Positions 1-62,224 of a DNA stretch of 62,224 nucleotides are shown here, in pieces. The stretch covers positions 1 through 62,224 of the forward strand of contig NZ_QLNP01000047.1 in the NCBI RefSeq assembly GCF_003261175.1. The letters run 5' to 3'. Numbering within the stretch: position 1 is the first letter of the stretch; every line of letters starts with the position of its first letter. This DNA comes from Arthrobacter globiformis (lineage in GTDB: Bacteria > Actinomycetota > Actinomycetes > Actinomycetales > Micrococcaceae). The notes beneath the pieces were generated by a model, which saw nothing but the letters and a program-made list of their open reading frames with translations, ran no database searches and was not told the origin of the DNA. The position numbers and the translations under genes were made by a program.

Positions 1-117
1 GCCGCGGAACTCAACCACCGGCCACGCAAACGACACGGCTACCGAACACCCGCAGAAGTCCTCGCCGAGCTAATCTCTAACCCATCAAATAAATCCGGTG
101 TTGCAGGCACCACTTGA
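1..117 (+). pseudogene. IS30-family transposase, C-terminal end (cut by window edge)
   Basis: The frame is open from base 1 to a TGA at 115-117 and reads as the extreme C-terminus of an IS30-family DDE transposase: it contains LNHRPRKRHGYRTPAEVL, the family's usual ending (N-x-RPRK-x-x-G-x-RTPAEVL). IS30 transposases cut and paste or circularise the element. Only 38 residues are inside the window, so it is unknown whether the rest is intact. The right inverted repeat overlaps the end of the frame. Confidence 0.8.
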
Positions 118-122
118 ATCCG
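97..122 (+). repeat. Probable right terminal inverted repeat of the IS30 element
   Basis: The stretch beginning GGTGTTGCAGGCACCACTTG and ending in AATCC resembles right ends of actinobacterial IS30 elements and overlaps the transposase stop codon, as is usual in the family. The left end and the target duplication lie outside the window, so the boundary is approximate. Confidence 0.5.
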
Positions 123-216
123 CCCGTCCCGAATCCCTAGCGATTAGAGACAGAACGTTCTCGGGGCACCGGGGCTCAATAGGGTGGTCTCCCGAGGAAA
201 CTCCGATCTCTATGTC

Positions 217-1101
217 TCAACCTGCCTGAGCAAGTCCGGCACGGGTGGGTGCCATTGCCAGCGCCGGCCATTGCAGCCTAGTAAGGGCTGCAGCTGTTTC
301 GCTTCCGGGTTCGGCCGTGTAAGTGAGGACGCGGTGGCCGGAATCGTCCGGCATGGTCAGGACCTCGAACCCCAGTTCCAGGGTGCCGAGCTGGGAGTGG
401 TTCAGCGTCTTGTTCCCTGACATGCAGTTCTCGACGGGATGTTCCGCCCACATCGTTGCAAACTCCGGACTCTTGAGGCTCAGTTCCCCGACAAGGGCTG
501 CAAGGTCTGTGTCGTCGGCGAACCGCCCGGAGAACAACCGCAGGGACGCCACGGCGCGCCGGGCCTCGGTGCGCCACTGCGGGTAGAGGGCGCGTGTGGC
601 TTGGTCCAGGAAGAGCATCCGGGTCATATTCGGGCGTTCGGAAGGCGTGTCCGGGGCGTCGAAGTCCAGATGGGCTGCCACGAGGCGGTGGCCGGCGTGG
701 TTCCAGGCAAGGACTTCTGTGCGTTTGCCCAGCACCACTGTGGGAACACCACCCATGGCATCGACCAGGCGCTTAGTTCCTGGCCGGACCTGATCCGGAC
801 TGCTCCGCGTGGTCTTGGTAGCACGGCGCTTGGCGCCGGAGAGGTCGGAGAGGTGTTTCCGTTCGACCTCGGTCATGGCAAGGGCGCGGGCCAAGGCGTC
901 GACGACGGCGTCGGAGGCGTTGACGTGCTGGCCCTGTTCGAGCCTGGCGTAATAGGTCACGCTCATGCCCGCGAGCATGGCCACTTCTTCCCGGCGCAGG
1001 CCGGGTACGCGGCGGGTGCCGTAGTCCATCAGTCCCACGTCCGCCGGGGTCAGGGCTGCGCGGCGTTTGCGCAGGAAGTCGCCCATCGCTGATTCGTTCA
1101 C
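217..1101 (-). CDS. XRE-family regulator with MmyB-like ligand domain
   Basis: A 294-residue cytoplasmic transcription factor. Residues about 8-75 form an XRE helix-turn-helix (RREEVAMLAGMSVTYYARLE, then DALARAL). Residues about 105-275 match the MmyB-type ligand-binding domain, with WNHAGHRL near its start and EHPV...G.K.L.H...G.LEL near its end. Family members bind DNA as dimers and often repress an adjacent gene. The start is a GTG just after GGGGAT; an ATG five codons in is the alternative. It is divergent from an MFS transporter remnant, with a 23-bp palindrome between them that is the obvious operator. With the neighbour broken, its target may now be lost or elsewhere. Confidence 0.85.
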   Translation of the reverse strand: MNESAMGDFLRKRRAALTPADVGLMDYGTRRVPGLRREEVAMLAGMSVTYYARLEQGQHVNASDAVVDALARALAMTEVERKHLSDLSGAKRRATKTTRSSPDQVRPGTKRLVDAMGGVPTVVLGKRTEVLAWNHAGHRLVAAHLDFDAPDTPSERPNMTRMLFLDQATRALYPQWRTEARRAVASLRLFSGRFADDTDLAALVGELSLKSPEFATMWAEHPVENCMSGNKTLNHSQLGTLELGFEVLTMPDDSGHRVLTYTAEPGSETAAALTRLQWPALAMAPTRAGLAQAG

Positions 1102-1133
1102 ATCCCCGAGTATTCACGATCAATCGGGAACCT

Positions 1134-1156
1134 GGGTAGCACTGCCAGTGCTACCC
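1134..1156. promoter_or_regulatory. Perfect palindrome, probable regulator operator
   Basis: Arms GGGTAGCACTG and CAGTGCTACCC surround a single C. The site lies between the divergent MmyB-type regulator (start 1101) and the MFS remnant (start 1242). Its dyad symmetry and position fit autoregulation by the dimeric regulator; binding is inferred. Confidence 0.6.
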
Positions 1157-1241
1157 ACAACACGGCGTAGCTGTTCCTGCCTGCCGTCGGCAGGGTGGAG
1201 GGGAACCCGCACCCACGTACGATGATTGGACACCTTCCGCA

Positions 1242-2236
1242 ATGACAGCCAACGACACCACACCCCTTCCTCAATTCACGGCCCCGGCGCAACCGCCGGC
1301 CCAAGATATTCCTGTCCGGATGACGACGCGGCAGCGGCTGGTCATGGTCCTGTTGCTGACGGCGAGTTTCACCCTCGCCGTGGACTTCTCCATCCTGAAC
1401 GTCGCGCTCCCCCGGATCGGGGCTGACGTTGGGTTCTCCCTGGAGCACCTGCAATGGATCGCCACGTCCTTCGCGCTGTGCGCGGCAGGTTTCACGCTGC
1501 TCTTCGGCCGGGTGGCTGACCTGTTCGGCCGTAAACGGCTCTTCATCGCCGGCATGGCGCTGCTCGGCATCGGCTCCCTGATCGGTGGGCTCGCCAACGA
1601 CCCGGGGCTGCTCCTCACCGCCCGGGTCGCCCAGGGCCTCGCCACCGCCGCCGTCACCCCGGCCGCGCTGTCACTGCTGACAACGTCTTTCCCGGAAGGG
1701 ACGCTGCGGACAAAGCACTGGGCCTGAACGGGTCGCTAATGGCTGCCGGGTTCACTGCCGGCGCGATCCTCGGCGGGCTGCTCACCGAACTTCTGTCGTG
1801 GCGGTGGGCATTCTTCATCAACATCCCGGTTGCCGTGGGCCGGTCGCCTGGCGCCGACGCGCTCGAGCGCGGCAGAACAGCCGCAGAGGGCACTCCGGAC
1901 ATACTCGAAGCGGTGATGGCGATCATCCGCCCCGTCGTGGAGTGCAACCGGATCCAAATAGACAACGGGCGCACCTACCTGCGCGAGATGGTCTTCGGCG
2001 ACCCCGAGGAGCCCCACCACCGCGACGCTCTTGCCCTCACCGTACAGACCGAGGCCGCAATCACTTCAGTGCTCCGGCAGGACCAGCGCATTCGCCCCAG
2101 CGAGGCAGCGACGCTGGCACGAATCGTCTCCGCGATCATGTTCCTCGCCATGGCAGCCCCCAACCACGTCGCCAGCACGGTCAACGACATCGTCCAGGAC
2201 ATCAGAAACCAGGTCCGCGTCCTGCTGCCGCGGTGA
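1242..2236 (+). pseudogene. MFS transporter head, frameshifted and joined to a TetR tail
   Basis: The first 150 or so codons read as the N-terminus of a 14-TM drug:H+ antiporter of the EmrB/QacA type (TLAVDFSILNVALPRIGADV, then LFGRVADLFGRKRLF). Near 1707-1710 one G appears to be lost: the frame ends at 1727, but the +1 frame continues as DKALGLNGSLMAAGFTAGAI and SWRWAFFINIPVAV, still MFS. After about 1845 the MFS match ends abruptly and the same frame becomes a TetR C-terminal ligand domain (ALTVQTEAAITSVLRQDQRI, then FLAMAAPNHVAS) to a TGA at 2234-2236. This suggests a deletion fusing two once-adjacent genes, followed by a frameshift. Neither protein can be functional as it stands. Confidence 0.75.
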
Positions 2237-2262
2237 CCGTCCGCCGGGAGCGCTCAACAGTG

Positions 2263-2904
2263 CTACTTCACGGGGCGGGTTACTGTCTTCTCTTTGCTGA
2301 GCACCGAGCCGGCCGTCCCGGAGATGGACGCAGTATCCGGGGAAAGGACTTTTTCAGTGCCGAGGGTGACCGTGCCGGCGGCAGAGACGGGCCGGGCCTT
2401 GGTCTTTTCTGACGATACAAAGCGGACGCCCTCGGAAAGGGATTTGGACTTCTCAGAAGTCTTGACCGCTTGAGCCGTAGCCCGGAAGGAAACGTCGGCG
2501 GTGACCTGGGAAACTACCGGGTTCTCGGCGTCGGCATAGTTCGTGAACTCCATGGACATCCTCAAACGCCCCTTAGACAACCCGTTCGGAAGCGCAAGGT
2601 TCAGCGTAGTCGCATCCCCGAACCCGTCTATCAGTGTCACGGCTGTGCAGGTGTTAATCTTGATGACAGACACGTAGCCTACCTTCTCGGGCGGAGCCGA
2701 TCCGCGGGCCGTGAAGACGCTGCCGAACACGCTGACGTTCGTCTGGATGCATCCATCCGTGCGGACAAATTCCGCGGTCACTCCCTCGCCTCTCATCTCG
2801 GTTTTCGTAGTAACGCGGTCCCCCGCGGTGCTCGGCCCGGCGCCGGCGAGTTGAACGACGAGAGTTCCGGCCAGGGCCAGTACTCCGAGTGCTGTCTTTT
2901 TCAT
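2263..2904 (-). CDS. Secreted protein of unknown function
   Basis: Start chosen at the ATG at 2904, which has a GGAGA Shine-Dalgarno; a longer frame begins at 2961 without one. The 213-residue product starts MKKTALGVLALAGTLVVQLA, a clear Sec signal peptide with cleavage after about ...GPSTAG. Two Cys residues in the mature part (DGCIQTN and INTCTAV) could form a disulfide. The C-terminal third is Lys/Ser/Thr-rich and low in complexity. I recognise no family. It is divergent from the first metallophosphoesterase and its leader RNA. Confidence 0.7.
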   Translation of the reverse strand: MKKTALGVLALAGTLVVQLAGAGPSTAGDRVTTKTEMRGEGVTAEFVRTDGCIQTNVSVFGSVFTARGSAPPEKVGYVSVIKINTCTAVTLIDGFGDATTLNLALPNGLSKGRLRMSMEFTNYADAENPVVSQVTADVSFRATAQAVKTSEKSKSLSEGVRFVSSEKTKARPVSAAGTVTLGTEKVLSPDTASISGTAGSVLSKEKTVTRPVK

Positions 2905-3015
2905 GGCGCCTGTCTCCTTCGTAGGCCGCGAGTCCGCAGGGTCATCGGATCGTATAAGCAAGAGGTTGGAAAAACAGTGGAACGGTCCGGACTCGAGCGA
3001 CCGGCGGCGCTTTGA

Positions 3016-3133
3016 TTCCCAAGGTGCTCCACGCTGATCCCAAGGACGCGGACTGACACTTCGTTTGGGACGGCGGTGGCCGCAGGTTCACCCTCCGGAT
3101 CTGGCTACCTAACCCCAGTCCACCGCCGGTCCC
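3016..3133 (+). ncRNA. Structured leader element, copy 1
   Basis: Upstream of the first phosphoesterase. A stem pairs GGGACGGCGGTGG (3067-3079) with CCACCGCCGGTCCC (3120-3133), one G bulged. The 40-nt interior holds a possible helix across CACCCTCCGG and a small hairpin CTGG/CCAG around CTACCTAAC. Further 5' is a shared block with a repeated CCCAAGG and CTCCA. Copies at 4249-4358 and 55199-55314 keep the interior while the stem arms change together, the mark of a folded RNA. The gene's GGAAGGAGG ribosome site lies about 30 nt downstream, so control of translation is possible. It matches no riboswitch class I know. Confidence 0.55.
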
Positions 3134-3176
3134 GCCAGGAGTGCACCCCGCACCCCGGGAAGGAGGCGCTCGCCCC

Positions 3177-4241
3177 ATGCGTCGCAATCGTGTTATCGCC
3201 GGAACGTCCGCCTTCCTCCTAGGCGTGACTGGCCTGTGGGCCGCGTCCCTCGCCATCGGTGGCGGGAATACCGCTGCGGAGGTGCCGCTACCAACTACTG
3301 GTACTACCTTCGTTGTGCCACCCCCACTGTCACCACGCAAGCCCAGGATTCCGGCGCCAGATGTCCGGATCGCCGCTGTGGGTGACATGAACGGCGTAAG
3401 GAACTTTGACGCTGATAGCCCGTCCGCTCTGAACGGTGCGGCGATCACCCGGCTCGTGCAGACGAACCAGATTGACGCGTTCCTGGGGCTCGGGGACTTC
3501 CAGTACGCCGTCCCGCACTGCGCTGACTACCTGAAGTACTGGACGCCGCTGTGGGGCGGCACCAAGCCCAAGCTGTACTGGGTGTCCGCCCCCAACCACG
3601 ACTGGCGACCAGGCCGTAACGAAGACCTCGACAACTTCATGAACGGCCAATGCCCCGGTGCCCCTGCGAAGGCTGCGATCAACCAGCAGCGCGGGTTCAT
3701 CGGGAACGGGGATCCGTACTCGAAGGACTTCGGGAACTGGCACTTCGTGTTCCTGTCGTCCGCGTTCTGGCAGTACGACCCCGAGCACGCTGAAGCACTG
3801 ACGACGTGGCTGGACGACAACCTCACTGCTGCCCAGGCGGCGGGCAAGTACCTTGCAGTGGTGTACCACGAACCGTATTTCACGTCGGACACGGCCGTAC
3901 ACGGGCGGGCCGATGACCACAAGCCATGGATCGACGTCATGTACAAGCACCGGGTCCGTCTGACCCTGTCGGGGTCACAGCACAACTATGAACGCTCTTG
4001 TCCGGTGAACAACGAGGACCAGTGCGTCAGTGACGGTATGACAGCGTTCCAGGTTTCCACGGGAGGCGTAACCCTCCGCCCCTTCACGAGCAGTCCGTCG
4101 TTTATCGTGAAGCGGTTCGACCAAACCCACGGGTTCCTTCGGATGACACTCAAGGATGACGGGTCTTTCAGCTGGAACTTCGTTCGCACGTCGGGCTCGG
4201 GCAAGGGCACGGACGCAGGAACGCGTCCGGCACCGGAGTAA
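3177..4241 (+). CDS. Secreted metallophosphoesterase, tandem copy 1
   Basis: Start at the ATG at 3177, preceded by GGAAGGAGG; an earlier in-frame ATG at 3141 lacks a ribosome site. The 354-residue product begins with an N-terminal hydrophobic signal or anchor (VIAGTSAFLLGVTGLWAASL). The rest is a calcineurin-like phosphoesterase domain: VGDMN (motif I), LGLGDFQY (motif II), SAPNHDW (the GNHD position, with Pro for Gly), VVYHEPYF (His) and SGSQHNYER (the GHxH position). Such enzymes hydrolyse phosphate esters with a two-metal centre. The substrate is unknown. It is over 80% identical by eye to the following gene, a clear tandem duplication. Four Cys are conserved in both copies. Confidence 0.85.
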   Translation: MRRNRVIAGTSAFLLGVTGLWAASLAIGGGNTAAEVPLPTTGTTFVVPPPLSPRKPRIPAPDVRIAAVGDMNGVRNFDADSPSALNGAAITRLVQTNQIDAFLGLGDFQYAVPHCADYLKYWTPLWGGTKPKLYWVSAPNHDWRPGRNEDLDNFMNGQCPGAPAKAAINQQRGFIGNGDPYSKDFGNWHFVFLSSAFWQYDPEHAEALTTWLDDNLTAAQAAGKYLAVVYHEPYFTSDTAVHGRADDHKPWIDVMYKHRVRLTLSGSQHNYERSCPVNNEDQCVSDGMTAFQVSTGGVTLRPFTSSPSFIVKRFDQTHGFLRMTLKDDGSFSWNFVRTSGSGKGTDAGTRPAPE

Positions 4242-4248
4242 TCTGCCG

Positions 4249-4358
4249 GCGCTCCATGCCTATTCCAAGGACGAGGACTGACAATTAGATTGGGATTGCG
4301 GTGGCCATGGGTGCGCCCTTCCGGATCTGGCTACCGAGCCCAGTCCGCCGTAAGTCCC
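4249..4358 (+). ncRNA. Structured leader element, copy 2
   Basis: Second copy, between the two phosphoesterase genes. Here the stem is GGGATTGCGGTGG (4292-4304) with CCGCCGTAAGTCCC (4345-4358). Compared with copy 1, several pairs differ on both sides (for example GGC becomes TGC opposite GTA), so pairing survives. The interior core CCGGATCTGGCTACC is unchanged. Since the surrounding genes were duplicated, similarity to copy 1 alone would be expected; the paired changes and the distant third copy argue for selection on structure. Confidence 0.55.
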
Positions 4359-4401
4359 GCGAGTAGCGCGCACCGTCCCCAGGAAGGAGGCCCTCGGCCC
4401 C

Positions 4402-5457
4402 ATGCGTCGCAGTCGTGTTATCGCTGGAACGTCTGCTGTTCTCCTTGGCGTTGCTGGCCTTTGGGCCGCGTCCCTCGCTATCGGCGGTGGGAACACCCCT
4501 GAGGAAGTGCCGCAACCAACTGCGACTTTCGCTGCCCCACGGCCACCGTCACCCAGCAGGCCCAGGGTCCCGGCACCCGATGTTCGGATCGCTGCTGTGG
4601 GTGACATGAATGGCGTCAGGAACGTTGACGCTGATAGCCCGTCCGGCCGGAACGGTGCTGCGATCACCCGGCTCGTGCAGAAGAACCAGATTGACGCGTT
4701 CCTGGGGCTCGGGGACTTCCAGTACGACACCGCGCACTGCGCTGACTACGTGAAGTACTGGACGCCGCTGTGGGGCGGCACCAAGCCCAAGTTGTACTGG
4801 GTGTCCGCCCCCAACCATGACTGGCAGCCAGGCCGCAATGAAGACCTCGACAACTTCATGAACGGCCAATGTCCGGGTGCCCCGGCGAAGGCTGCGATCA
4901 ACCGGCAGCGCGGGTTCATCGGGAACGGGGATCCGTACTCGAAGGACTTTGGCAACTGGCACTTCGTGTTCCTGTCGTCCGCGCAGTGGCGCTACGACCC
5001 CGCGCAGGCTGATGCGCTGACGAAGTGGCTGGATGACGACCTCGCTGCCGCCAGTGCGGAGGGCAAGTACCTGGCGGTCGTGTTTCACGACCCGTACTTC
5101 ACGTCCGACACCGACGCACACGGGCGCTCCACGGAGCTAAAACCGTGGATCGACGTGATGTACAAGCACCGAGTGCGTCTGACCCTGTCAGGGTCACAAC
5201 ACAACTACGAACGCTCATGTCCGGTGAACAACGAGGACCGGTGCGTCAGTGACGGGATGACAGCGTTCCAGGTGTCTACGGGAGGCATCGGCCTCCGCTC
5301 CTTCACGAGCGATCCTTCGTACATCGAAACGCGGTTTAGCGACACCCACGGGTTTCTGCGGATGACACTCAAGGATGACGGGTCTTTCAGCTGGAACTTC
5401 GTTCGCACGTCGGGCTTGAGTTCGGGCACGGATTCAGGAACGCGTCAGGCACCGTAG
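4402..5457 (+). CDS. Secreted metallophosphoesterase, tandem copy 2
   Basis: A 351-residue paralogue of the preceding gene with the same layout: hydrophobic N-terminal segment (residues 5-28), a Pro/Arg-rich linker, then the calcineurin-like domain with VGDMN, LGLGDFQY, APNHDW, VVFHDPYF and SGSQHNYER. The start at 4402 follows AGGAAGGAGG. The linker (EEVPQPTATFAAPRPPSPS) and residues 220-260 are the least conserved parts between the copies, while metal ligands are identical, so both are probably active. Each copy has its own leader element, so they are probably separately controlled at the RNA level even if co-transcribed. Confidence 0.85.
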   Translation: MRRSRVIAGTSAVLLGVAGLWAASLAIGGGNTPEEVPQPTATFAAPRPPSPSRPRVPAPDVRIAAVGDMNGVRNVDADSPSGRNGAAITRLVQKNQIDAFLGLGDFQYDTAHCADYVKYWTPLWGGTKPKLYWVSAPNHDWQPGRNEDLDNFMNGQCPGAPAKAAINRQRGFIGNGDPYSKDFGNWHFVFLSSAQWRYDPAQADALTKWLDDDLAAASAEGKYLAVVFHDPYFTSDTDAHGRSTELKPWIDVMYKHRVRLTLSGSQHNYERSCPVNNEDRCVSDGMTAFQVSTGGIGLRSFTSDPSYIETRFSDTHGFLRMTLKDDGSFSWNFVRTSGLSSGTDSGTRQAP

Positions 5458-5516
5458 CCCTTCGCCGACGGCTAGATCCGGATGGGCCTCCAGGTCGGTC
5501 CGGAATCAGTGGACAC

Positions 5517-6641
5517 CTAGGCGGGCGAGTGCACGGCCACGGACGCCCGCTCAACGGTGGGGCACGCGATCTTCAGCGCGGCGCCGCCGGGTGCCTCATC
5601 CAGGCCGAGGAGCAAGCGGACTCCGGCCGCCCCGAGCTCGTAGTGGGGCAGGGACACCGTGGACAGCGGGGGCCGGAGGTGGGCGGCGATGACTTCCTGG
5701 TTGTCGAAGCCGACGACGGCGATGTCGTCCGGGATGGATCGCCCGGCTTCCCGCAAACCGTCGTACAGCCCCATCGCCATGCGGTCGTTGTAGCAGTACA
5801 CGGCGGTGACATCGCGCTTGAGCAGCTCTTCCGTAGCACCGTATCCGCCTTCCTGGTTCGGATAGGCTTCCAGAACCAGGTGCGGGTCGAACGGAATTCC
5901 GGCTGCCTTCAGCGCTTCCTTGTACCCCTGGAGCCGTCCATCCCTGGCCGGGGCCGGGGTGGTGGCATTAATGAAGGCAATGCTCCGGTGGCCGCCGCGG
6001 AGCAGGATTTCCGTCGCGGACCGTCCGCCCTGCTCTTCATCCGGCACCACGGCACGGGCCGCGCCCGGCTCCGGGGAGAAGCAGTTGACCAGGACGAAGT
6101 CAGCCTCGCGGAGTGTTTCCGGGACGGCCGTGGACCGGTGGAACCACGTCGAGTACAGGATGCCGCGGACCTTGTATTCAAGCATCATGCCGATCGCGTC
6201 CTTTTCGAGGTCGCGGTTTCCCTCGGTGTTGGCGATCAGCAGTGCGTACCCGTGTTTCCACGCCTCGTCCTGCGCCCCGTGGATGATCTGGCCCGCGAAC
6301 GGGGTGGTGGCCACGCCATCAGCGACGAGTCCGATGAACTTCGAGGTGCCGCTGACCAGGGTCTGGGCCATGGCGTTGGGGCGGTAGCCGAGCCGCCGGA
6401 TCGCATCGTTGACACGCTGCCGCGTCTCTTCGGCGATGCGCGCGTTCTTCTTCTTGTTGATCACCAGGGATACCGTGGCGGTGGACACTCCGGCCGCTTC
6501 AGCCACTTCGCGGAGGGTCACGGGGTGGGCGCGCTCAGGTGCCCGCGGCACACGGGCCGAAGGCACCAGCCTGCCCGTGCTTTTCTCCTTTGAAACCATC
6601 TGCCCTCCGTCAGGAGTATATCCGCCTGCCATTGCCGTCAT
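5517..6641 (-). CDS. LacI-family repressor of the fructoside operon
   Basis: A 374-residue LacI-type regulator. The helix-turn-helix is at about residues 41-62 (VTLREVAEAAGVSTATVSLV) with hinge helix RRLGYRPNAMAQTL, followed by a periplasmic-binding-protein-like sensor domain (FIGLVADGV to the C-terminus). The annotated ATG overlaps the stop of the upstream permease (ATGA), which suggests coupled translation; ATG at 6599, just after GGAGGG, is an alternative start. As last gene of the GH32/ABC operon it very likely represses that operon through the two operators at 11309-11372, with the imported sugar as inducer (inference from position). Confidence 0.9.
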   Translation of the reverse strand: MTAMAGGYTPDGGQMVSKEKSTGRLVPSARVPRAPERAHPVTLREVAEAAGVSTATVSLVINKKKNARIAEETRQRVNDAIRRLGYRPNAMAQTLVSGTSKFIGLVADGVATTPFAGQIIHGAQDEAWKHGYALLIANTEGNRDLEKDAIGMMLEYKVRGILYSTWFHRSTAVPETLREADFVLVNCFSPEPGAARAVVPDEEQGGRSATEILLRGGHRSIAFINATTPAPARDGRLQGYKEALKAAGIPFDPHLVLEAYPNQEGGYGATEELLKRDVTAVYCYNDRMAMGLYDGLREAGRSIPDDIAVVGFDNQEVIAAHLRPPLSTVSLPHYELGAAGVRLLLGLDEAPGGAALKIACPTVERASVAVHSPA

Positions 6642-7543
6642 CCCTTGGTCGCCCCGCTCTCCAGGCCCTGGATCATGGCCTTGTTGAGGACCAGGAAAAC
6701 CAGCAGCAGCGGGGTGATGGTGACGCAGACGGCGGCAAACGTTGCGGTCCAGTCCACCTTGCCCATCGCTCCGATGTAGTTCTGCAGGCCCAGCGGAATG
6801 GTTTTCAGCTCCTCCGACAGGACGAACGTGTTGGCGAAGATGAAGTCATTCCAGATGAAGATGCTGTTGACCAGCACCACCGTCACCACGGTGTTCACGG
6901 ACAGCGGCAGCGTGATCAGCCCGAAGATCCGGTAGGGGCCGGCCCCGTCCAGGGAGGCCGCCTCGTAGGTTTCTCGCGGGATGTATTCGAAGAATGACGA
7001 GAACAGGTAGACGGACATCGGCAGGGAGAACCCCGCCAAGGGAATGATCATCGACTGGTACGTGTCGAGCAGGTTCACCGCGGAGTAGTCGATGAACAGC
7101 GGCACCAGGGCGATCTGGACGGGGACAATAATGCCGATCAGGAACAGCCCGCGGACGAGCTTGCTCAGGCGGAAGCCGAGGACCTGGATGGCGTAGGCGG
7201 CCATCATGCCCAGCAGCACGATCAGCACGTTCGCGCCCGTGGTGACGATGAAGCTGTTCAGGATGTTTTTTCCGAGGTCGCCGGTTTCGAAGGCCCGGGC
7301 GTAGTTCTCCAGGGTGAGGGCCTTGGGCAGGGCGAACGGGTCCCCGGTGGCGAAGTCGTGCTCACTGCGCAGGCTTGTCAGGAAAAGCCAGGCGAGCGGG
7401 TAAACCTGGACGACGACGATCAGTGCGATGAGCACCCGGGACAGGATCCGGAACAGGTCGGGTCGGCGTCGGCGCGCGGCCGGAGTTGGCGTGGCCGGCG
7501 GCGCCGGGGCGGCCGGTGCGGCTGGGGCTGTCTGGGTGATCAT
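6638..7543 (-). CDS. Carbohydrate ABC transporter permease, MalG type
   Basis: A 301-residue inner-membrane permease of the CUT1 family. After a Pro/Ala-rich cytoplasmic start (MITQTAPAAPAAPAPP) come six predicted TM segments; the EAA loop is EAASLDGAGPYRIFGLITLP, where the ATPase docks. The start at 7543 overlaps the stop of the partner permease (ATGA). No ATP-binding subunit is encoded here, as usual for CUT1 systems that share an MsiK-type ATPase elsewhere in the genome. The adjacent GH32 enzyme suggests the cargo is a fructoside oligosaccharide. Confidence 0.92.
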   Translation of the reverse strand: MITQTAPAAPAAPAPPATPTPAARRRRPDLFRILSRVLIALIVVVQVYPLAWLFLTSLRSEHDFATGDPFALPKALTLENYARAFETGDLGKNILNSFIVTTGANVLIVLLGMMAAYAIQVLGFRLSKLVRGLFLIGIIVPVQIALVPLFIDYSAVNLLDTYQSMIIPLAGFSLPMSVYLFSSFFEYIPRETYEAASLDGAGPYRIFGLITLPLSVNTVVTVVLVNSIFIWNDFIFANTFVLSEELKTIPLGLQNYIGAMGKVDWTATFAAVCVTITPLLLVFLVLNKAMIQGLESGATKG

Positions 7544-8421
7544 GACTCTGCCTTCCGCTTGAGCATGAAGAGGATGAGACCGACGGCAACCAGGCACTCG
7601 ATCACGATGAACACCGAGTTGGTGCTGGCGTAGCCGAAGTCGGTGCTGGTGAATGCTGTCTTGTACATGTAGGTGGTGAGGAGCTCCGAGGACTGGCCGG
7701 GGCCGCCGTTGGTCATGAGGTAGGGGATGTCGAAGCCGCGGAGCCCGTAGGTGGTGGCCATGATCGTGGTGGTGATCCACACCGGGCGGATGTGCGGGAA
7801 GCGGATCTTGGTGAACAGGGTCCAGCGGGAGGCCCCGTCGAGGACGGCAGCCTCCTCCAGTTCCTTCGGGACGGAGATCAGCGCCGCGTAGATGATCAGC
7901 ATGTACAGCCCGGTGAACCGCCATCCTTCGGGCGCGGAGACAGCCGCAAGGACCGTGTTGACGTCGGAGAGCCATGCGCGTTCCAGGCTGCCGAGACCGA
8001 TCCAGTCCAGGAGCTGGTTGAGCAGCCCCACGGGGTCGATGGAGTAGATGCGCACGAACAGGAACGCGATGGCAACCGTGGAGATGACGGCCGGCAGCAG
8101 GTAGAGGGTTTTGATGAGTTCGCGGCCGCGCCGCAGCGAGGTCAGCAGGCTGGCCACGACAAGGGCGCCGCCCAACTGCAGGACCAGGCAGATGGTGAGG
8201 TATCCGAGGGCATTGAAGAACGAGCGCCAGAAGACGTCGTCGGCGGTGAACATCCGGATGTAGTTGGCCAGTCCCACGAATTCCATGTCGCTGATGCCGT
8301 TCCAGGAGAAGAAGCTCAGGAACAGGGACTGGAGGATGGGGAACAGCACGGCTGCACCGTAGAGGAGCAGCGGCGGGAGCAGGAAGACCAGGACTGAGAG
8401 CCGGGACCGGTTGGGGAGCAT
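7540..8421 (-). CDS. Sugar ABC transporter permease, MalF type
   Basis: A 293-residue CUT1 permease, partner of the next gene. It begins MLPNRSRLSVLVFLLPPLLL, has six hydrophobic segments, and carries the EAA loop EEAAVLDGASRWTLFTKIRF. It forms the heterodimeric channel with the MalG-type protein and receives sugar from the lipoprotein encoded upstream. The gene lies 49 nt after the binding-protein gene in one operon; its own stop overlaps the next start, so stoichiometric production is likely. Confidence 0.92.
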   Translation of the reverse strand: MLPNRSRLSVLVFLLPPLLLYGAAVLFPILQSLFLSFFSWNGISDMEFVGLANYIRMFTADDVFWRSFFNALGYLTICLVLQLGGALVVASLLTSLRRGRELIKTLYLLPAVISTVAIAFLFVRIYSIDPVGLLNQLLDWIGLGSLERAWLSDVNTVLAAVSAPEGWRFTGLYMLIIYAALISVPKELEEAAVLDGASRWTLFTKIRFPHIRPVWITTTIMATTYGLRGFDIPYLMTNGGPGQSSELLTTYMYKTAFTSTDFGYASTNSVFIVIECLVAVGLILFMLKRKAES

Positions 8422-8470
8422 GGCGGGGCCTTTCGGGCGGGGGACGCTGGGCTCCCCCGCCGCTTAGGGG

Positions 8471-9805
8471 TTATTTGAAGAACTTCGGTGCGTTCTGCGC
8501 GACGGTGCTGTCCATCGTGTTGGTGAACTGCTCGGGGGTGATGTTGCCCTGGACCAGGAGCACGAGCTCCTGCTGCAGCCGGCCGTTGGTGGTCGGGTCC
8601 AGCTGGGTGTCCCACGGCATGGCCTGCTGGTCCCCCAGATCCTCTGCCTTCTCGACCGCCTTCTTGTACAGCGGGGTGGCGTTGGCGGGGATCGCCGTCT
8701 TGACGTCAGTCGTCGGCGAGAGGGCTCCGGTTGCCGCGTATTCGGCGGGGTACTTCCCCAGTGCGAACTTGAGGAAGTCACTCACGAGCGGGTCGTACGT
8801 CTTGGCGTTCACCGCCATGCCGATGCCGGAGGGGGAGACGAACTCGTTGGCGGCGGTGGCCGAGCCTTCCGTCGTCGGAAGCGTGATGAAGTCGATGTCC
8901 CCGCGCACTGCCGGGTTCAGCTTGTCCGTGGCCAGGCTGGGCAGTTCCCAGGTGCCGATGTTGTACATGGCTGCCTTGCCGGAGGTGAACTGGTTCTGCG
9001 CATCGGAATAGCCCTGGGAGGAGAAGCCGTCCTGGAAGCATTTGGCCTTGCCCAGGGCAGCCAGCCATTCAACCGACTTCTGGCCTGCCGGGTCGGAGAA
9101 CTTGGCCTCGCCCTTCTTCAGCTTTTGAATGAAGTCCGGGCCGGCCTCGCGGAAGGGCTGATAGGCGACGTAGCGTTCCAGCGGCCACTGGTCCTGCCCG
9201 TCGATGGCGATCGGCGTGATGCCGGCCTTGCGCAGGGACGTACACATGGCGGGAATGTCGTCCAGGGACTTCGGGGCGGCAACCCCTGCCTTCTGCAGCA
9301 GTGCCTTGTTGTACCAGAAGAATTCGAGCTCGAACTGGAACGGGATCATGTAGAGCGAGCGGTCGTCGAAGCGCTGGTAATCCAGGGCGGCGGGCCGGTA
9401 GTTGTCGTAGACGTTGAGGGTCTTCAGGAGTTTTTCGGCGTCGACCATCTTGCCCTGCTTGGCCAGCTGTTGGGCGAAAGGGGTGGCGTCGGTGTCAAAG
9501 AGCTCGGGAAGCTTGTTCGCGGCGGCGAGGGTTTCGAGCTTCTGGATGTAGGAGGGCCTGTCCGGTGTGGTGATCAGGTTGAGGGAGAAGCCGGGATGGT
9601 CCTTGGCGTAGTCCTCGGCAAGCTTCTTCATGATGTTGATGACGGCACCATCGGCCGGACGGGACAGCAGCCATGAGATTTCACGGGCCTTGATTTCTCC
9701 GGTGGGGGTGACGTTGGAGGGGCTGCTAACCCCTCCCCCGCCGCAGCCGGCCAGGGCCAGGGCGGTGACAGCTGCCACGGCAGCGGTTCGGAACAGTTTT
9801 TTCAT
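8471..9805 (-). CDS. Extracellular sugar-binding lipoprotein of ABC transporter
   Basis: A 444-residue family 1 solute-binding protein. The signal peptide ends in lipobox LALAGC (Cys about 21), so it is a lipid-anchored surface protein. The mature part shows the family's pattern: a domain starting EISWLLSRPADGAVINIMKK, VETLA-like KLETLAAANKLPELFDTDA, and FTSGKAAMYNIGTWELPS, the usual third motif. It captures the oligosaccharide and passes it to the two permeases downstream. Start supported by GGAAGAT upstream. The ligand is inferred from the GH32 gene. Confidence 0.92.
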   Translation of the reverse strand: MKKLFRTAAVAAVTALALAGCGGGGVSSPSNVTPTGEIKAREISWLLSRPADGAVINIMKKLAEDYAKDHPGFSLNLITTPDRPSYIQKLETLAAANKLPELFDTDATPFAQQLAKQGKMVDAEKLLKTLNVYDNYRPAALDYQRFDDRSLYMIPFQFELEFFWYNKALLQKAGVAAPKSLDDIPAMCTSLRKAGITPIAIDGQDQWPLERYVAYQPFREAGPDFIQKLKKGEAKFSDPAGQKSVEWLAALGKAKCFQDGFSSQGYSDAQNQFTSGKAAMYNIGTWELPSLATDKLNPAVRGDIDFITLPTTEGSATAANEFVSPSGIGMAVNAKTYDPLVSDFLKFALGKYPAEYAATGALSPTTDVKTAIPANATPLYKKAVEKAEDLGDQQAMPWDTQLDPTTNGRLQQELVLLVQGNITPEQFTNTMDSTVAQNAPKFFK

Positions 9806-9853
9806 TGCGGCTATCTTCCTGATTGGAACGGACGACGACGGTGTCTGGCTTAT

Positions 9854-11290
9854 TCAGTTGTCGGTGCGCTGGCGGATCTCAAGTTCGGAGACGGTGACGG
9901 AACCCTCGCCGGCGAAGACACCGATCCGGCCCTCCGGCAGGTCATAGATTCGGGTGCTGAGGGACACCTGCCCGTCGACGACGGCGACGCAGAGATCGCC
10001 GTCGACAATCACCTCCAGGGTGTGCTCCCCAGGGTTGAGGGTGCAGTGGCGTTCCAGCTCGATCCCGAAGGGAACATCCCCGGAGACCTGCCACTGCGCG
10101 TCGCCGGTGATCCTGCGGGGCCACCGGTCGAACACTATGCGCCCACGTTTCGGTTCCAGACGGACGGCGTAGGACCGATCGCCGTCGGCGCTGGAGCGGA
10201 GCAGCAGCCCGCATTCGGTGGTGTTGGGGCCGATGTCCAGCACCGCCTTTGCGTAGAACTGCCCGGGCAGGTCCTGCGCGGAAACCAGGGCCGCATATCC
10301 GTCCGGCACATTCAGGCGCGCCGGCAGTTCGTTTGTCAGTGATACCGGGACCTCGTCCCAGAAGCTGTCCACGAGCTCGTCGGCGAAGCCGAACGCCAGG
10401 GTACCGTCCGGGTTCTGCCGCGCCTCCAGGACGGACATGGTGCCCGCCCACTGCCAGGGGCCGTCGTCGGAATTTCCTTCCTTGCTGGCGATCCAGCCGA
10501 AGAAGAAGCGGCGGCCGTCCCGCGCTGCGCTCTTGGACGCGTAGAAGGCGCGGCCGTCGATGCTGTCCAGGTGCGGCACGGTCCAGGGGCCGTCCGGGCT
10601 CTTGGCCATCCGGTAGCGGGTGGTGAAGGATTCGGAGAACTCGGAGTAGACCATGTACCACCAGCCGCCCCAGGCGAAGACGTCGGGGCATTCATGGGTG
10701 ATGTAGCGCCGCGGAGCCCAGAACGGCTCGGAGTGCTGCCAGGTCATCAGGTCGCGGGACACGCACTGGGCGATGACGCCGCGGCGGCGCTCGGGACCGG
10801 CGGAATGCCGTGCCGCCAAAAGCATCCTCCACTGGGCGGTGGTCTCGTCATAGAAGACGAAGGGATCACGCCAGTCGCCGGGTTCATAGCCTTCCGGCGC
10901 ACCGAAGGTGAGTTCCGGATGCTTCGTCCACGTTTGCATGCCGTCCGTGCTCGTGGCGTGCATAACGAGCTGGAGCGGAGCGCCGTCGGCTCCGAGGTTG
11001 CGCGGATTGTGGCCGGTGTAGAACAGGTGGTGGGTGCCGGCCCCGTCGACGACGATGCTGCCTGTATAGGCATTGAAGTCCAGGTCGGTTTCGCTGCCGT
11101 GCTGCAGCGCGACGCCGTGGTTCTCAAACTGTGTGAGGTCCTTGGTGGTGACGAGGTTCCATGAGGTGCCGGGCTTCGGGTGTTCGCGGACTTCGTGGAG
11201 GTAGAAGAGCCAGAACTCCCCGTCCTTTTCGTAGGGAATGAGGTCGCCCACCCATCCGTCGGAGGGCTGGAAGAAGACTGCGGGTTTCAT
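9854..11290 (-). CDS. GH32 family beta-fructosidase-like glycosidase
   Basis: A 478-residue protein without signal peptide, so probably cytoplasmic. All three GH32 acidic motifs are visible: GWVGD at 12-16 (nucleophile Asp, in place of the common NDPNG), WRDP at 140-143 (transition-state stabiliser) and HECPD at 199-203 (acid/base Glu). Residues 1-310 form the five-bladed propeller, and about 320-478 the beta-sandwich domain. GH32 enzymes split sucrose, inulin or levan oligosaccharides; the divergent nucleophile motif means exact specificity is uncertain. First gene of the minus-strand operon, immediately downstream of the LacI-like operators. Confidence 0.85.
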   Translation of the reverse strand: MKPAVFFQPSDGWVGDLIPYEKDGEFWLFYLHEVREHPKPGTSWNLVTTKDLTQFENHGVALQHGSETDLDFNAYTGSIVVDGAGTHHLFYTGHNPRNLGADGAPLQLVMHATSTDGMQTWTKHPELTFGAPEGYEPGDWRDPFVFYDETTAQWRMLLAARHSAGPERRRGVIAQCVSRDLMTWQHSEPFWAPRRYITHECPDVFAWGGWWYMVYSEFSESFTTRYRMAKSPDGPWTVPHLDSIDGRAFYASKSAARDGRRFFFGWIASKEGNSDDGPWQWAGTMSVLEARQNPDGTLAFGFADELVDSFWDEVPVSLTNELPARLNVPDGYAALVSAQDLPGQFYAKAVLDIGPNTTECGLLLRSSADGDRSYAVRLEPKRGRIVFDRWPRRITGDAQWQVSGDVPFGIELERHCTLNPGEHTLEVIVDGDLCVAVVDGQVSLSTRIYDLPEGRIGVFAGEGSVTVSELEIRQRTDN

Positions 11291-11308
11291 CTGCGTTGAT
11301 GTCCATTC

Positions 11309-11323
11309 TGCTAAAGCGTTTGA
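11309..11323. promoter_or_regulatory. LacI-type operator O1
   Basis: TGCTAAAGCGTTTGA contains the LacI-family core T-x-AA-x-CG-x-TT-x-A. It is 19 bp upstream of the GH32 start codon. The second site is its near-exact inverted copy 49 bp away. Confidence 0.6.
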
Positions 11324-11357
11324 TCACCAGTAAAACTAAGGGCAGGCGCGCCGCTGG

Positions 11358-11372
11358 TCAAGCGTTTTAGCA
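11358..11372. promoter_or_regulatory. LacI-type operator O2
   Basis: TCAAGCGTTTTAGCA is the reverse complement of O1 apart from two bases. Centre-to-centre distance is 49 bp, so the GH32 promoter would lie between or over the pair and a tetramer or two dimers could hold it shut. Target of the LacI protein at 5517-6641 by inference. Confidence 0.6.
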
Positions 11373-11419
11373 AAACTTGATTCTTGCCTCTGGCAACCGG
11401 GCCAAGAGTAAGTCGCGAA

Positions 11420-11435
11420 CGGCAACATCCTGCCG
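11420..11435. promoter_or_regulatory. HipB operator-like palindrome 1
   Basis: CGGCAACATCCTGCCG: inverted CGGCA/TGCCG arms. It is the farthest of three similar 16-bp sites upstream of hipB. Confidence 0.6.
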
Positions 11436-11479
11436 ATCCGTTTGTCACCGATGCCCAGAGAACCAGCCCGGGTCGAAAG

Positions 11480-11495
11480 CGGCAATATATTGCCG
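11480..11495. promoter_or_regulatory. HipB operator-like palindrome 2
   Basis: CGGCAATATATTGCCG is a perfect 16-bp palindrome, exactly 60 bp after the first site. The AT-rich centre could also contribute a promoter -10 region. Confidence 0.7.
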
Positions 11496-11539
11496 AAACG
11501 TGTGAAATGGGGAAGACTGAGGCTAAGAAGAGCCAGAAA

Positions 11540-11555
11540 CGGCAATATCGTGCCG
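11540..11555. promoter_or_regulatory. HipB operator-like palindrome 3
   Basis: CGGCAATATCGTGCCG, exactly 60 bp after the second site and 17 bp before the hipB GTG. Bound antitoxin here would block transcription of the pair. Confidence 0.65.
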
Positions 11556-11572
11556 ATGAAAGTGGGGGAAGA

Positions 11573-11776
11573 GTGGCGGAAGGCGACGTGCAGGGCATCG
11601 GACTGTCCGTTCGTTTGGCGCGCAGGGAAGCAGGGCTTAAGCAGAGTGACCTGGCCGATCTGGCGGGAGTCTCCGAGCGCACTGTCCGGGCCATCGAGAC
11701 AGGCACCGGCAACCCCACGCTGGCAGCCGTCGTCTCTGTAGCGAACGTCCTCGGGCTGCGCGTGGCGGCCGCCTGA
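11573..11776 (+). CDS. hipB: HipB antitoxin, XRE-type DNA-binding protein
   Basis: Start taken at the GTG at 11573, right after GGGGGAAGA; the open frame runs further back to 11384, but that part crosses the three operator palindromes and is not protein-like. The 67-residue product is little more than one XRE helix-turn-helix (LARREAGLKQSDLADLAGVS, then ERTVRAIETGTGNPTLAAVV), ending VLGLRVAAA. HipB neutralises HipA and represses the operon by binding palindromes. Its stop overlaps the hipA start (TGATG), a coupled arrangement typical of the module. Confidence 0.85.
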   Translation: MAEGDVQGIGLSVRLARREAGLKQSDLADLAGVSERTVRAIETGTGNPTLAAVVSVANVLGLRVAAA

Positions 11777-12972
11777 TGGCCGGTGACCTGCAGCGGCTGC
11801 GCTTCCTTCCAACCGCCGACGTATACAAGCAAGGAGAGCTGGCCGGGCGACTGGCCAGGACCGAGAACGGCGGCACTGAATTCACCTACCTTCCGGCTTA
11901 CTTGAAGGCAGGGCTGCCCGGCATTGCCACCACACTGCCGCTGGCTGAGGCGCCTATTGTCACCCACGGAGGCGGCCTGCCCGCGTTCTTCGCGGGACTG
12001 CTGCCCGAAGGTCACCGGCTGACCATGCTGAAGAACGCTGCCAAGACCAGCCTCGACGACGAGTTGACGCTGGTATTGGCGGTCGGATCCGATGTGCCGG
12101 GCGACGTGCAGATCGTCCCGGCAGGCGAACCGCCAGCCGAGCCGGAGCCCCTGGCGGATACAACAGATCCGGCAGCGCTGGACTTCTCCGTCCTCGCCGA
12201 GGCGCTCGACCTGCACGGACTGCCCGGCGTTCAGCCCAAAGTCAGCGCCTCCATGCTGTCAGCGCCGCTGGCTTTGGGCAGCGGCCGGTACATCCTGAAG
12301 ATGAACCCGCCCACCCACGCCAGCCTTATCCAGAACGAGGCGGTTCATCTGGCTGCAGCCAGGGTGCTGAAAATCCCCGTCGCCACCGCCAGGGTTGTCC
12401 ATGACAAGAACGGGTTGCCCGGCCTTCTGGTCACACGCTTCGACCGGGTCGGTGACGGCGGGCAGTGGAGGCACCTGCCGGCGGAGGACGGGGCGCAGGT
12501 GTTGGGAGTGCCTCCTGCATCGAAGTACAACGTGGCCGCGGAAGAGGTCGTTTCAGCCTTGTCCCGGGTATGCAAGGCGCCGGCAGTGGCGGCCCGGAAC
12601 CTGTACCTGCAGTTTGTTTTCGCCTGGCTGACCGGCAACGGCGACCTGCACGCCAAGAACGTTTCCGTCCTGGGCGGCCGGCACGGCGGCGGATACGTCA
12701 TCGCGCCGGTTTATGACGTTCCCTGCACACTCATCTACGGCGACATCACCACGGCGCTGCCAGTGGCCGGCAAATCGAAAAATCTGAAGGCGCGGCACTG
12801 GGCCGAGTTTGCAGCTGAGATAGGCCTGCCGCCCAGGGCTGCCGCATCCGCCAATGCGGCCGCCCTGAAGGCGGCAGCCGCAACCGATCTCGAGGCGCTG
12901 CTGTTCCACGGGTCCCCACTGAACAGGGCCGTCAAGGAGTTGCGGTACCGCCGGGCGGAGCTATCCGTTTAA
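11776..12972 (+). CDS. hipA: HipA-type serine/threonine kinase toxin
   Basis: A 398-residue HipA-fold kinase. Visible motifs: the Gly/Ser-loop GVQPK (151-155), the ATP-binding Lys in YILK (175), the catalytic loop NGDLHAKN (288-295, catalytic Asp 290) and the metal-binding Asp in APVYD (314). In E. coli HipA phosphorylates glutamyl-tRNA synthetase and induces dormancy; the target here is not known. All key residues are present, so the toxin is probably active and held by HipB. The C-terminus overlaps the tail of the convergent AraC gene by 12 bp. Confidence 0.92.
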   Translation: MAGDLQRLRFLPTADVYKQGELAGRLARTENGGTEFTYLPAYLKAGLPGIATTLPLAEAPIVTHGGGLPAFFAGLLPEGHRLTMLKNAAKTSLDDELTLVLAVGSDVPGDVQIVPAGEPPAEPEPLADTTDPAALDFSVLAEALDLHGLPGVQPKVSASMLSAPLALGSGRYILKMNPPTHASLIQNEAVHLAAARVLKIPVATARVVHDKNGLPGLLVTRFDRVGDGGQWRHLPAEDGAQVLGVPPASKYNVAAEEVVSALSRVCKAPAVAARNLYLQFVFAWLTGNGDLHAKNVSVLGGRHGGGYVIAPVYDVPCTLIYGDITTALPVAGKSKNLKARHWAEFAAEIGLPPRAAASANAAALKAAAATDLEALLFHGSPLNRAVKELRYRRAELSV

Positions 12973-13749
12973 TCCCCGCCTGTAGGCACTGGGGGTGAAC
13001 CCAAGGTACTTCTGAAAGTCATTCGTCAGGTGGGCGTGATCGGCGTACCCAAGCTCGGCAGCTATCGCTGCCAGATCCGCTGAAGCATCCAGCCGCGTCC
13101 GCTCGGCAGCGTCCTGAAGACGCCGACGGCGGATCAGCGCGGCAGGGCTGAGGCCGATGTACTTCCTGGCCACGCGCTGCAGGGTCCGCTGCGACACCGC
13201 CAGCGCAGATGCCGCATCCTCCACCCGGACCAGGGAGGCGTCCGAACCAATGACGTCCATCAGCCGGTTGGCCAGCAGCGCCTCCTCGGACACCGCAGGC
13301 CCTGCCAAGCTATCCAGCCACCGCACCAAGGCATCCACTGCCCGCTCCCGGCGGGCATCGCCGTCGTGCGTGTTCATGACCTCCGCAACGGAAAGATGCA
13401 GTCCTTCCGCAGCCACCGTTAGTTCCATGTCCCGCAGGCTGGCGGGATCATCGGTGAACAGCGGCACGGCCGCCGGCCGCAGCAGGGCACCAACCGCCCA
13501 GCCCCGCCCAGCCAGGTCCCTATGGGCCGCCCGGGTAGTCGGGCCGGAGAAGACCACGCCATCAGGCTGCACCACGAGATTGGAGCCGGGGTACGCGATC
13601 AGCTGCTGGCGCGAGATGCGGCCGGGCTCGATGTCCCACTCGGGAATCCAGAACCACTGGACCAGGTCCGCCACGGGGGCGGGCGCCGGAAGGCGGTGGA
13701 AACTGGGAAGCCGGGCCGGGTAAAGGACGCCCTTGAACGAACTCTCCAT
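12961..13749 (-). CDS. AraC-family transcriptional regulator
   Basis: Start placed at the ATG at 13749 behind AAGGGACC; a longer frame to 13800 lacks a ribosome site and would run into the divergent gene's promoter. The 262-residue product has an N-terminal domain of the DUF6597/AraC-effector type (WFWIPEWDIEPG, then PGSNLVVQPDG) and a C-terminal AraC double helix-turn-helix (VEDAASALAVSQRTLQRVAR and LAAIAAELGYADHAHLTNDF, ending LGFTPSAYRR). It is divergent from a VOC-fold protein, 65 bp apart, which is its likeliest target. Confidence 0.9.
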   Translation of the reverse strand: MESSFKGVLYPARLPSFHRLPAPAPVADLVQWFWIPEWDIEPGRISRQQLIAYPGSNLVVQPDGVVFSGPTTRAAHRDLAGRGWAVGALLRPAAVPLFTDDPASLRDMELTVAAEGLHLSVAEVMNTHDGDARRERAVDALVRWLDSLAGPAVSEEALLANRLMDVIGSDASLVRVEDAASALAVSQRTLQRVARKYIGLSPAALIRRRRLQDAAERTRLDASADLAAIAAELGYADHAHLTNDFQKYLGFTPSAYRRGLNG

Positions 13750-13814
13750 TGGTCCCTTCAGACTGTCGCGAATCTCCAAGCGCCGCCGCTGCCCCGGCAC
13801 GTAGCGTCATAGAC

Positions 13815-14327
13815 ATGACAGATACTACAAGCACCGAATCCACCACGGCTGCCCACGGAGAGCACACCACGCACGGAATCCCGAACGGCCTGACGAGCCT
13901 CACGCCGTTCCTTGCCGTGACCAACGCCAGGGAAGCGATTGCCTTCTACCAGGACGTGTTCGGCGCCCGCGTGGTCGGCGCCACGGAGATGGGCGGAGTA
14001 GTGGTCCACGCGGAACTCGACTTTGGGAACGGCCACCTCCAGCTCGGCGAACCCAACCCCGAATACCACCTGGTTCCGGCGCCGGAGGGCGAAAATGACT
14101 GCTACTCCCTAGGCCTCTACTGCCGGGACGCCGATGCCCTGGTGCAGCGGGCGGCGCAGGCCGGAGCCACGATCCGTGAGCCGCTGGCCACGTTTGTCTC
14201 CGGCGACCGGTACGCCAGCATCCGCGACCCCTTCGGCGTCCGCTGGACCATCATGACCCGCGTGGAAGACCTCTCCGAAGAGGAAAGCAACCGCCGGGTT
14301 GAGGAGTGGGCGGCGCAGCAGGGCTAA
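13815..14327 (+). CDS. VOC (glyoxalase/bleomycin-resistance fold) protein, PhnB/YdeE type
   Basis: A 170-residue protein starting MTDTTSTESTTAAHG; the in-frame ATG at 13749 overlaps the AraC start and has no ribosome site. One VOC domain covers residues 28-155: LTPFLAVTNAREAIAFYQDV, then GGVVVHAELDFGNGHLQLGE, and DPFGVRWTIMTRVEDLS. It resembles the PhnB-like subgroup of unknown chemistry rather than true glyoxalase I. The pairing with a divergent AraC regulator suggests it is an inducible detoxification or resistance protein, but nothing in the sequence fixes the substrate. Confidence 0.85.
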   Translation: MTDTTSTESTTAAHGEHTTHGIPNGLTSLTPFLAVTNAREAIAFYQDVFGARVVGATEMGGVVVHAELDFGNGHLQLGEPNPEYHLVPAPEGENDCYSLGLYCRDADALVQRAAQAGATIREPLATFVSGDRYASIRDPFGVRWTIMTRVEDLSEEESNRRVEEWAAQQG

Positions 14328-14338
14328 ACGGCGCCGGC

Positions 14339-14368
14339 GACCCGCATCCGGGCTGGCGGATGCGGGTC
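14339..14368. terminator. Bidirectional terminator-like hairpin between convergent genes
   Basis: Perfect 12-bp stem GACCCGCATCCG/CGGATGCGGGTC with loop GGCTGG, 11 bp after the VOC stop and 11 bp before the multicopper oxidase stop. There is no T-run, as is common in high-GC actinobacteria. Confidence 0.65.
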
Positions 14369-14379
14369 CGGCTATCCGA

Positions 14380-16728
14380 CTAGGCGGCGGTGACAGTGAC
14401 GGTGCGGGTGGCGAGCACCTCCGACGTGAGCCAGTGCAGGAAGCTGATGCTGATGGTGTATTTCCCGGGGGCCGGCGGGCGCAGTAGGTAGTCGAATTTC
14501 TCCGCGGCGCCGGACTTGATGATGTTGGTCAGGAGCGGCTGGCCGGCCATGGAGGGCTGCACAGCCGGGCCGGTAGGGTCCGGTGTGTTCCAGAAGGGCC
14601 GGCCGTCGTGAGCGATCAGCTCCGCGATCCTGGCCGGCCTGCCCGCCGCATCCGTGATGGTGGTGAGCGTTGGGAAGTAGTCCACGTTGAGGTGGCGGAT
14701 CAGCGTCGGATACCTGCCGTTCCGCACAACGTTGGCCCGCATCTGGGAGATGGCCCAGACGACGTCGTCGCCCCTTGGCCGGTTGGGGATGTTGCCGCCG
14801 ATGAGAAAGAAGTGCCTGGGCTCGAAGCGGTTCAGCCCAGCATCCTCGCCGTTGAGCCCCGCGGCATGGTTCAGTTCGTGCCACCGGGGATCGAGCGAAT
14901 AGGGCGCGATCAAGGTTTCCGTGGCGGCGTCATACAGCGGACCTTCAAACGAGTGACGGCGGGCCCCAGCGGGCACGGGCAGGGCCGGGTTGGGCCGGGG
15001 ATCGATCACGATCGGACCGAACATGCCCATCTGGACGTGGAGCGGCGTGTTGACGTGGCAGTGGTAGAAGTAGGTGCCCGCCGCGCCGCGGTGGGGGTTG
15101 CCGCGTTCGGCGACGTCCGGCCGCCACTGGTAGGTGTAGTGGCCCGAGACCTCGAAGGAGGTGTGGCCAACACCGTCATTGCGTGGGTCCGGTTCGATGC
15201 CGTGCCAGTGGATGGTGTGAACCCTTTTGTTGGGCTTGAGGGTGGCCTGGAACAGGTTCCCCTCCTGCATCCGCACCGTGGTTCCGGGGATTTGGCGGCC
15301 GAACTTGTTCCCCTCGAAGCTCCACATCTCGTGCTCGGAACCGTCTGGGAAGTCGAACTTCCTGTTGAAGAAGTCCATCTCAAGGAAGACATCGGGCTTC
15401 AGCGGAAACTGGGTTTCCGGGCTGCCCTCGTGGGGCTGGTCGGAGGAGAAGTCCACCTGGCTGCGGAATGTGTGGTGCGGGTCTGCCGCCGTGGGCGGCG
15501 TCCCTTCACTGGGGGCGGGCTGGCCGGCCAGCACCCAGTCCGCCACGAGCCCGCCGGGGTACAGTCCGCCGCGCGCCGTCTGGGACGGTTCCGCGTGGCA
15601 GTGCATGGGGTACGTCCAGTCTTTGTCCCTGGCATTCCACACCTGGTCGACCGTGTCCGGCGGCCGCCGGACCGGCAGAATCGATTCTTTGTGGTCCAGC
15701 GGTTGCAGCTGGACTGTGTCTTCCCACTGCTGGAGCACCACGTCACCCTTCGGCGTAACCCGGCCGTGGGACCTTGGAAAGTCGAGGCCGTTGGACCGCA
15801 CGGTCCACACGTGGTTGCCGTGGTAGTGAAGCTGGTGGTCCACAATGCCGGCGTTGAGCATCCGCATGAGGTGCCCGGTGCGGATGGCCCCGGCCGCCGG
15901 GGAGGCACTGAAGTCGCGCACGTCGGTCTCGCGCGGATGCCCCGAGGGCAGCGTGTCCTCGTGCCGCCGGTCATTGAACGCCAGGTCAGTGGTGACTGCC
16001 AGCGACTGGAATCCTGAGAACCCGTTGATGGTGAAGTAGTTCGGGACCGCCGGGGTGGTGATGGGGTTGACCGTCTGGCCCCTCGAGGCAATGCGCGCCC
16101 AGTTGGAGTCCACGTCATGGCACAGCCAGAGCCACTGGCGCTCGAACTCCGCAGCGCCCGGGGCAAGCCGCCACGCGTTGCGCGGATCGATCACCACCAG
16201 GGCGCCGTAAAGACCGAGGGTCCGTTCCACCGGCTGGTTGCCCGGATCGGTGTAGAGGTAGGTCCCGGGCAGAGGCGCCGGAAACCGCAGGAGCTTCGAG
16301 GTGGCCGGCGCTACTGGACCCGAGCCGACGTCGGCCCCACCCCGTCCCGCACGGTGGAACCGCATCTCGTGCGGCTGCGCGAGGTTGTTGTGCAGCATGA
16401 TCTCGATGGTGCTGCCAGTCTCGGCGATCAAGGTCCTGGGCGGAAAGAAGCTGGCCCAGTAGCCCTGCCGGGCAAGGAAGTGCCGCGGGAATGCCGGGTC
16501 CGGCCGGAGCGGCGAGGGCCTGCCATGCGGCGGCACCGGAGCGCCGAGCGGATAGGTCCGGCTGACCACCACCCTTCCGTTCGCGGTGATGACCCGTTGC
16601 GTCATCGCCAGCGCCGGGGCCGGATCATTGACCGCAGTGCGGCGGTCCCCGAAACCCCGGTGATAAACGAGCGAGCCGTCCACCATCGGAACGAACCCGT
16701 CGTTGATGTGGACATCTAGGACCGCCAT
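14380..16728 (-). CDS. Large multicopper oxidase
   Basis: Start at the ATG at 16728, behind AGGAGG; 782 residues. No signal peptide is visible, so it is either cytoplasmic or exported by an unusual route. Copper motifs: PHEMRFHR near 120, HYHGNH near 302, MHCHAE near 376, HWHG near 507, and the type 1/type 3 signature YHCHVNTPLHVQMGM near 555-569. The order and length suggest a three-domain enzyme much longer than laccases (about 500 residues). Such enzymes oxidise phenols or metal ions with reduction of oxygen to water. Upstream lies the G-tract repeat at 16819-16862, also near the second multicopper oxidase gene of this window. Confidence 0.85.
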   Translation of the reverse strand: MAVLDVHINDGFVPMVDGSLVYHRGFGDRRTAVNDPAPALAMTQRVITANGRVVVSRTYPLGAPVPPHGRPSPLRPDPAFPRHFLARQGYWASFFPPRTLIAETGSTIEIMLHNNLAQPHEMRFHRAGRGGADVGSGPVAPATSKLLRFPAPLPGTYLYTDPGNQPVERTLGLYGALVVIDPRNAWRLAPGAAEFERQWLWLCHDVDSNWARIASRGQTVNPITTPAVPNYFTINGFSGFQSLAVTTDLAFNDRRHEDTLPSGHPRETDVRDFSASPAAGAIRTGHLMRMLNAGIVDHQLHYHGNHVWTVRSNGLDFPRSHGRVTPKGDVVLQQWEDTVQLQPLDHKESILPVRRPPDTVDQVWNARDKDWTYPMHCHAEPSQTARGGLYPGGLVADWVLAGQPAPSEGTPPTAADPHHTFRSQVDFSSDQPHEGSPETQFPLKPDVFLEMDFFNRKFDFPDGSEHEMWSFEGNKFGRQIPGTTVRMQEGNLFQATLKPNKRVHTIHWHGIEPDPRNDGVGHTSFEVSGHYTYQWRPDVAERGNPHRGAAGTYFYHCHVNTPLHVQMGMFGPIVIDPRPNPALPVPAGARRHSFEGPLYDAATETLIAPYSLDPRWHELNHAAGLNGEDAGLNRFEPRHFFLIGGNIPNRPRGDDVVWAISQMRANVVRNGRYPTLIRHLNVDYFPTLTTITDAAGRPARIAELIAHDGRPFWNTPDPTGPAVQPSMAGQPLLTNIIKSGAAEKFDYLLRPPAPGKYTISISFLHWLTSEVLATRTVTVTAA

Positions 16729-16818
16729 TGCCGACCTCCTGTGCATGGGAGACCGAGATTAGGTGAGGAACACAGGTCCATGTCGCCCCCAATTGCGATA
16801 TCAGACTGGGCTTCATGT

Positions 16819-16862
16819 TGCCCGGGGCAACCTAGGGAAAACTTGGGGCATCTTCGGGAAAC
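16819..16862. promoter_or_regulatory. Iterated G-tract repeat, site A
   Basis: Read on the plus strand, boxes CTAGGGAAAA, CTTGGGGCAT and CTTCGGGAAA follow a palindromic TTGCCCGGGGCAA, with G-runs 10-11 bp apart. The site sits between the multicopper oxidase and DUF202 genes (divergent). Similar sites are at 32896-32928, 35590-35622 and 55132-55164. Confidence 0.45.
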
Positions 16863-16938
16863 AGCCATGTCCTGACATACAGCAGCCTTTGTCCGCCGGG
16901 AGCAGGTTCCGGGGCGGCTGCACAGCACTGGCTAGACT

Positions 16939-17346
16939 GTGACCGTGCCGTCCATCTCTACTCCCCCGCCCGGCTCCGGCCCGCGCAGAAGCCGGTTCGC
17001 CGAAAAGCTCCTGCCCGGCGGCACCGAACCGGACCCGCGGTTTACCCTGGCCAACGAGCGCACGTTCCTGGCATGGATCCGCACGTCCCTGGCGCTCCTC
17101 GCCGGCGGGATCGCGGTGGAGGCCTTCACCACTGACGTCTTCCCCGAGCCCGTCCGCCGCGGTCTGTCGGTTCTGCTCCTCCTGCTGGGCATGCTGCTGA
17201 GTGCAGGGTCCGCCATCCGCTGGCTGCGGGTGGAGAGCAGCCTGCGCTCGAACCGGCCGTTGCCGCTGCCGCTGATCGGTCCGCTGCTCGCCGCCGGCTG
17301 CGCCGTCGCAGCGGCGGTGGTGATCGCCGTCGTCGTTCTTGCCTGA
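16939..17346 (+). CDS. YidH/DUF202 membrane protein, first of pair
   Basis: A 135-residue protein. The N-terminal 35 residues are Pro/Arg-rich and cytoplasmic; DUF202 follows with the signature LANERTFLAWIRTSLALLAG and three TM segments (about 48-65, 75-92, 110-133). DUF202 proteins are small inner-membrane proteins of unknown role. The start is uncertain: GTG at 16939 or at 16945. A TAGACT box at 16933-16938 lies just upstream, which would put the transcript start at about the 16945 GTG and make the message leaderless. The second DUF202 gene follows after 3 bp. Confidence 0.85.
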   Translation: MTVPSISTPPPGSGPRRSRFAEKLLPGGTEPDPRFTLANERTFLAWIRTSLALLAGGIAVEAFTTDVFPEPVRRGLSVLLLLLGMLLSAGSAIRWLRVESSLRSNRPLPLPLIGPLLAAGCAVAAAVVIAVVVLA

Positions 17347-17349
17347 ACC

Positions 17350-17703
17350 ATGGACGAAAACCCGGCCACCGCTCCCCTCCCAGGTAACGGCCCGCTCGAC
17401 GGCGACCCGGGCTTGCAGCCCGAGCGCACCGCACTCGCGTGGGGCCGGACAGTCCTGACGCTGATTGCCGCGAGCGCGATGAGCCTGCGCTGGCTCCCGG
17501 ACCAGGGGCCGTTCGTGCTGGCGATGTTCGGCCTCACCATTGCCGCCGGCACCGGCATCTATGCCACCCAGCGGCGGCGCTACCGGCGCAGCGTCGAAGG
17601 GATCAGGGCGGGATGCCTGGCACCCGATATCGCGGCTGTCTTCTGGACCGCCGGCGCCTGCGTCGTGCTTGGAGCGCTGGGCGTCTGGCTGGTGCTGTCC
17701 TGA
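17350..17703 (+). CDS. DUF202 membrane protein, second of pair
   Basis: A 117-residue partner of the preceding gene with the same core: LQPERTALAWGRTVLTLIAA and three TM helices. Paired DUF202 genes of this sort are common in actinobacteria and other bacteria; two short three-TM proteins may form a heteromer (inference). The start codon is 3 bp after the previous stop, so the two are translated from one message. No further gene follows in the operon; 150 bp separate it from the response regulator. Confidence 0.85.
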   Translation: MDENPATAPLPGNGPLDGDPGLQPERTALAWGRTVLTLIAASAMSLRWLPDQGPFVLAMFGLTIAAGTGIYATQRRRYRRSVEGIRAGCLAPDIAAVFWTAGACVVLGALGVWLVLS

Positions 17704-17851
17704 CCGGGTGAGCCGAGCGTCATGAAAGCGCATTTTCAAATCCGACAAATTTTATGCTGAAAAAAGACGCCCACGCTTGTACCGTGTGGTGTGGGCGAAC
17801 TTAGAGCTGGTGCTGGGCCGGTTCAAGGATTCGCCAGACCTGGAGTTGACC

Positions 17852-18247
17852 ATGGCCAGCTTGGGAGTGGCAGTCGTTATTGAGGACGACGCGGATATGC
17901 GCAATCTTCTACGGGCAGTCCTGGAGCAGACGGGATTCGCCGTTTACACCGCGGCCAGCGGGCTTGAGGGGGTCGATCTGGTACAGCGCCGACATCCCCG
18001 CGTTGTCACTGTCGACGTCGGCCTTCCGGACGTCGATGGTTTGGAGGTCCTGCGGCGCATCCGGCAGTTCAGCTCCGCCCGGGTAGTGATGCTCACGGGC
18101 CGCGCCGACGAATCGGACATCGACGAAGCGCTGCACTGCGGGGCAGACGAGTACGTCACCAAGCCTTTCCGGCCCCGGGATTTGCGGACCCGGATCGAGG
18201 CGCTGCTTGCCGCCGGGACCGCGGGCCCGGTTCACCATGCGGTATAG
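17852..18247 (+). CDS. Stand-alone receiver-domain response regulator
   Basis: Start at the ATG at 17852 preceded by CTGGAG; the frame is open to a TTG at 17777. The 131-residue product is one CheY-like receiver: VVIEDDADM (acidic pocket), VVTVDVGLPDVDGLEV (phosphoacceptor Asp), VVMLTGRA (Thr) and VTKPFRPRDL (Lys). No output domain is attached. A close paralogue is at 56460-56861. It converges on an EAL-domain gene, which may be its partner, since separate receiver and EAL proteins can act together (inference). No histidine kinase is encoded nearby. Confidence 0.88.
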   Translation: MASLGVAVVIEDDADMRNLLRAVLEQTGFAVYTAASGLEGVDLVQRRHPRVVTVDVGLPDVDGLEVLRRIRQFSSARVVMLTGRADESDIDEALHCGADEYVTKPFRPRDLRTRIEALLAAGTAGPVHHAV

Positions 18248-18288
18248 CTGAAACCTTGCGGCTTGGCTGATAGCCCGCCACCGCTGGG

Positions 18289-19386
18289 CTAATCGGCCAG
18301 TGGCCTTCCGGCCCTGCGCCGGCCGTGGCGGTCAGGATCCCCGGGTGCGGCGGCGGGACCCGCCCAGGTAGCCCATTCCTGCGCGTCGACCGTGGGCCGG
18401 CCCAGGAAGTGGCCCTGGCCGGCGGCAACTGCCAGCCGGGTCAGGACGGTCAGCTCCTCGGCGGTTTCGATGCCTACCGCCGCCAATTCCGCGCCCGTCT
18501 GCCGTCCGAATTCGACCATGTCCGCGACCAGGTACTGGCGGCTTGGGTCCCGGTGGATCTCTTCGATTAGATCACGGCCGATCTTGATGACATCGGGCCG
18601 GAGGGAGCGGATGTGGCGCATGGACGCAGCGTCCGTGCCCGCCTCATCCACCGCCAGGCGCAGGCCGGAACGGCGCATCGGCGCCAGGACGTCCAGAAGT
18701 GGGCCCAACTGGTCGCCCTGAAGTGGTTCGGTGAGTTCCAGGATGATGCGGGAAAGCTCCAGAGGTGCATGATGGAGGAATCCGGGAAGCCGGGGATCGA
18801 GGCATACCGCCGGGGAGACGTTCAAGGCGACGGCCAGTTGGGGTGGAAGTTCCTGGGCCGCGGCCACGGCGGACTGCAACGCCGAGAACTCCAGATCCGC
18901 TCCCAGCCCGGCCGCGGTGGCATTCTTGAACCAGGACCCTGCACTGCCGCCGTCTTCCCACACAAAGCGTGTCAGGGCCTCGGCGCCGATCACACCCCTG
19001 CTGGCTAAATCGTGGACCGGCTGGAAAGCGGTGACCAGCATGCCCCCGTGCAGGACCGCTTCAATGGCCGCCCGGTCCCGGGCGGCGACGCCCAACTGAT
19101 CACCGTCCTGCTGGACGCTTGCCTCCCGTTTGTCCGGCTTGGTCCGGTCCCCGGCCCGCCTGGCAAGGGAGCGGCTGAAGATCAGATGCTCGTGCAGGGC
19201 GGCCTCCGGATGTCCCGGATGCGCTGCGACGTGCTCACGCAAGCGCTCACGGACCTCGGCCCCTTCCGGATCCGTACCGGCCAGGACCGCCTCGATGATC
19301 TCACGCGCCTGCGCCCGCACCAGAGGGACCTCATGGGCGGCCTCCCCCACCCAGCCGTCATCCTCGGGGAACGGACTATCAACCAA
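18289..19386 (-). CDS. EAL-domain protein with degenerate active site
   Basis: A 365-residue protein starting at a TTG with a strong GAGGAG. Residues 1-95 are Arg/Glu-rich and helical; the EAL domain spans about 110-345. Retained: EALTR (136-140), N189, E220 (ILELTE), D247, K268 and Q324. Changed: the usual DDFGT reads DEAGT, the Asp after the KI of the DxxKID motif is Gly270, and the first Glu of the EGVE motif is Val304. Active c-di-GMP phosphodiesterases need these metal and substrate ligands, so this copy is probably inactive and may act as a sensor or a protein-binding domain, as in other degenerate EALs. The GAF, PAS and GGDEF domains often seen with EAL are absent. Confidence 0.85.
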   Translation of the reverse strand: MVDSPFPEDDGWVGEAAHEVPLVRAQAREIIEAVLAGTDPEGAEVRERLREHVAAHPGHPEAALHEHLIFSRSLARRAGDRTKPDKREASVQQDGDQLGVAARDRAAIEAVLHGGMLVTAFQPVHDLASRGVIGAEALTRFVWEDGGSAGSWFKNATAAGLGADLEFSALQSAVAAAQELPPQLAVALNVSPAVCLDPRLPGFLHHAPLELSRIILELTEPLQGDQLGPLLDVLAPMRRSGLRLAVDEAGTDAASMRHIRSLRPDVIKIGRDLIEEIHRDPSRQYLVADMVEFGRQTGAELAAVGIETAEELTVLTRLAVAAGQGHFLGRPTVDAQEWATWAGPAAAPGDPDRHGRRRAGRPLAD

Positions 19387-19527
19387 TGGGCACTCCTCTA
19401 GTTCCGGCTCATGTGCTGCTGGCCGCGCCTTCCTGCTGCGCAGCGGGATCCCTCCCGCATGCTGGGCACTGAATGCATCATAAAGGGAACCGCTGAAAAT
19501 AATCTGTCATGCGGATTCAGACTCCGC

Positions 19528-20370
19528 TTACTCGTCCGGATTTCCGACGGGCTCAATCACCGGGTGCAGCCTCTCCGCCTCCTGCCAGAACTCATTGACG
19601 CGCGCATTCCAAACGTCCGGGATCTCCTGGAAGGGCTGGTGGGATTCCTCCGGCATCACCTCGAACTGTGCACCCGGTATGCGTTGGGCTACCGCCTCGC
19701 CCAGCTCCGGCCGGCTCATGGGATCCACTCCGCCGGCCAGGACAAGGGTGGGCGCTTTAATCTGCCCCAGCCGGCCTGCCGTCTCGTGGACCACGAACGC
19801 GTCCAGAAACTTCAGGAAATCCCCGGTGGACTGCTGGTACGGGAATGCCAGGACGTCGTCGATGATCTGGCTGACCATACCGCTGTTGTGTGCCCGCGGC
19901 GTATAGACCAGCAGGAAGAAGAACTCCAGGAATGCGCGTTCGTCGGGTGCCAGCGCGGCCTGCCAGTGGATGGACCGGCAGAGCGACTTCATGTACTGGT
20001 CCATTCCGGGCCAGGTGCTCTGCAGCACCAGGCTGCGCACCAGCTCCGGGTGCCGCAGAGCAAGCTCCTGGCTGATGATGCTGCCGCCGGAGATCTCAGC
20101 AACATGCGCTGCCGAGATGCCGAGACCCCGCAGCACCGCAGCCGCGTCGTCCGCCATCGCCTCGACCGTCGGCTGCCCTTCCGGCATGGCCGTGCGCCCC
20201 GCACCCCGGTTATCGAACGCCGTCAGCCGGTAGCGGTCCGCCAGCCCGTCCAGCTGGAACTGCCAGGACTCCACGGTGTCCCCCAGCCCGCCGATCAGCA
20301 GGACATCCGGGCCCTCGCCCACCTGTTCGGTCCAGATCTCCAGCTCCCCGGCTTTCACATACCGCCCCAT
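19528..20370 (-). CDS. Alpha/beta-fold hydrolase
   Basis: A 280-residue protein starting at 20370 behind AGGAGG. The fold is clear: VLLIGGLGDTVESWQ (oxyanion region), TAFDNRGAGRT, the nucleophile elbow AEISGGSII with Ser94 (a Glu stands where Gly is usual), acid in GGVDPMS and His in PEESHQPFQ. Such hydrolases act on esters, peroxides or C-C bonds; the sequence does not single one out. A much longer frame to 21255 is antisense to the FAD oxidase gene and is not real. It is divergent from the FAD oxidase with 333 bp between. Confidence 0.88.
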   Translation of the reverse strand: MGRYVKAGELEIWTEQVGEGPDVLLIGGLGDTVESWQFQLDGLADRYRLTAFDNRGAGRTAMPEGQPTVEAMADDAAAVLRGLGISAAHVAEISGGSIISQELALRHPELVRSLVLQSTWPGMDQYMKSLCRSIHWQAALAPDERAFLEFFFLLVYTPRAHNSGMVSQIIDDVLAFPYQQSTGDFLKFLDAFVVHETAGRLGQIKAPTLVLAGGVDPMSRPELGEAVAQRIPGAQFEVMPEESHQPFQEIPDVWNARVNEFWQEAERLHPVIEPVGNPDE

Positions 20371-20703
20371 TCCGGCCCTCCTGTCGCGTTTGGCCCCAAT
20401 CCACCCGTAATCTACTCTCCTGCGGGTGGGGCGCCTAGGGCGATTTTTCCGGGCCGGCGCCCGCTCGCTGCCCTCCCGGCGGGCACCCGCTGGCCGTTGT
20501 CCGGTGCTGCGGGCGACTCTATACTGTGGACACCGCGAGCTGGTCCAGTGCCTTTGGCGGCCGAACTGTATTCCCGGGCGGTGACACTTAGGGACCCGCT
20601 GCGTACCGGGACGGGTATCGCCCTGCAGCGCCGACCCCGGCGGGAACAATTCCACTATTGGATCAGGGGTACCACCCCCCCATGGCACGGAAGCAGCAGA
20701 CCG
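20371..20703. other. Divergent intergenic region with a consensus promoter
   Basis: Between the hydrolase and the FAD oxidase. A sigma-70-like promoter for the oxidase is at 20497-20525 (listed separately), giving a leader of about 170 nt. I see no start codon with ribosome site, and no clear hairpin terminator, in that leader. Confidence 0.5.
20497..20525 (+). promoter_or_regulatory. Promoter of FAD oxidase gene
   Basis: TTGTCC at 20497-20502, 17-bp spacer, TATACT at 20520-20525. Near-consensus for a group 1 sigma factor; start of transcription expected near 20532. Confidence 0.65.
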
Positions 20704-22134
20704 ATGAGCACCATGCACCAGGCGGAGCAGAACGGCGAAACGGACGGCGCCCTGCAGGAGTTGCGCAGGCATCTGGCGGGGCAGGTGATTGAACCGCAGG
20801 ATCCGCTGTACGACGAGGCCCGGGCGGTCTGGAACGGCATGATCGACGTGCGTCCCCGGGCCGTCGTCCGGGCGGGAGCCGTCGGAGACATCGATCCCGC
20901 CCTGCACACCGCCCGCAGCACCGGCCTGCCGCTTGCTGTTCGCGGGGGCGGGCACAACATTGCCGGGCACGGCACTGTCGACGGCGGCCTGGTGCTGGAA
21001 CTGGGCCAGTTGCGCAACGTGGAGGTCGACGTCGAACGCCGGCTCGTGACCGTGGAGCCCGGGGCGACCCTGGCAGACGTGGACCGTGCCACCGCCGCGC
21101 ACGGACTGGCCGTGCCGCTGGGGGTTATCAGCGCCACCGGGGTTTCGGGACTGACCCTCGGCGGTGGGGTGGGCTGGCTGACCCGGTCCAACGGGCTGAG
21201 CCTCGACAACCTGGACAGCGCCGACGTCGTTACCGCCACTGGAGAGCACCTGCACGCCAGCGAACAGCAGAACCCCGAGCTGTTCTGGGGGCTGCGCGGC
21301 GGGGGCGGCAACTTTGGGGTGGTCTCATCCTTCACCTTCCGCGCCCGGCCGCTTCCGGCTGCCGTGTTGGGCGGAAACTTCTTCTACCGCCCCACCCGCT
21401 GGAAGAGCGCGCTGAGCGCCTTCGACCGGTGGACTCAGGATCTGCCCGAGGAGATGAACCCGATCGTCTCCTTCCTGGTGCTCCCGCCCGACTTCGAGAT
21501 GGGCGAGGAGCCGTGGATGATCATCGGCTTCGCTTGGACTTCGGAGAACCACCAGCCCGGGCTCGAGCTGATTGGGCAGCTGCGCGAAGCCGCGCCCCCG
21601 GACGCGGAGGAAGTGGGTCCCACCGCCTGGCTGGAGTGGCAGACTGCCATGGACAGCCTCTTCCCCAAGGGCTCCCGCGGGTACTGGAAGAACGTGTCGT
21701 TCTCCCGGATGGACGATGTGGCCATCGACGTTCTAACCGGTTTCGCCTCAGAGGTGACATGGTCCGGGACCGGGATCGATATCCACCACATGCAGGGGGC
21801 CTTCGGACGGGTGCCGAAGGACGCTACTGCGTTTCCCAACCGCTCGGCGAAGTACTGGCTAAACATCTACGGCTTCTGGCACGACCCTGCGGAGGACGCG
21901 CGGCTGAGCGCGTTCGCCCGAAAGGCCTATGCCCTCATGCAGCCGTTCAGCGAGCACGGCCAGTACGTCAACTTCCTCGGCGCGGAAATCGGGCAGGACC
22001 CCGTCGAGGCCGCGCGCCAGGCCTACGGGCCGGACACATACGAGCGGCTGGTGGACCTGAAGAACCGCTTCGACCCCCACAATCTTTTCCGCCTCAACCA
22101 CAACATCGTGCCCACCCCGGCCGCAGAGACCTAA
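20704..22134 (+). CDS. FAD-binding oxidoreductase, BBE-like
   Basis: A 476-residue flavoenzyme of the VAO/PCMH superfamily with a C-terminal berberine-bridge tail. The PCMH FAD domain covers about 45-215 (VVRAGAVGDIDPALHTARST, LAVRGGGHNIAGHG with His84 as probable covalent FAD ligand, GVSGLTLGGGVGWLTRSNG); the BBE motif is at the end (YGPDTYERLVDLKNRFDPHN, then LFRLNHNI). These enzymes oxidise alcohols, sugars or alkaloid-like compounds with oxygen. Start at the ATG at 20704; another ATG three codons on is possible, and neither has a strong ribosome site. Confidence 0.9.
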   Translation: MSTMHQAEQNGETDGALQELRRHLAGQVIEPQDPLYDEARAVWNGMIDVRPRAVVRAGAVGDIDPALHTARSTGLPLAVRGGGHNIAGHGTVDGGLVLELGQLRNVEVDVERRLVTVEPGATLADVDRATAAHGLAVPLGVISATGVSGLTLGGGVGWLTRSNGLSLDNLDSADVVTATGEHLHASEQQNPELFWGLRGGGGNFGVVSSFTFRARPLPAAVLGGNFFYRPTRWKSALSAFDRWTQDLPEEMNPIVSFLVLPPDFEMGEEPWMIIGFAWTSENHQPGLELIGQLREAAPPDAEEVGPTAWLEWQTAMDSLFPKGSRGYWKNVSFSRMDDVAIDVLTGFASEVTWSGTGIDIHHMQGAFGRVPKDATAFPNRSAKYWLNIYGFWHDPAEDARLSAFARKAYALMQPFSEHGQYVNFLGAEIGQDPVEAARQAYGPDTYERLVDLKNRFDPHNLFRLNHNIVPTPAAET

Positions 22135-22232
22135 GCCGGGCGGTCGGGACCTTGTTCATGACCCCCCAAATTAGGTGGAGCCGCACGTCAGAAGGCATCT
22201 GGGCCTAAGAAAATCCCAACGTCCCCTTAGCA

Positions 22233-22254
22233 AAGTGAGCGCGGGGGCTCACTT
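22233..22254 (+). other. Hairpin in the leader of the FG-GAP protein gene
   Basis: Perfect 8-bp stem AAGTGAGC/GCTCACTT with loop GCGGGG, 54 bp before the start codon. A second arm pair (GCCCCC near 22274, GGGGGGC near 22297) encloses the ribosome site. This could be a regulatory 5' structure; with a single copy I cannot test it. Confidence 0.35.
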
Positions 22255-22308
22255 ACACATGATTTTTCATTGCCCCCGTCAGCAATCTGCCAACAGGGGG
22301 GCACAGAC

Positions 22309-25300
22309 ATGCGAGTTCAGCATCAAGATAAAGTCATGCGGTCTAAAAACCGCACAGTGCGGCGCCGCAGCGCACTGGGGATGGCAGTCGTGGGCGCCGT
22401 CATGCTGTCAGGGCTAAGCGTCCTGCCGCCGGCCGTCGCGGCACTGCCGGCCGGAGGTTCGGGACTGTCGCACGCGGCGATGGCGGGCATTCTGCCGGCT
22501 GCCCTATCCGGGGGTCCCGCTAGTGTGGGCCCGCTCGACCCGACCAACGGCTATCCGTACTGGTACGCCGACGGCGGAGATGAAGCCAAGGGGCTGGACC
22601 CCGTTCGGTTGGAACTGTGTCTTGACGCCCAGGACTGCCCGGTTATCGGCATCGACTACGATCCGACCCAGCCGCTGGCAATTCCCGGGAACTTCCCGGA
22701 AGAATCCTTCTGGTGGTCTGCCGAATCGTCGCTGACAATGCCAGGCGGCGCATCAGCACGCCTGATCATGGCGCAGGAAGCGGCTTTCGCCGGCCTTGGG
22801 TCCGTGGCACAGGGCCAGCAGAACGGGTTTGCCCGGCTACGGCTACGGCTCGACAACGGCGTGCCGGGCCAGCAGTACACGTTCACCCACCCGTACGGGG
22901 TGGAAGTCCTGACCGCAGACGACAGAGGCCGGATCCGCTTCACCGAAGACATCGGCTGCATGCAGCAACCGTGCACCTGGAACGAGCCGTCGAACGGACG
23001 CCTCGGCCCCTACCTGCGCTGGGACCCGGCCGTGGCACCGGCCGCGCCGGAAGGCTTCATCGGCGACCCGAACATCGAACACGCGGTGGTGGGCAGCCCT
23101 AAAGGCACGGACTACTTCCAGGTGTCGGGCCCGAACGGGGCCGGGAACGCCGCGAGCGCACGGACGGACCTGTTTGCCGTGCAGGGCAAAATCGCCACCC
23201 TGAAAGCAGGGGTAGACAAGCCCGGGGGCGTCTATAACTCCAAGCAGACGGTCAGGATCCAGGCTTCCCTGCCCGACAAGGCGAAGATCATCTACACGAC
23301 GGACGGCACCGATCCTGGCTTCAACGAAGACGGCACCGTCAAAGGTACGGAATTCGTTCCTGCGCCGGGCGACATGGCCGCGGCAGTCGCCGTCGAGCTG
23401 GCCACACCGGGCCTGACAACCCTGAAGTACATGGCAGTGGACCTCGAGAACAAAGAGAAGGCCACCGCCGTCTACACCGAAGAGTACGAACTCGACGCTA
23501 CCCGGCCCTGGCTCGAGGCCAGTCCGGACGCCGCCACAGGTCCCCTTGCCGGACGGCAGAGCGTAACCTTCACGGGGACCACGAACAACCCGTCCGTCGC
23601 GCCGGACATCTACTACACGACGGACGGTACGGCCCCGGGCCTGACGGAGGAAGGCGAACCTGCCGGCTCCACCCGCGAGTACACCGGTCCGGTCCCTCTG
23701 GCCATGTCGACCACCATCCGGGCAGTCGCCGTCGACCCTGCCACCGGCACCGCGGGCGAGGTACGTTCGTTCCCGTTCAAGGTCCGCAACCTCTCCGAGG
23801 TCGGCCCGCTTGGCGAGCACGGATTCCCCCTGTGGCTGAAGGACAACGGCTGGGAAGGCCAGGACCCGATCCAGCTGGACCTATGCCTGGATGACCCGCT
23901 GTGCCCGGTGGTCGATGTCCTGCCCGACCCGGCGCAGCCGACATCCTGGCCTGACAACTTCCCGGGAGAGGCGTTCTGGTTCGCGTCCGACGCGGAAGTA
24001 ACGGTGGGCACCGAGGTCATCCGGCTGACTCTGGCCTCGGAGGCGGCCTTCGGGGCGGACGCCGTTCAGGACAAAGCGCAGGTCGGCTTCGGCCGGGTAC
24101 GGGTCACCGGTGACGCGGTCTTTGAACCCGGCGCCACCTATCGGTTCACGCACCCCTACGGCATCCTGGAACTGACCGCGGACATCGACGGAAACATCAA
24201 CTACACGGAAGACCTGGGCGCCCTGAACTCCACCGGCGACTTCTCCGGGATGCTGGAGACCAAGATCGGGCCGTTCCTCCGTTGGACCGAAGGTGCGCCC
24301 GAAGGCTACCTGGGCGACGGCACCACGCCGCACGCCGTGACCGGCAGCCCTTACGACACCGATTTCTTCAAGATCGAGAAGATTGTCTCGGCCGGGGGCG
24401 ACATCCTGGCCGACCCGGAGCTCCTCGGCGAGACCGACCAGTTTGTGGTCCAGGGCCGCAAGACCGGCGCCGCCCCGCCGGAGCCCACCCCCACGGCAAG
24501 CACGGCCGGCGGCGTCTTCGCCACCGACCAGCTCGTGGCACTGACGGCCACTCGGGCGAACGCGCAGATCTTCTTCACCACCGACGGCACGGACCCGACG
24601 ACGGCCAGCACGCTGTACACGGGACCGATTCCCATCACCACCGAGGGCGTCACCACGCTGAAGTTCATCGCGGTGGCCTTTGGAATCGCCTCCGAAGTGA
24701 AGACGGAAACATTCACCGTGGACAAGACAGCACCGGTCCTCACCGCCAATGTGGGTAGCCAGGTCCCCACGGGCACCGCCGTCACACTCTCGGCCAACGA
24801 GGACGCGTCCATCTTCTTCACGCTGGACGGCAGCGAGCCCACAGCCGACAGCACCCGCTACTCGGCACCGGTGCAGCTCGCGGCTGGCCAGACCCTGCGG
24901 GCCCTGGCGATCGATGCCGCCGGCAACGCCAGCAGCATCGGCCGCTGGACCGCTGCCGCCGGAACCGGTGGCGGGGCCCCGGTTCCGCCGCCCGCAGAAC
25001 CTGCAACGAAGGGCTCCACCGGCCGGGATTTCAACGGCGACTCCAAGGCCGATCTCATCTCGACGGACACGTCCGGCAGGCTGTGGCTCTACCCTGGCGA
25101 CGGCAGAGGTGGCTTTGCGCCGAGGAAACAGGCCGGGGCGGGCTGGAACATCATGACCAGCGTGGTCAGCGCCGGCGACACCAACAGCGATGGCAAGGCT
25201 GACCTAGTGGCCCGCGATGCGGCCGGCAGACTGTGGCACTACCCAGGCTCCGGCACCGGCGGGTTCACATCGAGAAAACAGGTCGGGCTGGGCTGGAATG

Positions 25301-25770
25301 TCATGACCAGCATTGTTGCCCCCGGTGACTTCAGCGGCGACGGCAAGGCCGACCTCGTAGCCCGCGACAAGGCCGGCGACTTCTGGCTCTACGCCGGCGA
25401 CGGCCGTGGCAACTATGCCCCCAAAAAGCAGATCGGCAGGGGCTGGAACATCATGACCACGATTGTCGGTGCCGGCGACACCACCAGCGACGGTAAGGCT
25501 GATCTGGTGGCCCGCGATTCGACCGGCAAGCTGTGGCTGTACCCTGGCGACGGCCGAGGCGGCTTTGCGCCGAGGAAACAGGTCGGATCGGGCTGGAACA
25601 TCATGACCCTGGTGATGGGACCCGGCGACTTCAGCGGCGACGGCACGAACGACCTGGTTGCGCGCGACAAGGCCGGCATCCTGTGGATCTACGCGGGCAA
25701 GGGTGACGGGCACGTGATGCCGATGAAGCAAATTGGCCGGGGCTGGAACATTATGAAGAACATCTTCTGA
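22309..25770 (+). CDS. Large secreted protein with duplicated module, CHB_HEX-like and FG-GAP repeats
   Basis: A 1153-residue protein starting at 22309 behind GGGGGG. Signal peptide about 1-46 (ends LSVLPPAVAALPAG). A module of about 200 residues occurs twice: about 60-280 (YPYWYADGG, LELCLDAQDCPVIGI, FPEESFWWSAE, YTFTHPYGVE) and about 500-725 (FPLWLKDNG, LDLCLDDPLCPVVDV, FPGEAFWFASD, YRFTHPYGIL). Four chitobiase/beta-hexosaminidase C-terminal repeats lie between and after (IIYTTDGTDPG, IYYTTDGTAPG, IFFTTDGTDPT, IFFTLDGSEPT). The last 245 residues are a propeller of FG-GAP/VCBS repeats (DFNGDSKADLISTD, NSDGKADLVARDA, and so on). No catalytic motif is seen; a surface-binding or adhesion role is likely (inference). 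Confidence 0.85.
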   Translation: MRVQHQDKVMRSKNRTVRRRSALGMAVVGAVMLSGLSVLPPAVAALPAGGSGLSHAAMAGILPAALSGGPASVGPLDPTNGYPYWYADGGDEAKGLDPVRLELCLDAQDCPVIGIDYDPTQPLAIPGNFPEESFWWSAESSLTMPGGASARLIMAQEAAFAGLGSVAQGQQNGFARLRLRLDNGVPGQQYTFTHPYGVEVLTADDRGRIRFTEDIGCMQQPCTWNEPSNGRLGPYLRWDPAVAPAAPEGFIGDPNIEHAVVGSPKGTDYFQVSGPNGAGNAASARTDLFAVQGKIATLKAGVDKPGGVYNSKQTVRIQASLPDKAKIIYTTDGTDPGFNEDGTVKGTEFVPAPGDMAAAVAVELATPGLTTLKYMAVDLENKEKATAVYTEEYELDATRPWLEASPDAATGPLAGRQSVTFTGTTNNPSVAPDIYYTTDGTAPGLTEEGEPAGSTREYTGPVPLAMSTTIRAVAVDPATGTAGEVRSFPFKVRNLSEVGPLGEHGFPLWLKDNGWEGQDPIQLDLCLDDPLCPVVDVLPDPAQPTSWPDNFPGEAFWFASDAEVTVGTEVIRLTLASEAAFGADAVQDKAQVGFGRVRVTGDAVFEPGATYRFTHPYGILELTADIDGNINYTEDLGALNSTGDFSGMLETKIGPFLRWTEGAPEGYLGDGTTPHAVTGSPYDTDFFKIEKIVSAGGDILADPELLGETDQFVVQGRKTGAAPPEPTPTASTAGGVFATDQLVALTATRANAQIFFTTDGTDPTTASTLYTGPIPITTEGVTTLKFIAVAFGIASEVKTETFTVDKTAPVLTANVGSQVPTGTAVTLSANEDASIFFTLDGSEPTADSTRYSAPVQLAAGQTLRALAIDAAGNASSIGRWTAAAGTGGGAPVPPPAEPATKGSTGRDFNGDSKADLISTDTSGRLWLYPGDGRGGFAPRKQAGAGWNIMTSVVSAGDTNSDGKADLVARDAAGRLWHYPGSGTGGFTSRKQVGLGWNVMTSIVAPGDFSGDGKADLVARDKAGDFWLYAGDGRGNYAPKKQIGRGWNIMTTIVGAGDTTSDGKADLVARDSTGKLWLYPGDGRGGFAPRKQVGSGWNIMTLVMGPGDFSGDGTNDLVARDKAGILWIYAGKGDGHVMPMKQIGRGWNIMKNIF

Positions 25771-25802
25771 TCCCTACCTGACCACCCGGATCCGAACAAG
25801 CA

Positions 25803-25840
25803 CAGCGGCCCCCTGCCGGCTATCCGGCAGGGGGCCGCTG
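25803..25840. terminator. Strong bidirectional terminator overlapping a stop codon
   Basis: Perfect 17-bp stem: CAGCGGCCCCCTGCCGG (25803-25819) and its complement (25824-25840), loop CTAT. It serves both the FG-GAP gene (plus) and the methyltransferase (minus); the methyltransferase stop and last residues are encoded within the hairpin. Confidence 0.8.
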
Positions 25841-26515
25841 GTCAGCCAGGCGTCCCGGGCTGGTGGCGTAACCCAGAATGTGGGCCACCGGAGGGGTCAG
25901 CGACTGGACGGCGAAGCCAAACCGCCGGTTCTCCCGGATGGTGAATCCGGCGGTTGTGATGGCGCCGAGGGTGTCCCGGTTAGGGTGGCACCCTCCGGCC
26001 AGGCGCTGCCATGCCGGCGTCAGCAGATCTTCGACGGCAGCCAGGACAGGGCGGTCCGAGCGGACGTGTTCGTAGTAGGCCAGGGTCCCGCCGGGGCGCA
26101 GGACGCGCCGGATTTCCGCGAGGACGGCCGCCTGGTCCGCGACGCTGCACAGCACAAGGCTTGCGACGACGGCATCCGCACTGCCGTCGTCGGCCGGGAT
26201 CCGCTCCGCTGCAGCCGCTCTCACCGTCACTTTGACGGGGGCATCGGCGGCGCGGTTCAGGGCGAGGCTGCGAAGGTAGTCGTCGGGCTCCAGCGCCAGA
26301 ACGTGTGTGACCGCCGGCGGGTAGAGGGCAAAGGCGGATCCGTCCCCCGCACCGATCTCGATCACCGTCCCGTGTAGGCCGGCCAGCATCCGGCGACGGT
26401 GTTCGGTGGCCCCGCGGCGGTTCATCCGTTCGACGGCGCGCGCGTAGGCGCGGGCGAACCGCGGATGCTGCAGGTGCTTCAGCGCACCGCCGCCGGTCAG
26501 GTCCGCGTTGTCCAT
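25820..26515 (-). CDS. Class I SAM-dependent methyltransferase
   Basis: A 231-residue methyltransferase of the UbiE/Methyltransf_11 kind: motif I VIEIGAGDGSAF, motif II LALEPDD, then IPADDGSADAVVASLVLCSV and LRPGGTLAYYEHV. It is probably cytoplasmic and uses SAM to methylate a small molecule or lipid; the family does not tell which. The first 19 nt overlap the end of a small membrane protein gene, so translation is coupled. The C-terminal residues are encoded by the terminator hairpin. Confidence 0.9.
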   Translation of the reverse strand: MDNADLTGGGALKHLQHPRFARAYARAVERMNRRGATEHRRRMLAGLHGTVIEIGAGDGSAFALYPPAVTHVLALEPDDYLRSLALNRAADAPVKVTVRAAAAERIPADDGSADAVVASLVLCSVADQAAVLAEIRRVLRPGGTLAYYEHVRSDRPVLAAVEDLLTPAWQRLAGGCHPNRDTLGAITTAGFTIRENRRFGFAVQSLTPPVAHILGYATSPGRLADQRPPAG

Positions 26516-26676
26516 TCCGTTGACTCCTCATAGCGCTGTCTCTGAGCTTCGAGCTTTTCCGCGTCATACGACCTGAGGCCGTGCTTCACCCCCAGGCGGA
26601 TGATCCAGTACAGCGCCGTTGCGATGAGCAGCGCCGGCACCGTGAACATCAGCACGGCTGCAACTATTCCAAGCAT
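26497..26676 (-). CDS. Small single-pass membrane protein
   Basis: Start at the ATG at 26676 behind GGGGGAAAC; the frame is open further, to 26847, but without ribosome site. The 59-residue product starts MLGIVAAVLMFTVPALLIAT, one TM helix of about 25 residues, followed by a charged tail (RSYDAEKLEAQRQRYEESTE). Function unknown. It shares an operon, with overlapping ends, with the methyltransferase, which it may tether to the membrane (inference). Confidence 0.65.
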   Translation of the reverse strand: MLGIVAAVLMFTVPALLIATALYWIIRLGVKHGLRSYDAEKLEAQRQRYEESTEWTTRT

Positions 26677-26849
26677 GTTTCCCCCTGTGAGCATTTGGTG
26701 CTTGGCACAGCTTCTCACGGACGGCAGGCGCTCCGCGTCCAAAAGGAAGCCGGCGGGTTTGGACTCGGCGCCGTTCCTATTAAAGCCGGACAGCGAACGT
26801 GAGAGCGTATGAACAAGGGGTTTCGGTATCCCATCGCAAAGGGGCACAG

Positions 26850-27404
26850 GTGACGGACGGCGGCCGCGAACAGATCATCAGCGACTACAGACGCGCCTGC
26901 GCGACACTGGGCGACACCCTCGCCGCCGCCCGCGACGAGGATCTGCGGCGGCGAAGCTGGGGAACCCGCTGGACCAACGAAGAACTCCTGTTCCACATGG
27001 TCTTCGGCTACATGGTGGTCCAGGCCCTCCTCCCCCTGGTGAAAACCTTCGGCCACCTGCCTCCCACACTCGGCAAGGTGTTCGCCCGTCTCCTGAACGC
27101 CGGCACACGGCCCTTTGACGTGGTCAACTACTGGGGATCACGCGCGGCATCCCTGGTCTACAACCGCAACCGCATGCTGCGAAAACTCGAGCGCGTCACC
27201 GACGCCCTCGCCCGCCGCCTCGCACGCGAATCCGAAAAAGCCCTCGCCTTAGGCATGGCCTTCCCCACTCGCTGGGACCCCTTCTTCGCCCCGATCATGA
27301 CACTCGCAGATGTCTACGCATACCCCACACTGCACTTCGACTTCCATGCCAAACAGCTGAGCCTACCTCTCGCTGAGGAGCAGCCGCCCCCGAACAACGA
27401 CTGA
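26850..27404 (+). CDS. DinB-like four-helix protein
   Basis: Start at the GTG at 26850 behind AAGGGGCACAG; the longer frame to 26799 lacks a ribosome site. The 184-residue product fits the DinB/DfsB family: an N-terminal helix (IISDYRRACATLGDTLAAAR), WTNEELLFHMVFGY with a metal-type His, and a C-terminal HFDFHAKQL motif with two more His. DinB-fold proteins are metal-dependent thiol (often mycothiol or bacillithiol) transferases; mycothiol is the thiol expected in this group. The substrate is unknown. Confidence 0.75.
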   Translation: MTDGGREQIISDYRRACATLGDTLAAARDEDLRRRSWGTRWTNEELLFHMVFGYMVVQALLPLVKTFGHLPPTLGKVFARLLNAGTRPFDVVNYWGSRAASLVYNRNRMLRKLERVTDALARRLARESEKALALGMAFPTRWDPFFAPIMTLADVYAYPTLHFDFHAKQLSLPLAEEQPPPNND

Positions 27405-27430
27405 AACGAGGTGATCTGGACCCCGGCGCT

Positions 27431-28747
27431 TCAGCGCTCCGCTTCCGGCCGGTCCCCTGCAATGTTCGCGCGGTTCACACCTATGCGGAGCATCGCTTCC
27501 ATCTCGTCGATGAGCCCGTCCACTCCGGGGGAAGCGGCGATTGCCGCCCCGATCCGCTGGCTTCCCGCGCGGTACCGGCCGTCGCCCAGAACCTTCCGCA
27601 CGGCGTCGCGGATGGCGTCCGGCTTGGGCCTGCCGGTCTTGAGGTTAGTCCCGACGCCGGCCCAGGCCACCCGGGCGGCTCCCTCCGGCTTGTCCTCGGT
27701 GTCCCCGGCCACCACGATGGGCACGCCGTTTTCCATGGCGTAATGCAGGCCGCCGTAGCCGCCGTTCGTGACGTAGACGTCCACCTTCGGCAGGAGCTCC
27801 GCGTCAGGGAGGAACTCGGCAGCGCGGGCATTGGCCGGGAGCGGCGGAAGCGCGTCGAGCGGGCGGCGGCCGGTGCTGACGACGACGGTGACGTCCTCCC
27901 CGGCCAGCCCCTCGAGCGTGGGACCCACCAGGGCCGTGAAGTCCTCGTTGGAGACGGTCCCCTGTGTCACATAGACCACCGGGCGGGAGCCGTCCAGATC
28001 GCCCCACCACTCCGGCTTCGGCGTCACGGACGCAGAGGCGGCGTGGCGGGACATCGGCCCGAAGAAACGCAGGTTGCCCGGCGCGTCAGAGCGCGGGTAC
28101 TCGAACTCCTCCACTGTGAACTGGGCGATGAGTTCCGTGCGGCGCGCCCAGTCCAGGATGAACAGCCCGTCCAGCCCCACTCCCACCAGCTCGCGGGTCA
28201 GGGCATCCACCTGCCGCTGGCTGTCCTTCAGCACCACATTGGAAACCAGCCAGTTCATCGCCTGGTTCCTCAGGCGTGCGCCCGGCCCCTTGCCGGGCGC
28301 CAGGCCGGAGCCGTAGGGGGCACAATCCCGGCTGGACAGCGTCAGCGGCAGGATGCCGCAGGCGATGATAGGAGGCCGCTCGTTGCGCGGAAGCCTGGAC
28401 AGTGTGGCGGCACCTACGAAGGTGACCTCCGCCAGGACCGCGTCCGTCGGCTCGGCAGCGACCGCCGCCGCCAGCGGCAGATACTGGCCGCGGGCAGGCT
28501 CGATCACCAATCCGCGGATGCCCTCGCGGATCGCCTGGACGCCGGTGGCCGCGCTGGATTCGGTCGCATGTTCGGCACCCGGCCCCAGCAGGAGGAACTC
28601 GGCCCCGATGGCCTCTACTGCGTCCTGGTAGGCGGGGCCGGTCAGAAACCGCACCCTGTGGCCGCGGTCAATCAGGCGGCGCGCGACCCCGAGCATGGGC
28701 GAAACGTGACCGTCGTGGGGGCCGCTGCAAACGATGACTGATGACAT
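27431..28747 (-). CDS. GT1-family (UGT/MGT) glycosyltransferase
   Basis: A 438-residue GT-B-fold enzyme: N-terminal acceptor domain starting VIVCSGPHDGHVSPMLGVAR, and C-terminal donor domain with VVYVTQGTVSN, AAEFLPDAELLPKVDVYVTN and GGYGGLHYAMENGVPIVVAG (the UGT donor-sugar signature). Relatives add NDP-sugars to macrolides, flavonoids or other small hydrophobic compounds, so detoxification by glycosylation is plausible. The C-terminal Glu/Gln pair that normally binds the sugar reads E-D (AGDTEDKPEGA). Divergent from a GH26 lipoprotein; the spacing is 59 bp. Confidence 0.88.
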   Translation of the reverse strand: MSSVIVCSGPHDGHVSPMLGVARRLIDRGHRVRFLTGPAYQDAVEAIGAEFLLLGPGAEHATESSAATGVQAIREGIRGLVIEPARGQYLPLAAAVAAEPTDAVLAEVTFVGAATLSRLPRNERPPIIACGILPLTLSSRDCAPYGSGLAPGKGPGARLRNQAMNWLVSNVVLKDSQRQVDALTRELVGVGLDGLFILDWARRTELIAQFTVEEFEYPRSDAPGNLRFFGPMSRHAASASVTPKPEWWGDLDGSRPVVYVTQGTVSNEDFTALVGPTLEGLAGEDVTVVVSTGRRPLDALPPLPANARAAEFLPDAELLPKVDVYVTNGGYGGLHYAMENGVPIVVAGDTEDKPEGAARVAWAGVGTNLKTGRPKPDAIRDAVRKVLGDGRYRAGSQRIGAAIAASPGVDGLIDEMEAMLRIGVNRANIAGDRPEAER

Positions 28748-28806
28748 GGCTGGAGCCTATGGCCTGCGGCGCCCGGAAAATAGCCCTTTGCCATAGATTG
28801 GAGCCC

Positions 28807-29994
28807 GTGAACATCAGCTGGGGATGGACAGCAGTAATGGCGGCAGCAGGGCTTGGGCTGGCCGGGTGCGCGCCCGCACCCAAGGCCGAGGAGCCGCCGG
28901 CACCGGCAGCAGCGGAATGCAAGGTGGCCCGCGGAACTGAGCTGGCGCCGTCGTCGGGCATTCTGTCCGGGGTGAACCTGGACTGGGAGCAGGAAACCCT
29001 GCAGCAATACAGCGACGGCCTGGGCCGGCGGCCCGCCGTGGTGGTCAGCTTCACGCAGTTCCCCTTCACGGCCGCCGACGAGACGAACCTCGAGGCGGCC
29101 TACGGGCAGGTCCGGTCCAACGGCGGGATCCTGCTGCTGACATTGGAGCCGCGGAAGGGCCTGGCCGCCGTGACGCAGGCGGTGGCCGACAAGCTGTCCG
29201 GCAGCCTGGACCGCTTCAACAAAGCCGGGGTTCCGGTGATCGTCAGGTTCGCCCATGAAATGAACGGCTCCTGGTACGAATGGGGCCAGCAGCCGGCCGA
29301 GTACAAGGCCGCCTTCCGTCGGGTGGCGGACTCCGTCCACCGGCTCGCACCCGGCAGCGCCACCATGTGGGCGCCGAACTACGGCGGCGGCTACCCGTTC
29401 ACGGGCGGCGCGCACCAGGCGGTGAAGGGAACGGCGGCGTCCGCGGCACTGGACACGGACAGGAACGATGAGGTGACCGGGGCGGACGACCCCTACGCGC
29501 CCTACTACCCGGGCGACGACGCCGTGGACTGGGTGGGGATGTCGCTGTACCACTGGGGCAACACCTACCCGTGGGGCGCCAACGTGGTCCCCGAGCCCGG
29601 CAAGTTTCTGCAGCAGCTGACCGGAACGTACAACGGCGACGGCGGCAACGACCTCGCCGTCCCCGACTTCTACGCCGAGTATGGCAAGAGCCGCGGCAAG
29701 CCGGTTGCCATCCCGGAGACCGCCGCGCTGAGCATCCCCGGCCGCAGCGGCGCCAAGGAGCTGGCCATCAAGCAGGCCTGGTGGCGGCAGCTCTTCGACG
29801 CGCGCATCCCGAAGGACTACCCGCAGCTGAAGATGATCAACTGGTTCGAATGGAACAAGAGCGAGGTGGAGGTCAAGGCCGCGGTGGACTGGCGCTCCGC
29901 CGGAACCCCCGCCATCGCCACGGCCTACACCGCCGAACTGCCCGACTGGTTCCAGTTCGCTGCAGAACCGAAGGACTGCACACCGGCGCCGTGA
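28807..29994 (+). CDS. GH26-like glycosidase lipoprotein
   Basis: Start at the GTG at 28807 behind TTGGAG. The 395-residue product has a lipoprotein signal (LGLAGC lipobox) and a TIM-barrel domain of GH26 type: VIVRFAHEMNGSWYEWGQQP holds the acid/base Glu of the family's HEMNG motif, and KPVAIPETAAL gives the likely nucleophile Glu. GH26 enzymes are endo-beta-mannanases or lichenase-like glucanases; several actinobacterial relatives are uncharacterised. Anchored outside the cell, it would trim plant or self glycans. No transporter gene is next to it. Confidence 0.82.
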   Translation: MNISWGWTAVMAAAGLGLAGCAPAPKAEEPPAPAAAECKVARGTELAPSSGILSGVNLDWEQETLQQYSDGLGRRPAVVVSFTQFPFTAADETNLEAAYGQVRSNGGILLLTLEPRKGLAAVTQAVADKLSGSLDRFNKAGVPVIVRFAHEMNGSWYEWGQQPAEYKAAFRRVADSVHRLAPGSATMWAPNYGGGYPFTGGAHQAVKGTAASAALDTDRNDEVTGADDPYAPYYPGDDAVDWVGMSLYHWGNTYPWGANVVPEPGKFLQQLTGTYNGDGGNDLAVPDFYAEYGKSRGKPVAIPETAALSIPGRSGAKELAIKQAWWRQLFDARIPKDYPQLKMINWFEWNKSEVEVKAAVDWRSAGTPAIATAYTAELPDWFQFAAEPKDCTPAP

Positions 29995-30134
29995 CGTTCA
30001 CGCGCGGCCGTACCTTCCCCCGGGTGGTACCTTAAGTCACCGCCTCATTTGGGCGGTTCATCAACTGTTTGGCGCCTGCCGCGCACTCCGACGTGCGCTG
30101 CCGGCCGTCCGTGCATGAGGAAGCTGGGGCTTGA

Positions 30135-31040
30135 ATGCGCATTTGGAAGAAACTACGCGCCCGTGGCGGTGCCGCCGCCGTGCTGGCCGTTGCCGCGGTG
30201 CTGGCCCTGACCACGGCCGTCCCGGCCGGCGCGGTCACGGGCGACTATACCAAGGACACCGAGCACCCCTTCGTGGGGCTGGTGGTTTTCTACGGACCCA
30301 CTGGCGAGTTCCACCACAGGTGCTCGGGCTCGCTGCTGACGCCCACCGTGTTCCTGACCGCAGGCCACTGCACCGCCGTCGGTTCCTCGGCTCGGGTCTA
30401 CTTCCAGCAGGACGCCGGCGCGGATTGGAGCCCTGATACCGGAACGGATCCGGACACCGGCTACCCGGGCCCCTGCGCCGAGGGAACGCTGGGAACGCAG
30501 TGCGCGGAGTCGAGCAAACTGTACAACTACGGCTACACCAGCATGGCCGAGGTCCCGGAGACGAAGGACGTCGGCCTGGTGATCCTGGAGCAGCCCATCC
30601 TGCTCGAGGAGTACGCACGCCTCGCGGCACCGGGGACCCTGGACGCCCTGGCCAGCAGGCGCGGACAGCAAGAAACAACCTTCACCGTGAGCGGCTACGG
30701 AATCTCGGAGGTCAACCCGGTTTCCGACACGTCATTCCGGGAACGGCTCATGGCCGAGTCCAAGCTGACGAACCTCACCAGTGCGAGCGCCGACGGCTAC
30801 AACATCCAGACCAACGGCAACGGCAAGGGCATGGGCGGCACGTGCACCGCCGACTCCGGCGGGCCGCTGTTCTATGGCGGGATAACGTCCAACCTCATCA
30901 CCGGCATCACCTCGTTCAACCACAACCGGTACTGCAAGGGAACGAACTTCTCGTACCGCACGGACCGGCAGGATGTGATCGACTGGATCACCAAGACCGC
31001 CGGGATCCCGGCCGCGGATATCGTCGTGAAGGCGCCGTAG
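30135..31040 (+). CDS. Secreted trypsin-like serine protease (S1)
   Basis: A 301-residue protein with a Sec signal (residues 1-33, ending AVPAGA). The catalytic triad of chymotrypsin-type proteases is complete: His78 in LTAGHCT, Asp145 in KDVGLVI, Ser241 in ADSGGPL. Several Cys (63/79, 114/123, 237/257 by spacing) could form disulfides. No inhibitor or propeptide domain is visible beyond a short pro-region. The start at 30135 follows GGGGCTTGA. It precedes the first small RNA in the same direction, but the RNA has its own promoter. Confidence 0.9.
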   Translation: MRIWKKLRARGGAAAVLAVAAVLALTTAVPAGAVTGDYTKDTEHPFVGLVVFYGPTGEFHHRCSGSLLTPTVFLTAGHCTAVGSSARVYFQQDAGADWSPDTGTDPDTGYPGPCAEGTLGTQCAESSKLYNYGYTSMAEVPETKDVGLVILEQPILLEEYARLAAPGTLDALASRRGQQETTFTVSGYGISEVNPVSDTSFRERLMAESKLTNLTSASADGYNIQTNGNGKGMGGTCTADSGGPLFYGGITSNLITGITSFNHNRYCKGTNFSYRTDRQDVIDWITKTAGIPAADIVVKAP

Positions 31041-31071
31041 GCCGGCCCCTGGTGCCCATCAAATTACACTC

Positions 31072-31100
31072 TTGGCATACGGGTTACCATAGGGTAACTT
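31072..31100 (+). promoter_or_regulatory. Promoter of sRNA copy 1
   Basis: TTGGCA (31072-31077), 17-bp spacer, TAACTT (31095-31100) preceded by GGG. The GGGTAACTT block is shared with the promoter of sRNA copy 2 at 56296. The spacer contains GTTACC, complementary to GGTAAC, giving a small dyad over the -10. Confidence 0.6.
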
Positions 31101-31105
31101 AGCCG

Positions 31106-31188
31106 AGGGCGGCCTCCGATTCCCCAGGTTGGTAGCCGCCCACGGACAAGCCCCGCACCGTCTCTTGATCAATGGTGCGGGGCTTTTT
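31106..31188 (+). ncRNA. Small RNA, copy 1 (about 85 nt)
   Basis: Independent transcript between the S1 protease and the convergent SGNH gene. The first hairpin pairs GGGCGGC with GCCGCCC and exposes GATTCCCCAGG in its loop; then GGTAG; then an intrinsic terminator AAGCCCCGCACC/GGTGCGGGGCTTTTT. The paralogue at 56306-56388 has the same order: a promoter with the same -10, a loop with TTCCCCC, GGTAG, and a nearly identical terminator. The layout (C-rich loop plus terminator) recalls actinobacterial 6C RNAs, but the terminator loop has no C-run, so I do not assign it to that family. C-rich loops can pair with G-rich ribosome sites. Confidence 0.65.
31148..31187 (+). terminator. Intrinsic terminator of sRNA copy 1
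   Basis: AAGCCCCGCACC pairs with GGTGCGGGGCTT around a 14-nt loop and ends in five T. One of the few hairpin-plus-T-run terminators in the window. Confidence 0.85.
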
Positions 31189-31203
31189 CGCGCTGAGCGG
31201 GCG

Positions 31204-32097
31204 CTAGGCCAGAAGCTCAGCCACAGCCTTCACTGCCACCGTCCGCAGTGCGTACACGGGGCCGAACACCGGCCGCTTCGGCAGCAGGGGCTCTGGCGCC
31301 GGATGGTCGTGGACACCCGGCAGGGGAATGCGGGGCGGGGTGATGCGCTGCCACGCCCACGGCAGGAAGTAGGTGCGGGCCCAGGCCAGGTCCCCGGCCC
31401 TGGCATCGCGCCAGTTGCTGTGCGGCAGGGCCTTTGGCTCCAGCGGCTGCAGCGAATGCTGCACCTGCAGAGTGTCCAGCACCTGCATGGCGATGGTGTG
31501 GTGGCCCAGCGGCGAGAAGTGCAGCCGGTCCGGATCCCACATCCGCGGATCCCTGAGCCCGGGCAGCGTCCACAGGTCCACCAGCAGACAGTCATGCGCC
31601 GCAGCGACAATCCGGATGTTCTCGTTGAAGATGGCTATCCGCGAGCGGCTCCGCCCCAGGATGGGCGTGCGCCGCCAGTCCGGTCCGGCGAACAGCATGA
31701 TGGTGGCGCCGGTGCCACTTAGCCGTTCCACTCCGGCCTCCAGCTTGGCCGCCAGCTTGTCCGGGTCGGTCCGGTGGAACACCATGTCGTTCCCGCCGGC
31801 CGACAGCGTGATCAGATCAGGCTTCAGCTCCATTGCCGGATCGGTCTGCTGGTCAAGGATCTGGTCCAGCAGCAGGCCACGGATGGCCAGATTGGCGTAG
31901 GCAAAGTCTTTCCGCTCCGCGCTGAGCTCCTCTGCCACCCGGTCCGCCCAGCCCCGGAGCCCTCCGGCGCAGCGTTCCTCGGGGTCGCCGACGCCCTCGG
32001 TAAACGAATCTCCGATTGCCACATACCGGCTCCAGGGGTGTGGGGCCGTTGCGTCCGCAGCGAAGTTCCGGGGTCCAAAGTGGCCGATGTTTTTCAT
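31204..32097 (-). CDS. SGNH/GDSL-type hydrolase
   Basis: Start at the ATG at 32097 (residue 19 of the longer frame) following GGACGAGGCG. The 297-residue protein has no signal peptide. SGNH blocks: block I YVAIGDSFTEGVG (nucleophile Ser), block II near GLLLDQI, block III SAGGNDM and block V DRLHFSPLGHH (Asp-x-x-His). Blocks I to V fit an intracellular lipase/esterase of the SGNH superfamily like those common in actinobacteria. The C-terminal 60 residues are Pro/Trp-rich. Substrate unknown. It converges with the sRNA. Confidence 0.88.
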   Translation of the reverse strand: MKNIGHFGPRNFAADATAPHPWSRYVAIGDSFTEGVGDPEERCAGGLRGWADRVAEELSAERKDFAYANLAIRGLLLDQILDQQTDPAMELKPDLITLSAGGNDMVFHRTDPDKLAAKLEAGVERLSGTGATIMLFAGPDWRRTPILGRSRSRIAIFNENIRIVAAAHDCLLVDLWTLPGLRDPRMWDPDRLHFSPLGHHTIAMQVLDTLQVQHSLQPLEPKALPHSNWRDARAGDLAWARTYFLPWAWQRITPPRIPLPGVHDHPAPEPLLPKRPVFGPVYALRTVAVKAVAELLA

Positions 32098-32339
32098 CGC
32101 CTCGTCCTCTCCCTTACGCCCCTGGCGCGGTACGCCTGTGGCGTTATCCAAGCAACGTTCGAACCCTGCGCGAAATTCCTGAAAAGTTCCTCCTTTCGTG
32201 AAAAATTTCCGCCCGGCCTAGGAATTGGCAACCGGCTCGCCGCAAGCCAAACCGGGTTGGCACAACCCGTAGGCCATAGGCTCCCCCGGTGTTAGATTCA
32301 AGGTGCTTGCGCCCCTCTGACCTGCAAGGAGTCTCCAAA

Positions 32340-32810
32340 ATGCTCATCGGCGGCCTTCCGGCTCACATTCTTCTGGTCCACGGCGTCGTCGTATTCGGGC
32401 CGCTCGCCGGCCTGGCCGCCGTCGTCTATGGACTGGCCGGCCGGACCCGCCGATATCTCGCCTGGCCGCTGGGCGTGCTGGCACTGATCCTTGCCCCGAT
32501 GGCGCTCATCACCGCGCAGGCCGGAGAGCAGCTGCAGGCGACCCGGGGTGCCACCGACGCCATCCAGGCCCACGCCCGGCAGGGCGACATCCTGAAGATC
32601 GCCGCCGTCGTCTTCTTCGTTGTTGTGGTGCTGCTGCTCGCCGCGACGTTCGCGCCGCTGGCCGAGCGGATCCCGGCGCTGGTTTCACTGCAGCGCTCCC
32701 GTCCGGCCCGCATCGCGGCCCTTACCCTGGGCGTGCTCGCCGGCCTCTTCGTCATTTACCAGAGCGTCATCACCGGTCATTCCGGCTCGTTCTCCGTGTG
32801 GGGCGGGTAG
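32340..32810 (+). CDS. DUF2231 membrane protein
   Basis: Start at the ATG at 32340 behind AAGGAG. The 156-residue product has four TM helices and the DUF2231 opening GGLPAHILLVHGVVVFGPLA, which contains two conserved His (residues about 7 and 12). A second His is in VITGHSG near the C-terminus. The family is found in many bacteria with possible heme or redox roles; none is proved. It lies alone between an SGNH gene and a lipoprotein gene, and the region after it holds G-tract site C. Confidence 0.85.
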   Translation: MLIGGLPAHILLVHGVVVFGPLAGLAAVVYGLAGRTRRYLAWPLGVLALILAPMALITAQAGEQLQATRGATDAIQAHARQGDILKIAAVVFFVVVVLLLAATFAPLAERIPALVSLQRSRPARIAALTLGVLAGLFVIYQSVITGHSGSFSVWGG

Positions 32811-33063
32811 TTCCGGGGTCGCCTTACGCGGTGCTCTGGCCGCGTTCGGCAGGAATCCCGGACTTATCCAGCGACCGTCCAGCGGGTCCCCCAAGCTGGC
32901 CCCAGCTTTCCCCAAGGCTCGCGGGACAGAGTTGCCTCACTCGCACAGGCCGGCTATCACGGGCAACTGATGGCAGGTTTAGGCGCCGGGCTCGCAATGT
33001 CCCCCATGCATTCCGGGCCCGGCGGAAAGGTCCACCGTCGGGCTCAGCCTTTCGTGAGGCCAG
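32811..33063. other. Intergenic region with G-tract repeat site C
   Basis: Between two converging genes. Contains the iterated motif near 32896-32928 and an arm pair AGTTGCC/GGGCAACT (about 32931 and 32963). No gene seen. Confidence 0.5.
32896..32928. promoter_or_regulatory. Iterated G-tract repeat, site C
   Basis: On the minus strand: CCTTGGGGAAAG, CTGGGGCCAG, CTTGGGGGAC, G-runs 10-11 bp apart. It matches the order of boxes in site A and site D. It lies 3' of both flanking genes, so it is not a simple promoter element here. Confidence 0.4.
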
Positions 33064-33591
33064 TTACCCAACCCTGCCCAGCGACACCGTCAGGTCCGTC
33101 CGCGCCGCCGAGTGGTCCCTGTTCTGCGCCACCATCACGATTGCGTACAGGCCCTTGCGCAACTGCCCGCTGCCGGTCCGGGTAAAGCCGTTCGACTCAT
33201 AGAACACCCCGGCCGCCGCGAGTACCTGATCCGCGCCGCCGGGAACCGTCAGCAGCGCGGTCCACGCTCCGTCGGAGCCGCCTGAGCCCTGCAGCTGGCC
33301 GGGCGGAACAGGAATGTCAGCCGGCCAGCCGGCGGGTAAGGACGGAACGGTGCCGGCACCCTCTCCGCCTTCACCGCCACCGTCTGAACCCCGACGTCGG
33401 CCGCCGGCCTGAGCAGGCGCCGTGCCCGCCGTCGTACTCCCGTTGACGGAGGACGACGGCGGGACGGGAGCTGAACGCTGCTCCGCTACCTGCGGCGTCG
33501 TTACCTGCGGCGCCGGGCTGCAGCCGCCGAGCGCGGCAGCGGCGAGGACCGTCAAAGCGAGTCCCCGCCACAGAACCAAAGAGCGGTTCAC
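33064..33591 (-). CDS. Lipoprotein of unknown function
   Basis: A 175-residue lipoprotein: signal MNRSLVLWRGLALTVLAAAA with lipobox LGGC at residues 21-24. A Pro/Ser/Gly-rich linker (about 30-85) leads to a C-terminal domain starting LPAGWPADIPVPPG, a motif I associate with actinobacterial lipoproteins of unknown role. It follows the 563-residue secreted protein after 28 bp, so it probably belongs to that operon, divergent from the second multicopper oxidase. Confidence 0.8.
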   Translation of the reverse strand: MNRSLVLWRGLALTVLAAAALGGCSPAPQVTTPQVAEQRSAPVPPSSSVNGSTTAGTAPAQAGGRRRGSDGGGEGGEGAGTVPSLPAGWPADIPVPPGQLQGSGGSDGAWTALLTVPGGADQVLAAAGVFYESNGFTRTGSGQLRKGLYAIVMVAQNRDHSAARTDLTVSLGRVG

Positions 33592-33619
33592 GGGAGCCGG
33601 CCGCCAGCCACGGTAAGGG

Positions 33620-35311
33620 TCACCACGGCGACGGTGCCAGGGCCGCCGCGTTGCCCGTGCCCTCGCCGTTAACCAGGAACGGCAGGTGCCAGAGGTCGTT
33701 CGGCACGATCGGATCGCCCGGCATCACGTTCTCCGGAAAGATGTACTCGAACACCGGGGCAATGTACTGCCCCGGCTGGAGCCCGTTGGCCCGGGTGGGC
33801 GCGTTCTTGAAGCACATGTCCAGCGCGGCCTGGTTGATGGTGGTGGTGGTGACGTTCACCGGCGTGGGCAGGCACAGGCTGCGCACGCCCACCCGGACGG
33901 TCCGGTCCGGCTGGCTCAACAGCCCGTTGGGCGCCTTCGTGGCACGAAGCCGGGCCCGCTGCGGCTGGGCCCCGGTGTTCTGCGTGGTGATCCCGCCGGT
34001 GGGGCCGCTGATGGGAACGCCGTTCTCGCCGGTCATCTCAAACGGCGTGATCCAGCGGTTGCGCACCGAGCCGTCGGGGTTGCGGTCCTCGTAGTAGATG
34101 TCAACGGCGGTCTTGACGTCCGTGGTCTCGGCCTCGAGGAACATCCGGTCCTGGGTTTCCTGGGCTGCGCCGTTGGCCGCCGTCGCCAGCGGATCCGCGG
34201 TGCCGACGCCGAACTCGCCGATGGCCAGGTAGCTGGGCTGGGTGCCGGGCTGGGTGTAAATGCCCAGGTTGGCCTCCACGGTGTGTGCCGAGATGTAGTC
34301 CTCGGTGCCGTGGACGAGCGTACCCGAGTAATCCACGGTGTCCCCCACCTCGAACGGCGCCTGCTGCGACGCGTCCGGGCCCGTCGTCGGAAGTCCGGTG
34401 AAGCCCGGCATCACATACTGCGAGCAGTACTTCTGGCCGGCCGCCGGGGCGCTGAGTTCGCCGCTGGCCGGCAGGGCAACGCCGGCGATGCTGAAGTTGC
34501 GGCAGCCGGGGGCGAGCGGCCGGTTCTTCTGCGGGCAGAGCGGATCGTCCTTCACGTGGGGATCCGTCCGCGGGACACACATGGGGTAGCCGGTGCCGGC
34601 GTGGATTGTTGGATTGTCCTGGTCCACGCTGAAGCGGTTGTCGGGCGACTGTCCGTTGCTGAACCGGCCGGTGTCCGCGCCTGCGCTGTCGTGCAGGCCG
34701 GCGATCTTGGGGTCGTTCAGCTGCACGGTGACGGTGCCGCCGGCCGCGTTGGCGATTTTCAGCGCGCCGTTGGCGTAGTCAATCCCGGTGATTTCACCGC
34801 GGCCGGTGTTGGCCGACTGCTGGGAGACGAAGGCCAGGCCGGCGATGTGCTTCGTTCCGACGGTGTTGCCCACGGCCCTCAGTTCCAGGCCGTCGGTGCC
34901 CAGCGGCGCGCTGCCGCCGGTGCCGCGGACGAAGTCGGCCCAGCTCAGCGTGTTGGCCGGCATCTGGACGATGAGGTTGCAGGGGATGGTGACGACGACG
35001 CCGTTAATGGTGACGGCGCCGCCGAAATCAGCCGGGTCCGCCGTGGGGCAGGCAGCGCCGTCCACGGTGGCGTTGCGGGCAAGGCCGGTGTCGTCGAAGC
35101 CGTGCAGCTGCGCCGCGGGGACAGAGAAGGCCGGGGTGGCCAGCGTGGGAACCACCCACGGGGAGACGATTCCCTTGGGCGGCTTGGCTGTCCCGCCACC
35201 GCCGCCCTTGGCCAGGGCTGTGCCCACACCGCCGGTGGCGATCAGGCCGGCGGCGGCGCAGAGAATAGTAACTTTTCGAAGCGTGGTGGGCCGAACGTTG
35301 GTGGTCCTCAT
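33620..35311 (-). CDS. Large secreted protein linked to multicopper oxidase
   Basis: Start at the ATG at 35311 with AAAGGACC before it; the frame is open to 35620, but the upstream part has no ribosome site. 563 residues; signal peptide about 1-35 (ends GGVGTALAKG). The mature protein has nine Cys, in segments such as DGAACPTADP, TIPCNLIV, DPLCPQKNRPLAPGCRN and SLCLPTPVN. I recognise no catalytic motif; LNDP, GEFGVGT and ENVMPGDPIV are candidates for conserved spots. It is divergent from the two-domain copper oxidase and may be its substrate, partner or metal store (inference). Expression may involve the GGAAC/GTTCC palindromes in its leader. Confidence 0.75.
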   Translation of the reverse strand: MRTTNVRPTTLRKVTILCAAAGLIATGGVGTALAKGGGGGTAKPPKGIVSPWVVPTLATPAFSVPAAQLHGFDDTGLARNATVDGAACPTADPADFGGAVTINGVVVTIPCNLIVQMPANTLSWADFVRGTGGSAPLGTDGLELRAVGNTVGTKHIAGLAFVSQQSANTGRGEITGIDYANGALKIANAAGGTVTVQLNDPKIAGLHDSAGADTGRFSNGQSPDNRFSVDQDNPTIHAGTGYPMCVPRTDPHVKDDPLCPQKNRPLAPGCRNFSIAGVALPASGELSAPAAGQKYCSQYVMPGFTGLPTTGPDASQQAPFEVGDTVDYSGTLVHGTEDYISAHTVEANLGIYTQPGTQPSYLAIGEFGVGTADPLATAANGAAQETQDRMFLEAETTDVKTAVDIYYEDRNPDGSVRNRWITPFEMTGENGVPISGPTGGITTQNTGAQPQRARLRATKAPNGLLSQPDRTVRVGVRSLCLPTPVNVTTTTINQAALDMCFKNAPTRANGLQPGQYIAPVFEYIFPENVMPGDPIVPNDLWHLPFLVNGEGTGNAAALAPSPW

Positions 35312-35346
35312 GGCTGGTCCTTTCGGAGGTGCCGTTGTTCCTGGAC

Positions 35347-35357
35347 GGAACTGTTCC
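35347..35357. promoter_or_regulatory. GGAAC-T-GTTCC palindrome
   Basis: Inner dyad GGAAC T GTTCC inside a wider CTGGA...TCCAG. It is 36 bp upstream of the secreted protein start. Possible operator. Confidence 0.4.
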
Positions 35358-35385
35358 AGGGCGGGACAGTTCGTGTGCGGGACGT

Positions 35386-35403
35386 GCAGGAACGGGTTCC
35401 TGC
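35386..35403. promoter_or_regulatory. GCAGGAAC-GG-GTTCCTGC palindrome
   Basis: 8-bp arms with a GG centre. It shares GGAAC/GTTCC with the site 42 bp away, so both may be half of one operator array. Confidence 0.4.
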
Positions 35404-35589
35404 GCTCATGAGGGGCGTCGCAATGCGGTGATGACATGCTCTGGTGCGTGGCCCGCCCGTGGTGCGGGCCGACGTCGGACGTTGTTTTTGCCGGGGCAGC
35501 AAAGGCAACATTTGGTTGCCGAGGCCAACCATCTTCCCCGGCGGTTGGGAAAAACCTGTGCCACTGCTTGGTTCTTCCCCCCGGCTGGG

Positions 35590-35622
35590 TGGTGGTCCCC
35601 CACCGGCCTGAGGCCCCCAAGA
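35590..35622. promoter_or_regulatory. Iterated G-tract repeat, site B
   Basis: On the minus strand: TTGGGAATTTC, then TTGGGGGCC, with another run GGTGGGGGACC further on. Upstream of the two-domain multicopper oxidase by about 80 bp. Weaker match than A, C and D. Confidence 0.35.
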
Positions 35623-35702
35623 AATTCCCAACACAGCCGCTCTAGGTTTCTGCCATTCGGGCCGGCCGTTGCGGCGGGCAACTAATTCAGGGGAGGAACG
35701 CC

Positions 35703-36956
35703 ATGGACAACCATGGACTATTTGAGGTGCGGCCACGGTCTCAAGCGGCGCCGCCGGCATGGGTCATCGGCACCATTCTGCTGGGCATTCTGGCCGCGCT
35801 GGCACCGCTGCTGTTTTCATCGGGTCCGGCCACCGCGAAGGTGAGCGCCGCCGTCACCTACGTGCCGCAGACCCGCACGTACTACATCGCGGCGAACGAG
35901 GTTGAGTGGAACTACGCTCCCTCGGGCAAGAACCAGATCACCGGCGAAGCCTTCGACGAGGACGCCTCAGTGTTCACCAAACAGGGGCCGGACCGGATCG
36001 GCAGCACGTACATCAAGTCCCTCTACCAGGCCTACACCGACGCCACGTTCAAGACCCTCAAGAAGCGGACGCCCGCCGAGGAGCACCTGGGCTACCAGGG
36101 CCCGGTGATCCGCGGCGTCGTCGGGGACACCATCAAGGTGATCTTCAAAAACAACCTGGACCGGCCGGCGTCGGTCCACGTCCACGGCGTGTTTTACGAC
36201 AAGAGCAGCGAGGGCGCCCCCTACGCGGACGGCACGTCCGGCGCTGCAAAGAACGACGACGGCGTGGCCCCCGGTGCCACGTACACCTACAGCTACGAGG
36301 TGCCCGAGCGCGCCGGCCCCGGACCCATGGACGGCAGCTCCGTGATGTGGATGTACCACTCCCACACCGACGAGGTGGCCGACGACTACTCGGGACTCGT
36401 GGGCCCCATGGTGATCACCAAGGCCAGCGCGGCCCGCGCGGACGGCACCCCGAACGACGTCGACCGCGAGTTCTTCCTGCAGTTCAAGGTCAGCGATGAG
36501 AACGCCAGCCCGTACCTGGAGCGCAACATCGCCAAGTTCACCGGCAAGCCTTCCACCGTGAATACCGACGATGAGGACTTCGGCGAGAGCAACCTCATGC
36601 ACTCCATCAACGGCTACGTCTACGGCAACGAACCGGTGGAAGCCCTGACCATGAAGAAGGGCGAGCGGGTGCGCTGGTACCTGATGGGCATGGGCACTGA
36701 GGTGGACCTGCACACGCCGCACTGGCACGGCAACACAGTGACGGCACTCGGCATGCGCACGGACGTGGTCAACCTCCTGCCGGCCAGCATGGTGGTGGCA
36801 GACATGGTCCCGGATGACGTGGGAACCTGGCTGTTCCACTGCCACGTCAACGACCACATCAGCGCCGGCATGATCACCCGCTACCGGGTCCTCAACGCCG
36901 ACGGCACCGAAGGCGGGGTGACCCAAGCGGCTCCTGACCACGCCGCGACCCACTAG
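35703..36956 (+). CDS. Two-domain multicopper oxidase
   Basis: A 417-residue protein with an N-terminal TM/signal (about 18-45) and ribosome site GGGGAGG. Cupredoxin motifs: SVHVHGVFYD and WMYHSHTDE in domain 1, PHWHGNTV and WLFHCHVNDHISAGM in domain 2, which gives both halves of the trinuclear cluster and a type 1 site with a Met ligand. This is the small-laccase/hephaestin-like arrangement, active as a trimer in known cases. Facing outward, it could oxidise Cu(I), Fe(II), Mn(II) or phenols. Divergent gene products are probably related to its action. Confidence 0.88.
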   Translation: MDNHGLFEVRPRSQAAPPAWVIGTILLGILAALAPLLFSSGPATAKVSAAVTYVPQTRTYYIAANEVEWNYAPSGKNQITGEAFDEDASVFTKQGPDRIGSTYIKSLYQAYTDATFKTLKKRTPAEEHLGYQGPVIRGVVGDTIKVIFKNNLDRPASVHVHGVFYDKSSEGAPYADGTSGAAKNDDGVAPGATYTYSYEVPERAGPGPMDGSSVMWMYHSHTDEVADDYSGLVGPMVITKASAARADGTPNDVDREFFLQFKVSDENASPYLERNIAKFTGKPSTVNTDDEDFGESNLMHSINGYVYGNEPVEALTMKKGERVRWYLMGMGTEVDLHTPHWHGNTVTALGMRTDVVNLLPASMVVADMVPDDVGTWLFHCHVNDHISAGMITRYRVLNADGTEGGVTQAAPDHAATH

Positions 36957-36972
36957 CCTCCCCTCCCTCTAG

Positions 36973-37040
36973 GCCCAACTGACTGGCAGTTGTTGTCGTT
37001 ATGAACGCCCGTAACGACAACAACTGCCAGTCAGTTGGGC
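36973..37040. repeat. Long perfect intergenic palindrome, family I, copy 1
   Basis: 29-bp arms (each begins GCCCAACTGACTGGCAGTTG and ends TTGTCGTTA) around a 10-nt loop. Copies of the family are at 43137-43202 and 53493-53560; a related family II unit is at 39643-39708. It sits after the oxidase gene and 50 bp before the next one. As RNA it makes a very stable hairpin and may terminate or protect transcripts. Confidence 0.85.
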
Positions 37041-37089
37041 TGCGGCGTGTGGAACAATCGAAGAGCCCTTTGAAAGGAGCCCTCCACCC

Positions 37090-39642
37090 ATGCGGCAGCC
37101 GGACCAGGGACAGCGGGTACCCGCCGGCCACGGGACGCCAGCATGGTGGGCCCGCGCGCTGCGCAACTCCCCCGCCACCCTCACTTTCGTTGTCCTCTTC
37201 TGGGCCGCCGGCGCTCTGTCCGCCAGCATCCGCTCCGGGCCGCCACCATTCCTTCTGCCCCACGTGGCGGCCACCTCACAGTCGGTGCCGGACCACTGGT
37301 ACGCGCTGCTGCTCTCCGCCGTCTGGGAGCGGGACCTTGCTGGCTACGTGGTGGGCACACTCGTGGTGCTTCTCGCCGGGCTGCCGCTCGAACGCCGCCT
37401 GGGATCCCTGAAGTTCACGTTGGCCGCGATCGGTGGGCACGTGCTGGGGATCGTGGCGACGCTCGGGTTCCTCGCGGCCGCCCGCGGCCTGATGGGGAGC
37501 TGGATCCGCGACCTGAGCGGGCACTTCTTTCTGGGGCCAAGCGCCCTAGCCTGTGCGGCCGCTATGGGTGCCACGGCTTCTCTCCCCACCCTGTGGCGGC
37601 GCCGGATCCGCGTGGTTCTCCTCGCCGTACTGCTGCTGTTTGCGATGTACGCCGGCGGCTTCGAGGACCTGGTCCGGCTCGGCGCTGCCGCGGCGGGAGG
37701 GCTGCTGGGCCCGGTGCTGCAGGGCCGCCGGCCGCGCTTCGGCAGGCCCGCTGTCTCCCGGCACGAGGCCCGGATCCTGGTGGCACTGCTCCTGACGGTC
37801 GCGGCGATCGGACCGGTGGTCGCGGGACTGGCGCCACACGCTGTCGGGCCTCTTTCCGTGCTCAAGTTCCTGTTCACCAACATCCAGCCGGTGGACCCCG
37901 CCGCGCTGCAGGCATCCTGCTCCCGACCGGCCGGCCTCAGGGACTGTGCCGCCGCCCAGCTGCAGCTGCGGGCAGGCGCAGGTGGAATCTTCATGGCAAT
38001 CCTGCCGTCGTTCCTGCTGCTCCTGTTCGCCGACGGCCTGCGGCGCGGCCGGCGGTTCGCGTGGGCGGGCGCGCTCCTGATCCAGGCCTCGCTGTCCCTG
38101 CTGGCGGCCGTCACCATCGCCGGCGTGCTGCTGCCGCCGCCTCCGGGTTCAGCCGCCCGCGAGGGTGTGGGCGGGATCGAGCTGTCCGGCTACTCGCACC
38201 CGCTCAGCCTGGTGCTCCCGATGCTCCTGCCCGTTTTGCTGGTGCTGCTCCTGTGGGCCGGTCGGAACCTGTTCCCGGTGCAGGCTCCGCGCGGAACATA
38301 CCTGCGGCTGGCGCGCCGGGTGGTCATTGCCCTGGTTCTGCTGAGCGTCGTTTATGTGGGCCTGGGCCTGGCTTTGGCGGAAGGTTTCTCCCCCGTGCCC
38401 GGCCTGCCTCAGCTTCTGGCCGACATCCCCGACAGGTTCCTTCCCCTTGGCTTCCTGGTGGACCGCTCCCCGGCCTTCTTCCCCGAAAGCACCGCCGCCG
38501 TCGTCCTTTACGAAAGCATCGGCGTCGTATTCTGGGCGTGGACCGGAGCACTGCTGCTCCGGACGTTCCTGCGTCCGGCCCACGGCCGGCACAGCGCGGA
38601 CGAGGAACGGGCCCGGCGCATCCTCAAGTCGCACGGCGGCGGCTCGCTCTCCTGGATGACCACGTGGAGCGGGAACAGCTACTGGTTCACTTCTGGGTCG
38701 AGCTTCGTCGCCTACCGCGTGCTCAGCGGGGTGGCCGTGGCGCTCGGGCCGCCCGTAGGTCCGCGGACCGAACGGGAAGCCGCTTTCACGGACTTCGCCC
38801 GGCACTGCCAGTTCAGCGGGTGGACGCCGTGCTTCTACTTCGTGTCCGAAGAGCTCCGTGGCATGGCCGGATCGCTGGGGTGGGGCTCGGTGCAGGTGGC
38901 GCAGGAAACCGTGCTGCGGCTGGACGAGGTGTCCTTCCGCGGCAAGAAGTTCCAGGACATCCGCACCGCGCTGAACCGGGCGTCGAAGGCAGGCATCCGC
39001 GCCGAATGGACCACGTTTGTCCAGGCGCCTCTTGCTGTCCAGGCGCAGATTGAGGCGATTTCCGAGGAGTGGGTGGCGGACAAGAAGGTCCCGGAGATGG
39101 GCTTCACACTGGGGAGCCTGGACGAACTGGACGACCCCGAAGTCCGCTGCCTGCTCGCGATCGATGCTGACCACACCGTGCACGCGGTGGCGTCGTGGCT
39201 GCCCGTGTACCGCAACGGATACGTGGTGGGCTGGACGCTCGACTTCATGCGGCGGCGCGGCGACGGGTTCCGGGCGAGCATCGACTTCCTCATCGCCTCC
39301 GCCGCGCTGAGCCTGCAGGACGAGGGCTGCGAATTCATGAGCCTGTCCGGGGCGCCGCTGGCACGGGTGCCTGCTTCGTCCGTTGCTGCCTCAGCCGAGG
39401 CAAACGGCGCCCTGGACCGGATGCTCGACTGGCTCGGCGCAGCGCTGGAACCGGTGTACGGGTTCAGGTCCCTGCTGGCGTTCAAGGCGAAGTTCAAGCC
39501 GGACTACGAGCCCATGTACCTGCTGTATCCGGACGCGGCGGCCCTGCCCGCGATCGCCAACGCCATCACCCGGGCGTACTTGCCGTCGATCAACCTGGGC
39601 CAGGGCCTCACCCTGGTGCGCGGCCTGCTCACCCGCCGCTGA
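37090..39642 (+). CDS. Rhomboid-like membrane domain fused to DUF2156 (MprF-like)
   Basis: 850 residues. About 1-230: a rhomboid-like six-TM part (HVAATSQSVPDHWYALLLSA, LPLERRLGSLKFTLAAIGGH) but with no clear catalytic GxSG serine. About 230-490: further TM helices. About 495-850: the DUF2156 (lysylphosphatidylglycerol synthetase C-terminal) domain, GNAT-like, with SLSWMTTWSGNSYWF, LSGVAVALGPPVGPRTE, YFVSEELRGMA, KKFQDIRTALNRASKAGI, GYVVGWTLDFMRR and FRSLLAFKAKFKPDYEPMYL. MprF enzymes transfer aminoacyl groups from tRNA to membrane lipids and flip them, giving resistance to cationic peptides. The start follows AAAGGAG. Confidence 0.8.
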   Translation: MRQPDQGQRVPAGHGTPAWWARALRNSPATLTFVVLFWAAGALSASIRSGPPPFLLPHVAATSQSVPDHWYALLLSAVWERDLAGYVVGTLVVLLAGLPLERRLGSLKFTLAAIGGHVLGIVATLGFLAAARGLMGSWIRDLSGHFFLGPSALACAAAMGATASLPTLWRRRIRVVLLAVLLLFAMYAGGFEDLVRLGAAAAGGLLGPVLQGRRPRFGRPAVSRHEARILVALLLTVAAIGPVVAGLAPHAVGPLSVLKFLFTNIQPVDPAALQASCSRPAGLRDCAAAQLQLRAGAGGIFMAILPSFLLLLFADGLRRGRRFAWAGALLIQASLSLLAAVTIAGVLLPPPPGSAAREGVGGIELSGYSHPLSLVLPMLLPVLLVLLLWAGRNLFPVQAPRGTYLRLARRVVIALVLLSVVYVGLGLALAEGFSPVPGLPQLLADIPDRFLPLGFLVDRSPAFFPESTAAVVLYESIGVVFWAWTGALLLRTFLRPAHGRHSADEERARRILKSHGGGSLSWMTTWSGNSYWFTSGSSFVAYRVLSGVAVALGPPVGPRTEREAAFTDFARHCQFSGWTPCFYFVSEELRGMAGSLGWGSVQVAQETVLRLDEVSFRGKKFQDIRTALNRASKAGIRAEWTTFVQAPLAVQAQIEAISEEWVADKKVPEMGFTLGSLDELDDPEVRCLLAIDADHTVHAVASWLPVYRNGYVVGWTLDFMRRRGDGFRASIDFLIASAALSLQDEGCEFMSLSGAPLARVPASSVAASAEANGALDRMLDWLGAALEPVYGFRSLLAFKAKFKPDYEPMYLLYPDAAALPAIANAITRAYLPSINLGQGLTLVRGLLTRR

Positions 39643-39708
39643 CCCAACTAGGTAGCACTTCAAGGCGTTCCCAGCGCTGAGAACGCCCTCAGCTGCTACC
39701 TAGTTGGG
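39643..39708. repeat. Intergenic palindrome, family II
   Basis: Outer arms CCCAACTAGGTAGCA/TGCTACCTAGTTGGG, inner arms GGCGTTC/GAACGCC. Shares the terminal CCCAACT with family I but differs inside. It lies between two convergent genes, starting one base after the DUF2156 stop. Confidence 0.8.
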
Positions 39709-39717
39709 CTTGCCGGC

Positions 39718-40452
39718 CTACTTGAGTGCGAAGCCCGTGTGCCGTTCCAGCGCGTCGACCAGTTCGGACTGAAACGCCACGTTCTTCACGGCCGGATGGG
39801 ATTCCCGGCGCTGCTGGTGGAACCAGTACCCTCCGGATACGTGATCATCAGCAGACGACCGGGTGGCCAGCCACACCTGCGTGGCGTGCCCCAGCTCCAG
39901 GTCATCGGGCGCGCTGCGGCCGCCCATCCGGGTTGGTACCCAGCCCGGATCGACGGCGTTGCTTTCTACGTCGGGCCATCGGTTGGCCACCGCGGCCGCG
40001 AGCGCCGTGACATACAACTTGCTGTCCGAGTAGGCCGCCGGCCGCCTGGCCGCATCCGTCCAGTCGATGCCTGCAAGGTCGGGAGTGCCGGACCGGTGCA
40101 TGCCGCTGCTGAGGTAAACAATGCGCCGCGGCCGGGCCATGAGCGCGGTCATGAGGTACGGCGCGACCGTGTTCACCGCAAAGATCTGGTTGCCGCTGTA
40201 CACGCCGGCGTTATGGATGACGGCATCGAACGGGCCAAACTGGCCGGCCTGTTGCGCCACCCCTTCCGTCTCGATGAGGTCGGCAAGATCCCCGACGACG
40301 GTCCCCACAGCCTGGTCCCTGACCGCGCCGGCACTTGCGAGGCGGGACTCATCCCTGGCGTGCAGCACCACTTCGTGGCCCTGCTGGAGCAGCGCCCGGG
40401 CAGCATTCAGGCCGAGTCCGCCGGCAGAGCCGGTGATGAATATTCTCGCCAC
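39718..40452 (-). CDS. Short-chain dehydrogenase/reductase
   Basis: A 244-residue SDR. The cofactor loop is ITGSAGGLGLNAARAL, the NAG motif is VIHNAGVYSG, and the catalytic YxxxK is YSDSK (with Ser in YLSSGM). It lacks a clear Asp/Arg specificity residue, so NADP(H) is probable but unproved. The substrate is unknown. It converges with the DUF2156 gene and is divergent from an alcohol dehydrogenase with 255 bp between. Confidence 0.9.
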   Translation of the reverse strand: MARIFITGSAGGLGLNAARALLQQGHEVVLHARDESRLASAGAVRDQAVGTVVGDLADLIETEGVAQQAGQFGPFDAVIHNAGVYSGNQIFAVNTVAPYLMTALMARPRRIVYLSSGMHRSGTPDLAGIDWTDAARRPAAYSDSKLYVTALAAAVANRWPDVESNAVDPGWVPTRMGGRSAPDDLELGHATQVWLATRSSADDHVSGGYWFHQQRRESHPAVKNVAFQSELVDALERHTGFALK

Positions 40453-40707
40453 TGTTTCACAGTAGCCGGGGCACCCTGCGTCTGGCAGGCACTGACAGGG
40501 CCTCCCTCCGCGGCCGCGGTCTCAGTAGGCTGGATGTGAACCAATCCCGTGCTGTCCGCCACAGTCGGGAAGAGACTTGGGGGTCCCTGTGGTTACCCCT
40601 TTCAGCAGGGTCTGCCTCACGCCACGGCGATGGGGTTTAGTAGATGAAAGAAACGGCCGATCCCGTCATCTGCGGCCCGTTCCACCACACCGACAAACAG
40701 GAGAACC

Positions 40708-41748
40708 ATGCCTACCGTCAACGCTTACGCCGCGCCCTCCGCTTCCGAGGACCTCATCCCCACCACCATCGAACGCCGTGAAGTGGGCCCGCGTGACGTC
40801 CTCATCGAAATCAAGTTCGCCGGCATCTGCCACTCGGACATCCACACGGTCCGTGGCGACTGGGGCCCGCAGCAGTACCCGCTCACACCCGGCCACGAAA
40901 TTGCCGGCTTCGTCACGGAGGTCGGCTCCGAAGTGACGCGCCACAAGGTGGGCGACCGGGTGGGCGTCGGCTGCATGGTCAACTCCTGCAAGGAGTGCGC
41001 CAACTGCCTCGCCGGCGAGGAGCAGTACTGCCTCAAGGGGATGACCGGCACGTACGGCGCCGTCGACCGCGACGGCACCATCACCCAGGGCGGCTACTCC
41101 ACCCACGTTGTGGTGACCGAGGACTTCGTCGTCACCATTCCCGAGGGCATCGAGCTCGACGTCGCCGCTCCCCTGCTGTGCGCCGGCATCACCACCTTCT
41201 CCCCGCTGAAGCGCTGGGGCGCCGGCCCCGGCAAGAAGGTCGCCGTCGTCGGCCTTGGCGGTCTCGGCCACATGGCCGTCAAGCTGGCGCACGCCATGGG
41301 CGCCGAGGTCAGCGTGCTGTCCCAGTCGCTCAAGAAGCAGGAAGACGGCCTGCGCCTGGGCGCGGACCACTACTACGCCACGAGCGACGCCGGCACCTTC
41401 GAGACCCTCGCCGGCAGCTTCGACCTGATCATCAACACGGTCAGCGCCTCGATTGACATCAGCTCCTACCTGCAGCTGCTGTCCCTCGACGGCACGCTGG
41501 TCAACGTTGGTGCCCCGGCCGAGCCGCTCCCGGTCAACGCGTTTGCGCTGATCGGCGGACGCCGCGCCTTCGCCGGTTCCATGATCGGCGGCATCCGCGA
41601 AACCCAGGAGATGCTCGACTTCTGCGCCGAACACGGCATCGGCGCCGAGATCGAGGTCATCCCGGCTGACAAGATCAACGAAGCCTACGAGCGCGTCCTC
41701 GCCTCGGACGTGCGCTACCGCTTCGTGATTGACACCGCCACCCTCTAA
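40708..41748 (+). CDS. Zinc-dependent NAD(P) alcohol dehydrogenase, CAD/YahK type
   Basis: A 346-residue medium-chain dehydrogenase. Catalytic zinc ligands are in GICHSDIH (Cys about 42, His) and the GHE motif TPGHEIAG; the structural zinc site is [15 protein letters not shown]; the Rossmann loop is [13 protein letters not shown]. The sequence pattern is that of cinnamyl-alcohol-type/YahK aldehyde reductases, normally NADPH-dependent and of broad substrate range. Ribosome site AGGAG. A strong hairpin follows the stop. Confidence 0.92.
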
Positions 41749-41762
41749 GGCGATTAACGCCC

Positions 41763-41800
41763 GACGGCGGGCCGGTCCCTTAGGGGGCCGGCCCGCCGTC
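41763..41800. terminator. Terminator-like hairpin after alcohol dehydrogenase
   Basis: GACGGCGGGCCGG pairs perfectly with CCGGCCCGCCGTC, inner TCCC with GGGG. No T-run. It separates the ADH gene from the MFS gene. Confidence 0.7.
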
Positions 41801-41861
41801 GTCCGTTCCACCCCGGGGCAGCGGACAGACGACACCAATTACGAAACTTTCAGGAACATAC

Positions 41862-43145
41862 GTGACCCAAGACCTCACCGGCTCCGAAACACCCACTCAC
41901 ACCCCGCGCGGTAACTCAGCCACCCGCTCCGGCGCAGCCAATCCACCGGCCAGCACCACACGGATCCCGCGGGCAGGCCTGCTCATCCTGGCCATGGCCG
42001 GCTTCACCGCCGTCACCACCGAACTCCTGCCGTCCGGGCTGCTCCCCCAGATCAGCCGCGAGCTGGGCGTGGAGGAATCGGCCGTCGGCTCGCTGACCGC
42101 TGCCTACGCCGCCGTCATCGTCATCACGGCACTCCCCCTGTCGAGGTTCCTCGGTGCGCGGATGCCCCGCAAGACCCTGCTGATCGTGACGGTGCTTGCC
42201 TTCGCGCTGAGCAACGTGCTGCTGGCCGCCAGCCCCAACCTGAGCCTGGCCATTGCCGCCCGGCTCCTCGGCGGTGTGGCCCACGGCCTGCTCTGGTCCA
42301 GCATGGCCCCCTACGTTGCACGGATCGTGCCGGCGCATTCCGTTGGCAAGGCCATGGCGATCGTGTTCAGCGGCAACAGCTTCGCCCTCGCGGTCGGCGC
42401 TCCGCTCGGGACGATGATGGGGGCCGTGCTCTCGTGGCGCGCCTCTTTCCTTGTGCTGGCCGGCGTCGCGGTGCTTCTCGCGTTGCTGGCAATTCGCTTA
42501 CTGCCTCCGGCTTCGGACGCCGACCGGGAGTCGGCGCCGTCAATGCGCGCAGCCATGGCACTGCCCGGTGTCATCGCGGTCGCGACCGCCTGGCCGCTGC
42601 TGCTCCTGGGCCACTTCGCCCTGTTCACCTACATCGCCCCCTTCGTCCTGGCCGCGGGCCTGCCCAGCAGCGCCACCGGCATCTCACTGTCCGTCATCGG
42701 CGTCGCCAGCCTGGTGGGCATCTGGATTGCCGGCCTCACGGCGGACGCCCGTCCCCGGGGCTCGGTCCTGACCGGGGTGGCACTGCTCCTGGCCAGCTTT
42801 GCCCTCCTGCCTTGGCTCGGCGGGACGTGGACGGGGGCACTCGCGCTCCTGACCCTCTGGGGCATCACCTTCGGCGCCACCGGCATCTACAACCAGGCAG
42901 CGATTCTCCGCGCGGGTGGGGAGCACAAGGACGCCGCCAACGGACTTGCCGTGGTGACCATCCAGTTGGGCATCGCCGTCGGTGCGGCGTACGGTGCCCT
43001 GGCCCTGAACACCGTCGGCGCGCTGCTGGTGCCACTCGCGGCGGCAGTTCCGCTGGCGGTGGCCCTGGTGATCATCTTCGCCAGCCGCCACCGCGGGTAC
43101 CCTGCCGGTCCGCGCGAGGTGCGTCTGTCCCGTCCACCCAAGTAA
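41862..43145 (+). CDS. MFS transporter, DHA1 family
   Basis: A 427-residue 12-TM protein starting at a GTG (AGGAAC upstream). After a Thr/Pro-rich cytoplasmic tail of about 38 residues the signature segments appear: VTTELLPSGLLPQISRELGV, RFLGARMPRKTLLIVTV (motif A, loop 2-3), and FSGNSFALAVGAPLGTMMGA. This is the AraJ/PbuE/YdhP type of drug or nucleoside exporter. The last codons and stop are formed by the left arm of an intergenic palindrome. Substrate unknown. Confidence 0.88.
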   Translation: MTQDLTGSETPTHTPRGNSATRSGAANPPASTTRIPRAGLLILAMAGFTAVTTELLPSGLLPQISRELGVEESAVGSLTAAYAAVIVITALPLSRFLGARMPRKTLLIVTVLAFALSNVLLAASPNLSLAIAARLLGGVAHGLLWSSMAPYVARIVPAHSVGKAMAIVFSGNSFALAVGAPLGTMMGAVLSWRASFLVLAGVAVLLALLAIRLLPPASDADRESAPSMRAAMALPGVIAVATAWPLLLLGHFALFTYIAPFVLAAGLPSSATGISLSVIGVASLVGIWIAGLTADARPRGSVLTGVALLLASFALLPWLGGTWTGALALLTLWGITFGATGIYNQAAILRAGGEHKDAANGLAVVTIQLGIAVGAAYGALALNTVGALLVPLAAAVPLAVALVIIFASRHRGYPAGPREVRLSRPPK

Positions 43146-43202
43146 CTCGCAGTTGTTGTCGTTTTGAGGGCTGAAAACGACAACAACTGCCAGTCAGTTG
43201 GG
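43137..43202. repeat. Intergenic palindrome, family I, copy 2
   Basis: Right arm begins AAAACGACAACAACTGCCAG and ends CAGTTGGG; the left arm carries four mismatches and encodes the last residues of the MFS protein. The insertion or spread of this unit has evidently set the end of the reading frame. Confidence 0.8.
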
Positions 43203-43307
43203 CTGCGTCAAACTCTTGCGCAGATCTTGTGGCTACAGTGCCCGCCTCTTGAGGCTGGTGCCTCACGATCCTTTCACAGCATCGTGTGGCGTCAACGAGG
43301 AGGTCCG

Positions 43308-44348
43308 ATGGAGTCGGTGCGGCGGAGCAGCAGGACGGAGACGGAAGCCGTAGGCGCCTTCTGGCGGTGGTGGTCCGTCGCAGGAGCCGGCCTGATCACG
43401 GCAGCCGTCATGAGCGGCGTTTACGGCGACCTCCCGGAAATCATCGGCGCCATGGTGATGGCGATTCACCCCGAACTCAACTGGGAGACCGGCCCGGGTA
43501 CCCGATCGCGGCACCGACTCTGCGTCACGGGCGGTGGCGACCCCCGGCTGCGCGTCCTGGCCGAGCGGTGGCGGCGGGCGGCTCCCGCGTCCACTGAGGC
43601 CTGGGAATTCGCCGCAGCCAGGGAGCCTCAACCCGGCATGGCCACTGGCACCCTCGAAGGCCTGGCGGAACCGGTGGACCTGGGGCGGGCCAGGATTACG
43701 GTGGACTGGGACGAGAGGAGCGCCCTGGCCGAACTCACGGTTTACCACCCGGCCTTCACGGGCATGGGCACCAACGACTGCCGGCAGGCAGGCCGCCTGC
43801 TGGTGGACTGGCTGATCGGCGAGGACGATGTCCAGCGGTGGGTCGGCGCCATCAACGTGGCCCGGACCGATCCCCGCGACAGCCAGCCAGCCGCCGTCGT
43901 GCCTGAATTTTTTCACGCGGTGGCCGCCCGGAACTCGGATCCCCGCTGGACGATGCGGGAGGCCAAAACATCCTCGGGGCACCGTGTGATTGTCTGCGCG
44001 CTGAGGCCCTTGCGATGGATCGATCACCCGCTGCTGGACCTGCACACGGCTGTCCGGATCAGCTACCGGCGGACCGGAAATGACGGCCTGCCGGACGATG
44101 GCCTGCCGGACGGGGAAGCACTGCTAGGACTGCTCCACCTCGAAAAGAACCTGGACGCGGTGCTCGGCGCGCGCGGCACGCTGGTGGCCTCAGAGACGTC
44201 CAACGGACTCCGCGTTCTGCACTACTACACCGACTCCGAGGACCAGAACGGACGTGACAGCTTCGACCGCTTCGCCCGGGACCGGCAAGAAGTCCAGGTG
44301 GCCCACACCGGCGATCCGGGGTGGGGCCGGGTGCAGAAATTTATCTAG
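43308..44348 (+). CDS. Hypothetical protein with DUF695-like C-terminus
   Basis: Start at the ATG at 43308 behind GAGGAGG; the longer frame to 43164 runs back into the palindrome. 346 residues. One hydrophobic helix at about 18-50 (FWRWWSVAGAGLITAAVMSG) may anchor it. The C-terminal 80 residues (LLGLLHLEKNLDAVLGARGT, then LVASETSNGLRVLHYYTDSE and ending near VAHTGDPGWGRV) resemble DUF695, a family of unknown function. The middle is not recognised. There is no operon partner. Confidence 0.65.
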   Translation: MESVRRSSRTETEAVGAFWRWWSVAGAGLITAAVMSGVYGDLPEIIGAMVMAIHPELNWETGPGTRSRHRLCVTGGGDPRLRVLAERWRRAAPASTEAWEFAAAREPQPGMATGTLEGLAEPVDLGRARITVDWDERSALAELTVYHPAFTGMGTNDCRQAGRLLVDWLIGEDDVQRWVGAINVARTDPRDSQPAAVVPEFFHAVAARNSDPRWTMREAKTSSGHRVIVCALRPLRWIDHPLLDLHTAVRISYRRTGNDGLPDDGLPDGEALLGLLHLEKNLDAVLGARGTLVASETSNGLRVLHYYTDSEDQNGRDSFDRFARDRQEVQVAHTGDPGWGRVQKFI

Positions 44349-44734
44349 GGCATACGAACGGCAGCCGGATCCGGGTTCTGGGGGGAATGCTCGCGGGTCC
44401 GGCTGCCATGCCCCGCTGGGTTCGAACTGGCGCGTTCCGCCGTCGGGGACAGGTTGATTTTGGGCGCGTGGACTTGGAAAAAGCATGGACGATGTGCCAG
44501 TCGTCGTGCCTCCGGCCACCCGATCTGGGGGTAGCATTCAAGCGCCAACTACCACTTCTCTTTTGGCCAGGGCCGGACGATAATTAAATCGATCACCGGA
44601 GCTGGGCCGGCGGCGGTGTCGCCTGTCTGAGACCAAGGCGGCCCCCCCAGCCGCCGCCGTCCCTTTATTTCAGCCGCCGCCCTTCCAAACCCGCCGTCCT
44701 CGACAGGCGCAATAGTGCGTCCTATGGTGATGCA
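44349..44734. other. Intergenic region of 386 bp
   Basis: Begins with a hairpin (44360-44407: GGCAGCCGGA/TCCGGCTGCC) that may terminate the preceding gene. A second GC-rich dyad (GGCGGCGG/CCGCCGCC, about 44612-44668) lies in the middle. The promoter of the following leaderless gene is at its end. No coding potential, no tRNA. Confidence 0.55.
44700..44728 (+). promoter_or_regulatory. Promoter of leaderless unit
   Basis: TCGACA (44700-44705), 17-bp spacer, TATGGT (44723-44728). Seven bases downstream is the ATG at 44735, so transcription would begin at or next to the start codon. Confidence 0.55.
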
Positions 44735-44905
44735 ATGAGCGATGTTCCAGCCGCCGATGCTCCGGCGCCTGAGCAGGACAAAAGCACCAGGGACGGCCTG
44801 GCCGACGCACTTTCGCCCGTTGTCGCCCCTGAAAATACCGATGAGGAGCGCCTCAGGGAGACCGGGTCCGACCAAGCGGCGGGCGAGCGCGAAGCAGCGG
44901 ACTGA
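44735..44905 (+). CDS. Small acidic protein (56 aa), leaderless
   Basis: Not a long frame but well placed: the ATG sits where the transcript should start, and the TGA overlaps the next gene's ATG (TGATG). The product opens MSDVPAADAPAPEQDKSTRD and continues ALSPVVAPENTDEERLRETG; it is Asp/Glu-rich, without hydrophobic segment, and probably disordered. Function unknown. Its tight coupling with the NTF2-like protein suggests joint expression. Confidence 0.6.
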   Translation: MSDVPAADAPAPEQDKSTRDGLADALSPVVAPENTDEERLRETGSDQAAGEREAAD

Positions 44906-45324
44906 TGAGCGAGGTTATAAACCGCCTGGCGGCGGCGCTGGATGCCCACGACCTCGAGGCGGCCGCGGCACTGTTTCATCACGACTACCGCAGCAGTCAG
45001 CCTGCCCACCCAGGCAGGGCCTTCGTTGGCCGTGCGCAGATGCATGCGAACTGGCAGGCAATATTCGCCGGGATTCCCGACATCCACACCGAGCTGGTTG
45101 GTTCAGTCGATGACGGGAACACCACATGGAGCGAATGGGACTGGACCGGAAACCGCGCAGACGGGCAGCCGTTCCGGGCCCGCGGAGTGATCCTCTTTGA
45201 AATCACCGGAGGCCTGATAACGGCGGGCCGGCTCTACATGGAGGAGCTCGAAAACGACGAGGAAAGCATCGAGGCAGCCGTGCACTCCATGTCCGGGCGG
45301 ACGCCGGACAAGCCACAGGGGTGA
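44905..45324 (+). CDS. SnoaL/NTF2-like protein
   Basis: A 139-residue protein with the NTF2-like fold pattern: INRLAAALDAHDLEAAAALF, then HHDYRSSQPAHPGRAFVGRA, and STSEWDWTGN-like TTWSEWDWTGNRADG. The family includes SnoaL polyketide cyclases and steroid isomerases, but also many proteins that only bind small ligands. The conserved tail ELENDEESIEAAV is typical of single-domain actinobacterial members. The start overlaps the stop of the small acidic protein gene. Confidence 0.8.
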   Translation: MSEVINRLAAALDAHDLEAAAALFHHDYRSSQPAHPGRAFVGRAQMHANWQAIFAGIPDIHTELVGSVDDGNTTWSEWDWTGNRADGQPFRARGVILFEITGGLITAGRLYMEELENDEESIEAAVHSMSGRTPDKPQG

Positions 45325-45385
45325 CGCGCCGCAGCGATCGACTGTGGGCCCGGGATTCGACAGGCTCAACCAGCGGGGACCAGCC

Positions 45386-46420
45386 TCAGGCGTGGGTGGG
45401 CTCCTCCACCAGCGCCGTGGCAATGCTGTCCGCATCCTCCAGCGCGGCCAGGTAGCGCTCGGCGTCGAGGGCCGCCGCGCAACCGGTTCCGGCGGCGGTG
45501 ATGGCCTGGCGGTAGCGGTGGTCCACGGCGTCCCCGCAGGCGAAGACGCCGCTCAGGTTGGTGCACGTGGTGGGCGAATCCACCTTGATGTACCCCTCGC
45601 CGTCGAGCTCCACCTGCCCGGCCACCAGCTCGGTGCGCGGCACGTGCCCGATCGCCACGAAGAGCCCGGTGGCGGGCTGGTGGCGGGTTTCGCCGCTGCG
45701 CGTGTCCGTCAGCGTGACACCGCTGACCTTGCCGTCGCCGTGGATGGCCGTGACGGCCGAGTTCCAGGCGAACGTGATCTTCGGGTTGTCCTTGGCGCGC
45801 TGCGCCATGATCCGGGAGGCGCGCAGCTCACCCTTCCGGACGACGACGGTCACGGACTTCCCGAAGCGGGTCAGGAAGGTGGCCTCTTCCATGGCGGAAT
45901 CGCCGCCGCCCACCACCATGATGTCCTGGTCGCGGAAGAAGAAACCGTCGCAGGTGGCGCACCAGGAGACGCCGTGGCCGCTGAATTTCTTTTCCTCGGC
46001 CAGCCCGAGTTCCTTGTATGCGGAGCCGGTGGCCAGGATGACAGCCGGGGCCTGGTACGTCTCGCCCGCACCGGTGACCACGCGCTTGAGGTGACCCTTG
46101 AGCTGAACGGAAGTGGCGTCGTCGAACACCACCTGCGCGCCGAACTTTTCGGCCTGCTGTTGCAGGCCGTCCATGAGCTCCGGGCCCTGGACGCCCTCTG
46201 GAAAGCCCGGGAAGTTCTCCACCTCGGTGGTGTTCATCAGTGCGCCGCCGGCCGTGACCGCACCCGCCAGGACCAGCGGTTTCAGGCCGGCCCGTGCCGC
46301 GTAGATGGCCGCGGTGTATCCGGCCGGGCCGGACCCGATGATGATGAGCTGTTCGGTGCTGACCTTGTCAGCGTTGGCCTTCTCGGTGCCGGCGTTCTCG
46401 GGCTTGGCGTTCTTGTTCAC
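45386..46420 (-). CDS. trxB: Thioredoxin reductase
   Basis: Start at the GTG at 46420 behind GAAGGAG; the frame extends to an ATG at 46450, but then the ribosome site would be inside the gene. 344 residues: FAD-binding GSGPAGYTAAIYAARAGL, redox motif CATC in VSWCATCDGF, NADPH-binding VVGGGDSAMEEA, and the C-terminal FAD motif VFACGDAVDHRYRQA. An extra 25-residue Lys/Glu/Ala-rich tail precedes the fold. As last gene of the ars operon it would recycle thioredoxin, which serves arsenate reduction. Confidence 0.95.
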   Translation of the reverse strand: MNKNAKPENAGTEKANADKVSTEQLIIIGSGPAGYTAAIYAARAGLKPLVLAGAVTAGGALMNTTEVENFPGFPEGVQGPELMDGLQQQAEKFGAQVVFDDATSVQLKGHLKRVVTGAGETYQAPAVILATGSAYKELGLAEEKKFSGHGVSWCATCDGFFFRDQDIMVVGGGDSAMEEATFLTRFGKSVTVVVRKGELRASRIMAQRAKDNPKITFAWNSAVTAIHGDGKVSGVTLTDTRSGETRHQPATGLFVAIGHVPRTELVAGQVELDGEGYIKVDSPTTCTNLSGVFACGDAVDHRYRQAITAAGTGCAAALDAERYLAALEDADSIATALVEEPTHA

Positions 46421-46459
46421 TGCTGGCTCCTTCTCTTCGGGCTCATTCACGGGAAGCTG

Positions 46460-46894
46460 TTACTGGGCGTCGACGTGGCGCGCGGGCAGCAGCTCGGTGA
46501 CCAGGGCTTCGATGCGGGTGTGGATCTCGTCGCGGATGGGCCGCACGGCATCGATGCCCTGGCCCGCGGGGTCCTCCAGCACCCAGTCCTCGTAGCGCTT
46601 GCCCGGGAAGTACGGGCACTCGTCGCCGCAGCCCATGGTGATCACGACGTCGGACTCCTTGACCGCCTCGGTGGTGAGGATCTTGGGGACCTCGGCGGAC
46701 ATGTCGATGCCGACTTCGGCCATGGCCTTCACCGCGGCCGGGTTCACTGCCTCCGCGGGCTGCGAGCCGGCGGAACGCACCTCGATTGCGCCCCGGGACA
46801 GGCTGGTGAGGAACGCCGCCGCCATCTGGGACCGGCCGGCGTTGTGCACGCAGACGAACAGGACGGAGGGCTTCTTGGCGGGGTCAGCGGTCAT
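46460..46894 (-). CDS. arsC: Arsenate reductase, low-MW-phosphatase type
   Basis: A 144-residue ArsC of the thioredoxin-dependent family: P-loop CVHNAGRSQ (CX5R; nucleophile Cys about 15), catalytic Asp region VLEDPAG, and the second redox Cys in MGCGDECPY. Reduces As(V) to As(III). The start follows AGGAGAAC. The tail (HVDAQ) is short. Between it and trxB are 39 bp; upstream lie a hairpin and the Cys-rich peptide gene, same strand. Confidence 0.93.
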   Translation of the reverse strand: MTADPAKKPSVLFVCVHNAGRSQMAAAFLTSLSRGAIEVRSAGSQPAEAVNPAAVKAMAEVGIDMSAEVPKILTTEAVKESDVVITMGCGDECPYFPGKRYEDWVLEDPAGQGIDAVRPIRDEIHTRIEALVTELLPARHVDAQ

Positions 46895-47041
46895 GGTGTT
46901 CTCCTAGGCTGGTGGTCTGTATGGCGAGATTGCGGAAAGAAGCGCCTGCCCGCCCACAGCGCCGCTTACACAAGTGCAACAAGTGTGGGCAGTTCAATCA
47001 AGAGCAGGATCAAGGGCGGTGCGTCCGTGCAGGCAGGACAG

Positions 47042-47069
47042 GCCTGCCCGTCGTCCGGGGCGGGCAGGC
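47042..47069 (-). terminator. Hairpin inside the ars operon
   Basis: GCCTGCCCG and CGGGCAGGC form a perfect 9-bp stem with a 10-nt loop, between the peptide gene and arsC. It could be a partial terminator or a processing signal that sets the ratio of peptide to ArsC. Confidence 0.5.
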
Positions 47070-47097
47070 GCGTGGATGTTCTGGTGTGCCGGAGCGG

Positions 47098-47154
47098 TCA
47101 GCAGCAATCCTGGCCGTCCTCGCAGCACTCGTCGTCGCAGCAGCCGGTGCTCAT
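47098..47154 (-). CDS. Cys-rich 18-residue peptide in the ars operon
   Basis: Too short for ordinary gene finding. Reads MSTGCCDDECCEDGQDCC and stop; six of 18 residues are Cys, in three vicinal pairs separated by acidic residues. The ribosome site GGAGGAGGTGAAGGG is the best in this operon and 7 bases from the ATG. It lies 21 bp after the MIP channel gene and before arsC, same strand. Vicinal Cys pairs bind As(III) in ArsD and ArsR proteins, so the peptide may hold arsenite, or feed it to the channel (inference). Alternatively it is a cysteine-sensing leader, since its translation would stall when Cys is low. I know no family for it. Confidence 0.65.
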   Translation of the reverse strand: MSTGCCDDECCEDGQDCC

Positions 47155-47175
47155 CCCTTCACCTCCTCCCCTTTG

Positions 47176-47913
47176 CTAGCGGGATTGGTCTTTGGCCAGC
47201 GGATGCTCGTTGACCGGCTCAAGAGCCGGCTCGTCCACCGCCGGCTCAAGCGCCGGCGCCGCCGGGTACAGGGCACGCACGAGCACAAATCCCACGGCAC
47301 CGCCGAGCAGCTGGGCCAGGACGAAGGCGGGCGCCGACGCCGGGGCGATGCCCGCGAAGGTGTCCGTGATGGTCCTGGCTATGGTCACGGCGGGGTTGGC
47401 GAAGCTGGTGGAACTGGTGAACCAGTAGGCCGCGGTGATGTAGCCGCCGACGGCGAAGGCCACCCGGTCCGTCCTGCCCGAGCGGAGGGTGCCGAACACA
47501 ATAACCAGCAGCCCCGCCGTCGCCATAACTTCGCCCAGCCAGAGCCCGGCGCCGGCCCGTTCGTGGCTTGAGAATGTCACCGCGTCCAGCCCGAACATCA
47601 GGTTGGCCAGAACAGATCCGGCCAGGCCGCCCGCTAACTGGGCCGCGATCAGCCCCGCCGCGGTCCGGGTGTCCAGCACGCCCAGCACCCGCTCGGCGAG
47701 GGTCACCACCGGATTGAACGACGCCGACACCGGCTGGAGCGCCACAATCAGCGCGACCAGTGCCGCGCCCGTGGCGAGGCTGTTCTGCAAGAGCTGCAGC
47801 CCGACGTCGTCCGGCGACAGCCGCGACGCCATCATGCCGGAGCCGACGACGGCCATGACCAGAAACGCTGTCCCCGTGAACTCCGCAGCCGCGCGCCGTG
47901 CCAACGTGCTCAT
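47176..47913 (-). CDS. MIP-family channel, AqpS-like, in the ars operon
   Basis: Start at the ATG at 47913, which overlaps the arsR stop (ATGA). 245 residues, six TM helices, two pore loops: the first NPA is changed to NPV (SFNPVVT), the second is NPA (SFANPAVT). In Sinorhizobium meliloti, the operon arsR-aqpS-arsC uses an aquaglyceroporin to let As(III) flow out after ArsC makes it; the gene order here is the same. No ArsB or Acr3 pump is present in the window. The C-terminus has ALEPAVDEPALEPVNEHPLA, an acidic repeat. Confidence 0.88.
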   Translation of the reverse strand: MSTLARRAAAEFTGTAFLVMAVVGSGMMASRLSPDDVGLQLLQNSLATGAALVALIVALQPVSASFNPVVTLAERVLGVLDTRTAAGLIAAQLAGGLAGSVLANLMFGLDAVTFSSHERAGAGLWLGEVMATAGLLVIVFGTLRSGRTDRVAFAVGGYITAAYWFTSSTSFANPAVTIARTITDTFAGIAPASAPAFVLAQLLGGAVGFVLVRALYPAAPALEPAVDEPALEPVNEHPLAKDQSR

Positions 47914-48260
47914 TTGCTGTGGCCCCCGATCAGGGTAGCCAGATTCGCCAGGGCATCGGTCCGCGCCCGGTAGTACACCCACACCCCGCGCTTTTCCCGC
48001 TCGAGGAGGCCGGCTGCGTGAAGGACCTTCAGATGGTGGCTGATGGTGGGCTGCGAAAGATCGAAAGCGCCGTTCAGGTCGCAGACGCAGGCCTCGCCAC
48101 CCTCATGCGAGGCCACGAGCGACATCAGCCGCAGCCGCACCGGGTCCGCCAGCGCCTTGAGCAGCGGCGCAATGCCTTCCGCCTCGGTCGCGGACAGGGG
48201 TTCCCTGGACAGCGGCGAACAGCAGGCAACCGTCTGCACCGGGGTGAGTTCCAAATTCAT
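47910..48260 (-). CDS. arsR: ArsR-family arsenic-sensing repressor
   Basis: Start at the ATG at 48260; a longer frame to 48335 covers the promoter. 116 residues: winged helix with LLKALADPVRLRLMSLVASH, the metal motif ACVCDLNGAF (the ELCVCDL type, Cys pair for As(III)/Sb(III)), recognition helix SQPTISHHLKVLHAAGLLER, and the wing KRGVWVYYRA. A further Cys pair (VACCSPL) precedes the helix. It represses the ars operon until As(III) binds. The palindrome upstream is its likely site. Confidence 0.92.
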   Translation of the reverse strand: MNLELTPVQTVACCSPLSREPLSATEAEGIAPLLKALADPVRLRLMSLVASHEGGEACVCDLNGAFDLSQPTISHHLKVLHAAGLLEREKRGVWVYYRARTDALANLATLIGGHSK

Positions 48261-48268
48261 AGACACAC

Positions 48269-48280
48269 GTAAATATTTAC
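48269..48280. promoter_or_regulatory. arsR: Palindrome in the ars promoter
   Basis: GTAAATATTTAC is a perfect 12-bp dyad 9 bp upstream of arsR, and is flanked by CATAGA (48258-48263) and TCTATG (48286-48291), an outer inverted repeat with the same centre. AT-rich in a GC-rich neighbourhood; probable ArsR operator overlapping the promoter. Confidence 0.6.
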
Positions 48281-48451
48281 ACTCATCTATGTCTAAGGCA
48301 AGGTGCTTCCCACTGCTGAAGAGCTGGGGCGCCAATTACCGGCCGTCCGGTATCCATTGCTGGCCTCGGGTGCGGGGTCCACTATAGAGAGGAGCGGCAA
48401 GGCTCGCACCGGCCGTCAGCGCCCATGGCCGGACGGATCTAGGGGGCACCC

Positions 48452-50104
48452 ATGGACAAGAGCGGTTCTGATTTTCCAAACCGGCGTGCTGTGCTGACGG
48501 CAGCCGGAATCGGGGCGGCCGGTCTTGCCGTTGCACCCCTCCTGTCCGCCTGCACCGGCGTACCCACAGTGGCTACGCCATCGGGTTCGGCCTCCCTGCT
48601 CCCGGCCCCTCCGGGACAGATCGCACCATTGCTGGACAAGCCAAAAGTCACAAATGCCCTGGCCCAGCTCGACGGATTGATCCGAAATGCTTTGGAACAG
48701 ACCGGGCTGCCGGGAATGGCCGTGGCCGTGGTGCATCAGGACGAGGTGGTGTACTCCAAAGGCTTTGGGGTGCGGGAGGTCGGCAAACCGGAGGAGATAG
48801 GCCCCGACACGGTGTTCCAGTTGGCATCCGTATCCAAGCCCATGGCGTCCACGGTGGTGGCAGGGGTGGTGGGGCGGCGGGTGATCGACTGGAACGACCG
48901 CGTCATCGAACACAACAAGAACTTCGCGCTCAAGGATGACTACGTCACGCGGAATGCGACCTTTGCCGACCTGTTGTCGCACCGCAGCGGACTGAAAACA
49001 GGGTCGGGCGACCTGCTGGAAGACCTCGGATTCGATCGCGCGTACATCCTCGGGCACCTCAACCAGGAACCCCTCGACACGTTCCGGTCCAGTTACAACT
49101 ACAGCAATTTCGGCTATACGGAAGGCGGCCAGGCAGCAGCCGACGCCATGAAAATGTCGTGGGAGGATCTGGCCGACGAGATTCTGTTCCGGCCGCTGGG
49201 CATGTCCGCCAGCAGTTACCGCCACTCCGCCTATGAGAAAGCATCAAACAGAGCAACCATTCATGTCCCGCTCGGGAACAAGGTGTGGGCAGCGAAACAC
49301 CGCCGCGATGCCGATTCCGAGGCCCCGGCCGGCGGCGCGAGTTCATCGGTGCGGGACCTGGCCAAATGGCTCCGGCTGCAGCTCGGCAAAGGCAGCTACG
49401 AGGGCAAGCCCGTCATTGATGCGGCCGCCCTCCAAACAACCCACGTTCCCCATACGGTTTCGGGCCCGGCGTCGGCACCGGCCGCCCGGTCGCGTTTCTA
49501 TGGGCTGGGCTGGAACGTCTCCTACGATGACCAGGCCCGCCTCCAGGTTGGACACTCCGGGGCATTCAACCTCGGTGCAGCCACCGCCGTCTCCATGCTT
49601 CCGGGTGAACAACTCGCAATCGTGGCGCTGACCAACGGGCGCCCGCAGGGAATTCCTGAAGCCGTCACGGCCGGCTTCCTGGATACTGCGCAGCACGGAT
49701 CCCCCACAGTGGACTGGCTTACCTTCACCGCCGCCGTCTTCAAACAGATTGATGAGTCCGAGAAACCAAAGGTGGACTACACCAGGGCTCCGGCCGATGC
49801 TTCTCCGGCCAAGGCAAACAGTGCCTACACGGGCACTTACGGGAACTCCTACTACGGCCCCCTTGTGGTCCTCGAGCAGGGCGGCAGACTGGCCATGAAG
49901 ATGGGACCCTCCGGCAGTCCCACGACATTCCCGCTGACGCACTTCGACGGCGGCACCTTCAGCTTTGAATCCATCGGAGAGAACGCCAATGGCCTGGCCG
50001 GTGCACTGTTTGCGGCACCAGTCCGCGGCACCTCGCCCAGCGTCACCTTGGACTTCTACGACAGAACCGGGCTGGGAACATTCAGGCGGACCTCAGAGGG
50101 CTAG
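48452..50104 (+). CDS. Beta-lactamase-fold serine hydrolase lipoprotein
   Basis: 550 residues. Tat-type signal (NRRAVLTAAGIGAAG) ending in a lipobox (LLSAC), so a folded, lipid-anchored surface enzyme. Class C/penicillin-binding-protein fold with S126-V-S-K129, Y217-S-N219 and a late HSG (GHSGAFNLGAAT). A DUF3471-like C-terminal domain follows from about 430 (SAYTGTYGNSYYGPLVVLEQ). Such proteins are D-amino-acid or beta-lactam-like hydrolases or esterases, seldom true beta-lactamases. A TATAGA box lies 64 bp before the start. Confidence 0.88.
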   Translation: MDKSGSDFPNRRAVLTAAGIGAAGLAVAPLLSACTGVPTVATPSGSASLLPAPPGQIAPLLDKPKVTNALAQLDGLIRNALEQTGLPGMAVAVVHQDEVVYSKGFGVREVGKPEEIGPDTVFQLASVSKPMASTVVAGVVGRRVIDWNDRVIEHNKNFALKDDYVTRNATFADLLSHRSGLKTGSGDLLEDLGFDRAYILGHLNQEPLDTFRSSYNYSNFGYTEGGQAAADAMKMSWEDLADEILFRPLGMSASSYRHSAYEKASNRATIHVPLGNKVWAAKHRRDADSEAPAGGASSSVRDLAKWLRLQLGKGSYEGKPVIDAAALQTTHVPHTVSGPASAPAARSRFYGLGWNVSYDDQARLQVGHSGAFNLGAATAVSMLPGEQLAIVALTNGRPQGIPEAVTAGFLDTAQHGSPTVDWLTFTAAVFKQIDESEKPKVDYTRAPADASPAKANSAYTGTYGNSYYGPLVVLEQGGRLAMKMGPSGSPTTFPLTHFDGGTFSFESIGENANGLAGALFAAPVRGTSPSVTLDFYDRTGLGTFRRTSEG

Positions 50105-50135
50105 AAGCGGGAACTGTTTCGTGCAACGATGCGGC

Positions 50136-50819
50136 ATGACCAGCAGCACCGGCGCCAGTCCATGGCCGTCCCAGGCGAGATCAACACCGTGCCATGTTGT
50201 ACTGCTCGGCGACTCGATCTTCGACAATAAGGCGTACGTCAATGACGGGCCCGACGTCGTGGAGCAGTTGCGCGGCGACCTCCCGGCGGGCTGGAACGCC
50301 ACGCTGCTGGCGGTCGACGGCGACGTAATCGCCGGAGTCCGCCGCCAACTCATTGCCCTTCCCGACGACGCCACCCACCTTGTGGTCAGCGCCGGCGGCA
50401 ATGACGCCCTCGGCTTCGCCGACCTGCTCGAAGCCCCTGCCCGCTCCGTGGCGGAAGCCCTGGACATGTTTGCCGACGCGCAGGCGCGGTTCGCCTCCGA
50501 CTATGAATCGATGGCCGAAGCGCTTTCAGCGACGGGGCTGCCCGCAGCGGTATGCACCATCTACGACACACCCTCCTCCGGGCCCTTCTACCGGATGATC
50601 AGGACCGCCCTCACGGTCTTCAACGACTCCGTCACGCGGGCCGCGTTCTCCCGTGGCATCAGTTTGCTTGACCTCCGGCTCATCTGCAACGACGACGGCG
50701 ACTACGCGAACGCGATTGAACCCTCCGTCCAAGGAGGCGCCAAAATCGCGTCGGCCATCACCGCACTGCTGGATGGAACACGCCAGGTGCCGCGGTCAGC
50801 GGTGGTCGGCGGCACCTGA
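50136..50819 (+). CDS. SGNH/GDSL-type hydrolase (second)
   Basis: A 227-residue protein unrelated in detail to the one at 31204: VVLLGDSIFDNKAYV (block I Ser), SAGGNDALGF (block III), ICNDDGDYANAIEPSVQGGA in place of the DxxH block, where a His is not obvious. Starting at the ATG at 50136; the longer frame overlaps the hydrolase gene and is not protein-like. No signal peptide. It follows the lipoprotein gene by 31 bp. Missing block V may mean altered catalysis. Confidence 0.75.
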   Translation: MTSSTGASPWPSQARSTPCHVVLLGDSIFDNKAYVNDGPDVVEQLRGDLPAGWNATLLAVDGDVIAGVRRQLIALPDDATHLVVSAGGNDALGFADLLEAPARSVAEALDMFADAQARFASDYESMAEALSATGLPAAVCTIYDTPSSGPFYRMIRTALTVFNDSVTRAAFSRGISLLDLRLICNDDGDYANAIEPSVQGGAKIASAITALLDGTRQVPRSAVVGGT

Positions 50820-50847
50820 CTGCATGCGGCTGTGGGGCAATTCAAAA

Positions 50848-51855
50848 CTAGCGGAGGGGGGCCGTCGAGTTGCGGACCACCAGCCGGGGCGTGCTGGTCA
50901 CATCCGCAATGGGCGCGCCGGGATCGTTGAGCCGGTCAAGGGCCACACGTCCGGCAGTTGTTCCCAGCTCCACGGCATGCAAGTCCACCGAGGTCAGGTC
51001 GATGCCGCGCAGCCGGGCCGTCCGTGAATCGTCGTAGCCCACCAGCGACAGGTCCCCGGGAATCGCCAGCCCCATCGCATACGCGGCCTCGCGGACACCC
51101 AGCGCGAACTGGTCGTTGTGCGTGAACACGGCCGTCGGACGGTCCGGGCTGGCTAGCAGCTCCGCCGCCGCGCGCTCCGCAGCCTCCTGCGTGAAGTCGT
51201 CGGCCGCCACGGTTTGCGGGGTCAGGCCGGCGTCCCGCATCATCTGCTCGTACGTTTGCCGGCGGACGGTATGGCCGTCAAAGGGCGGCCCGGTCATGTG
51301 CGCAATCCGCGTGTGCCCCAGGCCGAGGAGGTGTTCGACGGCGGCCCTCGCCCCGGCGCGGTCGTCAGGGTAGACGCTGTCCACGCCCCGCACGCGGCGG
51401 GTGACGCTCACCACCGGGATGATCTGCGCCAGTTCCCGTACCCGCTCGTCGGGATCCAGCAGCGCCGCGGCAATGATGATCCCCACCCTCGCCTCGATGA
51501 GTGAGTCCATCGCGCCCTGGTCCACGCCGCCGATGGAGCGGGAGACGCTGAGAATGAGCCGGTTGCCTGCCTGCGGCAGCGCCAGCCGCACGCCGTTGAG
51601 GACGTCGGAGTACACCTCGTTCCGGAGGTCCAGGAGGTAAAGTCCGACGGCGGTCCGAGACTTGCTTGCCAGGGCGGCGGCTGCCGCATTGTGCCGGTAT
51701 CCCAGACGCTTGGCGGCGTCGAAGATCGCCTGCCTGGTCTCCGGGCTAACGCCGGCAGCGTCGCGGAAGGCGAAGGAGACCAGCGTGCGGGAGACTCCGA
51801 CTTCCCGCGCAACATCAGCCTGGGTGGCTGGCCGGTGCTGCCGCTGGATGCTCAT
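50848..51855 (-). CDS. LacI-family repressor of the sugar porter
   Basis: A 335-residue regulator: helix-turn-helix ATQADVAREVGVSRTLVSFA, hinge AAKRLGYRHNAAAAALASKS, then a ligand domain (AVGLYLLDLRNEVYSD to the C-terminus; VFTHNDQFALGVREAA in the effector region). It is divergent from a sugar porter with 137 bp between; the inverted repeat at 51900 is its likely operator. The inducer is probably the transported sugar or polyol. Confidence 0.9.
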   Translation of the reverse strand: MSIQRQHRPATQADVAREVGVSRTLVSFAFRDAAGVSPETRQAIFDAAKRLGYRHNAAAAALASKSRTAVGLYLLDLRNEVYSDVLNGVRLALPQAGNRLILSVSRSIGGVDQGAMDSLIEARVGIIIAAALLDPDERVRELAQIIPVVSVTRRVRGVDSVYPDDRAGARAAVEHLLGLGHTRIAHMTGPPFDGHTVRRQTYEQMMRDAGLTPQTVAADDFTQEAAERAAAELLASPDRPTAVFTHNDQFALGVREAAYAMGLAIPGDLSLVGYDDSRTARLRGIDLTSVDLHAVELGTTAGRVALDRLNDPGAPIADVTSTPRLVVRNSTAPLR

Positions 51856-51899
51856 ACGGCCATCCTCCCACGGCGGGAAATCGTCGAAACTCCGCCATT

Positions 51900-51917
51900 T
51901 GTAAGTTTGACCTTACA
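51900..51917. promoter_or_regulatory. Operator-like inverted repeat before the sugar porter
   Basis: TGTAAG-TTTGAC-CTTACA. The 3' arm overlaps TTACAT, the probable -35 of the porter gene (then 17 bp to TAGTCT at 51936-51941). Occupation would block the promoter. Lacks the central CG usual in LacI sites. Confidence 0.5.
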
Positions 51918-51992
51918 TTTAAGCCTTTCGCGCGTTAGTCTTGGGTGTGACAGCGGGCACATGTCCCGCAAAATTGAGACAAGGGAGTCCTT

Positions 51993-53459
51993 ATGTCTGC
52001 AACCCAAGCGCAGCGCGACGGCGCGCATACGCCCTCGCTGCCGCCGCTCACCAACGGCCCGCACCGCAAGCGCCTCGGCATGGTCGCCACAGTGGCGACC
52101 TTCGGCGGCCTGCTGTTCGGCTACGACACGGGTGTCATCAACGGCGCACTCCGGCCCATGACCGCCGATCTCGGCCTAACCCCGATCACCGAGGGCATCG
52201 TGACCAGCTCGCTGCTGTTCGGCGCTGCCGCCGGCGCCGTCGGCGGCGGCCGGCTCTCCGACACCTGGGGCCGCAGGAAGACCATCATCCTGCTGGCCAT
52301 CCTTTTCCTCGTTGGCGCATTGTCCTGCGTGTTCGCGCCGAACTTCGAGGTCATGGTCATCGGCCGCGTCATTCTCGGTCTCGCCGTCGGCGGCGCCTCC
52401 TCGGTGGTCCCGGTATACCTGGCGGAACTCGCACCCTACGAGATCCGCGGTTCGCTTGCCGGCCGCAACGAGCTCATGATCGTCATCGGTCAGCTCGCCG
52501 CATTCGCGGTGAACGCCGTCATCGGCAACCTCTGGAGCGAATTCGGCGGCGTCTGGCGCATCATGCTCGCAGTAGCCGCGGTGCCCGCCGTTGCCCTCTT
52601 CCTCGGCATGCTCCGGATGCCCGAATCCCCGCGCTGGCTCATCTCCCAGGGCCGCAGCGAGGACGCCCTGGCCGTGCTCATGACCATCCGCTCGTCCGAG
52701 CGTGCCGAAGCCGAGATGGCCGACGTCAAGCACCTCGCCGACGAGGAAAAGGAAATGAACCTCTCCGGCTGGGGCGCACTGAAGAACAAGTGGATCCTGC
52801 GCATCCTGCTCGTTGGCATCGGCCTGGGCGTGGCGCAGCAACTGACCGGCATCAACTCGATCATGTACTACGGCCAGTCCGTGCTGGTTGAGGCCGGCTT
52901 CGACTCCCGCGCCGCCCTCATCGCCAACATCGCTCCCGGCGTCATCGCCGTCGTCGGTGGCGTCATTGCGCTGACCATGATGCAGCGGGTCAACCGCCGC
53001 ACCACCCTGCTGCTCGGCTTCACCCTGACCACCATCTGCCACTTCCTGATCGGCATCTCCTCCATTGCGCTGCCCGTCGGCAACCCGGCCCGGCCCTTCG
53101 TGATCCTCTTCCTGGTGGTTGCCTTCGTCGGCTCCATGCAGACGTTCCTGAACATCGCCGTCTGGGTGATGCTCTCGGAGATCTTCCCGCTGCACATCCG
53201 CGGCTTCGCGATCGGCGTCTCCATCTTCTGCCTGTGGATCGCCAACGCCTTCCTGGGCCTGTTCTTCCCGACGCTGGTGGCATCAGTCGGCATCACCGGA
53301 ACGTTCTTCATGTTCGGCGTGGTGGGCATCCTGGCCCTGATCTTCATCTACACCCAGGTGCCGGAAACCCGCGGCCGCACCCTCGAAGCACTCGAGGAGG
53401 ACGTCACCACCGGCGCCATTTACCTGGTGCACAAGGCCCCGGCGACGGCGGCACACTAA
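51993..53459 (+). CDS. Sugar porter (MFS), inositol/hexose type
   Basis: 488 residues, 12 TM. Sugar-porter signatures: GGLLFGYDTGVINGALRPM, DTWGRRKTIILLAI (RXGRR), VPVYLAELAPYEIRGSL (PESPR follows as RMPESPRWLISQGR), GQQLTG-like AQQLTGINSIMYYGQ, and PETRGRTLEALEED. Substrate is a hexose, pentose or inositol; close relatives include IolT-type myo-inositol permeases. The GTPITEGI-like acceptance segment is ordinary. No catabolic genes are adjacent. Confidence 0.9.
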   Translation: MSATQAQRDGAHTPSLPPLTNGPHRKRLGMVATVATFGGLLFGYDTGVINGALRPMTADLGLTPITEGIVTSSLLFGAAAGAVGGGRLSDTWGRRKTIILLAILFLVGALSCVFAPNFEVMVIGRVILGLAVGGASSVVPVYLAELAPYEIRGSLAGRNELMIVIGQLAAFAVNAVIGNLWSEFGGVWRIMLAVAAVPAVALFLGMLRMPESPRWLISQGRSEDALAVLMTIRSSERAEAEMADVKHLADEEKEMNLSGWGALKNKWILRILLVGIGLGVAQQLTGINSIMYYGQSVLVEAGFDSRAALIANIAPGVIAVVGGVIALTMMQRVNRRTTLLLGFTLTTICHFLIGISSIALPVGNPARPFVILFLVVAFVGSMQTFLNIAVWVMLSEIFPLHIRGFAIGVSIFCLWIANAFLGLFFPTLVASVGITGTFFMFGVVGILALIFIYTQVPETRGRTLEALEEDVTTGAIYLVHKAPATAAH

Positions 53460-53492
53460 CAGCTCCCTGGTTCGCCCGGCGTTTTAGCCACC

Positions 53493-53560
53493 GCCCAACT
53501 GACTCGCACTTAATGTCGTTTTGAGCGCCCAAAACGACAACAACTGCGAGTCAGTTGGGC
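53493..53560. repeat. Intergenic palindrome, family I, copy 3
   Basis: Arms start GCCCAACTGACTCGCA and meet at GTCGTTTT/AAAACGAC; three mismatches in the middle of the arms. Lies between the sugar porter stop and the convergent VOC gene. Confidence 0.8.
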
Positions 53561-53562
53561 GC

Positions 53563-53973
53563 CTACGCGCCTGCGGGCTGGAACAGCTCCACAACGTTGC
53601 CGGCCGGATCCTCCAGCAGGATCTGCTGGCCGCCCGGTCCCCTGACAATGTCGTTCCGGAACGGAACGCCCGCGGCCCGCAGCCTGTCCACCTCGGCGGC
53701 GATATCGCTCACGATGAGATGGATCCGGTTCCACCCGCCCGGTCCCGGGACCGCGCCGTCAGGCATTGCCCGGCCCGCCGAGCTGGTGGGTCCGCTCAGC
53801 AGCAGTCGCAACTGGCCGCGGACGACGTCGGCAAACGCCGGCGCCGCGCTCATCCTTACGGAGAAGCCGAGGTGCTTCGTGTAGAAGCCGACGGCGGCGT
53901 CGACGTCGTCCACCATGTACCGGACGCTGACAAAGTCCTTAGTGCTGTTAAAGTTCTCAGGGTTGCTGGACAT
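53563..53973 (-). CDS. VOC-fold protein (glyoxalase-like)
   Basis: 136 residues from the ATG at 53973 behind GGAGAAGGG. One VOC domain: VSVRYMVDDVDAAVGFYTKH, HLGFSVRMSAAPAFADVV, and LEDPAGNVVELFQPAGA with the usual C-terminal acidic metal ligand. Possible roles: glutathione/mycothiol-independent lyase or dioxygenase. It is downstream of a second VOC gene on the same strand with 28 bp between. Confidence 0.85.
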   Translation of the reverse strand: MSSNPENFNSTKDFVSVRYMVDDVDAAVGFYTKHLGFSVRMSAAPAFADVVRGQLRLLLSGPTSSAGRAMPDGAVPGPGGWNRIHLIVSDIAAEVDRLRAAGVPFRNDIVRGPGGQQILLEDPAGNVVELFQPAGA

Positions 53974-54001
53974 TTCCCTTCTCCTTTTTCCGACGGACGG
54001 A

Positions 54002-54370
54002 TCAGACATGCTGATCCACGATCACCGGGTTCCCGTCGGGGTCCACAACGATGAAGCTGCCCGGCCCGATTCCGTCGCCGGCCTCGGCAACGAAGGGAAT
54101 GCCCTGGTCCTTAAGCTGGCGTTGAAGATCCCGCACGTCGGTGAATGATTCGAGCTGCTGCGCGTCCTGGCTCCAGCCCGGGTTGAAGGTCAGTGAGTTC
54201 TTTTCAAACATGCCCTGGAAGAGTCCGAGCACCGTCTGTCCGTTCCGCAGGATCAGCCAGTTCTGGTCAATGTCGCCCCCGGACCTGGTGAAACCCAGCT
54301 TCTCGTAGAAAGCCGCGGAGGCCGCGATGTCCTTGACGGCGAGGCTGAGTGAGAAAGCGCCGAGTTGCAT
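54002..54370 (-). CDS. VOC-fold protein (glyoxalase-like), upstream partner
   Basis: 122 residues: [40 protein letters not shown] and [16 protein letters not shown]. Resembles the YaeR/lactoylglutathione-lyase-like group of small VOC proteins. Both VOC proteins may form a heterodimer, since VOC active sites arise at dimer interfaces (inference). Promoter region is the 104 bp before it. Confidence 0.85.
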
Positions 54371-54474
54371 GTGCTGCTCCAGTCTCCGGAACTCTCCGGG
54401 CCATTAATGTTTCCGATGGTAGTCGCGGGGCCGTCCAAGCCGTCCCAGATAGCACTCAGCGATGTCGTGACCTG

Positions 54475-54732
54475 CTAATACGCCTCGGTGTGCTCCAGCT
54501 CCGGCAGGACAACCAGCGGATCTCCGGCAAAGTGCAGCCGGCGCGAAGACTCCCCTTCAATCCAGGCGAACACCACCGAGCCGTCAAGGGGCACGCGCTC
54601 GAGAATCCCGGAACGGGCAGCATTCCAGATCTCCAGCTCCGCCGGGGTCAGCTTTCCCCCCGCTGCCGGGAGGTCGGCGTCGTGATCATTGCCAGCGTTC
54701 GCGTCCATGCACCAATAGAACCAGCTGCGCAT
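54475..54732 (-). CDS. Hypothetical protein (85 aa)
   Basis: Start at the ATG at 54732 following GGAGAG; an ATG at 54708 is possible. The protein contains LTPAELEIWNAARSGILERV and SRRLHFAGDPLVVLPELEHT, a compact alpha/beta-looking domain. No family recognised. It is divergent from another small gene. Confidence 0.55.
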   Translation of the reverse strand: MRSWFYWCMDANAGNDHDADLPAAGGKLTPAELEIWNAARSGILERVPLDGSVVFAWIEGESSRRLHFAGDPLVVLPELEHTEAY

Positions 54733-54824
54733 GAACTCTCCGTGAACGTGGCCCGCGTGACACGCCCCTGCATTCGCCGCAGCCCAGCTGTGGCGAACGG
54801 CCCGCGCGCGTGGGACCATGCCTC

Positions 54825-55016
54825 ATGGCCAACGGCAACGCGGTCCGGGAGGCAATTGAGAAGGCGCGCGAGGAGATGCTTTTCATCGGCCCGGACCACC
54901 CCTACTATCCACTCCTGGCAGAAATGGTCACCGCCGTGGAGGCGGCTTGGCGGCAGGGGTACGATGCGCACCGCGCCGGCAGGCCTAACACCAATCCCTA
55001 CAGCTGGCGCCCGTAA
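54825..55016 (+). CDS. Small conserved-looking protein (63 aa)
   Basis: MANGNAVREAIEKAREEMLF, then IGPDHPYYPLLAEMVTAVEA and ending RPNTNPYSWRP. Helical, with the AWRQGYDAHRAG-N-NPY ending that I associate with ribosome-modulation-factor-like tails (WxxGxxAxxxGxxxNPY). That pattern suggests an RMF-like or similar nucleic-acid-associated protein, but the match is short. Ribosome site weak (GGGA). Confidence 0.55.
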   Translation: MANGNAVREAIEKAREEMLFIGPDHPYYPLLAEMVTAVEAAWRQGYDAHRAGRPNTNPYSWRP

Positions 55017-55131
55017 AATTCGGGCTTGTGCCGGGCCCGGTTCGCGAGGGGGAGTGCGTCCGGACTCGGCAATTCTGACGGTTCGGGGCTGGGCTTCCGT
55101 TCCTTCAGAACAGAGCCAGCATTGCCCGCTG

Positions 55132-55164
55132 ACATGGGGAAATAGTTGGGGCACCTTGGGGCAA
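55132..55164. promoter_or_regulatory. Iterated G-tract repeat, site D
   Basis: ATGGGGAAATAG, TTGGGGCACC, TTGGGGCAATC: three boxes, G-runs 12 and 10 bp apart, and the best match to site A. It lies about 70 bp before the third leader element, in the position expected of a promoter or activator site for it. Confidence 0.45.
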
Positions 55165-55198
55165 TCCCGTCGCAGACCACACGCTCCCTCGCGCCGGT

Positions 55199-55314
55199 CC
55201 AAGGAACTCCAAAGTTCTTCCAAGGACGGACGCGGAAACTTTAAGCAGGCCGGCGGCGGTGGCCCTTGGTCCACCCTCCGGGACCTGGCTGCCTAACCCA
55301 GTCCGCCGCCGGCC
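55199..55314 (+). ncRNA. Structured leader element, copy 3
   Basis: 51 kb from the other copies and not attached to a phosphoesterase. The stem is GGCCGGCGGCGG (55248-55259) with CCGCCGCCGGCC (55303-55314), 12 perfect pairs with bases different from copies 1 and 2; inside are a GGTCC/GGGACC helix and the CTGG/CCAG hairpin with loop CTGCCTAAC. The 5' block (CCAAGG, CTCCA, TTCCAAGGACG) is also kept. AAGGAG follows. No clear open frame is downstream, so it may control a decayed gene or act by itself. Confidence 0.55.
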
Positions 55315-55568
55315 CCGCAAGGAGATGGAGGCTCAGTTGCTGCGGTCGCCCTGGCAGCGATCGACCGCGCGCGAATCGCCAGCGCCGTCCCGGCGACCAC
55401 GTCCGCCTCCTGATGCCTCCTATATACAAATCAGCTACTGCAGGGTAGCTTCGATAGAGGAACCTTGCGAATATCTGCAGGAACCCCTTCCGGCGTTGTG
55501 CACCGCCCGGAGGTAAAGCCGCTGTAGCCCCATGGCGGCCATCCCGCACCCTGAGGAAAGAGCCTGTC

Positions 55569-55826
55569 ATGGCCACCTCGCATTTCCAGCAGTTTCTTCA
55601 CGACGCCACCTCCCCCGCTCCCGACACCGACAGCCCCTTAGGGCCGGACTGCCTTTACGGGCTCTACACAAGCTGGTGCCTGATTCAAGGACTAACGCCC
55701 AAGAGCGACACATCCTTCCGGGCCGGCATGCGGCGGTGCCGTGTCAACCTCCGAGGCACCAGGCGGAAGATGAAGGGGCGGGCCGCCGCCGACTACATTC
55801 TCGCCAGCTACCCGTACGCGGGCTGA
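55569..55826 (+). CDS. Hypothetical protein (85 aa)
   Basis: Ribosome site GAGGAAAG. The product opens MATSHFQQFLHDATSPAPDT and carries a basic C-terminal segment (FRAGMRRCRVNLRGTRRKMK) suggestive of nucleic-acid binding; the DCLYGLYTSWCLIQG segment resembles a winged-helix start as in phage primase C-terminal domains. Function unknown. Two bases separate it from the next gene. Confidence 0.65.
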   Translation: MATSHFQQFLHDATSPAPDTDSPLGPDCLYGLYTSWCLIQGLTPKSDTSFRAGMRRCRVNLRGTRRKMKGRAAADYILASYPYAG

Positions 55827-55828
55827 CC

Positions 55829-56257
55829 ATGTCGCTCAGATCGCCCGGCTTCCGTTCCGACGGCGCCGGACGTGCCCGGGTTCTGCCTGTCATGTGCGCG
55901 CTCTGCGGCACCGACCGCCATCTCACCATCAGGTCGGTGACGGACCTCCCGGACTGTCCCGCCGACGTCGTCCTGGTGGCCTACACCTGCGGCCGGTGCG
56001 GGCGCTTCAGTGAACATCCTGCCCACGTTGCCGACCTGTCGGCGGTCCTGGGCCGCCGGGAACAAAAGGGGGACGTGCTGATCTTCGGCGGGCACTACAT
56101 GCACTGCGGGCAGCCCATGGCCCGGACAGGATCCGAGCTCCGCAGGCTGTCCGCGCCGCTGTCCACCGAAGACGCAGCCGAAGACACCCTGGATGTTTAC
56201 CTGTCCACCCGCGTCCTCAGATGCACCTGCGGTTTCCAGATGGAACTGCCCGAGTAA
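55829..56257 (+). CDS. Hypothetical Cys-rich protein (142 aa), zinc-ribbon-like
   Basis: Follows the previous gene by 2 bp, so one operon. Four CxxC or CxC sites: MCALCGTD, YTCGRCGRF, HYMHCGQPM and LRCTCGFQM; CxxC pairs near the ends suggest one or two zinc ribbons. No enzymatic motif. The sRNA promoter starts 15 bp after the stop. Function unknown. Confidence 0.7.
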   Translation: MSLRSPGFRSDGAGRARVLPVMCALCGTDRHLTIRSVTDLPDCPADVVLVAYTCGRCGRFSEHPAHVADLSAVLGRREQKGDVLIFGGHYMHCGQPMARTGSELRRLSAPLSTEDAAEDTLDVYLSTRVLRCTCGFQMELPE

Positions 56258-56271
56258 GCGGGATCGTACAT

Positions 56272-56301
56272 TTGAAGGACAAACCTACCCCTGGGTAACT
56301 T
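56272..56301 (+). promoter_or_regulatory. Promoter of sRNA copy 2
   Basis: TTGAAG (56272-56277), 18-bp spacer, TAACTT (56296-56301) preceded by GGG. Same -10 block as sRNA copy 1, with TACCC opposite GGGTA over the -10. Confidence 0.6.
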
Positions 56302-56305
56302 TGTG

Positions 56306-56388
56306 TGGGGCCCCATCCTATTCCCCCATGCGGATGGTAGTCCCCGGAAAGCCCCGCACCGCCTTCACAACTGGTGCGGGGCTTTTTC
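56306..56388 (+). ncRNA. Small RNA, copy 2 (about 85 nt)
   Basis: Paralogue of the RNA at 31106. Hairpin 1: GGGG/CCCC outer and CCATCC/GGATGG inner pairs, loop ATTCCCCCATG; then the shared GGTAG; then the terminator with stem AAGCCCCGCACC/GGTGCGGGGCTT. Stem bases of hairpin 1 differ completely from copy 1, while the C-run loop and terminator are kept. It lies between the Cys-rich protein gene and a receiver-domain gene that has its own start region. Confidence 0.65.
56349..56387 (+). terminator. Intrinsic terminator of sRNA copy 2
   Basis: AAGCCCCGCACC and GGTGCGGGGCTT around a 13-15-nt loop, followed by five T. Same stem as the terminator at 31148. Confidence 0.85.
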
Positions 56389-56459
56389 GTGCCCGGGCCG
56401 TGCACTTCTTGAGGTTTCCGCCCTACACTGTGCACACCTACTACAGGCCGGGGGGCACG

Positions 56460-56861
56460 TTGGGTTCACGGGGGCTTTGCCTGGTCATCGAGGATGACCG
56501 GGATATCCGCGATCTTGTAGCGCTGATACTGACGCGGCTTGGTTTTGACGTTCATGCAGTCAGCAACGGCGTCGACGGGGTCGCCGCGGCGTGGGAACAC
56601 CATCCCGTCCTGGTCACGGTCGACCTGAATCTGCCGGACATGGACGGCCTGGAGGTGGCGCAGCACATCCGGGCGCGCTCCGAGGCGCCGATGCTGTTCA
56701 TCACGGCACGGGCGGAGTTCGACGACGAGATGGCTGGCATGGCATCGGGAGCCGCGGCCTACCTGGTCAAACCGTTCCGCCCCCGGCAGCTTACGGAGAC
56801 GGTCAACCAACTTTGTCCCGTGGGCCCGCTGACTGCGCACGGTCTGGAGCCGCGCGCCTGA
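56460..56861 (+). CDS. Stand-alone receiver-domain response regulator, second copy
   Basis: Start uncertain: TTG at 56460 (GGGGGG upstream) or GTG at 56430, same frame. About 133 residues of receiver: LVIEDDRDIRDL, LVTVDLNLPDMDGLEV (phospho-Asp), LFITARAEFDD, AYLVKPFRPRQL (Lys). It is a clear paralogue of the regulator at 17852. No output domain and no nearby kinase. The sRNA terminator is about 70 bp upstream, so its transcript is separate. Confidence 0.85.
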   Translation: MGSRGLCLVIEDDRDIRDLVALILTRLGFDVHAVSNGVDGVAAAWEHHPVLVTVDLNLPDMDGLEVAQHIRARSEAPMLFITARAEFDDEMAGMASGAAAYLVKPFRPRQLTETVNQLCPVGPLTAHGLEPRA

Positions 56862-57167
56862 CGAAGCCACCGTCTGACCGCCACACAACAGCGGCGGCCA
56901 ACCGGCCGGCGTCGTACTTTCACATCTCCGTGGCCTATATCCGCAAGTGGCACTTCGGCTCCATAATGTCCCCATAAACTTCGGGGACCCTCGCGCCCGG
57001 CGACGCTGGCGAGGCGCCGCAGAGTCCCAGGTGGCCGCCCCGGCTGTCGGCGAAACGGGCGGCGACGCGGCCCGGGCACGGACGGCCAATCCGTTTCCGG
57101 CACCGAACAGGGGAACCATCGCCATCAGCGCAACAGCGCGATCAGCGCAATGAGGAGAGAAACTGTC
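56862..57167. other. Intergenic region of 306 bp
   Basis: GC-rich without recognisable gene. A repeat of ATCAGCGCAA (near 57125 and 57138) lies just before the VOC gene. Nothing else is seen. Confidence 0.4.
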
Positions 57168-57545
57168 ATGCTCAAGGACACAGCCATCGCCGCCGTCCTT
57201 CCCGCGAAGGACGTGAGCAGGGCGAAGGATTTTTACCGTGACAAGCTGGGACTGGAGCCCGTGGAACCCGCGGACGACAACGTGATGTACGAGTGCGGCA
57301 ACGGAACCAGGTTCCTGGTGTACCAAACTGAAAACGCGGGCAGCGCAAAGAACACCCAAATGGGCTGGGTGACGGACGACGTCGAGCGGGACGTTCGGGA
57401 GTTACGGAGCCGCGGCGTCGTCTTCGAAGAATACGACTTTCCCGGGCTGAAGACCGAGAACGGGATTGCCACCACGGACGGCGGGAAGGCCGCCTGGTTC
57501 CTGGACACTGAGGGCAATATCCTGAGCCTCTTCGAACGCCCGTAA
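57168..57545 (+). CDS. VOC-fold protein (glyoxalase-like)
   Basis: 125 residues from the ATG at 57168, with GAGGAGAG upstream; ATG at 57150 is the alternative. VOC pattern: AAVLPAKDVSRAKDFYRDKL, GNGTRFLVYQTENAGSA and AAWFLDTEGNILSLFERP. Stand-alone, not in an operon. Related proteins are annotated as glyoxalase/bleomycin resistance proteins; no metal or substrate can be named here. Confidence 0.85.
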   Translation: MLKDTAIAAVLPAKDVSRAKDFYRDKLGLEPVEPADDNVMYECGNGTRFLVYQTENAGSAKNTQMGWVTDDVERDVRELRSRGVVFEEYDFPGLKTENGIATTDGGKAAWFLDTEGNILSLFERP

Positions 57546-57868
57546 GTCCACTGGTGCGGGCATACCCCGGCGGGAATCGGAAAGGGGACGGAACTGCGCT
57601 GTTCCGGCCCCCCTTCCGTCTATTCCGCGGCCCCCGGGCGGTGGCATTACGTCCACCTGCCCCGCGACGCTCCGGCCCCTCTGCGCCTGACGGAGCAGAG
57701 GGCCCCCAATGGAGAGGATTGAAGAAACTAGGAATTCATCAATTCCTCAACTACGAGTCTCGTCCCAGCCTGGGACCTGCGTCAAGGACGCAAACCTTTT
57801 GCCCGCAGACTGCCCTGCGCGGCGCTTGCCAGCTCGACCGAGCCCGTCGGAGCATGCGGAGGCCCAGG
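57546..57868. other. Intergenic region of 323 bp
   Basis: Has a GGCCC(C)TCTGC/GCAGAGGGCC hairpin near 57672-57705, probable terminator of the VOC gene, and a small dyad AGGAATT-CATC-AATTCCT (57730-57747). A 70-codon frame here (from 57709) is not protein-like. Confidence 0.45.
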
Positions 57869-58441
57869 TCACCCTGCTCCGTGCTCCGCAACTGCTTCGC
57901 TGGAAACCTCGGCGAGCGTGAGGCTGCGCTCACGGGCCTGGGCCAGGAGTCCGAGCAGAGCCTGTTCGGAGCTGCGGCCGGTGCGCGCAGTAACGGACCG
58001 GACAGCGTCGGTGATCAGGGCGCGCCTTTCGAGAGACTCTTCCAGGGCCGCCGCCGACTCCTCAGTCAGGACAGCTTCTGTGAGCCCGAGACCCGAGCCG
58101 GAGACGCTGCTGCCGACGAAACCATTCGCGGCGGCCACCGCACGGGCATTCAGCACTGCTTCGGCAGCTGATATCAGTTCCACGATCTGGGGAACGGACA
58201 GCCAGTAACGCAGCTTTCCGTCGGCCCGGCGGCCAGCCACAAGGTGCTGTTGGCGCAACTGCGCGAGCTGACCGGCCAAATGTGACGGCTTCAATCCGGT
58301 GGCCGAACACAGGTCGGCCACGCTGGCGGGACCGGAGGCCAGCACGCTTAGCACCCTGACGCGGGCCGGATGCGCCAGCAGCTTGAACAGTTCCGCTTCA
58401 GCGGATGCGGCCTGCTCCCCAAATTCTGCACGTTCCGTCAC
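57869..58441 (-). CDS. ArsR-type winged helix fused to an ANTAR-like domain
   Basis: Start at the GTG at 58441 behind GGGGCAGCA; the frame runs to 58468. 190 residues. About 12-80: ArsR-type winged helix (LFKLLAHPARVRVLSVLASG, ATGLKPSHLAGQLAQLRQQH). About 135-187: LERRALITDAVRSVTARTGR, SSEQALLGLLAQARERSLTL, AEVSSEAVAE; aligned by eye with the ANTAR domain of the divergent neighbour (LGARDAVGTASGIVMERLHV, SRDQAVATLISASRRRNEPL, HQLARDI), the R, A, R, S-x-x-QA, L, R and L positions match. A DNA-binding domain on an RNA-binding ANTAR is unusual. ANTAR proteins halt terminators in nascent RNA. Confidence 0.7.
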   Translation of the reverse strand: MTERAEFGEQAASAEAELFKLLAHPARVRVLSVLASGPASVADLCSATGLKPSHLAGQLAQLRQQHLVAGRRADGKLRYWLSVPQIVELISAAEAVLNARAVAAANGFVGSSVSGSGLGLTEAVLTEESAAALEESLERRALITDAVRSVTARTGRSSEQALLGLLAQARERSLTLAEVSSEAVAEHGAG

Positions 58442-58687
58442 TGCTGCCCCAATCTGACAGAAACACACCTGTTCCTACCGATTATCCCCTCAAAGAAACC
58501 TTGCTGACGGAATGAAGTCCCCATTTATCCGTTCCGACGGGCTCACGGATTAATTCGTTATCCAGCAAAGGCCTTTACCCTCTCGCGGTACGGGTCCTCC
58601 GCTGAAATAATTGTCTTAACGGTTTTCTGACGCGGCGGTCCGCCTTGCCTTGGGACGGCGTCCGCGAATCAATCAGCAAAGGAAACG

Positions 58688-58729
58688 ATGCCCGTGCCTG
58701 TTGCGGCAGCCACTCTTGCCAGGCCCTGA
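58688..58729 (+). CDS. Short leader peptide upstream of GAF-ANTAR gene
   Basis: MPVPVAAATLARP then TGA; ribosome site AAAGGAAACG is good, whereas the following gene's own is weak. Its TGA overlaps the ATG of the next gene (TGATG at 58727-58731), so the regulator is probably translated by re-initiation. Confidence 0.45.
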   Translation: MPVPVAAATLARP

Positions 58730-59442
58730 TGCAGGCCAACCTGCCTCTCGCCGACGAACTGGCGGCGCTGACCGCCCGGATCGCCGACCTGCTGCTGACC
58801 CACGAAACCGTCGACGAAGCGGTCTCGGCGCTGGCGCAGGCCCTTAAGGAAGCGATCCCCGGGGCGCTCGGGGCGGGAGTCAGCCTGATGGATACCCGCG
58901 GCCGCCGCACCAGCACGGCCTCCACTGATCCCACTATTGTGCAGGCTGACCAGTTGCAGTACGACCTTAGGCAGGGGCCCTGCCTGACGGCTTGGGCCCA
59001 GCAGGCGACCGTCACGGTCCGGGACACTCGGACCGACCACCGCTGGCCCGCCTGGAGCCGCGCCATAGCCGACCTGCCGCTCCGCTCGGTGATCAGCACC
59101 CCGCTGTCCACTCCCGACGGCGCGATCGGGGCGCTCAAGGTGTACTCCCCCGTTCCCGACGGGCTCGACTCCAGAGCCGTCCGCCTGCTCGAACTGCTGG
59201 CCCGCCCTGCTGCGCTGATGCTTGCCAACACCCAGGCCCGCGACGCCGCGCAACATCTCAGTGACGGGCTCATCGGCGCCCTCGGTGCCCGCGATGCCGT
59301 CGGAACGGCCAGCGGCATCGTCATGGAGCGCCTCCACGTCAGCCGCGACCAGGCTGTGGCCACCCTCATCAGCGCGTCCCGCCGGCGGAATGAGCCGCTG
59401 CACCAGCTCGCCCGGGACATCATCGCCGGCGGCGAGCTGTAG
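58729..59442 (+). CDS. GAF-ANTAR RNA-binding regulator
   Basis: 237 residues. GAF domain about 20-165 (VSALAQALKEAIPGALGAGV, YDLRQGPCLTAWAQQATVTV, RSVISTPLSTPDGAIGALKV), ANTAR about 180-235 (GARDAVGTASGIVMERLHVS, RDQAVATLISASRRRNEPLH). ANTAR domains bind two-hexaloop RNAs and prevent terminator formation; the GAF part senses a ligand. Start at 58729, coupled with a leader peptide. Divergent from the ArsR-ANTAR fusion with 246 bp between. Targets unknown. Confidence 0.88.
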   Translation: MQANLPLADELAALTARIADLLLTHETVDEAVSALAQALKEAIPGALGAGVSLMDTRGRRTSTASTDPTIVQADQLQYDLRQGPCLTAWAQQATVTVRDTRTDHRWPAWSRAIADLPLRSVISTPLSTPDGAIGALKVYSPVPDGLDSRAVRLLELLARPAALMLANTQARDAAQHLSDGLIGALGARDAVGTASGIVMERLHVSRDQAVATLISASRRRNEPLHQLARDIIAGGEL

Positions 59443-59676
59443 CCGGCCGTCACCTGAGCGCCTTCTCAACCGCTTCCCTGCGGGCCGCAACGGCCCCGCG
59501 AATAGGGACTGCCGCCGTTGGCAATTACCCCCATTCCGGGAGTTCGAGGCTGGCCTGACCGGTGCGGCTACAGCATTTTTCTCCTCTGCGCAATTTTGGC
59601 GCGCGGGCCAATTCCAAGGAAAATAGCCAGTCACCAACACAATGCACGTCCCGCTTACTTCAGGAGACAGAGAACC

Positions 59677-59829
59677 ATGACTAACAACATTGCCCCGGGC
59701 GCCGGGTTGAATGCCGCGCCGATCGCAGCCATGGCCGCTTTGGAAGACCTGGACCTCACGCCGCAAGGGCTGGCCGATGCCCCGGCTAACGAGCTGGATG
59801 CGGACACCCTCGTGCACCCCGGCCCCTAG
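59677..59829 (+). CDS. Small peptide (50 aa), unknown
   Basis: Ribosome site CAGGAGACAG, 9 bp before the ATG. The product opens MTNNIAPGAGLNAAPIAAMA and ends ANELDADTLVHPGP: hydrophobic first half, acidic second half, without Cys. It could be a small regulator or a precursor peptide; no modification enzyme lies close by, so a RiPP is unlikely. Its stop is 5 bp before the convergent SelO stop. Confidence 0.6.
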   Translation: MTNNIAPGAGLNAAPIAAMAALEDLDLTPQGLADAPANELDADTLVHPGP

Positions 59830-59834
59830 GCCGC

Positions 59835-61310
59835 TCAGGTTCCACAGAAGGTCCGGTAGGGACCAAAGCCTTCCGGCGCCGCCACTGCGTAACGTTCGAC
59901 GCCGGGACGCTCGTTATAGGGGTCCGTCACCGCTTCCAGCAACAGCCGGAGCGGCCCGAGGTCACCATTGGTTGCAGCGTCGAGTGCTTCCTCAACGAGG
60001 TGGTTGCGGGGCACATACACCGGGTTGACCCGGTCCATCATGTCCGCGTCCGGGTTCAGTGCCCGCCACCGTCGGGTCCAGGTGGCGAAAGCCTCGGATT
60101 CGTTGAACGTCTCCGGGAACCTTGTGTGCACGGGCCCGGCCTCGCTGCGGGCTGCCTTTCCGAGGCGCCGGAAGAACGACGTGTAGTCAACGCTTTCTTT
60201 TTGAAGCAATGCGAGCAGTTCGTCAATCAGAGGCGATGCCTCGTCGTCGCCGGTGCTTCCCTCCAGCCCCAGCTTGGCCTTCATGCCCGCCAGCCAGGCC
60301 GCGCTGTACTGCTGGCGGAAAGCCCCCAGCGACTCCTGGGCCAGTTCGACCGCACGATCCTCGTCGTCGTCGAACAGCGGCAGCATTGCCTCCGCAAGGC
60401 GGGTCAGATTCCATTCCGCAATCAGCGGCTGGTTGGCGTAGGCGTACCGTCCGTTCTCGTCGATCGAACTGTAGACGGTGGCGGGGTCGAACGCGTCCAT
60501 GAAGGCGCAAGGACCGTAGTCGATGGTCTCACCCGAGATCGCCATGTTGTCCGTGTTCATGACGCCGTGGATGAAGCCCACCAGCATCCATTGGGCCACG
60601 AGCGAAGCCTGGGCGCTGACCACCGCGTCGAACAGTGCGAGGTACGGATTGTCGGCTTCCGCCGCACCGGGGTAGTGGCGGGCGATCGCATGGTCGGCAA
60701 GGCGGCGCAGGAGCCCTTCGTCGCCGGCGGCCCGGGCGAATTGGAAACTCCCCACGCGCAGATGGCTGCTGGCTACGCGCGTGAGCACGGCTCCCGGCAG
60801 CTCGGTCTCCCGCTGGACGGAACGCGCGGTGGCTACGACGGCGAGGGAGCGGGTGGTGGGGATGCCCAGGGCGTGCATCGCCTCGCTGACGATGTATTCA
60901 CGCAGCATCGGCCCCACGACGGCGAAGCCGTCGCCGCCGCGCGCGAACGGCGTACGGCCGGAGCCTTTCAGGTGGATGTCGCGAAGGCGGCCTTCGGCGT
61001 CGGAGACCTCACCGAGCAGGAGGGCGCGGCCGTCACCCAGCCTCGGCGCAAACCAGCCGAACTGGTGCCCGGAGTAGGCCTGGGCAACGGGAGTGGCGCC
61101 GTCGGGCACTGCATTGCCGATCAGCAGCGGAAGGCCCTCCGGGCCCCTTAGGAAGTCCGGGTCAAAGCCCAGTTCGGCGGCCAGCGGCTCGTTCAGGACG
61201 AGCAGCCGCGGGGCACGGACCTCCTCCGCTTTCCAGGGAATGGCCATTTCGGCGAGCTCCGTGGCGAAGCGGCTTTCAAAGGTGACGGTTGATGCGGCTG
61301 CAGCGGTCAT
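59835..61310 (-). CDS. selO: SelO family protein adenylyltransferase (YdiU)
   Basis: 491 residues of the SelO/YdiU pseudokinase family: [106 protein letters not shown] and the conserved tail [20 protein letters not shown]. SelO transfers AMP to hydroxyl side chains of proteins and supports oxidative stress tolerance. The C-terminal Cys (FCGT) occupies the place of selenocysteine in animal SelO. Full length, all active-site motifs present. Confidence 0.93.
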
Positions 61311-61337
61311 CTTTCAAGCATACGTTTTGCGTTTGAG

Positions 61338-61610
61338 TCAGAACCGGCGGGTCGGCGTCCGACGACGGCGGCCAGTCATGGACTCTGCCACACCGATCAG
61401 GGCGACGGCAGCGACGACGGCAACGATGAACCCGAGGACATTCAGCTCGAAGATGTCGCCGGTACCGAGCAAGCTGGCAACAACTCCGCCAATGACGGAA
61501 CCGACAAGGCCCAGGAGCAGCGTGGCGATAATGCCGAGGTTCTGCCTGCCGGGCTTGATAAGGCGGGCAAGGGCTCCGATAACAAGCCCGGCGATGATGA
61601 ATCCAATCAT
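61338..61610 (-). CDS. GlsB/YeaQ/YmgE-type stress membrane protein
   Basis: Start at the ATG at 61610 (GAAAGG before it); 90 residues with three TM segments: MIGFIIAGLVIGALARLIKP, LGIIATLLLGLVGSVIGGVV, VLGFIVAVVAAVALIGVAES, and a basic tail RRRRTPTRRF. The GARLIKPG pattern is typical of the family, which is induced by stress and of unknown mechanism. Divergent from the LEA-like protein, 137 bp apart. Confidence 0.88.
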   Translation of the reverse strand: MIGFIIAGLVIGALARLIKPGRQNLGIIATLLLGLVGSVIGGVVASLLGTGDIFELNVLGFIVAVVAAVALIGVAESMTGRRRRTPTRRF

Positions 61611-61644
61611 GGTCAACAGCCTTTCTGCTGGCATCCAACAATTT

Positions 61645-61674
61645 TGAACTGATGTAGGAAGTCTACTTACTATT
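61645..61674 (+). promoter_or_regulatory. Promoter of LEA-like protein gene, with direct repeats
   Basis: TTGAAC (61645-61650), 18-bp spacer, TACTAT (61669-61674). The -10 lies inside CTTACTATTA (61667-61676), which recurs 23 bp later (61690-61699), so two overlapping start signals or a repeated binding site may exist. Confidence 0.5.
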
Positions 61675-61747
61675 AGATGGTAACCATGCTTACTATTACG
61701 GGGTGCTGGTTCATCAGCAGCAGCTAACCCTCAAAGGAAAGAGAGCA

Positions 61748-62224
61748 ATGATGACCGAGAACCCATACGGCACCGGCCCGGGCACAACAGGCTACCCGGA
61801 CACCACCGGCGCGGAAACCACTGGATTCGGCACCGGAGCAGGTACTACCGGATACCCAGAGACGACTGAGTACGCGGGCACGGCCGGAACAGGCACCACC
61901 GGCTACCAGGACGAGACCTCCAAGAAGGACGCGGCGAAGGAAGAGGCCGCCAATGTGGCAGGCCATGCCGCCGGCGCTGCCCAGAACGTCGCGGAGACGG
62001 CCAAGACCGAGGCGAAGAACGTCGCGTACGAGGCCAAGAACAGCGCAAAGGATCTTCTGCACCAGGCCAAATCCGACCTGACCAGCCAGGCCGGCACCCA
62101 GCAGACGAAGGCCGCCGAGGGCATCCGCACCATCTCCTCGCAGCTGCGCACCATGGCCGACGCGCCGGACCAGCAGGGTGTGGCCGCGGACCTGATCCGG
62201 CAGGCCGCGGACCGCTCCGAGTCG
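61748..62224 (+). CDS. LEA-like stress protein, 5' part (runs off window)
   Basis: Open from ATG 61748 (ribosome site AAAGGAAAG) to the last base, no stop in 159 codons. Residues 1-58 repeat GTTGYPDTTG-like units rich in Gly and Thr. From about 58 onward comes an Ala/Lys/Glu amphipathic helix: KKDAAKEEAANVAGHAAGAA, QNVAETAKTEAKNVAYEAKN, SAKDLLHQAKSDLTSQAGTQ, as in late-embryogenesis-abundant proteins. Related actinobacterial proteins end in a membrane segment, here outside the window. Probable stress-protective protein. Confidence 0.65.
   Translation, partial: MMTENPYGTGPGTTGYPDTTGAETTGFGTGAGTTGYPETTEYAGTAGTGTTGYQDETSKKDAAKEEAANVAGHAAGAAQNVAETAKTEAKNVAYEAKNSAKDLLHQAKSDLTSQAGTQQTKAAEGIRTISSQLRTMADAPDQQGVAADLIRQAADRSES

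Follow-up and report, generated by a model that had tools for sequence, protein, structure and literature searches.

The arsenic operon of the window (the whole stretch of 62,224 nucleotides of Arthrobacter globiformis DNA analysed here) raises the question of whether a frame of only 18 residues is a gene in its own right and, if so, what its product may do with arsenite. On the minus strand, the operon reads arsR-MIP-peptide-arsC-trxB. The arsR gene (47910..48260, minus strand) scores 93.8 bits against NF033788, with a cut-off of 55, and its product has a CC pair near the N-terminus and an ACVCD motif. It is followed on the same strand by a gene for a MIP/aquaporin-type channel (47176..47913; TIGR00861, 70.1 bits, below the 171.25 cut-off), by arsC for an arsenate reductase of the LMW-phosphatase type (46460..46894; TIGR02689, 95.3 bits, below the 157.6 cut-off) and by trxB for a thioredoxin reductase (45386..46450; TIGR01292, 380.8 bits, cut-off 343.45). 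The peptide gene, encoding MSTGCCDDECCEDGQDCC, occupies positions 47098..47154 of the minus strand, stop codon included, with gaps of 21 nt to the MIP stop and 203 nt to the arsC start. Its product holds three vicinal Cys pairs, of which Cys5-Cys6, together with Cys11, form a CC-x4-C motif; the cysteines come as CC pairs only, with neither CxC nor CxxC. The sequence upstream of the gene reads CAAAGGGGAGGAGGTGAAGGG-ATG and includes a near-perfect Shine-Dalgarno, GGGGAGGAGGTG, at 47160..47171 (minus strand), 5 nt from the ATG. The coordinates, the excellent ribosome site, the position between a MIP channel and arsC and the three Cys pairs in 18 residues had all been given in the original prediction, and each was recovered exactly; that prediction was silent on the strand, which is the minus one, the plus strand at 47098-47154 encoding another sequence than MSTGCCDDECCEDGQDCC.

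As for the pump, the operon had been described as having a channel only. This stands for the operon itself, whose genes are those listed above, and the genome of the window yielded neither an ACR3 (TIGR00832) nor an ArsA (E ≤ 1e-50). At the genome level the statement is weakened by one match to PF02040 (ArsB), which at 79.9 bits is over the Pfam cut-off (contig C67, 201285-202307), so that a pump may still exist there. Because this protein falls far under the NCBIfam cut-offs for ArsB (122.7 vs. 457 and 100.8 vs. 415), it is probably another ion transporter of the ArsB superfamily. The pump search covered ACR3, ArsA and ArsB.

Relatives of the MIP protein were found in 157 of the 199 genomes of the genus and fall for the most part into two identity groups, at about 76-94% and 53-59%. 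Fifty loci of the closer group were examined, a set outside which lie the close matches of three genomes (G132, G008 and G097). The peptide is present in 14 of these 50 operons, in 13 as a three-pair form and in one (L045) as a divergent form. The order in the 13 three-pair genomes is MIP-peptide in six, the window's included, and MIP-arsC-peptide in seven. In one of the 36 others (L042), the peptide's slot just after ArsC (position 5138 on) is taken by a frame that has a ribosome site and opens with MTTGCCGN... but holds no further Cys pairs; it is probably a decayed copy. Given its patchy distribution and this one apparently decayed copy, the peptide is accessory. A peptide HMM matched 24 of the 199 genomes, many of the matches lying in a second operon type, divergent from the other MIP group. 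Since this HMM, whose recall is incomplete, missed four genomes otherwise shown to carry the peptide (G022, G152, G158 and G192), at least 28 of the 199 genomes possess it. Conservation of the frame in related ars operons, proposed as the check, was confirmed in part: wherever the peptide is present, in these genomes and in two other genera, start, stop and Cys pairs are kept, but 36 of the 50 related MIP operons lack it.

The collection comprises 35 distinct coding sequences, giving 30 distinct peptides of 12, 17-20, 22 or 29 aa, with a rough consensus of M-x-[T/N]-G-C-C-[G/D]-D-x(0-2)-C-C-[D/E]-x(n)-[Q/E]-D-C-C-stop. Similar G-rich ribosome sites precede the frames of the relatives. The collecting patterns take only in-frame Cys-pair forms, so that conservation of length, of cysteines and of whole codons is partly selected by the search, whereas the excess of synonymous changes is not produced by it. 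For 117 of the 120 pairs of 16 ungapped 18-mers, mean dN was 0.115 against a mean dS of 0.569 (ratio of about 0.2), substitution values which show the frame to be under purifying selection. The peptide MSTGCCDDECCEDGQDCC itself is written in five different codings, and cysteine is encoded in the family by 204 TGC and 7 TGT codons. The family pattern has exceptions: G123 has one Cys changed to Arg, plasmid pYA7-1b carries only two pairs, as an in-frame loss between repeated Cys codons would leave, L045 has a divergent form and L110 a long one. Short frames with two pairs (e.g. L010, L132, L165, L172, L195, L201 and L202) were dropped as chance frames lacking a proper ribosome site. The full alignment showed no conserved stretch, and a scan of public genomes with a narrower one gave only four close loci (Arthrobacter sp. 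131MFCol6.1, AFG20, ISL-65 and A. ipis IA7).

Concerning the taxonomic range, a draw of 295 genomes of the family gave ten HMM matches at E ≤ 1, of which only those in G000 (the window's genome), G002, G341 and G401 were convincing, two of the four lying outside the genus. Three further carriers, which this search did not list, were added by inspecting the arsC flanks in 39 usable regions, of which 38 came from other genera of Micrococcaceae: G271, with MDENCCTETGCCTNGTGCC, and G393 and G418, both with MDTCCCNNSCQNGCCEDQDCC. A draw of 346 genomes of the phylum produced two matches at E ≤ 0.1, both within the genus, and an ArsO-anchored search over the order found the peptide in one of the 30 loci opened (1.5 kb flanks), again in the genus of the window (L139, genome G002). 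In the scans made, the family is seen only in Micrococcaceae; an 18-residue model is short-reaching, and divergent members elsewhere may be missed. No description of such a peptide was met in the titles and abstract openings of the literature searched, whose coverage leaves out most subscription journals and preprints.

The neighbours of the peptide were checked at 39 loci (the 35 and four loci of divergent members or their surroundings) with ArsR, MIP, ArsC, TrxB, ArsO, ACR3 and ArsA proteins. In 38 of them, ars genes lie within 3.5 kb of the peptide, the exception being L110. The next downstream ars gene in these 38 loci is ArsO in 26, arsC in four and arsA in two, while six have none. An ACR3 gene is present in four of the 39 loci (L099, L101, L104 and L208), upstream of the peptide (the L101 protein passes TIGR00832 with 420.7 vs. 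282.8), so that the peptide is not bound to pumpless operons. The name ArsO is used here with care, since the match of the ArsO-like protein to NF040505 is partial (residues 8-59 only) and, with 57 of 425 bits, far below the cut-off. In all five Arthrobacter/Paenarthrobacter plasmids examined, the peptide sits between trxB and the ArsO-like gene; three plasmids of other families have no such peptide within 4.5 kb of that gene. On the basis of sequence, the conserved frame, the constant company of arsenic genes and the changing operon slot point to a micro-protein gene of the ars operon that is probably translated, and we regard it as virtually certain that the peptide gene is real.

Several observations concern these neighbours. 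On pTC2 (L159), the ArsO-like CDS is annotated at 4360-5889 as a 'putative Secreted protein', with a start inside the peptide frame (4349-4411), and this start is probably misannotated. The C-terminal tails of ArsO-like proteins, e.g. L096 5947-7332, hold a widely conserved vicinal Cys pair (...GGCCGAPEPVLVGFPTGL...), which suggests that they may bind As(III) too; an ArsO-like protein from another family (L148) also has C-terminal Cys pairs, hence a general feature of ArsO tails. A functional exchange between the peptide and this tail was rejected, the CC tail being missing in 5 of 24 distinct C-termini with the peptide vs. 2 of 30 without it (Fisher p = 0.22). In L110, a longer relative, MNTGCCGDDCCEHGCRGDDCCDDCCDDDD, is encoded at 4742-4831 of the minus strand behind the same kind of ribosome site, near DUF4396, DUF305 and DUF3105 genes, and the surrounding 3 kb yielded no ars gene.

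The likeness to ArsD, the basis of the functional proposal, concerns the cysteines in the first place. In ArsD, Cys12, Cys13 and Cys18 are reported as the As(III) transfer site needed for chaperone activity (PMC4562236), and the R773 protein has three vicinal Cys pairs (PMC4562236, PMC12607644), as has the window peptide. The spacing of the transfer site, CC-x4-C, is shared without exception by the 33 distinct peptides, 30 from the collection above and three divergent. Their first Cys spacer is 3 in 17 peptides and 4 in 14, with 8 and 10 in the remaining two, where CC-x4-C is formed in another way, and the second spacer, present in 30 peptides, varies between 3 and 9. Among the ArsDs of Arthrobacter, several likewise have GCCGGSTSCC at the C-terminus. 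A vicinal Cys pair with a third cysteine likewise makes up the As(III) sites of AfArsR (Cys95/96/102) and CgArsR (Cys15/16/55) (PMC4562236), although there the site belongs to a DNA-binding protein. The differences from ArsD are of size and fold: full ArsDs among these genomes have 128-134 aa and a folded domain, whereas the peptides have 12-29 aa. By model match, the peptide is outside the ArsD family, the 21-aa form of G393 giving no match to NCBIfam models including NF033727, while a control ArsD (L214) scored 108 for a cut-off of 90. Homology to ArsD is beyond proof from eighteen residues.

The slot is that of G393 and G418, which belong to another genus and have the order MIP, arsC, second arsC, arsR, peptide, arsA. 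Here, the peptide takes the place of arsD in arsR-arsD-arsA operons, the likely arsA ATG lying 11 nt past its stop, and no ArsD was found in the two loci. The ATPase of G418 is an ArsA (TIGR04291, 793.3 for a cut-off of 650); the G393 copy is 99% identical to it and has one internal TAG. Because the loci are near-identical, they count as one case and not two. In G298, of the same genus, arsA is preceded by arsC, and neither the peptide nor an ArsD was seen before it. Nor does the peptide stand directly before arsA in the window, whose genome has no ArsA match. Together, the spacing in 33 of 33 peptides and the arsD slot in two closely related genomes strengthen the analogy with ArsD that had been drawn from the Cys pairs. 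As a separate observation, shortened ArsD-like frames stand directly before arsA in Micrococcaceae, at L224 1346-1486 (46 aa), L236 1345-1473 (42 aa) and L241 1226-1486 (oriented; 86 aa) and in L218 (about 20 aa). They retain part of the Cys clusters and may reflect erosion or functional miniaturisation.

As(III) binding by the peptide is likely. A free decapeptide with CC-x5-C, Ac-NCCHGTRDCA-NH2, binds As(III) 1:1 as AsS3, with a log K of 6.35 at pH 7.5 (PMC11212059), and we infer comparable binding by the window peptide, which adds a further CC pair to its CC-x4-C. The reading we favour, with a probability of about 0.7, is that the peptide is expressed and serves as a cytosolic As(III) ligand, acting as the metal site of ArsD does. 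Once ArsR had released the operon, the peptide would be made from its strong ribosome site, and its six thiols, kept reduced in the cytosol, would bind As(III) through CC-x4-C, by analogy with Cys12/13/18 of ArsD, and through the terminal CC pair. As(III) produced by ArsC or leaking in would be kept off cellular thiols, and the carried As(III) would leave through MIP, ACR3 or ArsA, or be used by ArsO. The peptide would in this way play the role of the ArsD metal-binding site without ArsD's folded body. Least certain is whether the peptide would, like ArsD, pass its As(III) on to a specific partner, a step which we advance only tentatively. In this genus, the receiver would not be ArsA, since none of the 28 peptide-bearing genomes is among the 34 of 199 with an ArsA (E ≤ 1e-50; hypergeometric P = 0.0034, kinship ignored); if there is one, the candidates would include MIP, ACR3 and ArsO. 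The fullest version of the proposal, a stand-alone micro-metallochaperone in which the As(III) site of ArsD is cut to about 18 residues, is a speculative one that we hold with more doubt than confidence. Such a peptide would have replaced ArsD in front of ArsA in one lineage and would elsewhere work for MIP channels, ACR3 or ArsO; it would have arisen by convergence or by erosion of an ArsD, shortened forms of which are described above.

As regards its significance, none of the five Arthrobacter/Paenarthrobacter plasmid records examined lists this family of resistance-operon genes, about 18 residues long, in its gene table (the PLSDB gene table being incomplete). Should the peptide carry As(III), a working metallochaperone could be much smaller than ArsD, and a cytosolic arsenic carrier would exist in operons so far credited with a pump or a channel only. 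Sensing and remediation could also make use of it as a compact, genetically encoded putative arsenite ligand.

Bacterial metallothioneins and plant phytochelatins are small and Cys-rich, with acidic residues beside the cysteines and, in metallothioneins, CxC clusters. A peptide of that kind would be a sink only, holding As(III) without passing it on. The sequences, acidic, Cys-rich and with little else conserved, agree with this, as do the strong ribosome sites of the relatives and the 28 genomes with the peptide and without ArsA, and we consider a sink a serious contender, if not quite an even bet. The near-constant first spacer (3 or 4), next to a variable second one, and the arsD slot before arsA in the two related genomes speak against a mere sink. 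The window peptide lacks the CxC clusters of metallothioneins and, unlike enzymatic phytochelatins, is ribosomal.

A role as thiol redox partner, e.g. in passing electrons from TrxB to ArsC or as a substrate of ArsO, draws on the presence of arsC and trxB in the operon, on the lack of a thioredoxin among its five annotated proteins and on the frequent position of the peptide beside trxB and ArsO. It is made improbable by the absence of CxxC from the window peptide and by five loci (L034, L068, L070, L116 and L117) in whose surrounding stretches no trxB was detected. Another soft metal (Hg, Cu, Cd, Zn or Sb) bound more than As in vivo is also unlikely: thiolate chemistry would permit it, above all for Hg(II), which thiol peptides hold far tighter than As(III) (PMC11212059), and the longer L110 form lies beside DUF305 and DUF4396 genes and not ars genes, but the remaining 38 loci are ars loci.

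The runs of Cys codons also recall the polycysteine leaderless ORFs of mycobacteria (Canestrari 2020, via PMC9031893), tiny frames with consecutive Cys codons like that of the window, and the frame could then be a leader attenuating the downstream gene. A hairpin, GCCTGCCCG/CGGGCAGGC with a loop of 10, does lie 3' of the peptide at 47042..47069 (minus strand), with no T-run after it, and the 80 nt past the peptide stop fold with z < -2 against dinucleotide shuffles in 25 of the 35 loci. In contrast to the mycobacterial ORFs, the peptide has a Shine-Dalgarno and sits inside or at the end of operons. Its spacer length and acidic residues are conserved, and only convergent genes follow it in G341, where a strong hairpin comes after the last gene, and in G401, apart from a doubtful ORF. 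Since the downstream gene varies and six of the 38 ars loci have no further ars gene, a leader was set aside as highly improbable; for the same varying content, the hairpin is read not as an attenuator but as an element that ends or stabilises the transcript in favour of the peptide. Finally, a chance frame, which so short a sequence might suggest, is next to inconceivable: the frame is conserved in relatives, MSTGCCDDECCEDGQDCC is the sole three-Cys-pair frame among the 1541 window start positions opening frames of 10-40 aa, and none occurred in 60 first-order Markov sequences of window length, simulated from window composition only.

Across the operon, an Rfam search gave no match at E ≤ 1, and a consensus scan of 46850-48450 found a single terminator-like site, which lies within the MIP gene, but no promoter of the sigma-70 type. 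A palindromic repeat, CCCAACTAGGTAGCA...GCTACCTAGTTGGG, with variants, lies 11-22 nt past the peptide stop in seven of the 35 loci (L082, L097, L098, L101, L103, L106 and L109), and the same repeat is also found elsewhere in the window, at 39643-39708.
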